Shown here: positions 1 to 64,000 of the stretch, in pieces
How the letters are laid out: each line of letters begins with the position of its first letter
Numbering within the stretch: position 1 is the stretch's first letter
NCBI GenBank assembly: GCA_944324805.1
Contig: CALUXS010000007.1
Span: 1 to 64,000, forward strand
Source: an uncultured Acholeplasmatales bacterium
Lineage (GTDB): Bacteria; Bacillota_I; Bacilli_A; Acholeplasmatales; Anaeroplasmataceae
DNA: 64,000 nt
Direction of reading: 5' to 3'
The notes under the pieces: generated by a model
The model's database searches: none
What the model was told of the DNA's origin: nothing
What the model saw: the letters and a program-made list of their open reading frames with translations, nothing else
Program-made: the position numbers and the translations under genes

Positions 1-75
1 TGGCAGGACTAGCTGGATTCGAACCAGCGCGTGAGGGAGTCAAAGTCCCTTGCCTTACCGCTTGGCTATAGTCCT
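1..75 (-). tRNA. tRNA-Gln (anticodon UUG)
   Basis: Read on the minus strand, the 7-bp acceptor stem (AGGACTA with TAGTCCT), D arm, a 5-bp anticodon stem (AGGGA/TCCCT) and a T arm containing GGTTCGAATCC are all present. The anticodon loop CTTTGAC places TTG at positions 34-36, which reads the glutamine codon CAA. The 3' CCA is encoded at positions 1-3. The sequence closely follows the Bacillus-type tRNA-Gln pattern. The gene reaches the window edge, so other tRNA genes may continue beyond it. Confidence 0.96.
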
Positions 76-217
76 ATGGGTGACCCATTTCTGGGTCTTT
101 GGGATGTTAATTTGAAAAAGATATTTCTATCTGGACATAATGTCCGTAATGTATTTTACTAAATTTTATCTGTAAATGCAAGAACTTTTTTAAAAAAAGT
201 CTAAAATATAGTAAAAA

Positions 218-1174
218 CTAATTCAATGATTGCTTGTATTCTTTAACTAATTCATTGGCATCCTTAACAAATTTAGGTAATTGGCGCCAGTTGCTTAATT
301 TTGCTCCTGAGGCCTTAGCGTGACCGCCTCCGCCATATTTATTAGCAAGCTTATCAACATCAGGGCCACGTGAACGAAGTCTAACTCTAATTTCAGCAGG
401 ATATTCAATTATCAAAGCCCAAACAGGATATCCAGGAATAGTAGATATTAAGTTAACCTGATTAGCAGCATCCTCCATAGTTATTCCGTATTTTTCTACT
501 ACTTCTTTAGTTATTTTTACGTAGGCAAAACCATCTTCAGTCATTTTAAATTTTGATAATACATATCCTTTAAATTTTAAAACATCTAAAGATTCTACAC
601 TTAACTTATTATCAATATCAGCTATATCTACACCTAGGGATAATAATTTTGCTGCCACATTGAATGTTTCAGGAGCAACAGAGTCAAATCTAAATCTTCC
701 TGTATCTGTAACAATTCCTGTGTAAAGTGCAGTTGCTGCTTTTAAATTTATTTTCAATTCATCCTTAAATTCATCATATAATTCAAAAATAATTTGACTA
801 CATGCAGCCTTTTGTTCTTCAACAAACTGTAAATCACCATAATTATCAACTGGTATATGATGATCAATCTTAATAACATAATCTGCCAATTTGAATCTTT
901 GATCAGCTAATCTTTCACTATTACCACAATCCACACATATTGCTAATGCGCCTTTAAACAAATCATCAGAAATGTTATCAGGAGAATCTATCCATGAAAC
1001 ATAGTTGCTAACTTCACCAACAACATATACTTCTTTATTTGGAAAAGATTCCTTTATTATTTCTTTAAGACCAAACTGTGAACCATAGCAATCTCCATCA
1101 GGTCTTGTATGACCGTGAATAATAATACGATTATATTCTTTTATTTTATTTAAAATTTCTTGTTTAATGCTCAA
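218..1174 (-). CDS. nrnA: NrnA-type DHH/DHHA1 phosphoesterase (copy 1)
   Basis: Cytoplasmic bifunctional oligoribonuclease/pAp phosphatase family, which degrades nanoRNA to mononucleotides and hydrolyses 3'-phosphoadenosine-5'-phosphate. The 318-residue product has the DHH-domain metal motifs in order: HGHTRPDGD near residue 20, a VDCGN segment near 80, and the DHH triad in KIDHH near 105. The DHHA1 substrate-binding motif GGGGHAKASGA is near residue 285. Length is normal for NrnA. The start is a TTG at 1174 with a strong GGAGGAG site 6 bases upstream. It overlaps the preceding paralogue by 11 bp, so the two are translationally coupled. Confidence 0.92.
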   Translation of the reverse strand: MSIKQEILNKIKEYNRIIIHGHTRPDGDCYGSQFGLKEIIKESFPNKEVYVVGEVSNYVSWIDSPDNISDDLFKGALAICVDCGNSERLADQRFKLADYVIKIDHHIPVDNYGDLQFVEEQKAACSQIIFELYDEFKDELKINLKAATALYTGIVTDTGRFRFDSVAPETFNVAAKLLSLGVDIADIDNKLSVESLDVLKFKGYVLSKFKMTEDGFAYVKITKEVVEKYGITMEDAANQVNLISTIPGYPVWALIIEYPAEIRVRLRSRGPDVDKLANKYGGGGHAKASGAKLSNWRQLPKFVKDANELVKEYKQSLN

Positions 1175-2132
1175 TGGATTCTCCTCCTTTTTCTTTTAAG
1201 AGATTTTTGAAGTCAGCAATTACAAGTTCGGCTTCCATAAAATCTTTAAGTGTCGCTCCGCATGCGTTTGCGTGACCACCACCACCATATTTCTTAGCAA
1301 TCTCAACAATTGAAATACCTCTACTTCTAAATTCACCAACAACTTTATCATTTTCTGCATCATAGGTAAAATTACACCAAATTTTGATTTCATCAATTCC
1401 GGCCATAAGATTTACCATACCACGAGAGATATCAAAAAAAGTTACATCAGGAAATTTTGCTAAGGTATCCTTATCGTTAAACATATATGCAACACCATCA
1501 TTAGTTGTTACATAATGATTACTAAAGTAATTTTTCATTTTTCTTTGTGCTAAAGTTTCAACATATAAATGATCATAAATATATTCCATATCAGCACCAC
1601 TGTCAAGAAGCCATGCAGCTATTCTAAATGTGCTTGATGTAGTAGCATTGTATTGAAAACGACCACTATCTGTAACAATGCCTCCATAAAGTGCTGTTGC
1701 CCCATATGCATTTATTCTTTTCCCTTGATCATATAGCATATGACTAATTAATTCAGCACATGCGATTCTACTAGTATCAATAATAGTTGAAGCATCTTCT
1801 ATATCACATTCATTCTTATGATGATCGATTACAACAACCTCTTTTGCCAATTTATATCTTTTATCACTAACTAGTGCTTGACAAGCAACATCACAAATTA
1901 TAGCTAGTGCATCTTTAAAGATATCATCTTCTACTATATCCATTTTACCAATGAAACTATAACGTCCTAAGTCATCCCCAACCATATATACTCTTTTACT
2001 TGGATAATTTAGATTTATAGCCTCTGCAAGACCAATTTGACTACCTAATGCATCTAAATCTGGTCTTGTATGTCTAAATATAACAATCGTATCATAAGCA
2101 TCTATTTTTTCAAAAAACGTTTTATAATCCAC
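1164..2132 (-). CDS. nrnA: NrnA-type DHH/DHHA1 phosphoesterase (copy 2)
   Basis: Paralogue of the downstream gene with the same domain order: FRHTRPDLDALGSQ near residue 20, DHH at IDHHKNE near 105, and the DHHA1 glycine motif GGGGHANACGA near 290. It should hydrolyse short oligonucleotides or pAp. I place the start at the GTG at 2132, because the upstream in-frame GTG at 2141 lies inside the Shine-Dalgarno sequence AGAGGTG. A TACAAT -10-like box lies a few bases upstream. Tandem NrnA paralogues occur in several Bacillota; which one is the main nano-RNase cannot be told from sequence. Confidence 0.9.
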   Translation of the reverse strand: MDYKTFFEKIDAYDTIVIFRHTRPDLDALGSQIGLAEAINLNYPSKRVYMVGDDLGRYSFIGKMDIVEDDIFKDALAIICDVACQALVSDKRYKLAKEVVVIDHHKNECDIEDASTIIDTSRIACAELISHMLYDQGKRINAYGATALYGGIVTDSGRFQYNATTSSTFRIAAWLLDSGADMEYIYDHLYVETLAQRKMKNYFSNHYVTTNDGVAYMFNDKDTLAKFPDVTFFDISRGMVNLMAGIDEIKIWCNFTYDAENDKVVGEFRSRGISIVEIAKKYGGGGHANACGATLKDFMEAELVIADFKNLLKEKGGESIEH

Positions 2133-2179
2133 TAAAAACACCTCTAGTTTATTGTATCATAATTTTTAAAAATTACAAT

Positions 2180-2218
2180 TAAAAAGCAAAAGAGCTGATG
2201 AATAACCACCAGCCTTTT
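2180..2218 (-). terminator. intrinsic terminator after the 2221-2580 gene
   Basis: On the minus strand an imperfect hairpin (AAAAGGCTGGTG paired with CATCAGCTCTTTT) is followed by a T run. It closes the unit containing the small unknown gene and the MBL-fold gene. Confidence 0.7.
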
Positions 2219-2220
2219 GA

Positions 2221-2580
2221 TTATATTTCAGCAATATTTAATTTTGAGATTGAATTTTCATCAAAATTTTTTTCTATTTCAGAAGGAATGAACAATAAAA
2301 AATCACCTTTTTCAATACTTGTTTCTTCTAAAAAGTCAAAAACTTCATTTGTAATACCAACCTCATCAAAACATCTTAATATTTGTTTTAAACGCCTAAT
2401 TTTTTTAGCATCTACTAAATTGCAATCCATAAATATTTTTTTAAATAATTCTTCTTCATTATTTAAATTTCTATGTTTTAATCTTAAGGCTAAATTATCT
2501 TTTACATTTGAATAATAATCATCTTCTTCTAAGAAAAAACTATCAATTATTCTATCATTACAAATAACATAAATCTTCAT
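2221..2580 (-). CDS. small protein of unknown function
   Basis: About 119 residues starting MKIYVICNDR, acidic and without signal peptide or membrane segment. The longer reading frame (to 2604) overlaps the end of the MBL gene; the ATG at 2580 sits 2 bases after that gene's stop with GGGG about 8 bases upstream, so I take it as the start. The start, close spacing and shared terminator indicate an operon with the MBL-fold gene. I recognise no family. A beta-strand start and a region of short helices are all that can be said. Confidence 0.6.
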   Translation of the reverse strand: MKIYVICNDRIIDSFFLEEDDYYSNVKDNLALRLKHRNLNNEEELFKKIFMDCNLVDAKKIRRLKQILRCFDEVGITNEVFDFLEETSIEKGDFLLFIPSEIEKNFDENSISKLNIAEI

Positions 2581-2582
2581 GA

Positions 2583-3989
2583 TTATACCCCATAGCTTGG
2601 CCATGTTCGACGTGGAATGGCACTAACTCCACTTGAAGAGGCTGTATATTTATTACCATTTGAATCAAACATGCTTCCCTTTGAATCTACATAAACTATC
2701 TCATTAAACCAGTCTGATTCCTTCAGTATTTTATTATTATTAGAGCAGTTAACAGAAACCTTATACGTTCCATTTTCGTTTAGTTCATCCTTATTTGAAG
2801 ATACTACGATATTACCATTTAAAGATTCAAATTTATTATTTTCATAATCTACAGATAAGCTTGTAACATAAATTTTATCTGTGTATTTAGCTACTCTATT
2901 TATAAAATCTTGAGTTGGGAACATATTATAATTATAATCCGTATATTCTTCAGAACCAGCACAGCAACATACAGTAACAATTTCAGGACTAATCATCTCT
3001 AATAAGGCTTCGTTTGAAGAAGTTTTTGAACCATGATGTCCAGCCTTAAATAACACACAATGTGGTAGGTTTGGATTTAATTCAACGAGTGATTCCTCTC
3101 CCTCTTTTTCTAAATCTCCGGTTAATAGGTAATTATTTCCACCATTAGTAAACATTGTACATACTGAATAGTTGTTCTCATCATCAGATTCTTTTGTGTA
3201 GAATTCCTGCTCTAATACTGTAAGTGTTGTTCCATCACCAAGATCAAAAACATTAGAATGTTTCTTATTTGAACCAAACAATTCATTTGCACTATAATGA
3301 GTAGCACCACTTGCAATTTCAGCATCTCTTTCTTTTACATAATTTTTATATGTACTTGATGTAGAGTTTGTCATGCCAAAATCAATTATTGTTTCTACTT
3401 CATAAGAAGCAAAAATTCCTTTTCTACTACTTGTTGATGAAAATGCAGCAATATGATCTTGATGAGCATGAGTTGCTATCAAATATTCTAGTTTTCCATC
3501 CTTACAGTACTGATTAACATAGTTAATAATAGTATCAGCACTATCTTGACGTGAACCTGCATCTATTAATATATCAACATCTCCAGCTTTGATATAAGTA
3601 GAATCACCTGTATATTTATTACCCAATTCTAAGAAATGAATAGAAAAGTCCTCTCCTTCAATAACAGTTGGATGCTCTTCTTCACCACCATTACCAAAGT
3701 TAAAATTTGGTAACTTAATAACACCAAAGTAAATTAGTCCGCCTAGGCCACCTAATATTAATGCTAAAATAATAAAAAGCGGAATAAATAATTTCTTATG
3801 TTTTTTAACTGTCTTTGTATTAATGTTGATATTTGAATTTCCAACTTTAACATCAAATTCATATTCATATCCCTTTTTTTGACAATAAGCAATTGCTTCT
3901 AATTTTGAATCACATATTTTAGTAGCCCTACTACTACCTTTTTTCTTAATTTGCCAACGGCCATCTTCTCTTTCACTAATTATATACAT
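2583..3989 (-). CDS. membrane-anchored MBL-fold hydrolase with N-terminal DUF2188-like domain
   Basis: Three parts are visible in about 468 residues. Residues 1-50 resemble DUF2188 (YIISEREDGRWQIKKKG, then a lysine-rich SKLEAIAYC helix). A single membrane helix follows near 68-92, preceded by KKHKK, which predicts N-in/C-out topology. The rest is a metallo-beta-lactamase fold of the ComEC/Rec2 C-terminal type: HAHQDH near residue 175, a GDLEKEGEE metal Asp segment near 295 and KAGHHGS near 315. It is therefore probably an extracellular, membrane-tethered phosphodiesterase or nuclease; there is no ComEC channel domain. The start is the ATG at 3989 with AGGTGA 5 bases upstream; the GTG 9 bases further up lies within the ribosome-binding site. 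A TATAAT box lies at 4007-4012. Confidence 0.82.
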   Translation of the reverse strand: MYIISEREDGRWQIKKKGSSRATKICDSKLEAIAYCQKKGYEYEFDVKVGNSNININTKTVKKHKKLFIPLFIILALILGGLGGLIYFGVIKLPNFNFGNGGEEEHPTVIEGEDFSIHFLELGNKYTGDSTYIKAGDVDILIDAGSRQDSADTIINYVNQYCKDGKLEYLIATHAHQDHIAAFSSTSSRKGIFASYEVETIIDFGMTNSTSSTYKNYVKERDAEIASGATHYSANELFGSNKKHSNVFDLGDGTTLTVLEQEFYTKESDDENNYSVCTMFTNGGNNYLLTGDLEKEGEESLVELNPNLPHCVLFKAGHHGSKTSSNEALLEMISPEIVTVCCCAGSEEYTDYNYNMFPTQDFINRVAKYTDKIYVTSLSVDYENNKFESLNGNIVVSSNKDELNENGTYKVSVNCSNNNKILKESDWFNEIVYVDSKGSMFDSNGNKYTASSSGVSAIPRRTWPSYGV

Positions 3990-4006
3990 AAATATCACCT
4001 GTGCTA

Positions 4007-4012
4007 ATTATA
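4007..4012 (-). promoter_or_regulatory. -10 box of the MBL-fold gene promoter
   Basis: TATAAT on the minus strand, about 18 bases before the start codon at 3989. No convincing -35 hexamer is seen at the right distance, so only the -10 element is claimed. Confidence 0.5.
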
Positions 4013-4060
4013 ACACATCAAATTCAATAAAAGTTAAATTTTCTTTTTTTCTTCACATTT

Positions 4061-4086
4061 AAAAAAGAGGGAAGTTTCCCTCTTAA
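4061..4086 (-). terminator. intrinsic terminator of the nuclease/ABC operon
   Basis: Minus-strand hairpin AAGAGGGAA / TTCCCTCTT followed by six T. It overlaps the stop codon of the EndA-like gene and ends the long unit that begins near 15000. Confidence 0.85.
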
Positions 4087-5642
4087 TTGCCTTTTGTTGT
4101 TAAAGTAAAACTATCTATAGCAAGTCGTGGTTGTGTTCCATAAACAACCAATACAAAATAACCTGTTTTACTATTAGAAAAGTCGTAGAATAATTTTTCT
4201 CCTATTTCAAACGATTCAAAACTATATACTTCTTCATATTTTGAATCATTTGATGAATATAATAGGCTAACTCCATTTATTCCTGAATATTTATTAGTTA
4301 CTTCAAAGCTAATACTACTTAAATTATCGTATTTAAACTTTAAAACTGAATATTTTGACCAGTTTCCAACATTATACTTAGGATCTATGTCAGCATAATA
4401 ATTATTAGAATTAGCACCTAAAATAAATCCAGCACCAGTGCCATGGTTAGAAGCATAAAACTCTAATCCATCGACTACGAACGTAGTATTTTTTAGATAA
4501 CTATTAGCATTTCCAGGAGCTTTACTTAAATCATATGTTTTAGATACATATCCTTTTAAGGCATTTAGTTCATTGATTTTTTCTACTAATAAATCATAAT
4601 TTGTAACCTTAGTTTTATCACTAGGAGATAATGCATCATATCTTGTTTGAAGCTTATTTAATGTTGCTTCCATATCTAAAGTTATTGTTACATTTCTTAA
4701 TGACTCGATATCTTTAATAAGAGTTTCAATAGTATCGTCTTCATCTACATTACCTTTAACCTTATCTAATACATTTTCTTCAGTAATGCCTATTTTTTCA
4801 CTTTCTTCTTCATAAAGATAATAAACAAATTCAGGGTGGTCAATGTATGGATTACGATTACCTTGATATTTTGCGACTACATCATTTCTTTTTTCTTCTT
4901 TTTCATCTACAGGATCCTCATAATGCCATTTAACTAGTGTTGATAATTTACCTAAAGTACCATTACCATCTTGAGACGGATAATTTCCTGTATTGTCTAA
5001 TGTTAAAGTCAATTCAGAATCATGATATCTTGTAACCATATAAAATAGCATTCTAGCAACATCACCTTTTACTTCATCACGTGGTTCAAATACATCACTA
5101 GTCCATGTATTACCGTAGATATCTGAATTTCCATTTGAAACTTCATCAAAATAACTATTATTTCTAGCTGAATTAATATTTTTCTCGCTAGCTCTTAAAT
5201 GATGTGCATCAGCATATGCCGCATATTTTTGATTATTAAAACCATGTGATTTTGCCCATACATGCTCTCTATTCCATACTATAGCAGAGCTACTAGAACC
5301 ATCTCTATCACTCTTAGGAATTAATCTGCCTGTGTATAAACATTCAACATTATTTTCATCATAGGCATCTGATTCTTGTAATATTGTCCATATTTCACTA
5401 TATGAAGCTTCATGAGTATGATTTTTTACTGTTATATCATTTAATGTATCAAAAAAATTATTGAAATTTCCTGTCATTTTTTCATAATAGCCTGTATATA
5501 TAACCTCTGATGGAATTAATTCTTCTTCATTATTAGATGAATCTCCGCCCTGATTATTGTTTGAATCATTTATTTTATCCTTACAAGAAAATAAAGAAAA
5601 TGATAAAACAATTAAAATAAATATAAAAATTTTTCTTTTCAT
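4083..5642 (-). CDS. EndA-type (Endonuclease I family) lipoprotein nuclease
   Basis: Secreted lipoprotein with lipobox LFSC (lipidated Cys20). An Endonuclease_1 (beta-beta-alpha metal) domain follows: NREHVWAKS around residues 124-132, DAHHLRASEKNINSARNN around 145-162, and an FEPRDEVKGDVARMLFY segment near 190-205. These are the family's catalytic His and metal-site positions, so a non-specific extracellular DNA/RNA nuclease is expected. About 230 further residues form a helical linker (near 300-350) and a beta-rich C-terminal domain of unknown type, making it longer than EndA of E. coli. The start at 5642 has AGGAG 6 bases upstream. It is the last gene of the ABC/nuclease locus. Confidence 0.88.
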   Translation of the reverse strand: MKRKIFIFILIVLSFSLFSCKDKINDSNNNQGGDSSNNEEELIPSEVIYTGYYEKMTGNFNNFFDTLNDITVKNHTHEASYSEIWTILQESDAYDENNVECLYTGRLIPKSDRDGSSSSAIVWNREHVWAKSHGFNNQKYAAYADAHHLRASEKNINSARNNSYFDEVSNGNSDIYGNTWTSDVFEPRDEVKGDVARMLFYMVTRYHDSELTLTLDNTGNYPSQDGNGTLGKLSTLVKWHYEDPVDEKEEKRNDVVAKYQGNRNPYIDHPEFVYYLYEEESEKIGITEENVLDKVKGNVDEDDTIETLIKDIESLRNVTITLDMEATLNKLQTRYDALSPSDKTKVTNYDLLVEKINELNALKGYVSKTYDLSKAPGNANSYLKNTTFVVDGLEFYASNHGTGAGFILGANSNNYYADIDPKYNVGNWSKYSVLKFKYDNLSSISFEVTNKYSGINGVSLLYSSNDSKYEEVYSFESFEIGEKLFYDFSNSKTGYFVLVVYGTQPRLAIDSFTLTTKGN

Positions 5643-5663
5643 AAAATACTCCTATTAATGGGA

Positions 5664-5702
5664 CAAAAAAGGAGGAGTATTAATATACTCTCTCCCTTTT
5701 CT
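5664..5702 (-). terminator. hairpin between the OB-fold lipoprotein and EndA genes
   Basis: Minus-strand AAAAGGGAGAGAGTAT pairs imperfectly with ATACTCCTCCTTTTTT, followed by T's. It may act as a partial terminator that lowers expression of the downstream EndA-like gene. Confidence 0.55.
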
Positions 5703-5714
5703 ATTTAAAATAAA

Positions 5715-8090
5715 TTAAGCAAAATAAATTTCAATAGAATTTATTCTTAGTTGAATATTTTCACTATTAATATTCTTGATAGTAAATTCAGAAACTCCTT
5801 CAGAAGCGAATTCTAATGTAAGTTTTGCTCCATCTTTAACTATTGTTTGGTTTCCTTCGATTCCTGATACTGTGAATAAAGTATCACCTTTATCACCATA
5901 TCCGTCTATAACAATTTTAGCAATTTTATTAGACAATGCTTTAATTGTTAAACTATTTCCATTTTGATCATCTGGATTAGCATATATTCTAAGTTCACCT
6001 GTTGTTTTAGCGTATACAGTATTTGATTTTGAACCTTTATCAACATAAGCTTCAAACAATTTGCTATCTAAATTTAATAAAGAAGCAATATTTTCACCAT
6101 CAGTTAAATTTCCATCTTTTTCTACAGTAGCTTTAATCGTAGCATCCGCACTTGATACAGGTTCGCTAACAACTGTTACAGCGTCTGCACTAATAGGATT
6201 TAATTGATTTCCATTGAAACTACAAATCATACCTTTTACATCATATACGCCGCCTTCTACCATTTGTTTATCTAATTTTCCATCTGGTAAAATCTTGTTA
6301 TCTAGATACCAAGCTAATGAAACAGTTTCTTCTCCAACTTTATAAGTTAGTTTACCATCAGAATATGTTGCACCCTTAACTTCAACTAGCATTCCTTGAT
6401 AGTCAGTTAAATCCTTTGCGGCTTTAACATCTTCTGTAATATCCTTATATGCAGGTAATGGTTTTACTTCAGAATCAACAACAGTTAAACCTTTACCATT
6501 TGATAATGAAAGTTGATTTAAACCATTATGTACTGATTTTGTTCCTAATACTTTTACAGTTGTACCAACTTTAAATTGTTCTTCTAATTTATCAAAACCA
6601 GTTGCTCTAACATAAACAGCACCATCAGCACTTTGTAATAATACAACAGGTTTATCTTCATTTGCATGTGTTACTTGTCCTACAAAAGCAACATAATCGC
6701 CATCTTTTGCAGCTTTGAAAGATGCCCAATCAGTCTTTAAAGTCATAGCAGTCATCTTGTATTCCTTAACAACTGATTTTTCTCCAGATGTAGCAGTAAT
6801 AACTAATGTTGCTTCAGCTTTTTCAGCTGTTGGAGTAATAGTTAATTTATTTCCTTCTAATTTAAATTGACTTGCTGAACCTTCTTTTAATGCATAAGCT
6901 AAAGTTACACTTGTTTCAACAGCACCAGCTTGAGGTAAAGTAACTTCAGAATTAACATCATAAATAGAATTCAACAATGCCAATGGTTCGCTTGCAACAC
7001 TTGCAGCTTTTTCTGAGTCTGATAAAACAGGAGCCTCACCTTTAACAATATCATCTGCAGATTGACATGCTAATTGAATAGCACCATTATACCAACCTAC
7101 CCAACCAGAAATGTTAACATAATCTCCTTCTTTAAATTCACCAGCTTTTGCAGCAATTGCTTTTGCATCATCACCAGTTAATGCAGTCATATATTTATTA
7201 ACTGCTAAACTAATTGTCGCACCAGCACGCTCTGCTGAAATAACTACAGTTGTATCTGTACCAATTTCATCTTTTACTGATTTAACCTTTAATCCAGTAA
7301 ATGTAGCATATTGACCAGTATGAATTAACATATCTTCAGCAACATTACCGTTGATAGCTGAATCAACTAAATCACCAGTAATATCTTTAGCTGTTGGAGT
7401 AATAGCCTCAACACCTGTACGGAATGTTACTTTACCGCCAGAACCAATTTGAGCAGCTCCATTATAAACATCATATTTACCAGTTACAGAAATTGCTACA
7501 CCAGTATTTAATTTATCATATGTAGCTTGATCTGAGCTAACACGGAATGCATAATAACCACCATTTTGTGTACTATCTACTACATAAATATTATAGTTCT
7601 TATATTGAGCATCATAAGCACTCTTCCATCCTAAATAACCATTAACTGTTACTTCTTGGCCTTTTTCAAATTCAGTACCATAGAAAGCAGCTAACATTAA
7701 TTCATCAGGAATGTATTTTGAAACCTTTACTTTAAAATCTTTACTAGCAGTTTCGCCGTTATATTCAACATTAGCACTAAACTCAGCAACTTTTACTTCT
7801 GTTTGACGAGTTACTTTAGCTGTAGTTACCTTACTACCATCAACTTCGCTAGTTTCGAATTTTAATGATTCTTCATTCTTTGAAGTCCAATTAACATCAA
7901 CAGTAACTCCACTTTGTGTTAAAGTTGAAGGAACAGTAAAGTCTGTACCAACTTCTGTTCTATCTTGTGGAAGGTTTAACAACTTAACAAAGTCTTGTGC
8001 TGTAACATTTACTTTGTCTTTACATGCAGCTATAGTTAATGTAAATACTAATGCTAAAGCGACAGTAAAAAACCTAACAATCTTTTTCAT
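5715..8090 (-). CDS. large surface lipoprotein with repeated OB-fold-like domains
   Basis: A 791-residue lipoprotein with lipobox IAAC (Cys23). After an N-terminal bacterial-Ig-like segment (DFVKLLNLPQ..., near 30-125) come repeated domains of about 110 residues resembling the OB-fold/YhcR-type nucleic-acid-binding modules found with secreted nucleases: near 130-220 (VTVNGYLGW), 235-350 (YVNISGWVGW), 450-545 (YVAFVGQVTH...VKVLGTK) and 550-640. A final beta-rich module is near 660-790. It contains no nuclease catalytic motif, so I infer a nucleic-acid-binding or adhesive partner of the surrounding nucleases. Its alanine- and lysine-rich composition is typical of exported proteins. SD AAAGGAG lies unusually far (about 11 bases) from the ATG. 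Confidence 0.7.
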   Translation of the reverse strand: MKKIVRFFTVALALVFTLTIAACKDKVNVTAQDFVKLLNLPQDRTEVGTDFTVPSTLTQSGVTVDVNWTSKNEESLKFETSEVDGSKVTTAKVTRQTEVKVAEFSANVEYNGETASKDFKVKVSKYIPDELMLAAFYGTEFEKGQEVTVNGYLGWKSAYDAQYKNYNIYVVDSTQNGGYYAFRVSSDQATYDKLNTGVAISVTGKYDVYNGAAQIGSGGKVTFRTGVEAITPTAKDITGDLVDSAINGNVAEDMLIHTGQYATFTGLKVKSVKDEIGTDTTVVISAERAGATISLAVNKYMTALTGDDAKAIAAKAGEFKEGDYVNISGWVGWYNGAIQLACQSADDIVKGEAPVLSDSEKAASVASEPLALLNSIYDVNSEVTLPQAGAVETSVTLAYALKEGSASQFKLEGNKLTITPTAEKAEATLVITATSGEKSVVKEYKMTAMTLKTDWASFKAAKDGDYVAFVGQVTHANEDKPVVLLQSADGAVYVRATGFDKLEEQFKVGTTVKVLGTKSVHNGLNQLSLSNGKGLTVVDSEVKPLPAYKDITEDVKAAKDLTDYQGMLVEVKGATYSDGKLTYKVGEETVSLAWYLDNKILPDGKLDKQMVEGGVYDVKGMICSFNGNQLNPISADAVTVVSEPVSSADATIKATVEKDGNLTDGENIASLLNLDSKLFEAYVDKGSKSNTVYAKTTGELRIYANPDDQNGNSLTIKALSNKIAKIVIDGYGDKGDTLFTVSGIEGNQTIVKDGAKLTLEFASEGVSEFTIKNINSENIQLRINSIEIYFA

Positions 8091-8135
8091 TTTTACTTTT
8101 TTCTCCTTTATAAAGTATATATGCTAAAAATATTT

Positions 8136-9323
8136 CTATTTTGTAGCCTCAACAAGAGTTAAATCAGCAATTGAATTAACTATGATTGAAACACTTTCGG
8201 TATTCTTATCAACTGCTTCATTAGAATACCCAAATGCGGTTATGTAATCTCCAATTTTTAAATTACATTCACTCACATTTTCAATTTCTATTGTTACATC
8301 AACGTTATGATTATATCTAGTAGCTAGACCTTTTATCAAAACTTTTGATGAATCAATTACAATGTCTACAATTTTAATTTTACTATAAATATGATTATCG
8401 CTATCTTTTGTAACTCCAACATCGATACCAAATTGTAAGAAATATCCTTTTTGTAATACCTTACTATATACAGTATCTCTACCTTCTAATGTTACCCCGG
8501 TAATTCTTTTTAGACCATATAAATCTGTAGCATATCCTATAAATTCTGATTTATTACCTACATAATATATTGCATCAGAAATAGTATGCTTATAAACAGG
8601 TACTTGGTATTTCACACCATCGATAACATCTTCAACAATTACTGACATACCAGTGTCATCTACTTCTTGATAAATTTTTGTTACATAACCAGTGAATTTA
8701 ACTCTTTTATTCAAATATTTATCAAAATTTGTAGATAGTTCTTTTAAACTTACTTCTGTAACTTCTTTACTGAAAGTACTATCTTCACCAGACCATATGC
8801 CTAATTTATTTTTTTCAGCATATGTAGCTGCCTTTTTAAAATAGTCATCATATTTATCAACAGCTTGATATTTTGAATATCCTGCTTCAACTAATTCTAA
8901 ATTTAAATTAACAAAATTATCAGAATTTTCAGGAATATACCATATATAACCGAGATATCGACCATACTGATCATATGATGCAGGTTCACCTACAACTTCA
9001 GACTCACCAACTATTTTTTTTGCCTTTGATAATCTTTCATATGTAAAGTTAGATGCCGCCTTGCCAAATGGTTCAATATCACCAACTGTTTCAGGAGTAT
9101 CAACCCCTAAAAATCTTACTTTAAAATAGTTATCACTAGTTCCAAAAAATACGGTATCTCCGTCATTATATTTATAAACCGTTATTTCTCCTATTCCATC
9201 ATCAACAAAACTTTTTCCATCATAATCAACATCTAGAGTTAATTTTTGTGATTGAAGTTTTGTACAGGCTGATAATGAAATAATAATAAAAACTGATACT
9301 ATTAATAATGATATTTTCTTCAT
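8136..9323 (-). CDS. staphylococcal-nuclease-like (SNase) lipoprotein, copy 1
   Basis: Surface lipoprotein (lipobox LSAC, Cys20) with an SNase domain at about 45-175. The active-site set is intact: DGDT at 54-57, Arg70 (KVRFLG), VDTPE with Asp75/Thr76/Glu78, and Arg122 (GRYLGY), matching Arg35, Asp40, Glu43 and Arg87 of S. aureus nuclease. It should cleave DNA and RNA outside the cell. The C-terminal about 200 residues carry OB-fold-like beta strands (RVKFTGYVTK) that probably help bind nucleic acid. It starts one base after the preceding paralogue's stop, so the pair is translationally coupled. Confidence 0.9.
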   Translation of the reverse strand: MKKISLLIVSVFIIISLSACTKLQSQKLTLDVDYDGKSFVDDGIGEITVYKYNDGDTVFFGTSDNYFKVRFLGVDTPETVGDIEPFGKAASNFTYERLSKAKKIVGESEVVGEPASYDQYGRYLGYIWYIPENSDNFVNLNLELVEAGYSKYQAVDKYDDYFKKAATYAEKNKLGIWSGEDSTFSKEVTEVSLKELSTNFDKYLNKRVKFTGYVTKIYQEVDDTGMSVIVEDVIDGVKYQVPVYKHTISDAIYYVGNKSEFIGYATDLYGLKRITGVTLEGRDTVYSKVLQKGYFLQFGIDVGVTKDSDNHIYSKIKIVDIVIDSSKVLIKGLATRYNHNVDVTIEIENVSECNLKIGDYITAFGYSNEAVDKNTESVSIIVNSIADLTLVEATK

Positions 9324-9324
9324 A

Positions 9325-10545
9325 TTATGCTACTTTTTTTACGCTTGAAACACTTAAGCATGTAATACTTAGCTCAGTAGCATCTTTTTCAGTTGGAGTT
9401 GCAGTATATCCTGATGCACTTATTACGTCACCTTGAGATAAATTCAAGCTTTCTCCATCCTTTAAAGGAACTTCTACTGTAACATTACATTTTAAGCCAC
9501 CACGTTTAACAGCAGTACCTGTGATAATAACTTTTCCATCTTGAGTTTCTACACTAGAAACTGTTATATCATTGTATAAATATTGCTTTGAACTAATAAT
9601 TTCAGGAGCTAACTTAGAATCAAATTGTAAATAATATCCTTTGTGAGTAACTTTAGTATATGTTCCATCTGGATTGGTTGTTCCTGTAACAAGACCTGTT
9701 AATTGAGGACTACCATTATACTCACCAATAAAGCCAACAAATGATACTTTATTTCCAATAATACAATAATCGCCACTTCCACCTGCACCAACATACAATG
9801 TGAAATTGTATTCTTTTCCATCTACAACTTGACAAATATTATATGTATCACTCTTTAAAAGCTTAGTAACATATGCTTCAACTCTGACCTTTGCTCCCAT
9901 TGCAGCTTCAAAGTCTTCTTCAATCATTTCTGAGATTTCTTTTAATGTATAATCATGAAGTTCATCGCTAAAATTAGGATCATCAGCATCAGAATAGATA
10001 CCCAATTTTAATTTTTGCGCTTGTTCATTGGCTTTCCTAAAATAATCTTCGTACTTTGCTGTTTGCTGATATCTAGAATATCCAGCTTGCATAACCTCTA
10101 AATTAAGATTTCTAAATTCAGTTCCATCTTTAGGAATATACCATACAAATCCTAAAGTTCTTCCATTAGTATCCAATTCAGCAGGACTACCAACATTAGA
10201 ACTTTCAATTACAATTTTCTTAGCTGAAGATATTCTTTCTTCAACAAATAATGAGGCTGTTTTACCCCATTTTTCTACTTTTCCTGTAGATTCTGGGGTA
10301 TCAACAGCTAAAAATCTAATTTGTGTATAAACACCATTGTCATAGACATGAATAGTATCACCATCCACATGCTTTGCAAGAGTTACCTCTCCAATGCCTT
10401 GTGCAGATAGTGTTCTTCCTTCATAGGATTCGGTTAATTTAAGTTCAGCAGCAAAATCTTTTTCCTTATCACTACAAGAAGCTAGTGATAACAATAGAAC
10501 AAAACTACAGATTATACCAATAGAAAATTTTACTACCTTATTCAT
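9325..10545 (-). CDS. staphylococcal-nuclease-like (SNase) lipoprotein, copy 2
   Basis: Paralogue of the downstream nuclease with the same layout: lipobox LASC (Cys24), SNase domain about 50-180 with DGDT at 61-64, Arg77, VDTPE (Asp82, Thr83, Glu85) and Arg129, then an OB-like C-terminal half. All catalytic residues are present. SD AGGT lies 7 bases before the ATG at 10545, and the gene sits 11 bases after the stop of the binding-protein gene. Coupling to an ABC importer resembles mycoplasma membrane-nuclease loci, where surface nucleases feed a transporter; that parallel is from family knowledge, not proven here. Confidence 0.9.
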   Translation of the reverse strand: MNKVVKFSIGIICSFVLLLSLASCSDKEKDFAAELKLTESYEGRTLSAQGIGEVTLAKHVDGDTIHVYDNGVYTQIRFLAVDTPESTGKVEKWGKTASLFVEERISSAKKIVIESSNVGSPAELDTNGRTLGFVWYIPKDGTEFRNLNLEVMQAGYSRYQQTAKYEDYFRKANEQAQKLKLGIYSDADDPNFSDELHDYTLKEISEMIEEDFEAAMGAKVRVEAYVTKLLKSDTYNICQVVDGKEYNFTLYVGAGGSGDYCIIGNKVSFVGFIGEYNGSPQLTGLVTGTTNPDGTYTKVTHKGYYLQFDSKLAPEIISSKQYLYNDITVSSVETQDGKVIITGTAVKRGGLKCNVTVEVPLKDGESLNLSQGDVISASGYTATPTEKDATELSITCLSVSSVKKVA

Positions 10546-10556
10546 AAAATTACCTA

Positions 10557-11861
10557 TTAGAATGAAGCTTCATCGTATGCATCTTGTAATGCATCTTTTG
10601 CGCTCTTAGTTCCCTTTAATACAGAAATTAATGCAGCACCAACTTGTTCACGTGCTTTATTTGAACCATTGAAAGCTGGAGAAACGAAATAGTTTTCCAT
10701 TTGATCAATAGCAAGTTTCATTGTTTCAGCAATTAAACCATCACCTGCTGTAGCTTCTTCACGAGAAGAAATACGAACTGGCATATAACCTTGAGCCTTA
10801 GCAAATGCTGCTTGGAATTCAGGATCTAATAATTCTTTAACAAATAACCAAGCTACCTTTTCTTTTTCATCATTTCCTTGATCTAACATAACTAAAGATG
10901 GACCTTGAGAAATTGATTTAGGATTTTCAGGATCTACTTGAGGAAGGCTACATACACCAACTTCGAATGTATCTGAATCTTGGTGAGTTGCACCTGCAGT
11001 TGAACCAATTGAGAATAATGTACCTTCCTTGTTCTTAGCACTCTTTGTGAAAAGTTCAGAAGTATAAGCACCATAAATTGTTTGAGTAGTAATTAACTTT
11101 TCATCATAAACTTTCTTTAAATCTTCTAACATCTTAACATTGTTATCATTATTGAATAAATAATATGGTTCAGTTGCTGATGTATAGTCATAACCATTTT
11201 GTTCAGCTAAAGTAATGAACCAGTTAGATTCACTATCATAACCTAAAACAAACCAATTTTCATAACCTTTAGTAGATTTTAATTTTCTACCAATTTCCCA
11301 TACATCTTCCCATGTCTTTGGTAAGTTTTCTTCCCAAGCATCACCATATAATTCTTGCATAACGCTTTGGTTGTAATATAAAGCCTCTGTTGATTTAGAG
11401 AAAGGCAAAGTATACATAACATTATCAGCTTCAGTTTTTCCGAAAGCTTCATAACCTTCCTTGTAGAAACCAGGAATGAAGTCTGCAATTTCTTCTTCTG
11501 AATAACCAACTTCAGGATCTTTAATGAAGTCCATCATGTTAACTACTTTTCCAGTAGGTAAATATTCAGCAACATGGTCTGCATAGCAATATGCGATAGC
11601 AGGTTGTTTATCACCTTGAATAGCAGCGTTAACAGCATTCTTTACACCATCGTATCCACCACCTGGATTAACTACTTCTACTTTGTAAGTATCTTGTTTT
11701 GAATTAAATTCTTCTACCATTGGGTCTAACAATTTTCTTGGTTCATCACCCATAGATGTGTAAAATTGGATAACACTTGCATCATCCTTGCCACATGAAG
11801 TTAAACCTAATGCAGCAACACCAGCTAAGAAAGCTGTACCTAATATTTTTTTACCTAACAT
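10557..11861 (-). CDS. ABC importer extracellular solute-binding lipoprotein (family 1)
   Basis: A 434-residue solute-binding protein of the sugar/glycerol-3-phosphate (UgpB/MalE) fold with lipobox LTSC (Cys23). IQFYTSMGDE marks the first strand, EEFNSKQ the typical helix, and LPFSKSTEALYYNQ near 170 the domain crossover. It delivers ligand to the two permeases encoded upstream. Family 1 normally binds sugars or polyol phosphates. Its position immediately before two nuclease genes suggests nucleic-acid breakdown products as an alternative ligand, but sequence alone does not decide this. SD AAGGAG precedes the ATG. Confidence 0.88.
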   Translation of the reverse strand: MLGKKILGTAFLAGVAALGLTSCGKDDASVIQFYTSMGDEPRKLLDPMVEEFNSKQDTYKVEVVNPGGGYDGVKNAVNAAIQGDKQPAIAYCYADHVAEYLPTGKVVNMMDFIKDPEVGYSEEEIADFIPGFYKEGYEAFGKTEADNVMYTLPFSKSTEALYYNQSVMQELYGDAWEENLPKTWEDVWEIGRKLKSTKGYENWFVLGYDSESNWFITLAEQNGYDYTSATEPYYLFNNDNNVKMLEDLKKVYDEKLITTQTIYGAYTSELFTKSAKNKEGTLFSIGSTAGATHQDSDTFEVGVCSLPQVDPENPKSISQGPSLVMLDQGNDEKEKVAWLFVKELLDPEFQAAFAKAQGYMPVRISSREEATAGDGLIAETMKLAIDQMENYFVSPAFNGSNKAREQVGAALISVLKGTKSAKDALQDAYDEASF

Positions 11862-11919
11862 TTTTGTTTTTTCTCCTTATTTTTTTGTTTTATTTAATAA
11901 TCTAGTTTAAAACTAGTTA

Positions 11920-12882
11920 TTAACCCTTAATACCACTCTTTGATACACCACGCATAATGTATTTTCTAAATACAATAAATGTAATTAATAATGGAATAGT
12001 AATTATAAATGAAGCAGCCATCTTGATAGGAATTTGTACTTCGTTTACATCTCCAAATGCAGGAGTTCCTGCTGCAGCCATCCAGTTTGATAGCAATTGG
12101 AAATTTACATTCTTATTAATTAATTGTGGCCAAATGTATGAGTTCCAAATACCGATAATCTTAAGAATTGTAATTGATGTAATTGTTGGTGCAGATAAAG
12201 GTATCATAACTTTAAACAAATATTTCATATCTGACAAACCATCAATTTTAGCAGCTTTATAAAGCTCATCTGGAATTTGTTTAAAATTATTTCTCAATAA
12301 ATAAATATAATAGATAGATACCATAAATGGTAACACCAAAGCTGATAATGTATCAGCCATTTTCAATTTGTTAATAGTTAAATAGTTAGTGATTGTAAAT
12401 AATTCACCAGGAATCATCATTGTCATAAGCAATAATGTGAATATTACTTCTTTACCTTTGAATTTAAGCTTTGCAAAAGCATAAGCTGAAAGGATTATAA
12501 CAATCATTGATAAAAAAGTAGAACCAAATGCAACTAATACCGTATTTAATAATGCTCTACCAAATTTTGGACCTGAAGAACCACCAGCCAATAAAGCATG
12601 TTGGTAATTTACCCATTGGAATGGATATCTAGGAATCATATCTGATAGGTCTCTAAAATTTCTATATTGATCATTTGTCATCAATGATGCACAAATCATA
12701 AATATAAATGGGAAAAGTGCACTTATAGCAAAAATAGTTAATACAACATACAAAAATGTCTGATTTGCAACGAAAGCAACCTTCTTCTTTTTATTATATT
12801 TTTGTATTTCTTGACCAAATTCTTGCTCATTTATTGATTTTTTATTAGGAGTATTATTTACTGCTACATTTTCTTTTGTCAT
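11920..12882 (-). CDS. ABC importer permease, MalG/UgpE type
   Basis: Inner permease of a carbohydrate-type importer, 320 residues with six predicted helices. A cytoplasmic N-terminal tail of about 45 residues precedes the first helix. The EAA loop that docks to the ATPase is visible as ELYKAAKIDGLSDMKYLFK near residue 225. It pairs with the MalF-type subunit encoded 14 bp upstream. SD AGGAGGGGG precedes the ATG at 12882. Confidence 0.9.
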   Translation of the reverse strand: MTKENVAVNNTPNKKSINEQEFGQEIQKYNKKKKVAFVANQTFLYVVLTIFAISALFPFIFMICASLMTNDQYRNFRDLSDMIPRYPFQWVNYQHALLAGGSSGPKFGRALLNTVLVAFGSTFLSMIVIILSAYAFAKLKFKGKEVIFTLLLMTMMIPGELFTITNYLTINKLKMADTLSALVLPFMVSIYYIYLLRNNFKQIPDELYKAAKIDGLSDMKYLFKVMIPLSAPTITSITILKIIGIWNSYIWPQLINKNVNFQLLSNWMAAAGTPAFGDVNEVQIPIKMAASFIITIPLLITFIVFRKYIMRGVSKSGIKG

Positions 12883-12896
12883 TTCTTTTCCCCCTC

Positions 12897-13895
12897 CTAA
12901 TAATGAACACGCTTCTTGCTAAAATATAGATTTATTAATGTGAATACTAGGATTATTCCAAATAACACCAACGCACCAGCCGATGCTAAACCTGTTCTAC
13001 CATCATTAATTCTATCATATATAAAGCCGACCATCGTATTCATATTATTTTGCTCAGCACCCATACGTGTACCGAAAATACCTACTACAGATGAATATTC
13101 TTTAAATCCACCAATGAATCCTGTTACTAAAAGATAAGAAAGCATTGGAGAAATTAAAGGAACTGTAACCTTTCTTAGAGTTCTAAACTTATTAGCTCCA
13201 TCAATCTTCGCAGCATCATAATATTGCTTATTAACACTTTGAAGGGCAGAGAAAATAATTAAAATCTTGAAAGGTAATGATGCCCAAATTGAATAAAGAA
13301 TAACAACAAATCGTTGTGCCCATAAAGATGCGCCTGGGTTAACCCAATAAATAGGTTGGAAACCAACTATTTTTAAAAGTGTGTTTACTAAACCTATTGA
13401 TGTTGCATCAGCAGCTTGAGCTGTACCACCTACAACATTAAACATAGCAGCAAATACAGAACCAACTGCTATTGCGTTTGTTAAATATGGTAGGAAGAAT
13501 AATGTTTGATATAACTTTTGGAACCATTTAATTGAGTTTAACCAAACTGATATTAATAGTGCCAAAATTAAAGAAACAGGAACTGAAATAAAAGCAAATA
13601 ATAAAGTGTTTGTTAATGCATTTGTAAATTGCTTATATTCAAATACCTTCTTGAAGTTTTGAATACCAAAACCATCATAAGTGTCATATAAACCTATGTA
13701 ATTATTCTTGAAAGCTGATAATACAGTGTTTATTATAGGATAAATTGTAAATACAAGAATAAATAAAATTGCAGGCAACATATAAAGATAGCCTTTATTA
13801 TTTTGACAAAATTCCTTAAATTTACTTGTTTTTAAATCCTTATCTTCTGTTGGTAATGGTTTATTCACTTGTTTTACTACAGTGTTTTCAGCCAT
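12897..13895 (-). CDS. ABC importer permease, MalF/UgpA type
   Basis: Second membrane subunit (332 residues, six helices, first near residue 40). The EAA loop YYDAAKIDGANKFRTLRKV near residue 225 contacts the ATPase. The gene start overlaps the stop of the ATPase gene as TAATG, showing tight coupling. It forms a heterodimer with the MalG-type subunit. Confidence 0.9.
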   Translation of the reverse strand: MAENTVVKQVNKPLPTEDKDLKTSKFKEFCQNNKGYLYMLPAILFILVFTIYPIINTVLSAFKNNYIGLYDTYDGFGIQNFKKVFEYKQFTNALTNTLLFAFISVPVSLILALLISVWLNSIKWFQKLYQTLFFLPYLTNAIAVGSVFAAMFNVVGGTAQAADATSIGLVNTLLKIVGFQPIYWVNPGASLWAQRFVVILYSIWASLPFKILIIFSALQSVNKQYYDAAKIDGANKFRTLRKVTVPLISPMLSYLLVTGFIGGFKEYSSVVGIFGTRMGAEQNNMNTMVGFIYDRINDGRTGLASAGALVLFGIILVFTLINLYFSKKRVHY

Positions 13896-14959
13896 TATCT
13901 CAACCTCTCTTCTGTCTTTCCATCAAATAAGAATACCTTATTAGGTTTAATACCAAATTTATATTTGCCAGATGTTGGTAATTTTAAATCTGCGTCAAAA
14001 ATAGATCTAATTGTAGGTTTTTCACAATTTGGATTTTTTGAAATAATTGAAACGTCACGTCCCATAATTTCAACCTGTTCTACATTACATGTTAAAACTC
14101 CATTGTCTAATGTAAATCCTTCAGGTCTAATTGCTACATAAACATCACGATCATCATATGTAGTATCCATAATTGCATCATCACCAATATAAACTTTCTT
14201 GTTTTTAATTACACCCTTGAATACGTTAATTGGTGGAGTACCTAAGAATTTAGCAACGAATAGATTAACAGGATCATCATAAACATCTTGTGGCTTACCT
14301 AATTGTTGCATAACACCAAGCTTCATAACAATGATGAAATCAGAAATACTCATTGCTTCTTCTTGGTCATGAGTAACGAAAATTGTAGTAACGCCAGTTT
14401 CCTTTTGAATACGTTTAATTTCCTCACGAGTTTGTAAACGTAAACGTGCATCTAGGTTTGACAATGGCTCATCTAACAATAATACATTAGGTTGTTTAAC
14501 CAAAGCACGAGCAATGGCAACACGTTGTTGTTGACCACCAGATAGCTCTGCAGGTTTTCTTTGCATTAAATCATCAATTTGAACTAGTTTTGCAACCTCG
14601 TATGCACGAACTGCAGCCTCTTTTGTAGACCATTTAGCATTGTCTAATGGAAATTTAATATTTTGCATAACGGTCATATGAGGATACAACGCATAGTTTT
14701 GGAAAACTAAACCAATACCTCTTTTTTCAGGAGCAACAGTAGTAACATCATTGTCACCAAAATAAATACGACCACTTGTTGGTTTTTCTAGACCTGAAAT
14801 CATATAAAGAGTAGTAGACTTTCCGCATCCTGATGGACCTAATAAACCAATAAGTTTACCATCAGGAATTTCTACATCTAAGTTGTCTACAGCTCTAACT
14901 TCTTTTTTAGTTTTCTTGTTAGTGAAAACCTTAGTTAAATTTTTTAAAACGACTTTCAT
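13895..14959 (-). CDS. ABC importer ATPase, MsmK/UgpC/MalK type
   Basis: A 354-residue ATPase energising the import system. Walker A GPSGCGKST is at 41-49, the signature LSGGQQQRVAIARAL near 135-150, Walker B VLLLDEPLSNLD near 155-166 and the switch TIFVTHDQEEAM near 190. A C-terminal TOBE domain (YVAIRPEGF near 280) is the regulatory domain typical of MalK-like subunits. First gene of the operon that runs to the EndA-like nuclease. SD GGAGG precedes the ATG. Confidence 0.93.
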   Translation of the reverse strand: MKVVLKNLTKVFTNKKTKKEVRAVDNLDVEIPDGKLIGLLGPSGCGKSTTLYMISGLEKPTSGRIYFGDNDVTTVAPEKRGIGLVFQNYALYPHMTVMQNIKFPLDNAKWSTKEAAVRAYEVAKLVQIDDLMQRKPAELSGGQQQRVAIARALVKQPNVLLLDEPLSNLDARLRLQTREEIKRIQKETGVTTIFVTHDQEEAMSISDFIIVMKLGVMQQLGKPQDVYDDPVNLFVAKFLGTPPINVFKGVIKNKKVYIGDDAIMDTTYDDRDVYVAIRPEGFTLDNGVLTCNVEQVEIMGRDVSIISKNPNCEKPTIRSIFDADLKLPTSGKYKFGIKPNKVFLFDGKTEERLR

Positions 14960-15017
14960 AAAAATCCTCCACTTAATTTTGCAAAAAAGAACAATTTAAG
15001 CATCTTGCACCACTTTA

Positions 15018-15026
15018 ATTTTAGCA
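15018..15026 (-). promoter_or_regulatory. extended -10 promoter of the ABC/nuclease operon
   Basis: TGCTAAAAT on the minus strand (TGn extended -10) about 60 bases before the ATPase start. A -35 match at 17 bp is poor (TTTAAT), which fits an extended -10 promoter. No operator palindrome is obvious. Confidence 0.5.
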
Positions 15027-15124
15027 TAAAAAACGTCTCTATTAAAGCATCAATCTTCGTTTTTGCAATGTTTTTACAATTTGAAAAATGAAAAGTAAAA
15101 TAATTTTGTGAAAAATAGAAAAAA

Positions 15125-16510
15125 CTAGAATTCACAATTTTTAGGCGTTCTTGGGAATGGGATTACATCTCTTATATTTTCAACACCTGTCAAATACATA
15201 ATTAAACGTTCAAAGCCCATACCAAAACCACTATGAACACAACCACCATAACGTCTAGTATCTAAATACCAGTCAATACCCTTTGCATCTACATGCATTT
15301 CTTGCATTCTTTCAAGTAATTTTTCTAAGTTTTCTTCTCTTTGTGAGCCTCCCATCAATTCACCTGCTTGTGGAACAACTAAGTCAACAGCAGCAACAGT
15401 TTTATTATCAGGATTTACCTTCATATAATAAGCCTTAATATCTTTAGGCCAATCAGTTATAAATACAGGACCACCAAAGTATTCTGTGATATATTTTTCA
15501 TGCTCCTTTGCAATATCATCTTCATAGCTTGGTTTGAATTCCCATTTTACATTTGCTTTTAATAAAATATCTACAACATCGTGATGAGAAATACGGACAA
15601 AGTCTTTAGTTAAAATATTATTAATCTTGTCTTTAAGTCCTTTTTGAACAAACTTGTCACAAAAATCAATCTCAGCAGGGCATTTATCACAAACATACTT
15701 AACAACAAACTTTAACATTTCTTCTTCAATATTCATTAGTTCATTCAAATCACAAAATGCCATTTCAGGCTCAATCATCCAAAACTCATTAGCATGAGTT
15801 TTTGTATTTGAATTTTCTGTTCTAAAAGTAGGACCAAATGTATAAATATTAGAAAAAGCCATTGCAAAAGTTTCACCATGCAATTGTCCACTTCCAGTTA
15901 TAAATGCTTGTTTACCGAATAAATCCTTAGAAAAATCAACTTTACCATTTTCATCTAACTCTAAATCATTCATATTCAAAGTAGTGATTTTAAACATTTG
16001 ATCTGAACCTTCGCAATCAGCACAAGTGATTAAAGGTGTATGAACATATAAATAACCACGTTCTTGGAAATAAGTATGAATAGCCATAGCAGCTACACTT
16101 CTAATTCTAAAAACAGCATTAAAAAGATTTGTTCTAGGACGTAAATGAGCTACCTCTCGCAAGAATTCTCTTGTATGACGTTTAGGTTGAATTGGATATG
16201 TTTCAGGACAATCACCTAATAATGTAACTTCACTTGCATGGATTTCAAAAGGCTGAGCCAATTCAGGAGTCAAAACCACCTTACCTTTTACCTCAACCGC
16301 AACACCAACACGATATTTTTTTGTCTCTTCAAAACCTTTAGTGTTCTCGTCATAAACAACTTGAACAGTATTAAAATGAGTACCATCATTAACCATTAAA
16401 AAGCCAAAAGACTTTTGATCACGATTATTTCTTACCCATCCATTAATTACTACATCTTTAGCAGCATAACTTTCATAATTTGAAAAAATTTGCCATAATA
16501 AATCTCGCAT
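15125..16510 (-). CDS. asnS: asparaginyl-tRNA synthetase
   Basis: Class IIb synthetase (461 residues) charging tRNA-Asn in the cytoplasm. An N-terminal OB-fold anticodon-binding domain (VINGWVRNNRDQKSFGF near 20-40) precedes the catalytic domain. Motif 2 lies at FRTENSNTKTHANEFWMIE near 225-245 and motif 3 at GFGMGFERLIMYL near 435-447. The C-terminus PFPRTPKNCEF is typical of AsnRS rather than AspRS. SD GGAGGATA precedes the ATG. The T-box leader immediately upstream controls it. Confidence 0.96.
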   Translation of the reverse strand: MRDLLWQIFSNYESYAAKDVVINGWVRNNRDQKSFGFLMVNDGTHFNTVQVVYDENTKGFEETKKYRVGVAVEVKGKVVLTPELAQPFEIHASEVTLLGDCPETYPIQPKRHTREFLREVAHLRPRTNLFNAVFRIRSVAAMAIHTYFQERGYLYVHTPLITCADCEGSDQMFKITTLNMNDLELDENGKVDFSKDLFGKQAFITGSGQLHGETFAMAFSNIYTFGPTFRTENSNTKTHANEFWMIEPEMAFCDLNELMNIEEEMLKFVVKYVCDKCPAEIDFCDKFVQKGLKDKINNILTKDFVRISHHDVVDILLKANVKWEFKPSYEDDIAKEHEKYITEYFGGPVFITDWPKDIKAYYMKVNPDNKTVAAVDLVVPQAGELMGGSQREENLEKLLERMQEMHVDAKGIDWYLDTRRYGGCVHSGFGMGFERLIMYLTGVENIRDVIPFPRTPKNCEF

Positions 16511-16518
16511 TATACTAT

Positions 16519-16755
16519 CCTCCGTTAATTTTTTCTCTAAGGACGCAAAAAGATTTGCGCGGTACCACCTTAGTTCTAACCAAAATAAAAATGTTAGCCC
16601 TCAAAACTGTTAACGCCAGTGACGGATAGTTCTACTAATTTCTTCTACCACTTAAAGATGTTGTCCGACAGCTATTTTGTTTATTTTCACCAACCATAAA
16701 CTCTCTAAAAAAATTACACTGTCTTTCTTCTTCTCATTATTTTTGTTATTAGCAT
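16519..16755 (-). promoter_or_regulatory. T-box leader (riboswitch) of asnS
   Basis: The conserved T-box motif AAGGTGGTACCGCG is present on the minus strand at about 16557-16572, with the pairing partner CGTCCTT just downstream forming the antiterminator. The upstream part has a stem I region beginning AGAGAG and a candidate specifier AAC (asparagine codon) at 16629-16631 in GAACTATCC. Uncharged tRNA-Asn should raise asnS expression. Downstream of the T-box motif I see no U-run, but TCCTT can pair with GGAGGA of the asnS ribosome-binding site, so control may be translational. Confidence 0.9.
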
Positions 16756-16759
16756 AATA

Positions 16760-16788
16760 ATAATACTATAAAACATTTTGTTTGTCTA
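16760..16788 (-). promoter_or_regulatory. asnS T-box promoter
   Basis: On the minus strand -35 TAGACA (16783-16788) and -10 TATTAT (16760-16765) are separated by 17 bp, placing the transcription start at the beginning of the T-box leader. Confidence 0.7.
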
Positions 16789-16789
16789 T

Positions 16790-17110
16790 AAAATATTTTA
16801 ACATAAAAGGAAAATTTTGCCAAAAAAGAATAAAAACTAGATGGGAAAAATCAAGTATGGATTTAACAATTTTTATTACGATGCTGAAATTAACATATAA
16901 AAAACCTAAATAAATATTCATTGAAAATTATAGTGTATAATAATAACAATTATTTATATAAGAATCATTTTAAAAAAATGAATAAATCTATGCTATGATA
17001 CTATTTTCATTATGTCATTTTTAATTTTTCTCCTAAATTAAAAAGTACTTTACATAATATTAGACCATCTATAAAAAAATAAAACTAAAATTATTTCAAA
17101 TAAATTAGTT
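16790..17110. other. AT-rich intergenic stretch with no recognised gene
   Basis: Between the asnS promoter and the terminator of the first large pilin gene. No open frame with a ribosome-binding site, no tRNA and no repeat is seen. It may hold a weak plus-strand promoter-like TATAAT but nothing convincing. Confidence 0.5.
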
Positions 17111-17160
17111 AATAAAGAGAGAGACTATAAGATTTCCTTACAATCTCTCTCTTTATTTTT
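17111..17160 (-). terminator. strong (probably bidirectional) hairpin after the 910-residue pilin
   Basis: A perfect 14-bp stem (AATAAAGAGAGAGA / TCTCTCTCTTTATT) with a 19-nt loop, just downstream of the pilin stop at 17184. The T-run is better on the plus strand, but the position fits transcription end for the minus-strand gene. Confidence 0.65.
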
Positions 17161-17183
17161 TAACAATTAAATTATAGTTAGTA

Positions 17184-19916
17184 CTATTCCAGTACTATTT
17201 CTTCCCACGACCATGTTCCATCTTCTAATTTTACAGCTCTATATTTTCTTCCGTCAGCATAATCCTTGTTATATATACTTCCTGTTGAACTAGCACCCAA
17301 ATAAGAATCAGAATTTAAAATAGTACCATTAGAGTATTTAACAATACCATTATTAATAAATCCAATAATTTCAAGATGTGAATCTCCTTTTAAATTTCCA
17401 TATCCAAATACTATACCAACACTTCCTGCAGCAGTAATATTTCCATTATTAGCACAATTATATATACCTACAGTTGATACAGAACCACTAGAGGTACCAT
17501 ATATAGTTCCAACATTATATGCAAATTCAGCACTTATATTCAAATTAGAAATACAATTAATAAATGTGTTTGTTGTACCCGAAGAATCATTAATAGAACC
17601 AATAAACGCAGCAACGCCATATGAAGCTCCACTAACAGTTATTTTACCATTAATTGTGATATTTTCGAATGTATTACTTCCTATTATCATACCAGCTAAA
17701 CCACCTGTATATGAAGTTTGAGTATTAATATTAACATTTTCAAATGTGATATCATGAATATTTGCATCCATTAAATATTGAAAAATTCCTGTATCCGCTG
17801 AAATACTATAAATGTTCAAATTAGATATTTTATGTCCATTTCCATTAAATTCACCTTTAAAAATATTTATTGGTACAAAAGTAGAATCTTCTGGGAATAC
17901 AATATCATTCATTAATTCAACATTTATTGATTCATTTTCTGTAGCAATATAGTTTAACCATTGAAAATCCATAGCATCATAAATTTTATAAACACCATTT
18001 TCAAAATTAATGACTCCAGTTATTTGACCATTAACAATAACATTATCAAAATTTGTTATATACCCATCTGATTCAAAATTCAGTGATCCAGTTATTTCTA
18101 AAACATCTGTTTGATTAAGTTTAATATGTTCATTTAATGACAAATTTCCTGAATAAATAAGTTTTTTCCCAAAAGAGTCTTCCAAGGCAACTTTTAATTC
18201 TGACAGTGAATATATATATTTTTCTTTTCTCTTTTCAATCTTATATGTTTCAAATGTACTGCTTCCAACTTCAACACAGTAATAATTCATATCTGTCATG
18301 GTAGATACATCACTGCTAAATGTTCCACCATAAATTTTTATTATATTTTGTGAAGAACCATTTATAGCTCCATATGAACTATTTCCATATAGTTCTCCCG
18401 AATAAATATTCACATAACTATTGTCATTTGCATCACAAAATAATGCAGCTCTTGTTTTACTTTCAATATGGCTTGAATAAATATCTAATCTACCATCACT
18501 TCTATTTTCAATACCAGAAGTTGAATTATTCCATCCACCACCTCCCAAAGTTGTATTTAATGATTCGATAGTACTATTATTAACTTTACAATATCCTAAA
18601 TTAATCATTCCAACAGAATTTGTACTAGTAACTCGTACTCCATCTAATGTCAAAACTCCATTTGCATTATTTTTAACTGTTCTAGTACAAGCATTAGCAG
18701 TAGTACTTAAATCAATAATTTGACCAAGTTTTATATTGTTTGAATTAAACAAATTTAATACACCATCATTATAAATAATATGAGCGCTAGCGTATGTATT
18801 TCCATCAGTAATTAAAGTCCCACTTATTGTATATCCATTTAAATCTATATTTACTAATTGTTCTTGTTTAACGTAAATAAAAGCGGTGTCTTTTGTTGGT
18901 TTGACAATAGTATCATATGTTAAATCAGAAATCAATTTAACATAGACTTCTCTATTCTCTATTGATAAAATTTCATCCATCCCGTCAATATCATCTACCA
19001 TATATGGACTATTTTTAGTACCATAACCGTCAATACCTTCAATTTTTAAATTAGACTTATCAACAATAATTCCACCATTTATTGAATTAGTGAAATTTCC
19101 TTCTTGACCTTCTGGAACTAATATAGTCGTATTTTGCGAATTAATATCTAGCATTATAGAACTTGCACTTGCTGCGTCACTGATTTCTACTTCTAAGACA
19201 ACCGAATTTTTATAAACAATTAAATGACCCTCTAAAATTGAAATTTTTGTAGCATTACCATATTCATGATAAGAATTCATATCAACTGCAGTAATATCTA
19301 CTACATTAGCACTGCCATAATGATTAACTGCAGCATTAGATGCGTTCACATTTAATGTTCCACCATTTGTTCTAATTGTTACGGTAATTTCTTCTTCAGT
19401 AGCAAAGTTTATTGTGTTAATTCCTTCAAAATTTCCTGCATCAAATCCATTTGCTACATTTACTATTCCATCTTCATCAGTATAATTATTACCTAAGTAT
19501 ACTGAATAATTATCTTGTAAATCTGTCAATAATGTTTCATCATTTACAATTACCCAATAATTTGAATTTGTTGTTTCCCCCAATGTTTCTTCTGAAACAA
19601 TTATGAACTTATTATTTTCTTGATCCCACATAAATTCATTTTTTGCACTAGTTGGAGTTAGATTTTCAACCAAAAAACCTGATTCTTCTACAACCTTTAA
19701 AGCTTCTGACATTGTTTTTGGTTTCCCATCAATGGCCTCATTAGCTTGTAATGCTGTATTTAATTGTGCTATTAGTGTTTCATCATTTGATTGTTTTGCT
19801 TTTTCAGTAAATGATAAATATCCAATTACGGATACTGTTGCTAAAATAGCTAATATCGCAATTACTACTAATAGTTCTACTAACGTAAAACCATTCTTTT
19901 TATTTTGTTTTTTCAT
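17184..19916 (-). CDS. giant modular prepilin with beta-helix and GLUG-like passenger (910 aa)
   Basis: Class III prepilin start: basic leader MKKQNKKNG, cleavage G/F, then FTLVELL with the conserved Glu5 and a hydrophobic helix ending GYLSF. Residues 40-215 form a head also found in the 20754 gene, ending in a VNHYG...VDI...SYHEYG motif. Residues about 320-560 are Asn/Gly/Ser-rich strands typical of a right-handed beta-helix. About 680-870 contain GLUG-like repeats (FNGNGHKISNLNI, GGLAG). No enzyme motif is seen, so an exposed adhesive pilin is inferred. Start at ATG 19916 with GGAGG 7 bases upstream; the longer frame to 19931 lacks its own site. It is 19 bp downstream of a small pilin gene, in one operon. 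Normal pilins are 100-200 residues, so this is unusually large. Confidence 0.85.
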   Translation of the reverse strand: MKKQNKKNGFTLVELLVVIAILAILATVSVIGYLSFTEKAKQSNDETLIAQLNTALQANEAIDGKPKTMSEALKVVEESGFLVENLTPTSAKNEFMWDQENNKFIIVSEETLGETTNSNYWVIVNDETLLTDLQDNYSVYLGNNYTDEDGIVNVANGFDAGNFEGINTINFATEEEITVTIRTNGGTLNVNASNAAVNHYGSANVVDITAVDMNSYHEYGNATKISILEGHLIVYKNSVVLEVEISDAASASSIMLDINSQNTTILVPEGQEGNFTNSINGGIIVDKSNLKIEGIDGYGTKNSPYMVDDIDGMDEILSIENREVYVKLISDLTYDTIVKPTKDTAFIYVKQEQLVNIDLNGYTISGTLITDGNTYASAHIIYNDGVLNLFNSNNIKLGQIIDLSTTANACTRTVKNNANGVLTLDGVRVTSTNSVGMINLGYCKVNNSTIESLNTTLGGGGWNNSTSGIENRSDGRLDIYSSHIESKTRAALFCDANDNSYVNIYSGELYGNSSYGAINGSSQNIIKIYGGTFSSDVSTMTDMNYYCVEVGSSTFETYKIEKRKEKYIYSLSELKVALEDSFGKKLIYSGNLSLNEHIKLNQTDVLEITGSLNFESDGYITNFDNVIVNGQITGVINFENGVYKIYDAMDFQWLNYIATENESINVELMNDIVFPEDSTFVPINIFKGEFNGNGHKISNLNIYSISADTGIFQYLMDANIHDITFENVNINTQTSYTGGLAGMIIGSNTFENITINGKITVSGASYGVAAFIGSINDSSGTTNTFINCISNLNISAEFAYNVGTIYGTSSGSVSTVGIYNCANNGNITAAGSVGIVFGYGNLKGDSHLEIIGFINNGIVKYSNGTILNSDSYLGASSTGSIYNKDYADGRKYRAVKLEDGTWSWEEIVLE
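19313..19835 (-). repeat. 523-bp perfect direct repeat, copy 1 (pilin head)
   Basis: Base-for-base identical to 21737-22259 (offset 2424 bp throughout). It covers codons for the pilin helix C-terminal part through the VNHYG motif; identity breaks sharply on the passenger side and only scattered synonymous changes occur on the leader side. Confidence 0.95.
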
Positions 19917-19935
19917 AAACTTTTCCTCCAAATAA

Positions 19936-20373
19936 CTAAGCAGCAGCCTTCATACCTTCAATAGTGTCGTTTTCAAAATTCCAAACTGCTTTCACATCAC
20001 CATTAGTATAAGTAATACCACTTGCAGTAATTTCAATAGTTTTTCCGCCATCATTAAATAATGCTAAATCAGGAAAAGCTAAATCCCAATCAGTATTTTC
20101 TCCACTAGTTTCAGTTGCACTAACTTTATTACCTTCATACGATAATGTATAATCAGTTGTACCACATTCAATAGTTACTTCACTTCCATCTAACAATTGA
20201 CCTCTAATAACCTCTCTAATTTGAGTCATTTCTGTTTCAATATTAGATATCTTTGCTTTTTCTGTAAAGCTCAAGTATCCTACCACTGATACTGATGCTA
20301 GTATTGCTAATATAGCAATTACTACTAATAGTTCTACTAATGTAAAACCTTTCTTTTTATTCCCTTTTTTCAT
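19936..20373 (-). CDS. small type IV pilin (145 aa), candidate pilin subunit
   Basis: Prepilin leader MKKGNKKKG followed by FTLVELLVVIAILAILAS, Glu5 present, then about 110 residues of beta-rich head. The length is that of ordinary type IV pilins. Its closest relative in the window is the 154-residue pilin at 41574-42038 (shared EKAKISN and EMTQ region, and similar NGDVKAVWNFENDTIEG versus NDEYAATWNIEENTVVG ends). First gene of a two-gene operon with the 910-residue pilin. SD AGAGG lies 9 bases before the ATG. Its promoter has the same sequence as the G-tract promoter at 22370-22397 but a shortened, interrupted G tract. Confidence 0.88.
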   Translation of the reverse strand: MKKGNKKKGFTLVELLVVIAILAILASVSVVGYLSFTEKAKISNIETEMTQIREVIRGQLLDGSEVTIECGTTDYTLSYEGNKVSATETSGENTDWDLAFPDLALFNDGGKTIEITASGITYTNGDVKAVWNFENDTIEGMKAAA

Positions 20374-20402
20374 AAACTATTACCTCTTTCTTTTTCAATA
20401 AA

Positions 20403-20427
20403 ATTTTACTCCCACGTATTTTGTCAA
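20403..20427 (-). promoter_or_regulatory. promoter of the small pilin operon, 13-bp spacer
   Basis: TTGACA at 20422-20427 and TAAAAT at 20403-20408 on the minus strand, only 13 bp apart. Flanks match the G-tract promoter of the neighbouring pilin, the difference being the tract (GTGGGAG here against a run of ten G). With this spacing the promoter may be weak or use TTTTAT 5 bp downstream (18-bp spacing). Confidence 0.55.
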
Positions 20428-20753
20428 TATTTTGAGATTTTTGGGTTGTAAAATATATGTAAATAATTTCAAAACATATTGTATTTTTTTCTTATCTATT
20501 TTGAACTTTTATTGAATCAAAATATAACTACATTAGCTACATAAACATTTAACTACCATTTTTATTAGATCACTTAGATTATGTGAATCTAAATTCCTAT
20601 ATAATTCACAATGATTATAGAACTCTTGATAGCTTAAAAATGTGTTTTACTAATTAAAAAATGAAAAACAGGTGTTAGAATTCCCTGTAATTTTTTACAA
20701 AACTTAAACTTTAGTAAATATACTTTATTAATATTTTTCAAATATTATATATA
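20428..20753. other. AT-rich intergenic region between pilin units
   Basis: Holds upstream sequence of the small pilin promoter and a weak minus-strand hairpin (ACAGG/CCTGT at 20669-20688, then T's) that may end the 20754 pilin transcript. No gene seen. Confidence 0.5.
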
Positions 20754-22340
20754 TTAATTTACTTTTTCTACAACGTAACTAAAGGAATCATCTGTAGGTC
20801 CATTTATTCTTATTGATTCATATCCTTCTGCAACAAAATTGGCAACCGGATTTTCTGTATGACTCTCAGCTGGATTATACATGTCAAATGTTCCACCATA
20901 AACAACAATTGAAGCATTTGAATTATCAATCAAATTTAAAGTCCAATATTTATTATTCCAACTTGCAAATGTATTAAAATATCCTCCATTAATTTTACAA
21001 ACTGATGAATCACCACATTGTACAAAAGTTAGTCCACAATAAAAGCTTCCTGAATCTACTATTAGGTCAGAGTTGCCTTCCAATCTAAATGTCATACCTA
21101 TAGATGGATAATTTAGGTAATTATCATTAAAATTGAAAGTTCCATTTCCAGATATTGTTAAACTAGCATTTTCTTTTAAATCTATAACCCCACCTTCATT
21201 AATAATATCAGTAGATGGTTTGTCTGAAGAATTGTGTATTGAATCACAAGTGTATGTTATGGTATGCTCATCCATATCTAACGTTATTTTTCCGCTTGAT
21301 ATTATCAACTGATTTAATAATACTATATCGTTAATTAATTTTACGTTTACGATAGATGTATCATCAAATGTAGCAATGTTTAATAATTGTTCCTCACTCG
21401 AAATAAGATATGGACTATCTTTAGTACCAACACCACCAGAAAATAATCTTAAAGCATCTTCATCAACAACAGTTGTTTGATTATTTGTTTGACCACTTGT
21501 AATGGACCCTAAATTAGTAACAACACTTTCATTGGTTGCAGAAACATTAATTATTTCAGTTGAATAATTTTCAACTTTAACTTTTTCAGTTGTTGTTGCA
21601 GTAACAATAACATTTGATATCTTTGAACCATTTTCTACAACAAATCTACCTTGTTCCAAATAAACATTTCCTAAAACAACACCATATTCATGGTATGAAT
21701 CATTAGCAACACTTGTGATATCAACCATATTAGAGTTGCCATAATGATTAACTGCAGCATTAGATGCGTTCACATTTAATGTTCCACCATTTGTTCTAAT
21801 TGTTACGGTAATTTCTTCTTCAGTAGCAAAGTTTATTGTGTTAATTCCTTCAAAATTTCCTGCATCAAATCCATTTGCTACATTTACTATTCCATCTTCA
21901 TCAGTATAATTATTACCTAAGTATACTGAATAATTATCTTGTAAATCTGTCAATAATGTTTCATCATTTACAATTACCCAATAATTTGAATTTGTTGTTT
22001 CCCCCAATGTTTCTTCTGAAACAATTATGAACTTATTATTTTCTTGATCCCACATAAATTCATTTTTTGCACTAGTTGGAGTTAGATTTTCAACCAAAAA
22101 ACCTGATTCTTCTACAACCTTTAAAGCTTCTGACATTGTTTTTGGTTTCCCATCAATGGCCTCATTAGCTTGTAATGCTGTATTTAATTGTGCTATTAGT
22201 GTTTCATCATTTGATTGTTTTGCTTTTTCAGTAAATGATAAATATCCAATTACGGATACAGTAGCTAAAATAGCTAAAATTGCAATTACTACTAATAGTT
22301 CTACTAATGTAAAACCATTCTTTTTATTTTGTTTTTTCAT
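20754..22340 (-). CDS. modular prepilin with beta-helix passenger (528 aa), phase-variable promoter
   Basis: Leader MKKQNKKNG/FTLVELL and residues 40-210 are the same as in the 910-residue pilin; the DNA is identical over 523 bp. After the VNHYG...SYHEYG motif the passenger differs. Residues about 210-300 are Val/Thr/Asn-rich, and about 320-520 show strand-turn repeats with Asn/Gly/Ser ladders (for example LTISGNGTFNFNDN) typical of a right-handed beta-helix. No catalytic motif is seen. The start is the ATG at 22340 with AAGAGG upstream; an in-frame TTG at 22346 lacks its own site. It is a single-gene unit between two hairpins, driven by a promoter with a homopolymeric G tract. Confidence 0.85.
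   Translation of the reverse strand: MKKQNKKNGFTLVELLVVIAILAILATVSVIGYLSFTEKAKQSNDETLIAQLNTALQANEAIDGKPKTMSEALKVVEESGFLVENLTPTSAKNEFMWDQENNKFIIVSEETLGETTNSNYWVIVNDETLLTDLQDNYSVYLGNNYTDEDGIVNVANGFDAGNFEGINTINFATEEEITVTIRTNGGTLNVNASNAAVNHYGNSNMVDITSVANDSYHEYGVVLGNVYLEQGRFVVENGSKISNVIVTATTTEKVKVENYSTEIINVSATNESVVTNLGSITSGQTNNQTTVVDEDALRLFSGGVGTKDSPYLISSEEQLLNIATFDDTSIVNVKLINDIVLLNQLIISSGKITLDMDEHTITYTCDSIHNSSDKPSTDIINEGGVIDLKENASLTISGNGTFNFNDNYLNYPSIGMTFRLEGNSDLIVDSGSFYCGLTFVQCGDSSVCKINGGYFNTFASWNNKYWTLNLIDNSNASIVVYGGTFDMYNPAESHTENPVANFVAEGYESIRINGPTDDSFSYVVEKVN
21737..22259 (-). repeat. 523-bp perfect direct repeat, copy 2 (pilin head)
   Basis: Identical to 19313-19835. Both copies have the same place and frame in their pilin genes, suggesting recent duplication or gene conversion of the head. 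Confidence 0.95.
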
Positions 22341-22369
22341 AAACAATTACCTCTTTCTTTTTCATTAAA

Positions 22370-22397
22370 ATTTTACCCCCCCCCCGCATTTTGTCAA
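22370..22397 (-). promoter_or_regulatory. putative phase-variable promoter of the 528-residue pilin
   Basis: Minus strand: perfect -35 TTGACA (22392-22397), 16-bp spacer AAATGC plus ten G, then -10 TAAAAT (22370-22375). Placing a homopolymeric G run in the spacer means slippage changes the -35/-10 distance by single bases, as known for phase-variable outer-membrane protein promoters in Neisseria. G10 gives 16 bp, near optimum; G11 would give 17. Confidence 0.82.
22376..22385 (-). repeat. poly-G tract (10 G on the sense strand)
   Basis: Ten consecutive C on the plus strand, the longest G/C homopolymer I noticed in this AT-rich window; it lies wholly inside the promoter spacer. Confidence 0.95.
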
Positions 22398-22472
22398 CAG
22401 TATTGAAAAAAATTTACATTTTGTAGTTTTTAAAAAATATCATACAATATTTAGATTGAATACATTTGAAAC

Positions 22473-22500
22473 AAAAAAGAGACTAAAAATAGTCTCTAAA
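22473..22500 (-). terminator. intrinsic terminator after the 463-residue pilin
   Basis: Minus-strand AGAGACTA / TAGTCTCT stem, 4-nt loop, followed by six T. It ends the AAA+/zinc-ribbon/pilin operon just before the phase-variable promoter. Confidence 0.88.
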
Positions 22501-22505
22501 TTATG

Positions 22506-23897
22506 TTATTTAATATTTTTTACAAGTTCTTTCGCAAAAGAAACTAATAACTCATATTTTTCCGTATCATTTTTTATACCAGGATCAGCTGTGACTTTTT
22601 CAACTCCATTAGAAATATAGTTATCTATAAAATCAACTCTAGTACTTAATAATTCGATTTTCCTTTCTTTGGTTAATGTGGTATCATTTACCCATCCTTC
22701 GTGTAAACTAATAAATCCTAGTGCTTTATTAACTTTATTACTTCTAATTATTAATTTACCTGTTCCAGAATTTACTGAATTAGGTTTATCTAATGTTATT
22801 TGGATTGCATTGTCTTTTCTTTCATCCTTATTAGTTTCAATAGCACTTAAGTAAAATTCATTGTTTTCAATAATCCTATCTCTAGAGTTACCAGGCATCA
22901 TTGTATTAATCGATTTAGTTGAATTTATAATCTTATTGTTTTTAATTTCATAAGAAATATTTTCAGCTGTAGCGGTAATAGCATTATTATCTTTCATATT
23001 ATAGAATTGGCAACCATCTATTATATAGTGTGCTCCACCATTCAGTGTCAAAGTACAATTCGCAAAGTACACATTTTTAATATAAACTGTATATCCCTCT
23101 CCATATGTTAAAGAAATACCACCACTTCTACCACTATTAGGAATATAATAATTTGATGCATAATATTTATTCTCTATAGTTATTGTATTTCCAGATGTAA
23201 CTATATGATTTTCTGGAACAACAAAATTTCCATCTGTAAAAAACTTTGAATCATCTGAATCATTTCCAATAGAAACAGTTGTTGAATCACCTTCTACTTT
23301 TGATGTACCACTAGGAACAATAAATGGTCCATTTGTCAAATTAAGTTTTGTAATATTCTCTAAATACAACTCATTGCCTAATTCAAATAAGTTATTATTT
23401 AAATCAAATGTGTACTCTTTATTAGAAGTCATTGTTAAAGATGATTTTAATGTTACAGGACTTAATAGAGCATAGTTATATATACCAACTTGCAATCTTC
23501 CACCATCAGGATATACCCCCCATAGTTCTACATCACTTGTATAATCGACTGGAAATGCGATACTTCCAGTTTCTTTATCTAACAAAACGGTAGAAATATT
23601 TTTTCTATCATATGCGAATACATATGATTTAGAACTTGTACCAAATTGATTTGTATTAATACCATTTTCTTCAATTAGAGTTACTAATTCCGGTAGAGTT
23701 ATATCTTCATCTAACACATTTTGTGCTTTTAGCAAAGTATTATATTGTGTACAAAGTTGCTCATCAACTGATTTATTAGCTTTTTCTGTAAATGATAAAT
23801 ATCCAACTACTGATACTGATGCTAGTATTGCTAATATTGCAATTACTACTAATAATTCTACTAACGTAAAACCTTTTTTCTTACTTTGTTTTTCCAT
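22506..23897 (-). CDS. modular prepilin with beta-helix passenger (463 aa), in AAA+ operon
   Basis: Leader MEKQSKKKG, cleavage G/F, FTLVELL with Glu5 and helix to GYLSF. The head begins NKSVDEQLCTQYNTLL, defining a second pilin subfamily shared with the 482-residue pilin at 27257-28705; the two are alike over their whole length (SSKSYVFAYD, DKETG, DERKDNAIQ, ADPG). The C-terminal 250 residues have NNKII/NNEF type turns of a right-handed beta-helix. It is the last of three co-transcribed genes, 21 bp after the zinc-ribbon protein gene. SD AGAGGG precedes the ATG at 23897. Confidence 0.85.
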   Translation of the reverse strand: MEKQSKKKGFTLVELLVVIAILAILASVSVVGYLSFTEKANKSVDEQLCTQYNTLLKAQNVLDEDITLPELVTLIEENGINTNQFGTSSKSYVFAYDRKNISTVLLDKETGSIAFPVDYTSDVELWGVYPDGGRLQVGIYNYALLSPVTLKSSLTMTSNKEYTFDLNNNLFELGNELYLENITKLNLTNGPFIVPSGTSKVEGDSTTVSIGNDSDDSKFFTDGNFVVPENHIVTSGNTITIENKYYASNYYIPNSGRSGGISLTYGEGYTVYIKNVYFANCTLTLNGGAHYIIDGCQFYNMKDNNAITATAENISYEIKNNKIINSTKSINTMMPGNSRDRIIENNEFYLSAIETNKDERKDNAIQITLDKPNSVNSGTGKLIIRSNKVNKALGFISLHEGWVNDTTLTKERKIELLSTRVDFIDNYISNGVEKVTADPGIKNDTEKYELLVSFAKELVKNIK

Positions 23898-23918
23898 AAA
23901 CTATTCCCTCTTTCAATT

Positions 23919-25271
23919 TTATTTTTTCAAATTTGTTCCTATCTTTTTAATCCACGTATAATTTTTTCTATAACGTTTATATGAAACAAATTGACTATGA
24001 CAATTACCACATTCAACAATATCATTTTCAAACTTAATGTTAGGACTTCCGCAAATTGGACAATGATATAATTCCTTCTTAGGATTTTTAAAACTAATTA
24101 CAAAAGACTTAAATAATGTATCTAATTCATGATTATTGTCAATGTTTTTATAATATGAAACTAAACATACATTATCAAAATTATTACTTTGATTCGTTAA
24201 TGCTAAATAGATATTAATTTCTTCTAAAGATTTATTTTCGTTAACAACATCTATAACTGGAATAAGATTGTATTTAGTACTAATATTATCTTTATTAACT
24301 TCAACTCTTAATAAATTATTAATTGTATTAATACTAATATCAAATCCACTTTGTCTTATTTTTAAATCCTTTATATACAATCTATCATCTTTAAAATCTA
24401 ATATAAACTTTTTACCTAAATTAATGTTTTGATCTAACCAATAACGTAAAACGCGATATGTAACATAATTAAAATATAATAAATCCATATCAAATGAAGA
24501 ACTATATAATTCTATATTATTTTTATAGTACTTATAGCAATAATTGTATAGTGGTTCATGGATTAAAATATTTGTTTGTATAATAGGTAAATTAATTTTT
24601 TCCTTTGCCACTTCTATATAAAAATTAGTAGCTTGGATTCTTTTTAATTTATTTAGGACACTATCAAACAATTCATCTACATTAAGAGTAGCAGTTGTTT
24701 TACTTTTGAATAAAAACTCACTTAAATTATCTATATTATTTTCTAAATCCCTAATTGTGCTGCTATATCCATATGTAAGCTCATTTACACGATAATAATA
24801 ATAAAGAGACGAATTAGACTGAAAATATAATTTATAAATACTTTTTATATATACTGCAATATATCTAGTTAATAAAACTATAAATTTATTTTCATATGTA
24901 ATAATTGTGTCATTATTCTCGCTAGAGTGAAGATACTCTGGTGACATTTCATTTCCTTTTTGTTTCCAAAGAGAAGAATCTCTCAACGTTTTTTGAAAGT
25001 GTTCTACTGATATTGAAGGAGACTGCTCACTTCTTAGCATAGTTTCTCTAGTATCAGTTATAAACTTAGGTTTATAACAAATACTTAATATTTTATCTAG
25101 TACATTTTCTATTTCTGCTAAAGTTTTAGAAATTTCATTTCTAGTTCTGCCATAAAAGGTTATATTTTTCTTAGTTAATTTTTCTAATATTTCTTCTTGT
25201 GTTAAAGGTCCCTTGCGCATCAAATTTTTAACTTTAGCATCAAAACTAATTAAAAAATTTTTACTCAACAT
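23919..25271 (-). CDS. DUF2357/McrC-like protein with C-terminal zinc ribbon
   Basis: A 450-residue cytoplasmic protein encoded two bases after the McrB-like ATPase gene. Residues about 60-150 contain LRSEQSPSISVEHFQ...YENKFIVLLTRYI, resembling the N-terminal region of DUF2357 proteins that partner McrB-type ATPases. I could not identify a clear PD-(D/E)XK nuclease triad. The C-terminus (about 410-435) is a four-cysteine zinc ribbon, CPICG...CGNCH, then a basic tail. The assignment rests on the AAA+ neighbour and weak motif resemblance, so the family call is tentative. Confidence 0.5.
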   Translation of the reverse strand: MLSKNFLISFDAKVKNLMRKGPLTQEEILEKLTKKNITFYGRTRNEISKTLAEIENVLDKILSICYKPKFITDTRETMLRSEQSPSISVEHFQKTLRDSSLWKQKGNEMSPEYLHSSENNDTIITYENKFIVLLTRYIAVYIKSIYKLYFQSNSSLYYYYRVNELTYGYSSTIRDLENNIDNLSEFLFKSKTTATLNVDELFDSVLNKLKRIQATNFYIEVAKEKINLPIIQTNILIHEPLYNYCYKYYKNNIELYSSSFDMDLLYFNYVTYRVLRYWLDQNINLGKKFILDFKDDRLYIKDLKIRQSGFDISINTINNLLRVEVNKDNISTKYNLIPVIDVVNENKSLEEINIYLALTNQSNNFDNVCLVSYYKNIDNNHELDTLFKSFVISFKNPKKELYHCPICGSPNIKFENDIVECGNCHSQFVSYKRYRKNYTWIKKIGTNLKK

Positions 25272-25273
25272 AA

Positions 25274-26887
25274 TTAAAACCTTCTTAATAAATGTCTAAT
25301 CATTTCTTGACTACTTGCAAATGAATTATTTCCATATAAATTAGATATAAGCTTAGATAATTCTAGCAATCCTTTTTTAACATAATCTTCAAATCTTCCC
25401 TCTAGCTTACTCAAAACCTTACGAGATAGCATAAAATCTAATGCCTCTTCTTTAGTTCCACCACAGGCAACGTATACAGGTGTGAACTTAATAATTTGAT
25501 TCATAATACGATTACCAAAAGTTAACTCAAAAGTTTCATAAGTATAATCAGTAATCTTTTTAAATTTTTCTAAATCTTCATTTGATAATTTATTTTTTTC
25601 ATCTTCATAAGCTACATCAAACAACTCATTCAATTTAGTATAAGATAAACTAACAGATGAGATTTCTTCATTTACTTCAAAGATTTCATTTCTATCCTCA
25701 AATGAAAGAGTAATAGCTCTATCATAAACCTTATCTGTAATTGTATAAGTAGAATCATCCTTATTCGCAGTTCCTATAAACCATGTATTCTTAGGTATTG
25801 ATAATTCACCATTTTCTAGATGTTTTGGAGGAATAAAATTATATGGCAATTGCATAATTTTAATCTTCCAATCCTCTTGCGGATATTCCATAATAGATAA
25901 GAAGTCAGCAAAATAATATTCTATACGAGAAATATTCATTTCGTCTAACACCATGACGTTAATATTGTCATTGTGATACGTAAACTTATATAATCTTTTT
26001 AAAAACTCTGTCTCATTATATGTCTTTGAAAAATCATTAAAGAAACCTAATATTGATGTTTTATCTCTCCATGTTGTTTGTACCGGAGCAAAAAATGATT
26101 TTTCACCAATAAATTCACTAAAGCATCGAGCAATACTACTCTTACCTGTACCTGATAAGCCTTCTAAAATAATCAAACGTGATGCACTTAATGATGCTAT
26201 AAATCTCCTAATTGTTTGAATATCAAAATAAAGTTTTTCCTTTTGTGCTAAATACAATCTAAACTTATCACATAATGAATAAAGATCTTGAATATTACTA
26301 ACTACCTCAGAATCATTAGTTTCATCATCATCAATTTTTGTTAATCCTGGGAATACTAATTCCTTCTTCAACTCACATTCTATTTCCTCAATATTATAAT
26401 TTTGTTTTTTAGTACTATAGTATATCAACATAATTGGAGCTACAAACATTAACAATATAAATAATAAACCTATCAAAGCTATAAGTAATGTCTCTCCAAC
26501 GTAAATTAATGAATCTACTAGATATTCATGCCTTGATGCAAATGTTGCAAAAATAATAATAACATTCATTAAAATATAAATAACAAAAAATAACACTACA
26601 TAAGCAACTTTTTTGCCAGTTTTAATTTCATTTGATGTCCTAAATTCATAAATAACAAATGTCAAAAAGAAAACTGTTAAAACACCAAACAATCCTAATA
26701 ATCCGATTGATCTAATTCCTGTAGACACAATTGGTAATTTTAAAGCTTTTGCTAAGTTTAAAATCATATTATTAGAACCAAAAGTTTTAAAGTATGTATC
26801 TAATCCTAAACCTGCTATTATACATAATATTACATACAAATATAAAATGCATAATGAAAATCCATTCCCTTTTATAAACTTTTTCAT
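25274..26887 (-). CDS. membrane-anchored McrB-like AAA+ ATPase
   Basis: Residues 1-160 form four hydrophobic segments (about 10-33, 57-82, 92-117, 128-157), an unusual addition for McrB-type proteins. The AAA+ domain follows: Walker A GLSGTGKSS at 243-251, Walker B VMVLDEMN at 311-318, sensor-1 GTANKDDSTYTITDKVYDRA at 372-391. These follow the McrB/dynein-related (AAA_5) pattern, and the C-terminal ACGGTKEEALDF segment is also typical. It should be an ATP-driven remodeller working with the DUF2357-like protein; defence (as in McrBC) or envelope remodelling are both possible. Start at 26887 with AAAGGAG upstream and a good promoter. Confidence 0.8.
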   Translation of the reverse strand: MKKFIKGNGFSLCILYLYVILCIIAGLGLDTYFKTFGSNNMILNLAKALKLPIVSTGIRSIGLLGLFGVLTVFFLTFVIYEFRTSNEIKTGKKVAYVVLFFVIYILMNVIIIFATFASRHEYLVDSLIYVGETLLIALIGLLFILLMFVAPIMLIYYSTKKQNYNIEEIECELKKELVFPGLTKIDDDETNDSEVVSNIQDLYSLCDKFRLYLAQKEKLYFDIQTIRRFIASLSASRLIILEGLSGTGKSSIARCFSEFIGEKSFFAPVQTTWRDKTSILGFFNDFSKTYNETEFLKRLYKFTYHNDNINVMVLDEMNISRIEYYFADFLSIMEYPQEDWKIKIMQLPYNFIPPKHLENGELSIPKNTWFIGTANKDDSTYTITDKVYDRAITLSFEDRNEIFEVNEEISSVSLSYTKLNELFDVAYEDEKNKLSNEDLEKFKKITDYTYETFELTFGNRIMNQIIKFTPVYVACGGTKEEALDFMLSRKVLSKLEGRFEDYVKKGLLELSKLISNLYGNNSFASSQEMIRHLLRRF

Positions 26888-26918
26888 ATTAACTACTCCT
26901 TTTCATATATTTAATTTA

Positions 26919-26947
26919 ATTATACCTCTATAAATATTTATCAGCAA
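26919..26947 (-). promoter_or_regulatory. promoter of the AAA+/zinc-ribbon/pilin operon
   Basis: -35 TTGCTG (26942-26947) and -10 TATAAT (26919-26924) with a 17-bp spacer on the minus strand, about 30 bp before the ATPase start. Confidence 0.65.
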
Positions 26948-27256
26948 TATTTTTGTAAAGTTTAATTTGTCTTATCTTTGTTTTGTTCATTTGTAATACA
27001 GGTTATATACATTTATATTTTAAAAACAATAATAGGACACTATTGCAAACAATAAACTTAACTTTTAATCTTGTTTATATAAAAAGCTATACATGAATAT
27101 ATAAGTTATTACAATAATCAAAGAATTACAACAAAATTAAAGGGATTGACACCTATAAAATATAGACATCAATCCCTAAATAACGTAATATTAAATTAAT
27201 TTTACTTCAGTCCAACTTTAAGGGTTCACCCTACAATTCATACCTTTTTACAAATA
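26948..27256. other. AT-rich intergenic region with a terminator hairpin
   Basis: Apart from the hairpin at 27139-27180, no gene or recognisable RNA is seen. A short palindrome (AGGGTTCACCCT, at about 27220-27231) is the only other structure. Confidence 0.5.
27139..27180 (-). terminator. terminator hairpin after the 482-residue pilin
   Basis: A 17-bp stem on the minus strand (AGGGATTGATGTCTATA with TATAGGTGTCAATCCCT). Three positions pair as G-U only when read as minus-strand RNA; on the plus strand they are mismatches, so it acts for minus-strand transcripts. Confidence 0.65.
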
Positions 27257-28705
27257 TTATTTAATTTTAGAATCTAATAAGATACATAATTGATTTAGCT
27301 CATCATTTAATTTGTTCCACAATGTCTCTTCTGTATAATCTTTGTAATCTGTAATCATACCTGGGTCTGCTTGAACATTTGTTATACCATTTGCAATTGT
27401 ATTATTAGCAAAAACAACATTTTCTCCCTCTAGAAAATTCTTATGTAAATCATAAACATTTTTATCAATTGCACTACTACCTTGACTACCTGTACATACC
27501 ATATTAGCATGAAGTTGTATAAATGAATTTGCCTTTAATACATCATTATTTTTAATGACTATATTACCAACTTTTTCATTCGTTTCTGTTGCAGACGAAT
27601 TAAATTGGATCGCATTATCTTTTCTTTCGTTTTTATCAGTAGATATTTGATTTAAATCAAAAGTCGAATTTTCTATCTTTGAATTACATTGGATTGATAA
27701 ATTTATACTTCTTACGCAATTAATAATATTTGAATCAACAAATTCAAAATTCGATACCTCAGATGTTACAGTAATAGGATAACCACTCTTATCATTATTT
27801 AAAAATGTACAACCATTGAATACATACTTATAGTTACCATATAATGATATATTTATACCAACAAATGAACAATTGTTAAATACAACTTCTGTCGTTTCAA
27901 CTTCTGATGAAGTAAATGTACTTTTGGTAATAGATTGACCTATAGTTTTTTGGTCAGCAGAACCAAAAAACTTATTTTCAATGATTTTGATTGATGAGTT
28001 ATTATCTTCAACAAAGCTACTAAAAGAAATTTTTTCTTCTGCTTTGATAATTTGCCCCCACTTTCCATCACTTACTTCTTCTGGATTAGAAGTATCTATT
28101 AAATTAGTATTTTCTTCTGCAATAGTTATCTTATTTTTTATTTCTTCATTATCAACAACAACAAAACCATTTTGAATAAAAAGTTCTTTGCTTGTATTTT
28201 TAACTTGAATTATATTATTATTTAAATCAATTTTTAAATTAGGTACATTGTTTAAATTGTCATTGTAAACAATAGATTGTAATAATGTATAATTACTTAC
28301 ACCTGATTGGGAAATTCCGTTAGTAGGATAAATAGTCCATAACTCATTATCTGTTGTATAATTTGTTGGAAATAAAATATCACCAGAATCCTTATCTAAT
28401 AAAACTGTTCTTAGATTTTTTTGATCATATGCAAAAACATATGATTTACTACTAGTTTTGAAATAGTTGCTATTGATTCCATTTTCTTCAACCAATACAA
28501 TAAAATCACCCAAAGTTATATCTGGATTTTCTACAGCTTCGCCAGCAAGTAAAGTATTATATTGTGTGCAAAGTTGCTCATCAACTGATTTATTAGCCTT
28601 TTCAGTGAATGATAAATATCCAATTACAGATACTGTTGCCAAAATTGCTAAAATTGCAATTACTACTAGTAGTTCTACTAATGTAAATCCTTTCTTTTTT
28701 TTCAC
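27257..28705 (-). CDS. modular prepilin with beta-helix passenger (482 aa)
   Basis: Leader KKKKG/FTLVELLVVIAILAILAT, Glu5 present. The head NKSVDEQLCTQYNTLL and the full-length similarity to the 463-residue pilin (SSKSYVFAYD near 85, NERKDNAIQ near 370, ADPG near 450) put both in one subfamily. Beta-helix-like Asn/Ser turns (NNSSIKIIENKFFGS) fill the C-terminal half. The start is most likely the GTG at 28705, aligned with the spacing seen in the other pilins; an upstream in-frame GTG at 28714 is less likely. Single-gene unit with its own promoter and terminator. Confidence 0.84.
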   Translation of the reverse strand: MKKKKGFTLVELLVVIAILAILATVSVIGYLSFTEKANKSVDEQLCTQYNTLLAGEAVENPDITLGDFIVLVEENGINSNYFKTSSKSYVFAYDQKNLRTVLLDKDSGDILFPTNYTTDNELWTIYPTNGISQSGVSNYTLLQSIVYNDNLNNVPNLKIDLNNNIIQVKNTSKELFIQNGFVVVDNEEIKNKITIAEENTNLIDTSNPEEVSDGKWGQIIKAEEKISFSSFVEDNNSSIKIIENKFFGSADQKTIGQSITKSTFTSSEVETTEVVFNNCSFVGINISLYGNYKYVFNGCTFLNNDKSGYPITVTSEVSNFEFVDSNIINCVRSINLSIQCNSKIENSTFDLNQISTDKNERKDNAIQFNSSATETNEKVGNIVIKNNDVLKANSFIQLHANMVCTGSQGSSAIDKNVYDLHKNFLEGENVVFANNTIANGITNVQADPGMITDYKDYTEETLWNKLNDELNQLCILLDSKIK

Positions 28706-28734
28706 TATAACCACACTCTCTTTCTATATGAAAT

Positions 28735-28764
28735 ATTATATATTTTTTATTAACAATTTGTCAA
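28735..28764 (-). promoter_or_regulatory. promoter of the 482-residue pilin
   Basis: -35 TTGACA (28759-28764), 18-bp spacer rich in A, -10 TATAAT (28735-28740) on the minus strand. No G tract. Confidence 0.75.
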
Positions 28765-28886
28765 ACATTATTGAAAACGTTTTTAATTAATTATTTTATT
28801 ATTTTACAATAATATATTACAATTCCATTATGACTACCATTTCTACTCTTATACAATAAAATTGTCTTAATCTTTAATAACTAATT

Positions 28887-28935
28887 AAAAAAAGTATAGA
28901 AATCATAAATATTAAATGATTCCTATACTTTTCAA
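28887..28935 (-). terminator. intrinsic terminator after the YwaF-like gene
   Basis: Minus-strand AAAGTATAGGAATCAT pairs with ATGATTTCTATACTTT and runs into T's. It ends the three-gene giant-pilin operon. Confidence 0.82.
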
Positions 28936-28937
28936 AA

Positions 28938-29672
28938 TTAATATATATATACTTTATATTTTTTAAATGCTATAGCTAGAATATAAAAGTAAATTATCAA
29001 AAATGGAAATATTAACCAAAGATAAAAATAATCTTTAGGCCATATTTTATAAAAAAGATCAAATCCAGCTGTTTGTCCTCTATCATAAATGAAAGAAAAA
29101 CTATTTTCAGGAATAAGCATTCCACCTTCAATTAGAAAATGAGAAATAATTGCCACTCCCGTAAAATACCCAAACACACAAATAGCAACTAGTAAAACAA
29201 AATTCAATTTAGGCTTAGTTCTACGTGCAGCAATCATAAACATTGGTAATGCCACTGCAAACATATGATTAAGCCATGAATTTAAAACTGTAATATTATA
29301 CCATTCTAAATTTCTAAAGCTTGACGATACTGATGTATGCGCAGTCATCGCAGCAAACATACTAAAAAACATCCCGTATTGTCTAGCTAATTCAAATCTA
29401 GGAACAAGCATTAATGGTAATAAAATAAAATTAAAATTACATACTTGAAGCATTTGAGTAAATAAAGTAGTCCAATTAATATTACTAAAGTCAAATTTCA
29501 AAGACATTGCGTAGCGGAAAAATATCCCGCTACAGCAAAGTATTGTAATAACTATGAATATAATATTTTGAACTAATCTACAACTTTTTCTACAAACAAT
29601 ACATCCAGCTATATAAAACAATATTGTACAACCTAGCATCATTAAATGCGCTGACCCATATGGTGTCATCAT
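28938..29672 (-). CDS. YwaF/TMEM164-like (TIGR02206) integral membrane protein
   Basis: About 244 residues with seven predicted membrane helices. PYGSAHLMML near the N-terminus, the conserved QVCNFNFILLPLML region in the third helix and SWLNHMFAVALPMF in the fifth match the TIGR02206 integral membrane family (B. subtilis YwaF), whose function is not settled. It overlaps the end of the Ig-like gene, so it is the last gene of that operon. The start is uncertain: TTG at 29681, or ATG at 29672 or 29669; I chose the first ATG. Confidence 0.7.
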   Translation of the reverse strand: MMTPYGSAHLMMLGCTILFYIAGCIVCRKSCRLVQNIIFIVITILCCSGIFFRYAMSLKFDFSNINWTTLFTQMLQVCNFNFILLPLMLVPRFELARQYGMFFSMFAAMTAHTSVSSSFRNLEWYNITVLNSWLNHMFAVALPMFMIAARRTKPKLNFVLLVAICVFGYFTGVAIISHFLIEGGMLIPENSFSFIYDRGQTAGFDLFYKIWPKDYFYLWLIFPFLIIYFYILAIAFKKYKVYIY

Positions 29673-29673
29673 G

Positions 29674-30246
29674 CTATTCAACTACCTTTACTGTAAATGT
29701 AGTGATAAATGAATTATAGTAAACCTTCACTTCAATATCCCCTACTTTTTCAGATGAAAATCCTCTAATCATTAATGGCATTATTGGAATAACAAAATAT
29801 GTCCCATCGCTGTAATTTAACTTTAATGTTGCACCAGTTAAATCTATATTTTCTCCAACTTTGTATGTTGTTTTATTTGGTAATGTATTAATTGTTATAG
29901 ATTTACAGTAAACATTACCTTCAGGATAGTCTTTAATAGTTATATCATAGGAAACACTAAACTTTTTATATTTAATACATATTGTTTCATTCCCAACATT
30001 AGTATTATCAAATCCTGTAATTTCACATTCATCTATATTGATATAACCCAAACTCTTTTTATTTGAAAAAGCCTCAATTAAAAGTCCATTTGTATCAAGT
30101 TTTTCTCCAATAAAATATTCAGTTTTATGTGATACACTACTAATTTGAATATATGACATTCTAACATAATTAAAATAGTAGTACCCACTAAAAACAATAG
30201 CCGTAATAGCAACTATTATACCTATACTAATTAATATTTTTTTCAT
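29674..30246 (-). CDS. membrane-anchored protein with two bacterial Ig-like domains
   Basis: About 190 residues. An N-terminal hydrophobic segment (ILISIGIIVAITAIVFSGYYYF) acts as signal anchor. Two Big_3-like domains follow, each with the pattern KTEYFIGEKLDTNGLLIEA or KTTYKVGENIDLTGATLKL, then a Gly-Phe turn and a terminal strand. It sits 2 bases downstream of the 1226-residue pilin, so it is probably a surface partner of that pilin, for example an anchor or assembly helper. ATG at 30246; the longer frame to 30255 overlaps the pilin stop. Confidence 0.72.
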   Translation of the reverse strand: MKKILISIGIIVAITAIVFSGYYYFNYVRMSYIQISSVSHKTEYFIGEKLDTNGLLIEAFSNKKSLGYINIDECEITGFDNTNVGNETICIKYKKFSVSYDITIKDYPEGNVYCKSITINTLPNKTTYKVGENIDLTGATLKLNYSDGTYFVIPIMPLMIRGFSSEKVGDIEVKVYYNSFITTFTVKVVE

Positions 30247-30248
30247 AA

Positions 30249-33200
30249 TTACCAAAACTTCTTAATACTATTTGTATTACTAGTAAACTTAAAATGGAAC
30301 TCTTTACTTATTGTTTTCCCATTATATCCAGTATAAGTAATTGTAACAATAGCATCCTTATCACCTGGTTCATCTGCTGCAGTTGTCGAAATGAGAACAT
30401 ATTTTCCATTATTCAACTTTGAAAAGAATTGATTATTAGGGTTCCCAAGAGATCCACAATAAAATTCTATCTTTAAGTTATTAGGTGTACTTGTAGCATC
30501 AGAAAAATTAATCTCTACATATTCTTTCTTAACTGGATCCCAATCTTTTATTGCGAATGCATCAAAAATTTCCATACATAAATAATAATCATTACCAGAT
30601 AATGACCAGGTGAAATATTTAGCATAATAATAATTCGCACTTTTACCATCAGTAATAAACTCTGCATCATTCTCTGGCAATACTGAATTAATTGAAAAAT
30701 CATATTTTATAATTTCAGACTTCATATTCCAATTTCCATTTATATCAAATGAATTAAATATAGTAACATTAATTGAAAATTCAATTAATCTATCACTATA
30801 TTTAGTTATTCTTATTTCGTTTGAAATTGATATTATCTTCAAATTTGGATCTTTTGCTAAATCTTCACCATAATACATTACATTAAATGGTAAATATGAG
30901 TCATTTATTATAAATTCTTCATCATTATTAATCTTTATCGTTAAAATATTATCATCTAAAGAAGCTTTAAATTTCTCATCAATTAAATCTAAATCAAAAT
31001 TAACATCAGGTTTTGTCCTTATTGTACTAAATACTCTTTGGAAGTCGTTACTATCAAATCTTTTATTTATTACAACCTCATTACCTTTATTTGATGAACT
31101 ACCTTCATTTGAATAAGTATAAATTGTACCTGCTACATCGCTCACAGACTCATCAATTCTTGTTAACGGATACTTCTCTTTATTTGTTCTTTCATCATTA
31201 ATTGGATTATAGTCTTTGGAAACCTGTCCCATAAATACAATTCCAGAATTAATGTGGATACTATTATTTGCTCCCATATTATGTCCTACAGTAACACTAT
31301 ATTTGTTTAATAATGTGCTAGCTATTAATTGATATTTAACATCTTTAATTTTAGATATTAGTTCTGAATCAATCCAATTATATTGTAAAAAATCACCTTG
31401 TAAATTAATTTTAATCGTATTCGATAACGCCTCTGAGTCTACATATATGGATAATCCTACAGGTAAGTTTTTATCAGTTATTTCAGGAATATTCTCATTT
31501 ACATTTTGAATAGTTGTAACATTATTCAATGTTATATTTGAACATGCTAATACCATATTTGCTAAAACACCACCAACAAATACCGAATTTTCCACATAAA
31601 CATCTTTACCTGTTGGATAAAAAGCAGCCCTAGAACCATATGAATACGTGTTATACATTTCACATTTATCTCCGTCCAAGCGAATAGTATAAGGAGCATA
31701 TTTTGAATTATGATATGTTATTTCTGGGAAAGTTGGACCAATAACATTTATATTATCGATTATACAATTTTCACCATATAATAATCCATACCATGACATA
31801 TTTTCATTTGTAACAACTTTTGAACCATCTAATGTAAAAGCATTACCATATAATGTAGCATTTTTTATAAAGCTTTTTGAAACGTATTTTTCTAATTCTA
31901 TATTAGCCAATACCATTTTATTTTCATATTCATTAGATATTAGGTCATCATAATCATATACATTATAGCCATCTAATACTTCAAGTGGAACCTCGATTTC
32001 GTTTAGAACTCTATCCAAATATGAAGATACTATTTGCACCTTTATGCAACCTTGATAATCATGTATATTCAAAATATCTTGTGTAATTTCAAAATACTTT
32101 GAATCCAAATTATTATTTGTTATTGAATCTATTATATTATAAGTTATTGTCAAATCATTAATTGTTAATCCGTTGTTTTCAATTACTTCCTTATTGAACA
32201 TCCATAATTTATCCAATTCTATTTGATTTCTATTTCCTATCTTATATAAAAAATCATTTCTATGTTCTAATGTGCAAGAAATAGCATCAAATTCTTTTTG
32301 GACCTCTTGAACTTCAAACTCATATTCCACAACAATTCCATTTTTTGTTTCAAATGTTAAAACGAAGCTATTTAATGAATTTAATATTATTTTTTTATTT
32401 TCACAATCTATCACAACATCATTATTAGAACAACTTATATTTAATGTTGTATCATTTTTTATAAAGTCATAATATAGTTGAATATATTCTTCATAATAAA
32501 ATGAATTTTCAATGCTTTCATCATATAAAATTTTATACTTATTTCCTTCCAATAAAGAAATATTTTGACCATTAAATTCAATATTCAAACTTACAATAGT
32601 ACCAATGTTAATTGTAATATTTTTTTCCACTACTTCATTATTAATTCCATTTGCTGTTGCTACAACAACAATCCTTCCTCCGTGGGAAATACTTAAAATT
32701 CCACTATATTCATCTATTGTAGCATTACCTGAAATTACCTTCCAAGTTAAATAGTTGTTATAAGCAAAGTCACCAACTACCTCTTCATTTGTTTCTTTAT
32801 CAATATATCTAGAAGAAAAATCAAAACCATAAAACGACAAATCAATTGAAGGACTATCCAATGCAATATTATAAATATTTGCATCATTATAATCATAACC
32901 ATCAATTCCCAAATTAAATGAAATAACATTCGTTTTCATACTAATACTAGAAATAATTTCATTATTTTCTAAAATGGACTCACCATATTCATTCAACTCA
33001 TATATAGATTCATTATTTTCTAATCTAAATCTTAGGTTAGTAAAACCAGGATCAACAATTTCACACAATTCATCTATGGATTCACAAGAAAATTGCAAAA
33101 TAGTATTAACAGATGTTTTAATTATCAAAGAATTTGAACTAATAAAGTTTATGCTATTAGGAATACACAAAATATTGGCATCAGTCATAAAAATTGGATT

Positions 33201-33929
33201 TTCTTCACTTATTTGTGATTTAATAAGTTTATTTGATTCATCATACTTAGAAATTGTATTTGAAATATATCTAATATTTTTTTGGAACTTATAATGATTA
33301 GCTATATTGTTTCCACCAGTAAAATTTCCTTCATCAGTAATAAATGCTGTGCTATCTACTATTTCATTTACAGCACTTAAAAGATTTGAATCATATTTAT
33401 CATTTATACTATTTAAATTATTTTGTAATTCTAGATATGTTTCTTTCCCATTAACATTATCATATAGTGATATAGAATTTGCTAATGTACTTCCCTTACC
33501 ATCTAAAAATACATAACCATCTATTAATTGTTCTCTTAAATCTGTTCCTTTTTCATAACTCTTTGAATTAGCATTCTTTAAAGTAGAACTATTTAAATCG
33601 CTACTTTTGGCTAAGACAACTTTTTCATCATTAGTATTAAACCAAAAATGATAACCATATTGTGCACTTTCTGGTTCTAATTCTTCAAATGATTTACCAA
33701 AATTTTCTTCATATACTGTTTTTAAATCATTTAAATCAATGTTTTCATCTTCTACTTTTTGAGTCTCAATTAATGTGTTAAACTGAGCTGCTAAAGTATT
33801 ATCATTAGATACTCTTGCTTTTTCTAAAAATGACAAGTATCCAATAACTGAAACTGTAGCTAATATTGCTAAAATAGCAATTACTACTAATAGTTCTACT
33901 AATGTAAAACCATATTTTTTCTTTTTCAT
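30249..33929 (-). CDS. giant modular prepilin (1226 aa)
   Basis: Leader MKKKKYG/FTLVELLVVIAILAILAT with Glu5, helix to GYLSF and ARVSNDNTLAAQFNTL: an unmistakable class III prepilin. The passenger of about 1170 residues includes Ig-like strands (WKVISGNATIDEYSGILSISHGGRIVVVATANG near 390-425, a Big_2 pattern). A central region near 680-900 has paired Asn/Ser turns (ENSVFVGGVLANMVLACSNITLNNV) suggestive of a beta-helix, and a beta-rich C-terminus follows. No enzyme motif is recognised. Start ATG 33929 with AAGGAG upstream. First gene of an operon with an Ig-like anchored protein and a YwaF-like membrane protein. It is the largest protein in the window. Confidence 0.82.
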   Translation of the reverse strand: MKKKKYGFTLVELLVVIAILAILATVSVIGYLSFLEKARVSNDNTLAAQFNTLIETQKVEDENIDLNDLKTVYEENFGKSFEELEPESAQYGYHFWFNTNDEKVVLAKSSDLNSSTLKNANSKSYEKGTDLREQLIDGYVFLDGKGSTLANSISLYDNVNGKETYLELQNNLNSINDKYDSNLLSAVNEIVDSTAFITDEGNFTGGNNIANHYKFQKNIRYISNTISKYDESNKLIKSQISEENPIFMTDANILCIPNSINFISSNSLIIKTSVNTILQFSCESIDELCEIVDPGFTNLRFRLENNESIYELNEYGESILENNEIISSISMKTNVISFNLGIDGYDYNDANIYNIALDSPSIDLSFYGFDFSSRYIDKETNEEVVGDFAYNNYLTWKVISGNATIDEYSGILSISHGGRIVVVATANGINNEVVEKNITINIGTIVSLNIEFNGQNISLLEGNKYKILYDESIENSFYYEEYIQLYYDFIKNDTTLNISCSNNDVVIDCENKKIILNSLNSFVLTFETKNGIVVEYEFEVQEVQKEFDAISCTLEHRNDFLYKIGNRNQIELDKLWMFNKEVIENNGLTINDLTITYNIIDSITNNNLDSKYFEITQDILNIHDYQGCIKVQIVSSYLDRVLNEIEVPLEVLDGYNVYDYDDLISNEYENKMVLANIELEKYVSKSFIKNATLYGNAFTLDGSKVVTNENMSWYGLLYGENCIIDNINVIGPTFPEITYHNSKYAPYTIRLDGDKCEMYNTYSYGSRAAFYPTGKDVYVENSVFVGGVLANMVLACSNITLNNVTTIQNVNENIPEITDKNLPVGLSIYVDSEALSNTIKINLQGDFLQYNWIDSELISKIKDVKYQLIASTLLNKYSVTVGHNMGANNSIHINSGIVFMGQVSKDYNPINDERTNKEKYPLTRIDESVSDVAGTIYTYSNEGSSSNKGNEVVINKRFDSNDFQRVFSTIRTKPDVNFDLDLIDEKFKASLDDNILTIKINNDEEFIINDSYLPFNVMYYGEDLAKDPNLKIISISNEIRITKYSDRLIEFSINVTIFNSFDINGNWNMKSEIIKYDFSINSVLPENDAEFITDGKSANYYYAKYFTWSLSGNDYYLCMEIFDAFAIKDWDPVKKEYVEINFSDATSTPNNLKIEFYCGSLGNPNNQFFSKLNNGKYVLISTTAADEPGDKDAIVTITYTGYNGKTISKEFHFKFTSNTNSIKKFW

Positions 33930-34015
33930 AAGTAAACTTCTCCTTATCATTAAAAAAATATTTTAAGCATAAAAAAATAAAGATAACTCTTTACTTCTTA
34001 TAACTCTCAAAAGTT

Positions 34016-34044
34016 ATTATACTCTTTTAAAATTTTAGTGTCTA
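34016..34044 (-). promoter_or_regulatory. promoter of the 1226-residue pilin operon
   Basis: -35 TAGACA (34039-34044), 17-bp spacer, -10 TATAAT (34016-34021) on the minus strand. A leader of about 80 nt precedes the start codon. Confidence 0.72.
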
Positions 34045-34074
34045 GGTTTAAAAAGTATTTTTTATAAAAACAAC

Positions 34075-34100
34075 AAAAAAGACGAGTTTCCTCGCCTTTT
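34075..34100 (-). terminator. intrinsic terminator after the uL15-like gene
   Basis: Minus-strand AAAAGGCGAG, GAAA tetraloop, CTCGTCTTTT, then further T's. Confidence 0.85.
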
Positions 34101-34105
34101 TATTA

Positions 34106-35614
34106 TTATAATATTGTTACACTACCACCACTATAAATAATTAACTTCATTGCTTGCTTTGAAAAATCATCTGCTTCTACATGAAGCTTCTTATCTAAAC
34201 TACCTCGTGCTAATATTTTAACACGCTTAGTATTCTTACTTACGATGTGTTTTTTAATCATTGCTTCTAAATTAACAGTGTCACCATCATTAAATTCATC
34301 TGATAAACTATCTAAGTTGACAATTGCCATTTTTCCTGTTCTATTTTCTTTTCTTCTAACAACGACTTCCTCAACTGTTTCATCAGAGACATAATTATCA
34401 ACATTATAAGCTGTTACTTTCTCTTCTACCTCTTCAACTACACAAGGTTCTTCACTAACCTCTTCATCTTCTAAATCTAATGTAGAATCATTTTCTAATA
34501 ATTCATCATCATCGTCATCATCTTCTTCTAATGATGTAGTTTCAGTAAATGGAGTTTTTCTCTTAACAAGGTATTCTACAATAAGCTTTTCTTCTAATAA
34601 TTGACCAAATGAGCGATCACGTAAAAGTTCGCTATAATCAAGTTCAGGTAATTTATTTTCAGGTAATTCTTCAATATCATTTTCACGCATTACAATTTCA
34701 ATTAATTGCATTGCATAGTTAAGTGATCTATTTGATAAAACTCTTTGTAAAGATGGTAACTCCTCTCCTATCTTCTTATCTGATACATCAATTAAATGAT
34801 ATTTTTCAGGTTGTTCATTTGGATCTAAGTCATAATATAAATAGATACGTTTACCACGAACAAATAACTTAATTAATGTTTTACGACCTAGATAGAATCT
34901 TTCACATTTGAAGCTTACGCGTGACTTAACCTTTTTGTATGATAAGATTTTTGCTCTAATAGTCTTATAATTGTCTTGTAATTCTGGTTGTAATACAAGT
35001 TTTGCAACTAAAGATTTACGATATCTTACTAATGAATATGTCTTTGGTTCAGGCCTTGAATCATCAGTATTTTGATCACTAGGTGTTTCATTAGTTGATG
35101 TTTCATCTTCTACTAGTTTTTGTTCTACTACAACAGGTTCTTCAACTACTTCTTCTAGAACAACTTCTTCAGGTTTTGTTTCTACCTCTATTACCTCTTC
35201 AACATTTTCTTCCTTAGCTTGAGGCTCTTCTTTTGCTTCCTCTATTGTTTCTTCTAAAGCAACCTCTTCAGGTTTTGTTTCTACCTCTACTACTTCTTCA
35301 ACATTTTCTTCCTTAGCTTGAGGTTCTTCTTTTACTTCCTCTATTGTTTCTTCTAAAACAACTTCTTCAGTTTTTTCCTCAATAGGATTTGTTTCCTCTA
35401 AAACAACTTTCTCTTCAGTAACTAAAGATTCTTCTTTAGGTTCTGTTTCAACTACTTCTTCTAAACTCGAAATATCATATAAATCTTCTTTTAGTAATTG
35501 CTGTTTCTTTTTCTTTGCATCGCTACGTAATAGACCAACTAGCATAACTATCAAAAGTACTTCGGCTACAGCGGCAACAATACAAAAGGTTTCAAAACTA
35601 ATTTCTAATAGCAT
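34106..35614 (-). CDS. membrane-anchored acidic-repeat protein with uL15-like C-terminal domain
   Basis: A 502-residue protein. One N-terminal helix (residues 5-30) is followed by basic KKKKQ, predicting a cytoplasmic body. Residues about 60-170 are Glu/Val-rich with a 33-residue repeat (VEE...ETKPEE...LEE...EEPQAKEEN). A folded region (about 190-350) contains YRKSLVAKL and the motif FYLGRKTLIKLFVRGKRIYLY. The last about 72 residues (VNLDSL...DGDTVNLEAMI...VKILARGSL...KLHVEADDFSKQAM...GG) align by eye with the C-terminal half of ribosomal protein uL15. Ordinary uL15 is about 145 residues and soluble, so this is not the ribosomal gene. It neighbours pilB in the same direction. Confidence 0.72.
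   Translation of the reverse strand: MLLEISFETFCIVAAVAEVLLIVMLVGLLRSDAKKKKQQLLKEDLYDISSLEEVVETEPKEESLVTEEKVVLEETNPIEEKTEEVVLEETIEEVKEEPQAKEENVEEVVEVETKPEEVALEETIEEAKEEPQAKEENVEEVIEVETKPEEVVLEEVVEEPVVVEQKLVEDETSTNETPSDQNTDDSRPEPKTYSLVRYRKSLVAKLVLQPELQDNYKTIRAKILSYKKVKSRVSFKCERFYLGRKTLIKLFVRGKRIYLYYDLDPNEQPEKYHLIDVSDKKIGEELPSLQRVLSNRSLNYAMQLIEIVMRENDIEELPENKLPELDYSELLRDRSFGQLLEEKLIVEYLVKRKTPFTETTSLEEDDDDDDELLENDSTLDLEDEEVSEEPCVVEEVEEKVTAYNVDNYVSDETVEEVVVRRKENRTGKMAIVNLDSLSDEFNDGDTVNLEAMIKKHIVSKNTKRVKILARGSLDKKLHVEADDFSKQAMKLIIYSGGSVTIL
35140..35370 (-). repeat. in-frame 99-nt tandem repeat in the acidic-repeat gene
   Basis: Just over two copies of a 99-nt unit (33 codons), nearly identical at DNA level, encoding the Glu/Val-rich repeat. 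Copy number is likely to vary by slippage without breaking frame. Confidence 0.85.
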
Positions 35615-35779
35615 ATTTTCACCTTATAGTATAGTAATATTAGTCTAAATGCTACACTATCTTCCTTTCTAAAATTATATTTGTTGATTTTAGACCATCA
35701 ACTTTGTGAACACTAAGGATTTTATATATCAATTATAGCCTAAAAAGGTATATAAAGTAAATTATTTATGATGATATTT

Positions 35780-37462
35780 CTAATATTTTTTTTCTTGAAC
35801 AGAAACAACTTCTGACAATTGTTCGTATTCTTCAACGGTTGTTTCTCCTGCAAGTACACGTTCTTTTGTATTTTCTAAAATACTTTGCATTTTTAAACTT
35901 AAGGCATTATTAAGTTTTTCACTAGTAAAATCAATAGACATTACAATATTTCTTAATTCTTCATCCATTACCATAATTTCAAAGACACCAATACGACCAA
36001 AGTAGCCAGTATGATTGCAATAAGGACAGCCTTTTGCCTCATAAATTGTTTGAGGTTCTGATAATCCTAACATTTCCATTTCAGCTAAACTAGTTTTTTT
36101 ACGCTTACGACATTTAGGACAAAGTTTTCTTACTAAACGTTGAGAAATAGCACCTAAAAGTGAATCAGCTACTAAATAGCGGGGAATTCCCATATTAATT
36201 AAACGTGTTACAACACCGGCAGCATCGTTTGTATGAATTGTTGATAAAACTAAATGTCCGGTAATTGCAGCTCGTGTAGCAATTTGTGCTGTTTCTTCAT
36301 CACGAATTTCACCGACCATTATGATATTAGGATCTTGACGTAAAATTGAACGTAAAGCTGTAGCAAAAGTTAAATTGGCCTTAGGATTTACTTGCACTTG
36401 ATTAATTCCTTCAATTACATTTTCCACTGGGTCCTCTACAGTTATGATGTTAGTATCTTCTTTATTCAAGAATCTTAAAAAAGTATAAAGTGTAGTAGAT
36501 TTACCACTACCTGTAGGTCCCGTTAATAATAATATTCCATGTGGTCTTGTAATCATTTCTTTTATTAAATCTTGTTGTTTATCACTAAATCCAATTGCAC
36601 TCATATCATTATTAGAAAAGCTAATATTATAAATACGAATTACAATTTTCTCGCCATTAATAGTAGGTATTGTTGAAACACGGAAATCGTAATCTAAATT
36701 GTTAATAGTTAAATTTATTTTTCCATCCTGAGGAACTCGTCTTTCAGCAATATTTAATTCTGCCATAATTTTATAACGAGCTAAAATAGCCGGATACATA
36801 TGTAACGGAATTTCATCCATTTTGTTTAGTTTACCATCTATTCTAAATCTAATTACTATTTTTTCTTCGAATGGTTCAATATGTATATCTGATGCTCCTC
36901 TACTAATTGCTTCTTTTAATAATGAGTCACAAAGTTTAATAACCGGAGCATCAACGTTAACTTCATTACTATCAACATCAGTGATATCAACATCTTTAGA
37001 TGAAAAATCACTTAAAACGCTGTTTTGTTGAACTTTATTATCTACATACTCAAGCATTCTAGTCATTGAACTATTAGTAACTAGAATGAATTTAATATTA
37101 TTTATTCCGTTAAATCGGAATGAATTTGCCTCCTCAAAGCGAAAAGGATTAGAAGCTAAAAATACTAGTGTATCATCTTCCTTTGTGAAAGGAAGCATTT
37201 GTAGTTCAATTAACTTTTCTCTAGGAAGTGTATTAATTAAATCCAGGTCTAATTCTGTTAACTGACATACCCTAAATTCTACTCCTAAAAATTTACCTAA
37301 ATGACGGTAAATATCCTCTTCACTTAGTATACTATCCTTACTCAATTCGGTAAATAATGGGGATGCATTAAGCTCTGAACGTGTATAATATTCTTTAACA
37401 ATATTAGGTTTTAAGACTCTTTTCGCAACTAAATATTTTCCAAATAATTCATTAAAAATCAT
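35780..37462 (-). CDS. pilB: type IV pilus assembly ATPase PilB (GspE family)
   Basis: A 560-residue hexameric ATPase driving pilus extension at the cytoplasmic membrane. A GspE N1-type domain (about 45-110, LGKFLGVEF...LPREKLIELQMLPF) precedes the motor: SDIHIEPFE near 193, Walker A GPTGSGKST at 315-323, Asp box and Walker B MVGEIRDEE at 382-390, His box STIHTNDA near 407-414. A four-Cys zinc site follows (Cys448, Cys451, Cys479, Cys482). The full N-terminal domain separates it from the shorter ComGA. It is the last gene of the pilus operon, 10 bp after pilC. Confidence 0.94.
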   Translation of the reverse strand: MIFNELFGKYLVAKRVLKPNIVKEYYTRSELNASPLFTELSKDSILSEEDIYRHLGKFLGVEFRVCQLTELDLDLINTLPREKLIELQMLPFTKEDDTLVFLASNPFRFEEANSFRFNGINNIKFILVTNSSMTRMLEYVDNKVQQNSVLSDFSSKDVDITDVDSNEVNVDAPVIKLCDSLLKEAISRGASDIHIEPFEEKIVIRFRIDGKLNKMDEIPLHMYPAILARYKIMAELNIAERRVPQDGKINLTINNLDYDFRVSTIPTINGEKIVIRIYNISFSNNDMSAIGFSDKQQDLIKEMITRPHGILLLTGPTGSGKSTTLYTFLRFLNKEDTNIITVEDPVENVIEGINQVQVNPKANLTFATALRSILRQDPNIIMVGEIRDEETAQIATRAAITGHLVLSTIHTNDAAGVVTRLINMGIPRYLVADSLLGAISQRLVRKLCPKCRKRKKTSLAEMEMLGLSEPQTIYEAKGCPYCNHTGYFGRIGVFEIMVMDEELRNIVMSIDFTSEKLNNALSLKMQSILENTKERVLAGETTVEEYEQLSEVVSVQEKKY

Positions 37463-37472
37463 ACTTTTCCTC

Positions 37473-38681
37473 CTAAATACTTTGCATCAAAGAAATAATT
37501 GGTAATAAGACTGACAAAATAACTACCGCAACAATTCCACCTAAGAATATTATCATAATAGGCTCTAAGGCTGCTGTTGCCTTTTGAATAGATGATTCTA
37601 CCTGCTCATCAAAGTAATTACTTGTTGCCTCTAATACTTCTTCTATGTTTCCACTTTTTTCACCAACATTAATCATTTCTGTAAGCATTAATGGAAAAAG
37701 TTTTGTATTTTCAATTGCTAAAGCTATTCTTTTACCACGCTTAACCTCATCTATTGTATACTTAAATTTTTCACTAAATACAGCATTTCCTAGCATTCTT
37801 CTTAAGTTTTCTAAACAATCAGTAATTGTCATACCACTATTTAAAAGAATAATAAATGCTTTTGAAAAACGTGATGTTATTAAATTTTTCTCAATTCTAC
37901 CAATAAATGGCAAATGAAACTTTAGCCAATCTAAAGCGTATCTACCTTTTTTTGTTTTCTTGAAGAATAAATATGCAATTAAAAAAACAATAAAAATACC
38001 TGCTATAATAAAAATAAAGTACATTTTTATAAATTCAGATATTCCCATTACAACTCTAGTAAGTGTAGGAACATCACCACCAAGTTCATTAATTGTTCCT
38101 TCAAATTGAGGTAACACATATAAAGCTAAAAATAATGTTACTACTACAATTAAAACTAACAAAATGATTGGATAAACCATGGCGGTCTTTGCTTTTCTTT
38201 TTATTTTTCTATCATTTTCATAATAATCTGCTAAGCTTTCTAAAACTTGATCTAAAGAACCTGATACTTCACCAATTCCAATCATATTAACAAAAAAATT
38301 TGGAAATACTTTAGGAAATTTAGCAAATGCCTCTGACAATAAAACTCCTGATTGAATATCCTGATAAACCTGTAATAAAACCTTTTGAAATGGTTTAGAA
38401 TGCTTTTGACTCCTCAATGAATTTAAAGAATCACTTATTGAAATTCCAGCTTTTATCATTACTGAAAACTGTCTTAGAAAAGAGATAACCTCATTCATTT
38501 TTACCTTACTAGAAACTGCAAAGAATAAATTAGGTTCTTTTTCTTTGTAAATTTTAGCTTTTATTAAAAATAAATTTTCTCTTTTTAAATTTGCTCTTAA
38601 GCTAACTTCATCTGTAGCTTCACGATTAAAAGAAACCTTTTTACCTAAAGCATCAATTGCCTCACAAACATAAAGTGCCAT
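37473..38681 (-). CDS. pilC: type IV pilus platform protein PilC (GspF family)
   Basis: Polytopic membrane platform about 402 residues long with two GspF domains. The first is near 65-190 (FLRQFSVMIKAGISISDSL, FVNMIGIGEVSGSLDQVL). The second is near 265-395 (FSKAFIILLNSGMTITDCL, EMINVGEKSGNIEEVL) with helices after each. The ATG at 38681 overlaps the prepilin-peptidase stop as TAATG; an upstream in-frame start lies inside pilD and is less likely. It works with PilB to insert pilins. Confidence 0.93.
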   Translation of the reverse strand: MALYVCEAIDALGKKVSFNREATDEVSLRANLKRENLFLIKAKIYKEKEPNLFFAVSSKVKMNEVISFLRQFSVMIKAGISISDSLNSLRSQKHSKPFQKVLLQVYQDIQSGVLLSEAFAKFPKVFPNFFVNMIGIGEVSGSLDQVLESLADYYENDRKIKRKAKTAMVYPIILLVLIVVVTLFLALYVLPQFEGTINELGGDVPTLTRVVMGISEFIKMYFIFIIAGIFIVFLIAYLFFKKTKKGRYALDWLKFHLPFIGRIEKNLITSRFSKAFIILLNSGMTITDCLENLRRMLGNAVFSEKFKYTIDEVKRGKRIALAIENTKLFPLMLTEMINVGEKSGNIEEVLEATSNYFDEQVESSIQKATAALEPIMIIFLGGIVAVVILSVLLPIISLMQSI

Positions 38682-39460
38682 TAAATCACCAACCCTAAAT
38701 ACCAATTTATAATATCTTTTCCATAAACCATTGCAATATATATACCAATAATTAAATACGGGCCAAATGCAATCTCTTCTTCTTTATTTTTTATTTTTAA
38801 TCCTATTAATAATAAACTAATAATAGACCCAATTAATGAGCCTAATAAAACAGCCAACAAAAGTGCTTTATAGCCTAATAATAAGCCGGCTGTTCCCATT
38901 AAAATTACATCTCCCATTCCTAAGCACTCTCTTTTTAAAAAGAATGCTCCAATAACTCTAATAAGAAAGAAAAAACTAAAACCTACAGCAGCTCCTATTA
39001 AATATTCAGTAGGGAATTTATTTGCAATTATTGAAAAATAAACAACATATCCTAAACTCAATATTAAAAAAATAATTTGTGTTGTATCATAAATAAAGTG
39101 ATTATAATAATCAATCCCTGCAATTATTAAAAACAACCAAGTTATTAAAAATAAAAACAAAGTGTCTATGCTTATTTTAAATTTTAAATATATAAGTAAA
39201 AATGAAATTCCACCTAAAAGTTCAAGAATAAAGGAAAACCAACCAATTTTTTCATGACAATATCTACATTTCCCTTTTAATATTAAAAAACTAATAATTG
39301 GTATATTATCATACCACTTAATTGGTTTATTACAATTACCACAAAATGAATTAGGCTTAACAATACTTATATGCTTAGGAACACGATAAATAACAACTCC
39401 ACTAAAGCTTGCTAAAATTGTTCCTAGTAAGAAACTAAATATACCAAGAATAACATCCAT
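38681..39460 (-). CDS. pilD: prepilin peptidase/N-methyltransferase PilD
   Basis: A 259-residue bifunctional membrane enzyme that cleaves prepilin leaders after Gly and N-methylates the new Phe1. It has the cytoplasmic zinc motif Cys40/Cys43/Cys65/Cys68 and the aspartyl protease pair Asp117 (GIDYYN) and Asp184 (GMGDV). Its substrates are presumably all the pilins in this window. It overlaps the PilX-like gene by 26 bp and pilC by 1 bp. Confidence 0.95.
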   Translation of the reverse strand: MDVILGIFSFLLGTILASFSGVVIYRVPKHISIVKPNSFCGNCNKPIKWYDNIPIISFLILKGKCRYCHEKIGWFSFILELLGGISFLLIYLKFKISIDTLFLFLITWLFLIIAGIDYYNHFIYDTTQIIFLILSLGYVVYFSIIANKFPTEYLIGAAVGFSFFFLIRVIGAFFLKRECLGMGDVILMGTAGLLLGYKALLLAVLLGSLIGSIISLLLIGLKIKNKEEEIAFGPYLIIGIYIAMVYGKDIINWYLGLVI

Positions 39461-39647
39461 TTACTACATTCTCCCCTAAATTATTACTACTAGGATTAAC
39501 ATATTCCTCTAAGGCCTCGTAACGTTTTTTTATCATAACAGAATAACGATATACAATTGTAAGCATTGATATGGCTGTTAATGTCATAACAAAGGTTATA
39601 ATAATTGTAACTAATAGAATATATCCATTTTTTCTTGTTTTAGCCAT
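39435..39647 (-). CDS. small PilX-like minor pilin candidate
   Basis: About 70 residues: basic leader AKTRKNG, then YILLVTIIITFVMTLTAISMLTI, a hydrophobic helix placed like a prepilin but without Glu5 and with a Tyr at +1. This resembles PilX/GspK-type minor pilins that lack Glu5. It overlaps the PilV-like gene by 8 bp and pilD by 26 bp, so it belongs to the pilus operon. The start is the ATG at 39647. Assignment is by position and leader shape only. Confidence 0.6.
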   Translation of the reverse strand: MAKTRKNGYILLVTIIITFVMTLTAISMLTIVYRYSVMIKKRYEALEEYVNPSSNNLGENVVNGCYSWYI

Positions 39648-40026
39648 TATAACCACCACCATAATTTAAATCTTCAATTACAAAATATTCCTGTTCTAAA
39701 TTAAAAATTGAAACATGTAATTCATTATTAATAAGCTTATAACTTAACTCATATTTAGCATTAATTTCATCTACAATTTTAAAATCACTATCATAGAAAA
39801 CCTTACCAAAATCATTTTCATATCCAGAGCCAAAATATGTTGACCAATTAGATTGATTATCATAATAATAATCAATATCGTAACAAATTGATTCAAAATA
39901 TAAATATTCTTTTTCCTTTTGATAACCTTTTGTAGCTAGTAAATATGTCGATAAAATTACTACAAAGGAAATAACAAAAATAGAAAGAGCAACCAGTACT
40001 TCTACTAAACTAAAGCCTTTTTTCAT
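39640..40026 (-). CDS. minor pilin, PilV/GspI-like
   Basis: A 128-residue prepilin with leader MKKG/FSLVEVLVALSIFVISFVVIL, Glu5 present. The SLVEVLVALSIF form is typical of PilV/GspI minor subunits that initiate the pilus tip. A Tyr-rich soluble part follows. The ATG overlaps the stop of the PilM-like gene (ATGA). Confidence 0.82.
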   Translation of the reverse strand: MKKGFSLVEVLVALSIFVISFVVILSTYLLATKGYQKEKEYLYFESICYDIDYYYDNQSNWSTYFGSGYENDFGKVFYDSDFKIVDEINAKYELSYKLINNELHVSIFNLEQEYFVIEDLNYGGGYNG

Positions 40027-41108
40027 TTTTTTATTCCACTCGCAATATATGGGAAAGTATTAAAATCTATTCTAACAAAATTAAGGCTCGGCAAATAATT
40101 TTCAATTCCTGATTTATCATTTTCATCAATAACACAGAAATTAATTTCTTTCTTTTCTAGTTCCATCTCATGCTTACCTATTAAGGTAGCAAATTTTACT
40201 GCTAATTCATCTAAAGAATTATAAGCAACTGAACTTGTAGAAACTAGTTTGCTATTATTAACATTTAAAAATGTACAAATATTGTCATTAAAGTAAATAC
40301 AAGAATAATCATTTTTAATTGGAATTTGCTTATAAAGGTGAATTCCATAAACATTAACTGATGTTATAGTTGTTTTTAAAAGCTTAGCCATTTTTTCAAA
40401 AGGAACAAGTAAAGAATTTGGAATAAAATAAGTCGTAAAAGCATATCCTAAAGCATATTTATGTTCTAATGTAATTAGTTTATAATTACTCTTTGCATTA
40501 GGATAGCTATTTTTAAGTTCTTTTTGATACATCTTTTGAGCTTTAGAATAACTAATTTTTGGCAATGTAATAACATTACTAAAAATTTCTTTACATGCAA
40601 AAACAACATCAATCGGATAATGATGGGGAAATTCTTCACTAATAATTTTTGCAATACCATCAATATTAACAAAGTTGCCATTATTCATTTGATAAGAATC
40701 TAACTTATATACAAAACTTCTTTCTAAATTATTTTTGTTATACACTTTAATCTCAATAAATGGATTGCTTAAATTTGAAAAAAGTAATACCATTCTTCTT
40801 CTCGAAAAATGAGCTGGTTTATGTACCTTATTAATAATATTTAAAGATATATTATCTTTCGCTTCATTATTTGTCTTTTCAGTTTCTTTATTAGTTGCTA
40901 ATTCTTTATTATCTTCAGCAAGAATTTGATCAAAACTTTCTTTAACATCTTCTTTATTAATTTTTTCTTCCTTTTGCATCTTATTTAGGTTGTATGTTTT
41001 CCTAATTCTAAGATCAAACATATAAAGACATACAAAAAGAATCGCTAGAGCTAATATACCTATTATAATGATATAAAATAAAACATTTAAACTTAAATCT
41101 AAAAACAT
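40023..41108 (-). CDS. membrane-anchored PilM/GspL-like pilus assembly protein (candidate)
   Basis: A 361-residue protein with an N-terminal membrane helix (about 8-32) and a charged linker to about 90. A domain then follows with the order of an actin-like PilM/GspL cytoplasmic fold: FIEIKVYNKN, a segment SYSKAQKMYQKELKNSYP like the PilM 'pre-pilus' helix, and YSCIYFNDNICTFLNV like a phosphate-2 strand. The usual ATP-binding glycines are not evident. It is encoded between the PilW-like and PilV-like genes, where pilM/pilN normally stand. The combination may replace the PilM-PilN pair; this is inference. Confidence 0.55.
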   Translation of the reverse strand: MFLDLSLNVLFYIIIIGILALAILFVCLYMFDLRIRKTYNLNKMQKEEKINKEDVKESFDQILAEDNKELATNKETEKTNNEAKDNISLNIINKVHKPAHFSRRRMVLLFSNLSNPFIEIKVYNKNNLERSFVYKLDSYQMNNGNFVNIDGIAKIISEEFPHHYPIDVVFACKEIFSNVITLPKISYSKAQKMYQKELKNSYPNAKSNYKLITLEHKYALGYAFTTYFIPNSLLVPFEKMAKLLKTTITSVNVYGIHLYKQIPIKNDYSCIYFNDNICTFLNVNNSKLVSTSSVAYNSLDELAVKFATLIGKHEMELEKKEINFCVIDENDKSGIENYLPSLNFVRIDFNTFPYIASGIKK

Positions 41109-41124
41109 AAACTCACCCTTCTAA

Positions 41125-41469
41125 CTATCTAATAATAAAACTATAGCTTGATAGCTTGCCATCATCATAAATTATTGTACAAATATCATTATTAATATTA
41201 ATTTCTTTTATCAAACTATCATAAACAATAGTCTTCTCATTAATAATAACATCACCATCTATTACAACTACTCCGTCTTTAATATCATTTTTTACTATAT
41301 AATCTCTAACAATAGAAATCTTATATAAATTACTAGAGTTACTAGTTAATTTATTTCCCATTCTAGAAATAAAATATAATGAAGTTATAACAGTTGTTAA
41401 AATAATTGTTCCACAAGCAATGGCAACTAACAGTTCTACTAATGTAAAACCTTTCTTTTTACTAACCAA
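41125..41469 (-). CDS. minor pilin, PilW/GspJ-like
   Basis: About 114 residues, leader VSKKKG/FTLVELLVAIACGTIILTTVITSLYF with Glu5. The small beta-rich head suggests a minor pilin. The start is ambiguous: a TTG at 41469 lies at the same distance from GGGTGAT as the ATG in the other pilin genes, whereas the in-frame GTG at 41481 overlaps the ribosome-binding site. First gene of the pilus assembly operon. Confidence 0.75.
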   Translation of the reverse strand: MVSKKKGFTLVELLVAIACGTIILTTVITSLYFISRMGNKLTSNSSNLYKISIVRDYIVKNDIKDGVVVIDGDVIINEKTIVYDSLIKEININNDICTIIYDDGKLSSYSFIIR

Positions 41470-41496
41470 ACTATCACCCACTAAACATATATGTCA

Positions 41497-41505
41497 ATTA
41501 TATCA
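41497..41505 (-). promoter_or_regulatory. extended -10 promoter of the pilus assembly operon
   Basis: TGATATAAT on the minus strand (TGn plus TATAAT), about 28 bp before the first minor-pilin start. Confidence 0.6.
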
Positions 41506-41530
41506 CAAATTAATTATAATTTATTATTTA

Positions 41531-41563
41531 AAAAAGAAAAAGGAGCTTTTTATAACTCCTTCT
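41531..41563 (-). terminator. intrinsic terminator after the 154-residue pilin
   Basis: Minus-strand AAGGAG / CTCCTT stem followed by a long T-rich tail; lies between the pilin and the assembly operon promoter, so the pilin is transcribed on its own. Confidence 0.75.
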
Positions 41564-41573
41564 TTTATAAAAA

Positions 41574-42038
41574 TTATTCAACCTTAGAACCAACTACTGT
41601 ATTTTCTTCAATATTCCATGTAGCAGCATATTCATCATTAGTATAAACTAAATTACCATTATCAATTGAAAAAGTACCAGGCAAATCTGCTAAATCACTT
41701 GATAAAGCCTCAATAATAGAATTAACAGTTTCATCATTTGTGACTTCCTCACCTAAACTTTCTTCAGTTGTTCCAGCTTTATTTACACTAATCTTATCAA
41801 TAGCAAGTGTAATTATATAGTTTTCCTGATTAAAAGTAACTTTTCTAGAATTTTCTTCTAAAAACTCAGCTTGAATAACTGTTCTAGCTTGTGTCATTTC
41901 TCCTTCAACATTAGAGATTTTAGCCTTTTCAGTAAATGATAAGTATCCAACTACTGATACTGATGCTAGAATTGCTAAAATTGCAATTACTACTAATAGT
42001 TCTACTAATGTAAAACCTTTTTTCTTATTGTTTTTCAT
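41574..42038 (-). CDS. type IV pilin (154 aa), probable major pilin
   Basis: Leader MKNNKKKG/FTLVELLVVIAILAILAS with Glu5. Ordinary pilin length and a single-gene unit with the best promoter in the region, next to the assembly operon: the arrangement expected for the major subunit. Related to the 145-residue pilin at 19936-20373. SD AAGGAG lies about 11 bases upstream of the ATG. Confidence 0.88.
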   Translation of the reverse strand: MKNNKKKGFTLVELLVVIAILAILASVSVVGYLSFTEKAKISNVEGEMTQARTVIQAEFLEENSRKVTFNQENYIITLAIDKISVNKAGTTEESLGEEVTNDETVNSIIEALSSDLADLPGTFSIDNGNLVYTNDEYAATWNIEENTVVGSKVE

Positions 42039-42072
42039 TTTTCTATAACTCCTTTTTTAAAATCACAAAAAA

Positions 42073-42101
42073 ATTATATATCTACGATTTTAAAAAGTCA
42101 A
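42073..42101 (-). promoter_or_regulatory. promoter of the probable major pilin
   Basis: -35 TTGACT (42096-42101), 17-bp spacer, -10 TATAAT (42073-42078) on the minus strand; near consensus. Confidence 0.78.
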
Positions 42102-42156
42102 TTTTTTATAAATATTTTTTTATATTTTTACAATAAAATTACTATTGAAAAATAAA

Positions 42157-42184
42157 AAATGGCATAACGATTCATTATGCCATT
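42157..42184 (-). terminator. intrinsic terminator after the 170-residue membrane protein
   Basis: Minus-strand perfect 10-bp stem AATGGCATAA / TTATGCCATT then T-rich tail. Confidence 0.88.
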
Positions 42185-42195
42185 CTTTATGAATT

Positions 42196-42708
42196 TTATC
42201 CAACTATAGCCTTACCAACTAAGCTTAAACCGCCAATTCCGCAGAATGCAGTTCCTAAATAAGCTCCTGTTGTTGCTTTCATCTTTAATTCTACTAAGCC
42301 ACCTAAAGCATCATAGATTTTCTTTCCTTCTTCAGTTAAAACAGTAAAGTTACCTGCAAATAAGAATAATACTGCAGCAACTATTAGTAAACCGCCACCT
42401 ACAAAGTTTAATAATTTTGATTTTAAAGCTCCTAGAACAATACCAGCAATTACAAGTAATAAAGGTAAGAAATTCATAAAGCTAAATTTTAAAACTTCTA
42501 TTTCACCTTTAACAATTGCCAAGTCATAGCTTTCTTTATAACCAAACATTACTTGTAAACCTGTAAAGGTAGCATCATCAATCTTATCTTCTCCTAAATA
42601 AAATTGAACTGAATCAACAAATAGGAACAAACAAACACCGACAATTGCTAATAAAGCACCAACAGCTAGTAAAGCTAAGCCCTTATTGCTTTTTCTTCTT
42701 TTCGCCAT
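42196..42708 (-). CDS. small membrane protein of unknown function
   Basis: A 170-residue protein with four predicted helices (about 10-30, 75-93, 98-117, 143-168). A basic start MAKRRKSNKG and an extracellular loop of about 45 residues lie between helices 1 and 2. No family recognised. It stands alone with its own terminator between the pilin and uppP. SD AAGGAG precedes the ATG. Confidence 0.7.
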   Translation of the reverse strand: MAKRRKSNKGLALLAVGALLAIVGVCLFLFVDSVQFYLGEDKIDDATFTGLQVMFGYKESYDLAIVKGEIEVLKFSFMNFLPLLLVIAGIVLGALKSKLLNFVGGGLLIVAAVLFLFAGNFTVLTEEGKKIYDALGGLVELKMKATTGAYLGTAFCGIGGLSLVGKAIVG

Positions 42709-42791
42709 AAATATTCTCCTTTCATCGTATGTCGCTAACTCAATTATACAATTAGAATAGTTTTAAATCAATATTGATATTTATATTTTTT

Positions 42792-43631
42792 TTAAAGAAT
42801 ATTTGTTAAAAATAATATTAATAATAAAATGCCTAGGGCAATTCTATAATATCCAAATGGCTTAAAGTCATGCTTTTTGATGAAATTCATTAAAAATCTT
42901 ATTACTAAAATACTAACACCAAAGGCTACTAAAAGGCCTACAGTCAAAAATAATGTTTGATCCATTGTAATGGAATTCTCCATAAAAAATTTAACACCTT
43001 TTAAAAGAGAAGCTCCAAACATAACCGGAATAGATAGGAAAAATGAAAACTCAGCTGCTACAGTTCTATTACAACCAATTAACATTGCTCCTAAAATAGT
43101 GACACCACTTCTTGATGTTCCAGGTATTACTGCTAGTAGCTGAATAAAACCGATTATTAACGCAGTTCTATAGGTAAGTGATTTTACTTCATTAATTTTA
43201 AATTCTCTTCTTTTATTCCAAATTTCTAATATAATAAATAAAACACCATAAATAATTAATGTAATACTAACCGTTAAAGCATTATTTAAATACTTTTCTA
43301 TTTGATCATCAAATAATAAACCAATAACAGCAGCAGGAAGACAAGCTAAAATAACCTTAAACCACATATGCCATGTAAGTTTTTTTTCCTCGTTGGTTTT
43401 TTCACTTCCAAAAGGCCAAAGCTTATTAAAAAAGCAAATTACTACAGCTATTATAGCTCCTAGCTGAATAGCAACTAAAAAGAAATCCCAAAATGCTGTT
43501 CCATATTGTTCCTTAACATTTAGCCACTCTTCTAAAATAATCATATGTCCTGTACTACTTACAGGTAACCATTCTGTAATACCTTCAACTAAACCAAATA
43601 GGAAGGCTTTAATAAAATCTAAAAAATTCAT
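42792..43631 (-). CDS. uppP: undecaprenyl-diphosphatase (BacA family)
   Basis: A 279-residue polytopic enzyme that recycles the lipid carrier C55-PP for cell-wall synthesis, and hence confers bacitracin resistance. The two family signatures are present: EGITEWLPVSSTGH near 16-29 and PGTSRSGVTI near 165-174. Its presence suggests that this organism makes a peptidoglycan or other C55-dependent envelope polymer. It lies 12 bp downstream of the cardiolipin synthase gene, so the two probably form an operon. Confidence 0.95.
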   Translation of the reverse strand: MNFLDFIKAFLFGLVEGITEWLPVSSTGHMIILEEWLNVKEQYGTAFWDFFLVAIQLGAIIAVVICFFNKLWPFGSEKTNEEKKLTWHMWFKVILACLPAAVIGLLFDDQIEKYLNNALTVSITLIIYGVLFIILEIWNKRREFKINEVKSLTYRTALIIGFIQLLAVIPGTSRSGVTILGAMLIGCNRTVAAEFSFFLSIPVMFGASLLKGVKFFMENSITMDQTLFLTVGLLVAFGVSILVIRFLMNFIKKHDFKPFGYYRIALGILLLILFLTNIL

Positions 43632-43643
43632 TTTTCTTCTCCT

Positions 43644-45176
43644 TTATAACATTGGGGCAAAGATTCTTAATAGAAAGGCAAAGAACTTACTAAAAATATT
43701 TCTCTTTTCCCACGCCTTATATGTAATTAACTCACTCTTGCTTATTGCATCTAAGAAGTCTTCTTCCATCTTCTTTGTTTCTTCTTCGTTAATGATTACA
43801 GCTCCACACTCAAAATGTAAAAATAAACTACGATAGTCCATATTTACAGTCCCACAAAACGCATATTTACTATCTACCATAATATTTTTAGCATGATTAA
43901 AGCCTGGGGTAAATTCATATATTTCAACTCCAGCCTTTAACAAATCACGATAGTGAGCTCTAGTCATCATAAAAACAGTCTTTTTATCTGGTATTTTAGG
44001 AACTAATAATTTAACATCAATACCACATCTTCTAGCCTGACAAATAGAATTAATCATCTCATCATCAATTATAAAATATGGTGTTGATATATATAAATGA
44101 TTATTAGCAGTAGATATTAATTGTTGGAAAGTATCATAGGCAACGTGCGTATCTCTATCAGGTCCATCTGCAAATGGAATAACGTAATTATTAGGATTGT
44201 ATACCTCATAATGACTAAAATACATATTTACATCTATGTATTCTTTACTAGATGCATACCACATTAATGCAAACATCACTAAAAAGCTAGATACAGCTTT
44301 ACCCTCATAATACATTGCATTATCACGCCAAAAACCGAATCTTTCTTTCCTATGAATATATTCGTCTGCTAGGTTATCTCCACCACAATATGCATATTTT
44401 CCATCTATAACAACTATTTTTCTATGGTCTCTGTAATTAATTGCCGGATTAATATTAAATCCAAGTGGCTCATATACGCATAGTTTTAAATTAGGAATTG
44501 CTAAAAATCTTTCCATTGTTTCTTTTTCAAATGTTGCTCTACTTCCTATATCATCATATAAAATTTTTATTTCTACCCCTTCTTTACCCTTCATTTCTAA
44601 AATAGGTATAATCTCATCTACTAAAGAACCAGTAGAAATAATAAAGAATTCCATAAAAATATATTTTTCTGCTCTTTTCAATCGTTCAAGCATATGCTTA
44701 TGCTTATGTGATGCATCATTAAAAAACTTAACGTTTGTGTTATTAAACATTAAATAATTAGATTCTTCATATATCAATCTTGCTATTTTATTCACATTAC
44801 TATCATCAATAATACATGGTTCAAAACGGTACAATTGTTTACTTTTTATGTAAGCATCAAGCTTTCTTTGCTTCCTCCTAGGTAGACGTCTCGAACTATA
44901 ATTCATTAAATATAATACCGAAAAAAATAAAGGCAAAACAGATATTAGTACAACCCATGTTATTTTATATCCCGCACTAGACTCTTTATTTATAACAAAA
45001 AGAATTATGATATAACCAATAATTAAACCAATACCATAAAATAATTTATAATGTTGGAAACTTCCTATAAAAGCCATATAAAATAAAAACAATTGAAATG
45101 CTAATACAAAAAAAGAAACAATTATCATAATTACTTTTTTATACATTGGCGTAGATTGACGTTCATTTTTTAGCAT
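43644..45176 (-). CDS. cls: cardiolipin synthase
   Basis: A 510-residue membrane phospholipase-D-family enzyme that joins two phosphatidylglycerols. Two to three N-terminal helices precede two HKD motifs: HRKIVVIDGKYAYCGGDN near 255 and HAKNIMVDSKYAFCGTVNMD near 435. The start is the ATG at 45176 with AAAGGAGG upstream; the frame extends further but without a site. Length is typical of Bacillota Cls. Confidence 0.93.
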   Translation of the reverse strand: MLKNERQSTPMYKKVIMIIVSFFVLAFQLFLFYMAFIGSFQHYKLFYGIGLIIGYIIILFVINKESSAGYKITWVVLISVLPLFFSVLYLMNYSSRRLPRRKQRKLDAYIKSKQLYRFEPCIIDDSNVNKIARLIYEESNYLMFNNTNVKFFNDASHKHKHMLERLKRAEKYIFMEFFIISTGSLVDEIIPILEMKGKEGVEIKILYDDIGSRATFEKETMERFLAIPNLKLCVYEPLGFNINPAINYRDHRKIVVIDGKYAYCGGDNLADEYIHRKERFGFWRDNAMYYEGKAVSSFLVMFALMWYASSKEYIDVNMYFSHYEVYNPNNYVIPFADGPDRDTHVAYDTFQQLISTANNHLYISTPYFIIDDEMINSICQARRCGIDVKLLVPKIPDKKTVFMMTRAHYRDLLKAGVEIYEFTPGFNHAKNIMVDSKYAFCGTVNMDYRSLFLHFECGAVIINEEETKKMEEDFLDAISKSELITYKAWEKRNIFSKFFAFLLRIFAPML

Positions 45177-45202
45177 AAATAGCCTCCTTTCAAAAAAAGA
45201 CA

Positions 45203-45228
45203 AAAAAGAGGGAGTTAATCCCTCTTAA
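45203..45228 (-). terminator. intrinsic terminator after the 237-residue lipoprotein
   Basis: Minus-strand AAGAGGGA / TCCCTCTT stem, 5-nt loop, then six T; overlaps the gene's stop codon. Confidence 0.86.
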
Positions 45229-45938
45229 TTTAATAATCCATCCTTAATATTAAGTGCTACTGAAGAGAAATTCTTAGCAATAACATGTTCATCATCAAGT
45301 TTTAAACTTTCGCCCTCAGCAGGACTATTCAAATATAACACTTCTGAATAAACAGGGATAATAGCGTAAGTCTCTAATACTTGTTTAGCAGCTTCTCCTT
45401 CTTTTGCTAAATAATAGTTTATTTTGCATGGAGTATATAAAACAACTGCACTTCTAGTTTTACCTTCTTGAGCAGCAGATAATTTATCTAAATCAGCTTG
45501 CTCTAAATTAGATTGCCAACTTGTTGTATAATTCTTTGGCTCAATAATTCCTTCATAGGCCTTAGCAATTGTTTCATCATAAACTGAAGAAACTTGATTA
45601 GTAATTTCACTAGTTACATTACTAATATTATAAAAACACCAATAAGAAATTGCTACTCTAACTGAATGACCTGAATAATATGATTCAATTGAATCAACTG
45701 TATAACGACTAGCACTCTTAATATCCTTTGGTAAAAAAACTTCAAAACGAGTATTGTTAACATCATAACCTTCAGTTGGAATACGCTCTTCACTAAATTC
45801 TACATTAGCCATCCAGTCTTTGTATAATTCTTTTTCTCTAACTGTTTGATCTAATGTATAATCTATTTCACTCTTATTACAACTTGCTAAAGCTAATAAG
45901 CTAACTAATCCCATTACAATTGCAACTAATTTTTTCAT
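45225..45938 (-). CDS. lipoprotein of unknown function
   Basis: A 237-residue exported protein, lipobox LASC (Cys20). The mature part is beta-rich and highly charged, with no family that I recognise. It is transcribed alone from an extended -10-like TGGTAAAAT about 38 bp upstream. Ordinary composition for the surface lipoproteins of this genome. Confidence 0.75.
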   Translation of the reverse strand: MKKLVAIVMGLVSLLALASCNKSEIDYTLDQTVREKELYKDWMANVEFSEERIPTEGYDVNNTRFEVFLPKDIKSASRYTVDSIESYYSGHSVRVAISYWCFYNISNVTSEITNQVSSVYDETIAKAYEGIIEPKNYTTSWQSNLEQADLDKLSAAQEGKTRSAVVLYTPCKINYYLAKEGEAAKQVLETYAIIPVYSEVLYLNSPAEGESLKLDDEHVIAKNFSSVALNIKDGLLN

Positions 45939-46012
45939 TAATATCTTCCTTTCAAAAAGCCATATAATTTTACCATAAAAAACAATATATTTAAAGCATT
46001 AGTGTAAAATTA

Positions 46013-46939
46013 CTATTTTTTTTCTGGTTTTAATGCTCTAGGATGCGCTAATTGGAACTGTTTTTTCATATTTTCATAACTTACATGTGTATAAATTTGT
46101 GTAGTACTTAGATTTTCATGGCCAAGTAATTCTTGAACACTTCGCAAATCCGCTCCATTATTCAATAATGCTGTTGCAAAACTATGTCTTAACATATGTG
46201 GAGAAATATGAAAAGTCTCACCACAATCTCTAATAACCTTATCAAGTATTACTCTTACTCCTCTAGTAGTTAAAGAGGTACCTTTTTGATTTATAAATAC
46301 TTTTCTATTTTTAGGATTTTCGCTTTTAGCTAAAAGCGTAATTCTAGTATCTCCTAAATACTTTTTCAAATTATCAGCTAATCCAGGAAACATCAAAACA
46401 ATTCTATCCTTACTTCCTTTACCATGAATTAATATTTCCTCTCGACTAAAATCAATATCCTTTATTTCTAAGTTACATAGCTCCCCAACACGTAATCCAC
46501 AACCATACAAAAGCTCAATTATTATAAAATTTCGAAATCCTAATGGTTTTTCTAAATCACAACTATTAAGCATTAATTCAATTTCTTTTTCTTTTACGAT
46601 TTTAGGCAAACGTTTAGGAATCTTAAGTGATTCAATATCCTTGAAATAGTTTTCCTTAATATCTCCCTCACCAACTAAATAATCATAAAATCCCTTTAGC
46701 GCTGAAAGCTTACGATTAATTGAACTTTCAGCTTCTTTTTTCATATTAAGTGAGGCAACAAAGCTTTTGCAGACACGTTCATTCCTAATTGTTGTTAAAT
46801 CTTTGGCAAAACGTTCACTAACAACGAATTGATTAAACTCTAATAAATCTGTTCTATAAGAAATAATTGTATTATTAGAATAACCCCTATTATTTTTTAA
46901 AAAAGCTAAATATTCTTCAACAGCATCTAAAGGATTCAT
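46013..46939 (-). CDS. xerC: tyrosine recombinase XerC
   Basis: A 308-residue site-specific recombinase resolving chromosome dimers. The SAM-like N-terminal domain (about 5-90) precedes the catalytic domain with Arg in GCGLRVGEL near 155, Lys in HGKGSKDR near 175, HxxR in HMLRHSFAT near 250, His in [10 protein letters not shown] and nucleophile Tyr in IYTHV near 285. Gene order trmFO-xerC, with an ATGA overlap, is that of Bacillus (there followed by hslVU-codY); hence XerC rather than a mobile-element integrase. Confidence 0.92.
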
Positions 46940-48225
46940 AGATTATCTTTAACCTCTTGCATCAATTTTAATGCTCTTTCGCAATAAAGACGTTTACGAT
47001 CCTTTTTATGATGAGGAATTGTTAATTCCGGAACTATTCCAAAATTTGCATTCATAGGTTGAAAGTCAACATCACTAGCATTAGTAATATAATAAGCTAG
47101 TGAACCAAGCATTGTTTCTTGAGGAAAAATAACAGGATTTTTACCATTAACAAGTAAATCCATATTAATCCCACAAGCCAACCCAGAAGCGGCACTTTCA
47201 ACATAACCTTCTACTCCGCTAATTTGACCTGCAAAGAAAACTTTAGGATATTTTTTTGTTTGAAATGTAGGTAGCAAAATTTTAGGTGCATTAATATAAG
47301 TATTACGATGTATTCTTCCATATTTAGCAAATCTAGCATTTTCTAATCCTGGTATCATTTGAAATACTCTTTTTTGCTCACCAAATTTCAAATGTGTTTG
47401 AAATCCAACTAAATTATACATTGTTTTAGCTGCATCATCCTGACGAAGTTGCAAAACCGCATAAGGACTAGTGCCATCAGGCTTTCTTAAGCCAACAGGC
47501 TTCATTGGACCGAATGTAAGTGTTTGGGGACCTCTTTTAGCCATAATTTCTACTGGCATACATCCTTCAAATACCTTTATCTCAAAATCTTTCGTTTCAG
47601 TTTCTTCTGCTGTTATTAAAGCCTCATAAAATCTATCAAATTCTTCTTTAGTTAAAGGGGCATTCAAATAAGAAGCCTCACCTTTATCATATCTACTTTT
47701 TAAATACACTTTAGAATAATCTAAACTATCTGCATAAACTATTGGAGCCTGAGCATCATAAAAATAAAATTCATCCAATCCAAATAATCTTTTTATTTCT
47801 TCACCTAAACCATCACTTGTCAAAGGGCCTGTTGCAATAATTGTATATTCGTCAGGATTAATATTTGTAATCTCGTCATATACAATCTCAATATTTGGAT
47901 GATTTTTAATAACGTTAGTTACTTCTTCACTATATCCTTCACGATCAACTGCAAGAGCACCGCCTGCAGGAACAGCATGCTTTTTAGCACATTTTAAAAT
48001 TATTGAATCAAACAATTCCATTTCTGCTTTTAATATTCCACATGCATTTTCTAATGAATCACTTTTTAAACTATTAGAACATACAAGCTCAGCAAATTTA
48101 TCTGTATTATGAGCAGGAGTCATTTTCTTAGGGCGCATCTCATATAATTTAACCTTATGCCCTTTATTAGCTAGATAATAAGCAGCTTCAACTCCAGCTA
48201 AACCTGCACCAATTATATTAATCAT
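46936..48225 (-). CDS. trmFO: tRNA (uracil-54-C5)-methyltransferase, folate-dependent
   Basis: A 429-residue flavoenzyme that makes ribothymidine at position 54 of tRNA using methylenetetrahydrofolate and FADH2. N-terminal FAD site [18 protein letters not shown]; family segments [17 protein letters not shown] and [18 protein letters not shown] follow near 28-65. The start is the ATG at 48225 with AAGGAGG upstream; the longer frame overlaps ung. It overlaps ung by 8 bp and xerC by 4 bp. The stop is TGA, showing a standard code. Confidence 0.96.
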
Positions 48226-48883
48226 TAAAATAATCCTCCTTAATCCATTTAATCTCACTTAAACCATTTTTTCGCAAATATTCATTCGTTTTTGAAAAAG
48301 GTTTTGAACCAAAAAAACCTCGATAAGCTGAAAGAGGAGAAGGGTGAGCTGAAGTTAAAATTAAATGATTAGGATTAGTTAAGTAAACTTTTTTCCTAAT
48401 TGCAGGATTTCCCCATAATATAAATACCATTGGTCTATCAATCGTATTTAGCATTTTCAAAATATTATCAGTAAATATTTCCCAACCAAAACTAGAATGT
48501 GAATATGCTTGACCTTTAGTAACTGTTAAGGTTGAGTTTAGTAATAAAACACCTTGTTTAGCTAAATATTCTAAGTTACCATCTTGTGAAAAACTGCGAT
48601 TTAAATCAGTGGCCATTTCTTTATAAATATTAATAAGTGAAGGCGGAATTTTTTCACACAAAACACTAAATGCCAATCCGTGCGCTTGGTTAGGTTCATG
48701 ATATGGATCTTGTCCTAAAATAACTACCTTTACATCATCAATTTTAGTCAATGTTAAGGCATGAAAAATATTTTTATAAGGCGGATAACAAATATTTTTG
48801 TTATATGCCTCTGTAACCTTATTTTTTAGTTCTTTATAATATTCTTTTTCAGATTCACTTTTTATGAAATCTTCCCATAACAT
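48218..48883 (-). CDS. ung: uracil-DNA glycosylase
   Basis: A 221-residue base-excision repair enzyme removing uracil from DNA. The catalytic motif [18 protein letters not shown] lies near 60-77, and the [13 protein letters not shown] loop with the catalytic His near 185. Length is normal for family 1 UDG. Start ATG 48883 with GGAG 9 bases upstream; the 21-codon upstream extension lacks a site. Couples to trmFO by overlap. Confidence 0.95.
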
Positions 48884-48920
48884 AATATCAACTCCATTAT
48901 TTTGATTATACCATAAACAT

Positions 48921-48956
48921 AAAAAAATCGTAAATACAAAAAGCATTTACGATTCT
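48921..48956 (-). terminator. intrinsic terminator after the 596-residue pilin
   Basis: Minus-strand 12-bp stem AATCGTAAATGC / GTATTTACGATT, T loop, then seven T. Confidence 0.88.
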
Positions 48957-48997
48957 TTATATTCATTTAAACTAACGTTTTTAATTATCGATAATTA

Positions 48998-50788
48998 TTA
49001 ATTCCAACCATCAGCTGGTTTCTTAATAGTTTTTATAATCAATCCTTGTGAATTTGTAACATATATAACATCTATTTTATCGGTAGCAGCAGCTATTGCT
49101 GATGATTCATTTTCAAAACAATTTTCTACATATCTCCAAACAATACAATTATTTTTTTTATCTGAATCAACATAATAACAATTGTTAGATTCATTTACCA
49201 AAATCACATTTTCTTTTGCAAAATAATAATATTCCATCGAAGCTGCGCAAGCATTATAGATATTATTTTCTTCATTTACATCAGTTTTATTTTCATCTCC
49301 ACCATATATATTTGAAATAGAAATACCGATATTACAATTATTAAAGATATTGTTGTACGCATTTGCAAATCCATTATTAAAAATAGCTAAACCAACTGAA
49401 GACCAATTTTCATTTATGCTTATAAATCCATTTATTTCATTATTACGAACAACAGCTTGACAACCAGCATCGATAGTAATTGCATTCCCTGAAGCTTCTG
49501 TAGGTATATTTAAATATTCAAAATAATTATTTTCAACTATTGCAGTACCACCATATAAAACAAATCCGTGACGTGGGTAATATGACACGCTGCATCCACT
49601 AATAGTAGTTTCTCCATTAGTTTCTAAAACTACACAAGAAGCATAAAATTTATCATCATTATTATTTAATTCTTCTCTATCATATGAGAAAGATATTCCA
49701 CTTATTAAAATATCAACATTTTGAGAGTTAGAGAAAATTAATGGTCTTTCTCTATACATTCCCAAATTAGTTATCGTTGACACATTATCTTTGAAAATAA
49801 CATCACTATTGCTAGAACCAATAATTTTAATAGATCTATTTATCGTTATTTGTTTTTCAAAAGAATATGTATTAGGTTCAACCATTATTACTTCAATCGT
49901 TTCATCATTTAATGCACTTAAAAATTCTTCAACACTATTTACATTAACTGCCTTTTCCACATTAGCATTACCTCCAACACTAATTCCTTCTAGAGCAGAA
50001 ACTGTAGTGACATTAGCATTTTGATTGATATTTATAATTACTCCATTTTCTTCTACATTTATTAATTTAACATTTGATTTAGCCTCAATTTCAATCTTAC
50101 CTTTTTCTATGTTTATTGTTGTTACATCACCATATAAATGATATGAATTAGGTGAAACTTCTATAATGTCAACTAAACTTGCTGAACCATAGTGCTTAAC
50201 TGTTGCTGTTGGTGTATTGATAGTTACTTTACCACCAATTGTATTAAGAGAAACATTTTCTTTATTTCCTTCTAACATAATTTCTACAGAATTATCTAAT
50301 ACATCTGTATTAGAAGTAACTTTTGCAATATCTTCTTTAAAATCTTCAGCTACTAAAACTGCATAATCACCATTCAAGTTATCGATTTCACTTTGATTAT
50401 GTACAACAATGAATGTATCTTCCTTAGATGCATCAGTGACACCCTCAGGAGCAACGACATTGTTAGTTTCATCTAATAATAAAATTCTATTAGTTGCCTT
50501 ATCCCATACATATTTATAACCATCTGTATAAGCCTCTAATTTTGATAAATCAATTCCTGATTCTTTCAATAAATCATTAGCTTCAGATGGCCATTCAGAT
50601 TTGTTTGTTGCCTCTTCTGCTTGTAAAATTGTATTCATTTGTGTAGTCATTGTTACATCATTTGAAATATTAGCCTTCTTTGTGAAACTCAAATAGCCAA
50701 CAACTGACACCGTAGCTAGTATTGCAATAATTGCAATTACTACTAGTAGTTCTACTAATGTAAAACCTTTTTTTACATTCTTTTTCAT
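48998..50788 (-). CDS. modular prepilin with beta-helix passenger (596 aa), orphan location
   Basis: Leader MKKNVKKG/FTLVELLVVIAIIAILAT with Glu5, helix to GYLSF. The head belongs to the VNHYG subfamily (VKHYGSASLVDI...SYHLYG), as in the 910- and 528-residue pilins, but DNA identity is low, so it is an older paralogue. Residues about 300-560 are a right-handed beta-helix pattern with NN-turns (VENNYFEYLN, VRNNEINGF, YNNIFNNCNI). No catalytic motif. It lies about 7 kb away from the main pilin cluster, alone, with its own promoter (TATAAT near 50825) and terminator. SD GAGGAG precedes the ATG. Confidence 0.84.
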   Translation of the reverse strand: MKKNVKKGFTLVELLVVIAIIAILATVSVVGYLSFTKKANISNDVTMTTQMNTILQAEEATNKSEWPSEANDLLKESGIDLSKLEAYTDGYKYVWDKATNRILLLDETNNVVAPEGVTDASKEDTFIVVHNQSEIDNLNGDYAVLVAEDFKEDIAKVTSNTDVLDNSVEIMLEGNKENVSLNTIGGKVTINTPTATVKHYGSASLVDIIEVSPNSYHLYGDVTTINIEKGKIEIEAKSNVKLINVEENGVIININQNANVTTVSALEGISVGGNANVEKAVNVNSVEEFLSALNDETIEVIMVEPNTYSFEKQITINRSIKIIGSSNSDVIFKDNVSTITNLGMYRERPLIFSNSQNVDILISGISFSYDREELNNNDDKFYASCVVLETNGETTISGCSVSYYPRHGFVLYGGTAIVENNYFEYLNIPTEASGNAITIDAGCQAVVRNNEINGFISINENWSSVGLAIFNNGFANAYNNIFNNCNIGISISNIYGGDENKTDVNEENNIYNACAASMEYYYFAKENVILVNESNNCYYVDSDKKNNCIVWRYVENCFENESSAIAAATDKIDVIYVTNSQGLIIKTIKKPADGWN

Positions 50789-50865
50789 AAACTTTCTCCT
50801 CTCAAAATAAAAAAGTACAAATAAATTATATACTTTTTCTATAAAAAAATCTACAAAAAAGAAAA

Positions 50866-50888
50866 AAGTCTAGTGTATACTAGACTCT
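50866..50888 (-). terminator. intrinsic terminator after the 726-residue lipoprotein
   Basis: Minus-strand palindromic stem AGTCTAGT / ACTAGACT with 4-nt loop, then six T. Confidence 0.85.
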
Positions 50889-50895
50889 TTAAAAA

Positions 50896-53076
50896 TTAAA
50901 ATTCATTAACAACTTTATTTCCATTTGCATCTGTAACTGAAATTATACATAATTTATTTGCTTTACCATTCCAATTACAAATTGCAACTTCATATGTTAA
51001 TTCTTGATCAGCATATGGATTTAACCATTCATATTGTTTTGAAGAACTTTGGTAAGTTTGCATTGAAAATTCACCACTTTGAAGTGAATAAGTACCCCAA
51101 GTTCCAACTGGCATATTTAATGTTGCCTTAACAACATAAACCTTAGCTGTACTTTGATCATCTGTTGGCAATGAAACTAATTCTTCCATTGTGCTATTAA
51201 CAAATGATTTTGTACTATAGGTATTATTTCCATAAAGGTTAAATAAAACTATTGCATCATCTACAACAATTTGATTTCCTGTTGCTGTATCTTTACCTTT
51301 TTCTTTCAAAGTACCTTTTATTATTACTTCATCACCAATTTTAATAGTGTTTAAAACATCTTGACTAACTCTAACTGCTATTGCACCTGTTTCATCAATT
51401 AAATAGAAACCAACTTGATTAATAACTGCAGAAGAGACAATTCCACGTAAAGTTACTTCTGTATCATATGGTGAAGATAAAGTTGTAATTACATCTTGAT
51501 AGTTATAATCTTCTAAATTAACAACTTCAACCTCATAATCTCTAGATAATTTATAAGAGTCATATGAAACTTCAACAGTTATAGTTACAAAACCTGTTGT
51601 AGTTGCATTTACATGCATAATGCCATTGTCAAAATATAGCATATCAGAATTTGAAGACTTATAAGTAATGTTAGCATCTTTAAATCCTAATAATTCGCTA
51701 GACATCTTTGTTAAAACTTCTAAGCTTGGATCTGCTGCATATTTATCTCCAAATTGATAATCTAAATAATAATCTAAAATAAATTCTGGTGTTTTAGATA
51801 AATCAAAACTATAATTTTCATCTTTTACAGAAATTGGCAACACTCTCTTTACAATTCCTGATTTTGTTGACTTTGCGTTTAAAACTGTTAAATAAACTGT
51901 GCAAATCTTACCATCATATTGATCAAGCCATGAAAAATCAGCACCACTTGCTTGAGTATAAGTATATGTACCTGTTTTTTCATCTATATCATAAAAATAA
52001 TAATTAACAAAGTCTTGATCAGCAACACGTTTTACTAATGCATTTGTTTTATATATACTTGTAGTAAAATCAGTTTTAACATCAATATCCATTATTTCTT
52101 TTACTGTTTTATTTTCAGCAAAATCTAAATTTAATTCACTAACTTTTTCATCAATTGACATTAAATGAACATCTGACAATTGATTTGACCCCATATAGCC
52201 ATATTTCTTTGCAAAATCTTTTTCAGTGTCTAAAATATAATAATCCTTTGTTGCACAAATTGTAACTGTATTCCCTACTTTAGCACGACCAGCTATTTGA
52301 GCATCATAAACATAAATAGAAGCCTCATCATCAACTAACATAAAGCCATTTGGAACTAATCCATTAGCATATGTAATTTGAGCAACTTGTCCTGTTACCT
52401 TAATCTTTGTATTCTTTTTAGCTGTTCTAACAGCAGCTATACTCATCTCTTCGTATTCAGAATCATCAAATTCAGGTGTTTTGTGTTCGAATTCTAAAAT
52501 AATTCCCTCATGTATTTCCTTTGTTCCTTGGAAGTTTTTAATTTTTCCCTTCAATAAAACCTCATCATATTGATATGGTTTATCTTCCATTTGAGCATAT
52601 CCAACGCCATTAGAATCAGAAGAATCAAATACGTATATTAAGCCTGTCTCATCTTCAATGTTCATAGCTCCATACTCAGGTTTTAAAATCTCAGCAACTG
52701 TGGCTTTTACAATGTAATTTTCAGTTGTAGTTTCAAAATCTTCAACATCTACTGCTAGTAATTCAGCAACTGTGTAATAATCCCATTTTGCATAAATTGT
52801 AGTATCTGCAGTTACTTTGTCATTTGAAAAATCCCATTTTGTAGTATATTCACTATCTTTGTACCAACCACTAAATTTATAGCCATCTTTTGTTGGTTTA
52901 GTTGGTTCACTTAATAAACCATTGTCGCCAACTTGAATGCTACTTACTTCACTTCCACCATCTACAGCAAAAGATACTGTAAAAGTCTTTTCATTCTTAC
53001 ATGAAGCTAATGCTCCAAGCAAACCAACTACGACCAAAAATCTTGTTAAAAGTCGCGCAAATCTTTTCTTTTTCAT
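50896..53076 (-). CDS. lipoprotein with InlB-type repeat and OB-fold-like domains
   Basis: A 726-residue lipoprotein (lipobox LASC, Cys26). Residues about 32-100 are a Listeria-Bacteroides (InlB B) repeat: FTVSFAVDGGSEVSS..., GYKFSGWYKDSEYTTKWDFS and YAKW. After it come repeated OB-like domains near 105-190 (VKATVAEIL), 205-290 (IKVTGQVAQ), 310-430 and 560-640 (VTLRGIVSS), plus an Ig-like region near 440-545. The layout recalls the 791-residue lipoprotein of the nuclease locus. No catalytic motif; a surface binding role is inferred. Promoter with TGCTATAAT about 90 bp upstream. Confidence 0.72.
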   Translation of the reverse strand: MKKKRFARLLTRFLVVVGLLGALASCKNEKTFTVSFAVDGGSEVSSIQVGDNGLLSEPTKPTKDGYKFSGWYKDSEYTTKWDFSNDKVTADTTIYAKWDYYTVAELLAVDVEDFETTTENYIVKATVAEILKPEYGAMNIEDETGLIYVFDSSDSNGVGYAQMEDKPYQYDEVLLKGKIKNFQGTKEIHEGIILEFEHKTPEFDDSEYEEMSIAAVRTAKKNTKIKVTGQVAQITYANGLVPNGFMLVDDEASIYVYDAQIAGRAKVGNTVTICATKDYYILDTEKDFAKKYGYMGSNQLSDVHLMSIDEKVSELNLDFAENKTVKEIMDIDVKTDFTTSIYKTNALVKRVADQDFVNYYFYDIDEKTGTYTYTQASGADFSWLDQYDGKICTVYLTVLNAKSTKSGIVKRVLPISVKDENYSFDLSKTPEFILDYYLDYQFGDKYAADPSLEVLTKMSSELLGFKDANITYKSSNSDMLYFDNGIMHVNATTTGFVTITVEVSYDSYKLSRDYEVEVVNLEDYNYQDVITTLSSPYDTEVTLRGIVSSAVINQVGFYLIDETGAIAVRVSQDVLNTIKIGDEVIIKGTLKEKGKDTATGNQIVVDDAIVLFNLYGNNTYSTKSFVNSTMEELVSLPTDDQSTAKVYVVKATLNMPVGTWGTYSLQSGEFSMQTYQSSSKQYEWLNPYADQELTYEVAICNWNGKANKLCIISVTDANGNKVVNEF

Positions 53077-53220
53077 TTTGTCCTCCTATAGTGGCAAAAT
53101 AAAAAATATCTGGTTTTAATTTTTCACTTCTATTAAAAAGCGGGGGGCAGCATATTTCTTATGCCAACTTTATTATAGCAAAAAAAATAATAAATAAAAT
53201 ACTAAGACTAAAATTTTATA

Positions 53221-53246
53221 AAAAAAAGGCTCCCTAAGGAGCCCTT
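53221..53246 (-). terminator. intrinsic terminator of the pyruvate formate-lyase operon
   Basis: Minus-strand GGCTCC / GGAGCC stem with short loop, followed by seven T. Confidence 0.88.
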
Positions 53247-53249
53247 TAA

Positions 53250-53480
53250 TTACATAGATTCATGGATTGTACGGCTAATAACATCATCTTGTTGTTCTTT
53301 TGTCAACTTAATGAAGTTAACAGCGTAACCTGAAACACGAATTGTTAATTGTGGATATTTTTCAGGATGCTTTTGTGCATCTAATAATGTATCACGATTG
53401 AATACATTAACATTTAAATGGTAGCCACCATCAGCTACATATGTATCTAACATTTGTACTAAGTTATCTACTCTAGACAT
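53250..53480 (-). CDS. glycyl-radical domain of split pyruvate formate-lyase (GrcA/YfiD-like)
   Basis: A 76-residue protein equivalent to the last part of [23 protein letters not shown] and the radical loop RVSGYAVNF with Gly51 as the radical site. It has its own ATG and strong AAGGAGG, 18 bp after the large-subunit stop. Together, 676 and 76 residues equal the normal single-chain PFL length. Without it the large protein has no glycine radical, so the two must assemble. It may also work as a spare part like YfiD, but no intact PFL is seen in this window. Confidence 0.9.
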
Positions 53481-53498
53481 AATTTTTTCCTCCTTAAA

Positions 53499-55529
53499 TT
53501 AGTCTTCATCCTTACCAAGAGATTGAGGTGTTACTGAGAATGTATTAGAAATACCATCTCTTGAATATTCATATGGTAATTTTGCAACTGACTCTAATGA
53601 AGCTAATGCACCATGAGAATCACGACCATGCATTGGGTTTGCACCTGGAGCTAATGGTTCACCAGCTTTACGTCCATCAGGAGTATTACCAGTCTTCTTA
53701 CCATATACTACGTTTGATGTAATTGTTAAAATTGACATTGTAGGTTCAGAATCACGATATGTATAGTGCTTCTTAATCTTATTCATGAAAGTCTTTACTA
53801 ACCATACTGCAATTTCATCAGCACGATCGTCATTATTACCATACTTAGGGAATTCTCCTTCAGTCTTGAAATCAGTAATAATACCAAATTCATTACGAAT
53901 TGGAGTAACCTTAGCATATTTAATTGCAGATAATGAGTCAACAGCACAAGATAAACCTGCAATACCTGTTGCAAAGAATCTATGAACTTTAGTATCATGT
54001 AAAGCCATTTCTAATGCTTCATATGAATACTTGTCATGCATATAATGAATTAGATTTAATGTGTTAACATATAAATCTGCTAACCATTCCATCATTGTTT
54101 CATATTTATCTAATACTTCATCATAATTTAATGGTTCATTTGAAGTGATTGCTTCAAATTTAGGTGAAACTTGCATTGGCTTGCCAGTTTTCTTGTCAAG
54201 CATAATTTCATCTTTACCACCATTCATAGCGTAAAGTAAACATTTAGCTAAGTTTGCACGAGCACCGAAGAATTGCATATCCTTACCAACACGCATTGAA
54301 GATACACAACATGCAATACAGTAATCGTCACCCATTTCAGGACGCATTAAATCGTCAGATTCATATTGAATTGCAGAAGTCTTAATTGACATTTTTGCAC
54401 AATATTTCTTAAAGTTAACTGGTAGGTTCTTTGACCATAATACAGTTAAGTTTGGCTCTGGTGCAGGTCCTAAGTTATCTAATGTGTGTAATACACGGAA
54501 AGAGTTCTTAGTAACTAATGATCTTCCATCAACACCCATACCACCAATTGATTCAGTTACCCAAGTAGGATCTCCTGAGAATAATTCATTATATTCTTTA
54601 ATACGCATGAACTTAACAATACGTAATTTCATAATGAAATGATCCATTAATTCTTGAGCTTCTTCTTCAGTAATTACACCATTCTTTAAATCTCTTTCAA
54701 TATAAATATCTAAGAATGTAGTGTTACGTCCGATTGACATAGCAGCACCATTTTGGTCTTTAACAGCTGCTAAATAACCAAAGTATAAAGCTTGAATAGC
54801 TTCTTTAGCTGATGTTGCTGGTAAAGAAATATCACAACCATATGAAGCAGCCATTTCCTTTAAAGCCTTTAAAGCCTTAATTTGATCTGCTAATTCTTCT
54901 CTATCTCTAACTTTTTCAGGGCGCATTTCACCAGCAATTAATGATTTATCTAATTCTTTGTGACGAATTAAATAATCAACACCATATAATGCGATACGAC
55001 GATAGTCACCAACAATTCTACCACGACCATAAGTATCAGGTAAACCTGTTAAAATATGAGCTGAACGTGCAGCACGCATTTCAGGAGTATAAGCATCATA
55101 AACACCATCATTATGAGTCTTACGATACTTAGTAAAAATTTCTTTAACTCTATCGCTTACTTCATAACCATACATAGCAGCAGCTTGAGTTGCCATCTTA
55201 ATACCACCGAATGGTTGAAGTGAACGCTTAAATGGTTCATCTGTTTGTAAACCAACAATCTTTTCTAAATCCTTGTTTAAATAACCAGGCTTATGGCTAT
55301 TTACTGTTGAAATAATGTCTGTATCAGCATTTAATACACCGCCATTAGCACGTTCCTTTGCTGATAAATCCATTACAATTTCCCAAAGCTTCTTAGTAGC
55401 TTCAGTTGCAGGAGCTAGGAAACTTTCATCACCGTCATATGGTGTATAGTTTCTTTGAATGAAGTCACGAACATTTACTTCATCATTACTCCACTTTCCT
55501 AATACAAATCCTTCCCAACCTTTGTACAT
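53499..55529 (-). CDS. pflB: pyruvate formate-lyase catalytic subunit (lacks the glycyl-radical domain)
   Basis: A 676-residue protein matching PFL from its start ([10 protein letters not shown]) to [19 protein letters not shown], just before the glycyl-radical domain of single-chain enzymes. The thiyl pair Cys407-Cys408 in CIACCVSSM is intact. It converts pyruvate plus CoA to acetyl-CoA plus formate in fermentation. The stop is in frame, followed by a new ribosome-binding site, so the split is a true gene fission. No activase (pflA) is seen in this window. Confidence 0.93.
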
Positions 55530-55588
55530 AGTGTAGGTCCCTCTTTCTTTCTACCTTAAAATTGTTGCCAAAAAACCGGCACGCGTAA

Positions 55589-55617
55589 ATAATACCAAAA
55601 AAACTAATCAATTTCAA
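55589..55617 (-). promoter_or_regulatory. promoter of the pyruvate formate-lyase operon
   Basis: -35 TTGAAA (55612-55617), 17-bp spacer ending TGG (extended -10), -10 TATTAT (55589-55594) on the minus strand, about 60 bp before the start. Confidence 0.7.
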
Positions 55618-55631
55618 GAAAAATACTCATT

Positions 55632-56669
55632 TTAAGCAGCTAAAATTCCTAAACTTCCACTAATCATAATAATTATAAACAAACTTAAAATACTTGTTAG
55701 TGAAGTCCAAACGACTAATTGACCTGCTAGTTCTGCATCTTGACCCATTTCAGCAGCCATCGGAGCACTACTTACAGCTACAGGAGTTGAAAATAACGCA
55801 ATCAAAGCAGGGAAATAAATAGTTGCTGAACCAAACTGAGCATCTAATATGAAATAAAATGAAACTAAGAAAACAGCAGGAACTACTGCAACCCTTAAAA
55901 CAGTACCTAGAATTATTTGTTTCTTTAAGCGAGATACTGCACTGAAAGTAAAGCCACCACCAAGCATAATTAAAGCTAATGGAGAGGCCATATTAGCCAC
56001 TTGAGATATAGGCTTATAAATAAAGGAAATGCTTGTTAATCTCCATGCGATATCATTTGCCATTAATATCTCACGAATACATAAAACTAAAACACCTGAT
56101 AATACACCAATTATTAATGGATTAGTAATAATACCTTTAAGCATCTTTTTAATGTTAACTTTACCATTTTCACCTTTATCAAACATTGTAAGTGAAATTA
56201 CAGCGAAAATATTAAATAAAGGAATAGAGATAGCAGAAATTAATGAGGCAATACTTACAATTGGTGAATCAGAACTAAATCCCATTGAAGTAGCAATAAA
56301 TTCAGCTAAAGGAATTCCGATAATTGCATAATTAGAACGATACAAGCATTGATGAATTACACCCTTTTGCTTATCATCTGGTATAAAACACTTAACAACA
56401 AAAATACCAAGTATAAATAATACAAAGATAGCTATTGCTACATATAAAATAAAAATAGCATATTCTCCTATCTTTGAAATATCTTCAATCTGATAAATAT
56501 TATAAAAAAGTAAAACCGGAATTAGTACTTTAAAACATAACTTATTACCAGCCTTTTGAAAATCTGGTTTAATAAGGTTTATCCTTTTTAAAAAATAACC
56601 TAATACAACTAATAAAACAATAGGTAATACAGCATCGCATGCCATACAAAATGACTTCCACAAATCCAT
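55632..56669 (-). CDS. AEC-family (auxin efflux carrier-like) transporter
   Basis: A 345-residue membrane protein with ten predicted helices in two five-helix halves, and the Mem_trans pattern LPIVLLVVLGYFLKR at the N-terminus. Family members in bacteria move malate, other organic acids or lactate. The neighbouring PFL suggests an organic-acid fermentation product as substrate, but this is only context. SD AAGGAGGA precedes the ATG at 56669. Confidence 0.85.
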   Translation of the reverse strand: MDLWKSFCMACDAVLPIVLLVVLGYFLKRINLIKPDFQKAGNKLCFKVLIPVLLFYNIYQIEDISKIGEYAIFILYVAIAIFVLFILGIFVVKCFIPDDKQKGVIHQCLYRSNYAIIGIPLAEFIATSMGFSSDSPIVSIASLISAISIPLFNIFAVISLTMFDKGENGKVNIKKMLKGIITNPLIIGVLSGVLVLCIREILMANDIAWRLTSISFIYKPISQVANMASPLALIMLGGGFTFSAVSRLKKQIILGTVLRVAVVPAVFLVSFYFILDAQFGSATIYFPALIALFSTPVAVSSAPMAAEMGQDAELAGQLVVWTSLTSILSLFIIIMISGSLGILAA

Positions 56670-56803
56670 ATAAAGTCCTCCTTCAACAAATTTAAATTAT
56701 AGCACACATATTTTATAACTTGTAGGAATAATTTGCACAAAAAAGGAAAATAAAAATTATTTTTAAAAATAAAAGCGTTACTAATTTTAACATAGTATAT
56801 AAA

Positions 56804-56834
56804 AGATAAAAGAGCGGAATAATCCACTCTTAAT
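56804..56834 (-). terminator. intrinsic terminator after the DUF4234 gene
   Basis: Minus-strand AAGAGTGGA / TCCGCTCTT stem (one G-U pair), then T-rich tail. Confidence 0.75.
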
Positions 56835-56841
56835 TTTATAC

Positions 56842-57171
56842 TTATGCAACGTTATTCATAGAATCTTGAGCTATTGCTATTCCAATAAAACCTGCAAAAA
56901 GGATAGAAAGCAAAAAACTTAAAATCCAATTGTTAGTGTCAGTAGCTGAGTCTACCTTTTTATAAAATCTATATTCCCAGTAAATTAGATATATGCCACA
57001 TGTTATAATACCTAATAAAATGGCTAAAAGATAATTCATCAATTGTGGTTCTATAGAATCTGCCCTATTTAATTCTTTTGCTGTTACAAAGAACCAATAT
57101 ATTTGATAAATTCCTAGTGTAAATAGCGATAATAAAATAACTGCAACTAAATTTCTTTTTGTTAAATACAT
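56842..57171 (-). CDS. DUF4234-family small membrane protein
   Basis: A 109-residue protein with three hydrophobic segments and the DUF4234 pattern: FTLGIYQIYWFF near 18-29 and ITCGIYLIYWEYRFYKK near 57-73, two related helix-turn units. Function unknown. The ATG at 57171 is chosen over an in-frame TTG at 57177; GGGGGAG lies 9 bases before the ATG. It is 10 bp after mnmE, in the same unit. Confidence 0.8.
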   Translation of the reverse strand: MYLTKRNLVAVILLSLFTLGIYQIYWFFVTAKELNRADSIEPQLMNYLLAILLGIITCGIYLIYWEYRFYKKVDSATDTNNWILSFLLSILFAGFIGIAIAQDSMNNVA

Positions 57172-57187
57172 AAGCAAACACTCCCCC

Positions 57188-58525
57188 TTATTTTCCTAAG
57201 CAAAATTTTGTAAACAATGCTGTTATTAACTCATCAGGATACGCTTCTCCTGTTATTTCTCCTAAACAATCAAAGGCAGTTTTTATATCAATTTCAATTA
57301 AAGCAATATCTACTTGCATTTGGCATGAATAATACGCATTTTTTAAAGCAGCCTTTGCTTTTGTCATCAAATCAATTTGTCTTACATTGTTTAAAGATGG
57401 ATTATTAACATTGAAGGTATCAAGAGATGTAACCTTGTAAATTGCCTCTTTTAGTTCAATTAGCCCTTGTCTATTCTTAGCAGAAATATAAATTATGTCA
57501 TCTTTCTGCCACATTGCTGCTAAATCGCTCTTATTAGCAACATAAACATGCGGTTTATTTTGTACTAAATCAATTAATTCATAATCTTCTTTGGTTAATT
57601 CACTTGAAACATCTAAAACTAATAAAACTAAATCAGCCTTTTCAATTGTCTCTTTAGATTTTTGTATACCTATACTTTCTATTAAGTCATCGCTTCTTCT
57701 TATACCGGCAGTATCTAATAGATGTAATGATATTTCATCTAAATTAACTTGTCCTTCTACTATATCACGAGTTGTACCTGCAATATCCGAAACTATTGCC
57801 TTATCTTCATCTAAAAGCATATTAAGTAAACTACTTTTACCAACATTTGGTCTTCCAACAATTGCAGTATTAATTCCCTGATGCACAATCTTAGAAACTT
57901 TAGAATTAGCAAGAACAACATCCATCTTAGAAAGCAATTTAGATAATTTAGGTTCTAAGTATTGATGGGTAACATCAACAGCATCATCATATTCAGGATA
58001 ATCAATATTAACCTCAATTTTAGCTAATAAATCTAATAAATCATTTCTAAAATCACTTACTAAATTATGCACAGATGAATTTAAAGCATTTAGTGAACTC
58101 TTTAATGCTAATTTATTTTCGGCATTTACAATATCCATAATTGATTCAGCTTCTGTCAAGTCCATTTTATGATTCAAAAAAGCTCTTTTGCTAAACTCTC
58201 CTGGTTCTGCTAATCTAAAACCAGAATTTAGTAAAACTCTTAATATTTCGTGAGTTACAAATACACCGCCATGACAATTAATTTCTACGCTATCTTCCCC
58301 ATCAAAGGACTTAGGTCCTCTAAAAATAGAAACCATAACTTCATCAATTATTTCATTATTGTATACAATGTGTCCATATACAATTCTATTTCCCTTTACC
58401 TTAGTTAAATCTTTTCCCCTAAAAATTTGGTTTACTAACCAAATCGCATTTGGTCCGCTAGTTCGAATAATAGCTATTGCCCCACTACCATAAGGAGTAG
58501 CAATTGCACAAATATCATCTACCAT
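57188..58525 (-). CDS. mnmE: tRNA uridine-34 modification GTPase MnmE
   Basis: A 445-residue GTPase that, with MnmG, makes cmnm5U34 in tRNA. The N-terminal formyl-THF-binding domain (DDICAIATPYGSGAIAIIRTSG) is followed by a helical domain split by the G domain: G1 GRPNVGKSS near 225, DTAGIR near 270, NKSD near 335. The C-terminus CLGK is the family signature. Start ATG with GAGGG upstream. mnmG is not in this window. Confidence 0.96.
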   Translation of the reverse strand: MVDDICAIATPYGSGAIAIIRTSGPNAIWLVNQIFRGKDLTKVKGNRIVYGHIVYNNEIIDEVMVSIFRGPKSFDGEDSVEINCHGGVFVTHEILRVLLNSGFRLAEPGEFSKRAFLNHKMDLTEAESIMDIVNAENKLALKSSLNALNSSVHNLVSDFRNDLLDLLAKIEVNIDYPEYDDAVDVTHQYLEPKLSKLLSKMDVVLANSKVSKIVHQGINTAIVGRPNVGKSSLLNMLLDEDKAIVSDIAGTTRDIVEGQVNLDEISLHLLDTAGIRRSDDLIESIGIQKSKETIEKADLVLLVLDVSSELTKEDYELIDLVQNKPHVYVANKSDLAAMWQKDDIIYISAKNRQGLIELKEAIYKVTSLDTFNVNNPSLNNVRQIDLMTKAKAALKNAYYSCQMQVDIALIEIDIKTAFDCLGEITGEAYPDELITALFTKFCLGK

Positions 58526-58547
58526 TTTTATCCCTCATTTCAATAGA

Positions 58548-58576
58548 ATTATACGGGATATCTTTTGTTTTTTCAA
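58548..58576 (-). promoter_or_regulatory. promoter of mnmE
   Basis: -35 TTGAAA (58571-58576), 17-bp spacer, -10 TATAAT (58548-58553) on the minus strand. Confidence 0.78.
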
Positions 58577-58577
58577 C

Positions 58578-59867
58578 TTATAAGGCCTTTTTTCGCTTAA
58601 CAAAAATAATTATTCCGCCTGTAAACCCTATCACAATAAGACTACAAACTAAAAATAATAATTTATTATCATCATTATTAGTAATTTTATTATCAACTAC
58701 TCCAATTTCTAATCGATAATAAGTTATTGAATCATCATTATTTGTCATCTTAACTAATGCATCATATGTTTCTCCTGGTTTATTCTCTAGAAAATATTTT
58801 GATTCAATTTCAACATTTTTATACTCATTAGGAATATATTTAGAATTTATTAATAAATTTATTATTTCTTCTTTTGATAAGGGATTAGAAGAACTTACTT
58901 CTACTAAATCATTAATTGTGATAATCGGAGATTCAGTATCATTAATATCTACTGTTACTGTTATTTCTCCTTTATTTCCTGATCCATCAACATAATATAT
59001 TATGAATTCTTGTGGTTCTAAGCATTCTAAATCTATTTTTTTATCATCTTCTATTTTCCATTTATCACTACTAATATTCTTTTCATAATTATCATTACAA
59101 TTTAAATTATTTAAAATCTCCTCTATTGTAAAAGATGAACCATATTCTAATATGTAACTAGTTTTACCTGAAAATACAGGTTTAGTTATATCAACTACCT
59201 TAATTTCATTTGTGACCGTCGTCTTATTACCAGATGAATCTGATACACTTGCAGTTATGTAGTAACTGCCTATTTTTACTTCATCATAGTTTGAAGGATA
59301 ATTTGTCTCAAATTTTATTTCTTCTGTTAACGGACCATCATAGTTATCTGATGCTTCATAACGACTTTTAAGCATATCTAGAGTAATTTTGTCATCATAA
59401 TTTAAAAGATGAATCTTAGGATCTGTAATATTAGGTGCTTCATCTACAATCATTTTATAAATAGTCCCGTAAAAACTATCATCTTCTACAAAGGATAATT
59501 CCTTATCAATGTGAAAAATAAAATAATAACTATAACCTTTTGGGTTTTCATCTGGATTTAATAAAATAGATTTGAACTCTTCATTTATTGTCAATCCTAT
59601 ATCGCTCATAATACTATCAATGCTTTCTTTTGTAATTAAGTCATAATGCATAATTCCATTTTCGGCAAAAGCTCTTAGTCTATCTGGTTCTATATCAGAT
59701 AGATCAAGTGCTAAAAAATTTACTGCATAAAATTCACCCTCGTATAAAGTATTTTCTTCATACAATTCATAACTTTTAAGCATATATTTTTTTGTACTTG
59801 CTTTAGCTAAGTTACTAACACTTAAAAATGTCACTAATAATGCAAGAAATAATAATATTTTTTTCAT
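58578..59867 (-). CDS. surface protein with Ig-like domains and C-terminal membrane anchor
   Basis: A 429-residue protein: signal peptide (cleavage near AKA, residue 23), an N-terminal region to about 150 without recognised family, then Ig-like/DUF5011-type domains (about 155-225, with SDNYDGPLTEEIKF and VSDSSGN; about 230-310; about 315-395). A final membrane helix near 402-423 is followed by KRKKAL, so the protein is exposed outside and anchored at its C-terminus. Function unknown; it could be an adhesin or envelope component. Own promoter with TATAAT at 59891-59896. SD AAGGAGGAG precedes the ATG. Confidence 0.75.
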   Translation of the reverse strand: MKKILLFLALLVTFLSVSNLAKASTKKYMLKSYELYEENTLYEGEFYAVNFLALDLSDIEPDRLRAFAENGIMHYDLITKESIDSIMSDIGLTINEEFKSILLNPDENPKGYSYYFIFHIDKELSFVEDDSFYGTIYKMIVDEAPNITDPKIHLLNYDDKITLDMLKSRYEASDNYDGPLTEEIKFETNYPSNYDEVKIGSYYITASVSDSSGNKTTVTNEIKVVDITKPVFSGKTSYILEYGSSFTIEEILNNLNCNDNYEKNISSDKWKIEDDKKIDLECLEPQEFIIYYVDGSGNKGEITVTVDINDTESPIITINDLVEVSSSNPLSKEEIINLLINSKYIPNEYKNVEIESKYFLENKPGETYDALVKMTNNDDSITYYRLEIGVVDNKITNNDDNKLLFLVCSLIVIGFTGGIIIFVKRKKAL

Positions 59868-59921
59868 TTTAACTCCTCCTTTTATCTTGCATTATATATA
59901 TAGACAAATAGAATAAAAAAT

Positions 59922-59949
59922 AAAAAAAGAGACGGACTTTATCCATCTC
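59922..59949 (-). terminator. intrinsic terminator after the 59964 gene
   Basis: Minus-strand GAGATGGA / TCCGTCTC stem (one G-U), then seven T; ends the unit that includes purA. Confidence 0.87.
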
Positions 59950-59963
59950 AAAATAAGTTAATT

Positions 59964-60818
59964 TTAAATTATAATAAATGTCAAAATCGTAGTAATTACA
60001 TTAGCAATTATTGTATATAAAAGTAAACTACCTTTATAATCATCTTTATGGATTAACAAATAATATAATATTGCTTCTAAAATTATTACCAAAAGTTCTA
60101 ATGGAATATAATACAAAATCAATGGGAAAATCCACGTTCCTTGATAGTAACAAATAATATATAAAGCTATATTTAACAGGATTTGCGTTACAAAATTAAT
60201 TATACTTACAATAACTAATGCTTTTCCTCTAAACTTAAATAGTAACGCAATTGCTAATTCAACTAAAATTGTAATAATAAGTCTTATAATTAAAGCTAAG
60301 ATTTCTTTACCATAATTATAATTTTTTTCAATATTAAATATAGTTCCTAAAGCAAAGTCTATTTCTGCTTGATAGTACGATTGAAAAGCATATGTCTGGT
60401 AAATATTATCATTATAAATTATTTCATCAGTATCTAGTATATATATAACTATCTTAAAATTAGAAGGTGGCATATATTTCCAAACAAAAGTATCATCACC
60501 TTGGAGTTTTTCTTGATATTGAATGTAAAAAAATTCATCATTATTGTTTTCTGAATAATTAACAAATTTTTCCCATGCTATTTTTTCATTTTCATCTTCA
60601 AATTCGACGTTTTGATTATATTCTTCATTGTATTTTTGCCAAGGACCCGATTCCTTGTTTGAAAACAAAGTCACATAATATGTGTAATCCTTATTAGTAG
60701 AAAACTCTATTTCTACAAACGGTTTAGGCCCCATATCTGCCTTTGCTGTAGCGGTAAAGCAAAATAATGTCAATAAGACTAAAATAAAGAAAAATATCCT
60801 TTTCAAATTTATCACCAT
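59964..60818 (-). CDS. membrane protein of unknown function with ADMGPKP motif
   Basis: A 284-residue protein with an N-terminal signal peptide ending TAKADMGPKP; the DMGPKP motif just after the cleavage site is seen in a hypothetical family of Bacillota. An extracellular beta-rich domain of about 140 residues precedes five C-terminal helices (about 168-282). Function not known. The start could also be the TTG at 60806 (GGTGAT closer by); I gave the ATG at 60818. It is 14 bp after the DUF523 gene, the last gene of the purA unit. Confidence 0.7.
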   Translation of the reverse strand: MVINLKRIFFFILVLLTLFCFTATAKADMGPKPFVEIEFSTNKDYTYYVTLFSNKESGPWQKYNEEYNQNVEFEDENEKIAWEKFVNYSENNNDEFFYIQYQEKLQGDDTFVWKYMPPSNFKIVIYILDTDEIIYNDNIYQTYAFQSYYQAEIDFALGTIFNIEKNYNYGKEILALIIRLIITILVELAIALLFKFRGKALVIVSIINFVTQILLNIALYIICYYQGTWIFPLILYYIPLELLVIILEAILYYLLIHKDDYKGSLLLYTIIANVITTILTFIII

Positions 60819-60832
60819 CCCTAAAAAAATAC

Positions 60833-61270
60833 TTAAAAATTCTTTAAGAATTCTGAAATTTCATTTTCAGAATAAACTTTGACTCCATTTTCTCTAAGTA
60901 TTTTTGCACTAACTCCCATTCCCTTTATCAGTTTTCCTGTAAAACTACCATCATAGATTAGATTAACGCCACATGATGGACTTTTTTCTTTTAAAATTGC
61001 ATATTTACAGCCTTCTTTTTTAGCAATTTCTAAAGTTTTTAAAGCTCCTTTATTGAATTCATAAGTAACATCCGTCTCTGCTTCATTAATAACCGCATCA
61101 CCTAAAATTTCACTTGGAATTCTTGGAGTTTCTAGACCCCCGAATTGTTCAGGACAAACAGGAATTAAAATAAATTTTTTTGCTAATTCTAAAACCAAAT
61201 CATTTTTGTTATTAGATCCGTTATATTTACAATTATGTCCTAAAAGACAAGCACTTACTAATATTTTCAT
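60833..61270 (-). CDS. DUF523-family protein
   Basis: A 145-residue cytoplasmic protein with the family's cysteine motifs: SACLLGHNCKYNGSNN at the N-terminus, VCPEQFGGLETPR near 38-50 and KEKSPSCG near 93-100. Function unknown; the conserved Cys suggest metal or thiol chemistry. It has no clear ribosome-binding site and starts one base after purA stops, so it depends on coupled translation. Confidence 0.88.
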   Translation of the reverse strand: MKILVSACLLGHNCKYNGSNNKNDLVLELAKKFILIPVCPEQFGGLETPRIPSEILGDAVINEAETDVTYEFNKGALKTLEIAKKEGCKYAILKEKSPSCGVNLIYDGSFTGKLIKGMGVSAKILRENGVKVYSENEISEFLKNF

Positions 61271-61271
61271 T

Positions 61272-62558
61272 TTATTTTTTAAAAACGTCTCTTCTAATTA
61301 TAGTTTCATTACGCTCAGCACCAACAGAAATCATATCTACAGGAATATTAGTATATTTTTCAATTGTCTCGATATAATTTTTACATTCAGCAGGTAAACT
61401 TTCATAATCACGACATTTTGTAATATCTTCATTCCAAACTGGCATCGTAATATAGATAGGTTCACACATACTATATTCCTTCAATGTTGCAGGAATTGTA
61501 TTAATTTCTTTACCATCTAATTTATAACCAACACAAATTTTCAATTCTTTTACACCTGTTAATACATCAAATAACATTAATGCAAGAGAATCGATTCCTG
61601 AAATACGCTTTGCATAATTTACAACTACTAAATCTAAATAACCAACTCTTCTAGGACGTTTTGTAACTGTACCATATTCATGTCCACGTTCACGAATATA
61701 ATTTCCCATTTCATTATTTAATTCTGTTGGGAAAGGTCCTTCACCAACACGAGTTGTATAAGCTTTGCAAATTCCAACACAATGATCTATATATTTTGGA
61801 GCAATACCAGAATTAACTGGCACTGAAGCTGCTGTAGGACTAGATGAAGTAACATATGGATATGTACCATGATCTAAGCAAAGCATAGAACCTTGAGCTC
61901 CTTCAAATAGTATATTAGAATTAGCATCTATTTCTTCTTGTAATAATAAAGAAGTATCACAAACATACTTTTTCAATTCTTTGCCATAGTTTACATATTC
62001 AGCAAAAATTTCTTCAACCGTATATGTTTTTAAACCAAGCATTTTTAATTCCATATTTTTAATTGGTAATGTATTTTCTAATGCTTCCTTTAAGCAATCT
62101 GGATTGACTAAGTCTCCCATACGAATACCAATTCTATTAGCCTTATCGGCATAACATGGTCCTATTCCTTTTTTTGTAGTACCAATTTTATTTGAGCCCT
62201 TAAATTGTTCATATGCTCCATCAAGATCCATATGATATGGCATAATTACATGAGCTCTATTTGAAATATATAAATGGTAGTTAGTAATACCTCTAGCTTC
62301 TAAATTTTTCAATTCTGTTAAAGCAGCCTTAGGATTAATAACCATTCCATTTGCTAAAACATTTTTAATATGTGGATTAAAGATTCCAGAGGGAATTGTT
62401 TGAAGGGCAAACTTCTCATTACCAATCAAAATCGTATGACCTGCATTATTACCACCTTGTGATCTAACAACAACATCAGCCTTTTGACCTAAGAAGTCTG
62501 TCACCTTTCCTTTTCCTTCGTCTCCCCATTGACTACCAACTACAACTAATCTACTCAT
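61272..62558 (-). CDS. purA: adenylosuccinate synthetase
   Basis: A 428-residue cytoplasmic enzyme making adenylosuccinate from IMP and aspartate with GTP, the first AMP-specific step. P-loop-like GSQWGDEGKGKVTD at 8-21 with catalytic Asp and Lys, GNNAGHT near 36-42, and TTKKGIGPCYADK near 128-140. Length is typical. The start overlaps the flavoprotein stop (TAATG). Confidence 0.97.
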   Translation of the reverse strand: MSRLVVVGSQWGDEGKGKVTDFLGQKADVVVRSQGGNNAGHTILIGNEKFALQTIPSGIFNPHIKNVLANGMVINPKAALTELKNLEARGITNYHLYISNRAHVIMPYHMDLDGAYEQFKGSNKIGTTKKGIGPCYADKANRIGIRMGDLVNPDCLKEALENTLPIKNMELKMLGLKTYTVEEIFAEYVNYGKELKKYVCDTSLLLQEEIDANSNILFEGAQGSMLCLDHGTYPYVTSSSPTAASVPVNSGIAPKYIDHCVGICKAYTTRVGEGPFPTELNNEMGNYIRERGHEYGTVTKRPRRVGYLDLVVVNYAKRISGIDSLALMLFDVLTGVKELKICVGYKLDGKEINTIPATLKEYSMCEPIYITMPVWNEDITKCRDYESLPAECKNYIETIEKYTNIPVDMISVGAERNETIIRRDVFKK

Positions 62559-63976
62559 TATTTATTTCCTTCTATTCTTTCAATAATATGACGTGCTACC
62601 CAAACGCCATTTGCACCAGCTTGTGCAAGACCTCTTGTTAAACCAGCACCATCTCCACCTACAAAGAAACCACTGATTTTTGTTTCAAAATATTCATCTA
62701 CAACCGGACGAGCTGAATAAAATTTTGCTTCTACACCGTAAAATAATGTATGCTCATTAGCAATACCAGGTGTTACATGATCTAAAGCTTCAATCATCTC
62801 AATAATTGATTTCATAGTATTATATGGTAAAACTAAACCTAAATCACCAGGTACTGCCTCAACTAATGATGGGCGAACAAATCCTTCATCTAAACGCTTT
62901 TTAGTTGTTCTACGACCTTTTTTAATATCACCATAGCGTTGAACAATTACAGAACCACAAGATAATTGATTTGCTAAACGAGATACTTCATGAGCATACT
63001 CATTTGGTTTATCAAAAGGTTCACTAAATTTATGAGAAACTAGTAAAGCAAAATTTGTATTTTTAGTTCCTAATTTAGGATCATTATAAGCATGTCCATT
63101 CGCTAAAATTGTACCACTATGGTTTTCAACAACTACATGACCACTTGGGTTTGAACAAAATGTTCTAACTTCTGTTCCAACTGATGTACGATAAACAAAT
63201 TTTCCTTCATAAAGATTTTTGTTTATTTCTTCCATAATTACATCATTTGTTTCTACTCTAACACCAATATCAACTTGATTATGGCTAAGCTTAATTCCAT
63301 GCTCCTCACAAATTTTTTGTAACCATGTAGAGCCATCTCTACCTACTGCTATAAAGCAATAAGGAGCTCTTATCTCTTCTTCTTTTATTCTAATTCCACA
63401 TACTTTACCATCTTCAACAATTACATCTGTAACTTCTGTTTCAAAGCGCATATCAATATGCTTTTTTAAATCCTCAAAGATATGTTTTAAAATTTGTAAA
63501 TTATTTTCTGTACCAAGATGTCTAACTTGAGCACGTAATAATTTCAATCCTACTGCATATCCACGCTTTTCTATTTCTCTTACCTTATCTGTAAGAGGAT
63601 CAGTAATTACTTTTGTTGCTCCGTATTTTAAGTTAATAGAATCAACATAGCGAATTAAATCTTCAACTGTTTGATCAGGTAAATAATCTGTCATCCAACC
63701 ACCAAATTCAGATGTGATATTAAATTTACCATCAGAATACGCACCTGCACCACCAAAACCATTCGTAATAGAACATGCAGGGTAGCAACCTGATACACCA
63801 TTTTTATTGATTGGGCACTTTTCTAGTTTGTGCTCTAATACAGGACAACGTCTATGATAAATGTCATGTCCCTTATCTACTAATAATACCTTTAAATTTG
63901 GAGCCTTTACCATTAATTCATAAGCAGCATATACACCTGCTGGTCCTGCTCCTACTAAAATTACATCATATTTCAT
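62558..63976 (-). CDS. COG2509-type FAD-dependent oxidoreductase
   Basis: A 472-residue flavoprotein. N-terminal Rossmann motif VGAGPAGVYAAYEL at 7-20, a Cys-containing segment RRCPVLEHKLEKCPI near 42-56 and GFGGAGAYSDGKFN near 73-86, typical of the uncharacterised NAD(P)/FAD-dependent dehydrogenase family COG2509. The C-terminal GGDGAGLTRGLAQAGANG closes the FAD site. The substrate is unknown. SD AGGTGAT and a partial TATAAT-like box lie between the start and the window edge. Confidence 0.88.
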   Translation of the reverse strand: MKYDVILVGAGPAGVYAAYELMVKAPNLKVLLVDKGHDIYHRRCPVLEHKLEKCPINKNGVSGCYPACSITNGFGGAGAYSDGKFNITSEFGGWMTDYLPDQTVEDLIRYVDSINLKYGATKVITDPLTDKVREIEKRGYAVGLKLLRAQVRHLGTENNLQILKHIFEDLKKHIDMRFETEVTDVIVEDGKVCGIRIKEEEIRAPYCFIAVGRDGSTWLQKICEEHGIKLSHNQVDIGVRVETNDVIMEEINKNLYEGKFVYRTSVGTEVRTFCSNPSGHVVVENHSGTILANGHAYNDPKLGTKNTNFALLVSHKFSEPFDKPNEYAHEVSRLANQLSCGSVIVQRYGDIKKGRRTTKKRLDEGFVRPSLVEAVPGDLGLVLPYNTMKSIIEMIEALDHVTPGIANEHTLFYGVEAKFYSARPVVDEYFETKISGFFVGGDGAGLTRGLAQAGANGVWVARHIIERIEGNK

Positions 63977-64000
63977 TTTATCACCTACAATTTATTATAC

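Follow-up and report, generated by a model that had tools for sequence, protein, structure and literature searches.

A predicted phase-variable poly-G spacer promoter before a type IV pilin gene of an uncultured Acholeplasmatales bacterium, and the recurrence of its design in related genomes

The window, by which we mean the whole 64,000-nucleotide stretch analysed, belongs to a 101-kb contig of an uncultured Acholeplasmatales bacterium and carries a cluster of type IV pilin-like genes. The gene of main concern here encodes 528 residues (20754..22340, minus strand) and matches the N_methyl profile PF07963 (E 3e-9); a Pfam search of the protein returned no other domain. It begins with a class III leader containing the GFTLVEL methylation motif, followed by a long N-terminal helix. 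In a structure model of the protein, submitted without the initial Met (527 aa), helix 11-62 is the only part modelled with any confidence, residues 124-310 are unmodelled, and the mean pLDDT of 43 leaves the C-terminal 400 residues too poor for fold comparison. Additional pilin-like genes of the window range from 118 to 1233 aa, and genes for assembly proteins (Pfam: T2SSE ATPase, T2SSF platform protein and A24 prepilin peptidase) lie at 35780..39460 on the minus strand. Together, the N_methyl motif and these pilus assembly genes suggest a surface location for the 528-aa pilin.

Two further PF07963 genes on the minus strand, for a 145-aa pilin (19936..20373) and a 910-aa pilin-like protein (17184..19916, beginning 20 bp after the 145-aa gene), are possible second and third members of an operon. 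A terminator search detected none before either of them, so that a switch may act on as many as three pilins together. The original prediction had one surface pilin under control of the promoter described below; the 528-aa gene is indeed placed behind it, while "one" may be too narrow. The 145-aa gene also has a paralogous promoter of its own (20403..20427, minus strand), TTGACA-AAATACGTGGGAG-TAAAAT, in which the tract is interrupted and the spacer measures 13 bp; this second copy would be a weak or dead version. An alignment of the paralogous promoters draws on the two copies in the window, with L243 and L245 left out. Elsewhere in the cluster, a sigma-A promoter matching at 12 of 12 hexamer positions, with a spacer of 18 and no G tract, precedes a 485-aa pilin gene (28735-28764), and thus not all pilins of the cluster are under G-tract control.

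The 528-aa and 910-aa proteins share their first ~205 residues, which are encoded by a 630-bp direct repeat (21715..22344 and 19291..19920, minus strand, 98% identical), and diverge thereafter. Recombination between the copies would put another C-terminal part behind the promoter of the 528-aa gene, and it can be argued from this arrangement that such exchange is the main source of variation at the locus, with the G tract secondary. We consider that extremely improbable, since it leaves unexplained both the tract and its recurrence before unrelated genes elsewhere; moreover, recombination and slippage in the G tract are compatible.

Read directly from the minus strand, the sequence from 22397 downward is TTGACA-AAATGC-GGGGGGGGGG-TAAAAT, the full stretch being TTGACAAAATGCGGGGGGGGGGTAAAAT. 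It comprises a -35 hexamer with six of six consensus matches (TTGACA, 22392..22397), a -10 hexamer with five of six (TAAAAT, 22370..22375) and a spacer of 16 bp whose last ten bases are all G (22376..22385). The G10 tract therefore lies wholly between -35 and -10, flush against the latter, exactly as had been described for the region upstream of the 528-residue pilin. The ATG of the 528-aa gene is at 22340, 29 nt past the -10. An intrinsic terminator (8-bp stem and T run; 22478..22497, minus strand) follows the preceding 463-aa pilin gene just upstream, which makes TTGACA/G10/TAAAAT the best-placed predicted promoter of the 528-aa gene. The present 16-bp allele would have intermediate strength; the original prediction took G11 to be optimal and G9 to be weak.

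The tract had been called conspicuous for an AT-rich genome, and in the whole 1.83-Mb assembly no other G run reaches a length of eight. Under a first-order Markov model of the window, C runs of at least 10 are expected 0.003 times per 64 kb and 0.08 times per genome, and none of 100 dinucleotide-shuffled versions of the window contained the joint pattern of promoter plus tract. Homopolymer lengths in MAGs are uncertain, and the length of 10 is as assembled, so that the true number may be 9 or 11. Adapter-linked poly-G artefacts are also real at the contig ends of some MAGs of the family: at four loci (L274, L291, L295, L309), G runs of 12-29 follow adapter-like or poly-A sequence where a contig ends, and they are probably artefacts of sequencing that persist in public MAGs. 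Terminal runs of 8-29 Gs, several of which come after adapter-like sequence, were treated as artefacts and excluded from the census given below. The tract studied here lies 22 kb inside its contig and is thus not of that type, and tracts at the same promoter position recur in independent assemblies while controls stay at zero. We accordingly regard it as very unlikely that the tract is neutral, or an artefact of assembly or sequencing, in a promoter of ordinary strength.

The promoter design was sought in relatives at increasing taxonomic distance. A pattern of TTGACA-N4-9-G6-N0-10-TANNNT is present in all eight genomes of the genus (reversed-pattern control, 0), and its G7 form in 15 of 55 genomes of the family, covering three of seven genera (control, 0). 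With the stricter G8/TAWAAT pattern, a sample of 395 genomes of the class gave 23 positive genomes from 15 of 192 genera, and both the reversed pattern and a separate C8 pattern gave none in the same 395. A scan of GTDB r220 contigs, which shows breadth only and yields no frequencies, found at least 119 stretches with the pattern. Many of the matches listed are MAGs of gut Clostridia, Bacilli and Lachnospiraceae; Treponema, Saccharibacteria, Streptococcus, Streptobacillus and Ca. Ancillula are also among them, and some, notably single matches in distant phyla, may be due to chance. No allele of the promoter studied here turned up in a search of viral contigs.

The tracts are specific in strand and position. 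A census of the family collected 111 non-artefact tracts of at least eight G (all those in the genus, nearly all in the richest sister genus, and a sample elsewhere). Hexamers matching at 10 or more of 12 positions flank 48 of the 111 on the G strand and 5 on the C strand; at 11 or more of 12, the counts are 44 and 0. In the sites recovered with the pattern, no base separates the tract from the -10 in 50 of 58 cases from the class and family and in 89 of 122 among the r220 matches listed. Spacers in the class and family set range from 14 to 21 with a mode of 18-19, a distribution that is partly set by the search, since the pattern fixes the hexamers. In several relatives the spacer measures 19-21, which exceeds the usual length in active sigma-A promoters, and low activity would be expected there. 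The number of Gs and the remainder of the spacer compensate for each other weakly (r about -0.1), and this is not used as evidence.

Strict specificity of this kind also fits a recognised element, and the tract might accordingly be a fixed structural or regulator-binding feature, such as a stiff spacer or the site of a poly-G-reading protein, whose length is no switch. Some sets do keep one length across species; in one from a sister genus, G8 is constant in three. Elsewhere, tract length varies between relatives and paralogues, the comparison being drawn from one genome per species. On one contig of a Bacilli genome (G410, contig C6), tandem promoters with the same core have G9 six times and G8 once, and near-identical promoter pairs in other genomes read G10/G11 and G9/G10. 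Orthologous promoters of three species carry G13/G13/G11, and those of another set G10/G10/G12. The number of Gs thus differs between promoters whose flanks are almost the same, which speaks against a fixed element. So do homologous pilin promoters within the genus. In a second species (G003), G10 in a spacer of 17 precedes a matching operon that encodes a pilin of 145 aa and a long one; the promoter of its paralogous operon (G003:C21) instead has a TG repeat and G4, again with a spacer of 17, and in a further genome (G004:C28) a long pilin is preceded by a G-rich spacer of mixed sequence, 18 in length. The homopolymer is present in some of these promoters and missing from others, whereas the spacing stays near 17; this would be expected if the tract is used for its mutability and not for its bases. 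We therefore judge the fixed-element explanation unlikely.

Genes for secreted, lipoprotein or adhesin-like products are over-represented behind these promoters, as judged from predicted sequence features scored with a simple heuristic rather than a trained signal-peptide predictor. Among the r220 matches listed, a hydrophobic N terminus occurs in 60 of 87 ORFs behind promoters and 150 of 549 flanking ORFs of the same contigs (Fisher 2e-13), and in the class and family set in 42 of 49 versus 88 of 147 (8e-4). A lipobox-like motif was scored in 21 of the 87 r220 target ORFs against 32 of the 549 flanking ones, with no enrichment in the class and family set. Pfam domains among the targets include BspA-type leucine-rich repeats and Listeria-Bacteroides (List_Bact) repeats. 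Within the genus, the targets are pilins in G000 and G003, small proteins with a membrane-type leader in G001, G002, G004 and G006, and one IclR-type regulator in G002.

We also note some peculiar loci: (i) A tandem array (L227 and L228; G410:C6:5500-27500) comprises seven or more paralogous genes for secreted proteins, and a separate TTGACAAATYGAATAC-G8/9-TATAAT promoter precedes each of them. (ii) At six loci in Clostridia MAGs (L082, L083, L123, L136, L159, L164), a G8/G9 promoter is directly followed by an inverted repeat and a T run, resembling a promoter joined to a terminator. (iii) In two genera, a gene for a HAD-like hydrolase (FDLYGTLIDI) carries a tract of G8-G10 at its 5' end or immediately ahead of it, namely in the genus (L031, L039, L040) and in the sister genus (L268, L282, L290, L300, L306, L310), where the arrangement is TATACT-G10-TATATT/TATACT, of constant length and with no clear -35. 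(iv) One G10 tract lies within a reading frame (L027; G002:C1:2019-2028) and leaves it out of frame; the gene looks in sequence like a Dam-type adenine methyltransferase and is a candidate phase-variable methyltransferase of the genus.

Comparison of relatives supports the original prediction that slippage tunes the spacing of the promoter: the design recurs throughout the genus with zero controls, is specific in strand and position, precedes surface genes, and differs in G number between otherwise near-identical copies. In the mechanism that we propose, slipped-strand mispairing would add or remove Gs in the G10 tract, giving spacers of 15, 17 or 18; the altered distance between -35 and -10 would change the strength of the sigma-A promoter, and expression of the 528-aa pilin would be switched or graded, with the 145-aa and 910-aa pilins behind the same promoter possibly switched along. 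The same promoter design recurs in the genus, family and class before secreted and surface proteins. Slippage within this species, transcription from the promoter and the effect of length on output are inferred. We hold it to be very likely, on sequence evidence, that the element is a phase-variable promoter of the porA kind switching or grading the 528-aa pilin, and one case of a recurrent surface-gene design; in bacteria of this lineage, the gain or loss of a G would probably turn surface proteins up or down.

A broader proposal, on which our own opinion is evenly balanced, is that poly-G spacer promoters form a switching system that is widespread, and has largely been overlooked, in uncultured gut Bacilli, Clostridia and others. 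Its signature would be a stereotyped, strand-locked promoter of TTGACA, a short AT-rich stretch and G8-11 flush with TATAAT, placed before dozens of unrelated surface genes, sometimes in tandem arrays, and giving each cell a combinatorial surface repertoire readable from metagenomes. With a porA-like slippage design of clean signature and zero control background that recurs across uncultured gut lineages, surface-protein switching would become countable from existing metagenome reads in bacteria that cannot be cultivated. For the source organism, the prediction is of populations mixed for pilin expression.

The best-known on/off promoters in Firmicutes-type gut bacteria are invertible ones. 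Within the Mollicute lineage, the vlp promoters of Mycoplasma hyorhinis resemble the present case in having a homopolymer in the promoter spacer of surface protein genes; theirs is poly-A before lipoproteins, whereas here it is poly-G before type IV pilins. In Treponema pallidum, poly-G between -35 and -10 of tp0126 likewise sets transcription, which is best at a total spacing of 17 (PMC7864442), although tp0126 is an outer-membrane OmpW homologue of a spirochaete and unlike the pilin here; the poly-G tracts of the T. pallidum tpr genes act by another, non-spacing route. The same poly-G spacing effect is reported for Neisseria meningitidis porA (PMC7864442; van der Ende 1995, as cited in PMC5084427), where poly-G lies inside the sigma-70-type promoter spacer of a surface protein and its length sets the spacing. 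That protein is a Gram-negative porin, whereas here a type IV pilin is encoded by an uncultured Acholeplasmatales relative, behind perfect or near-perfect hexamers. Bifidobacterium breve, a gut Gram-positive, switches pilus genes by G-tract slippage, but through a tract in the coding sequence that causes frameshift, and in sortase pili rather than type IV pilins; one sentence by its authors mentions G tracts in promoter spacers as well (PMC9187656). The mechanism itself is thus known from Neisseria porA and Treponema tp0126; new, in comparison with the open-access literature in PMC, are the lineage, the pilin operon and the frequency of recurrence in uncultured gut Bacilli and Clostridia.
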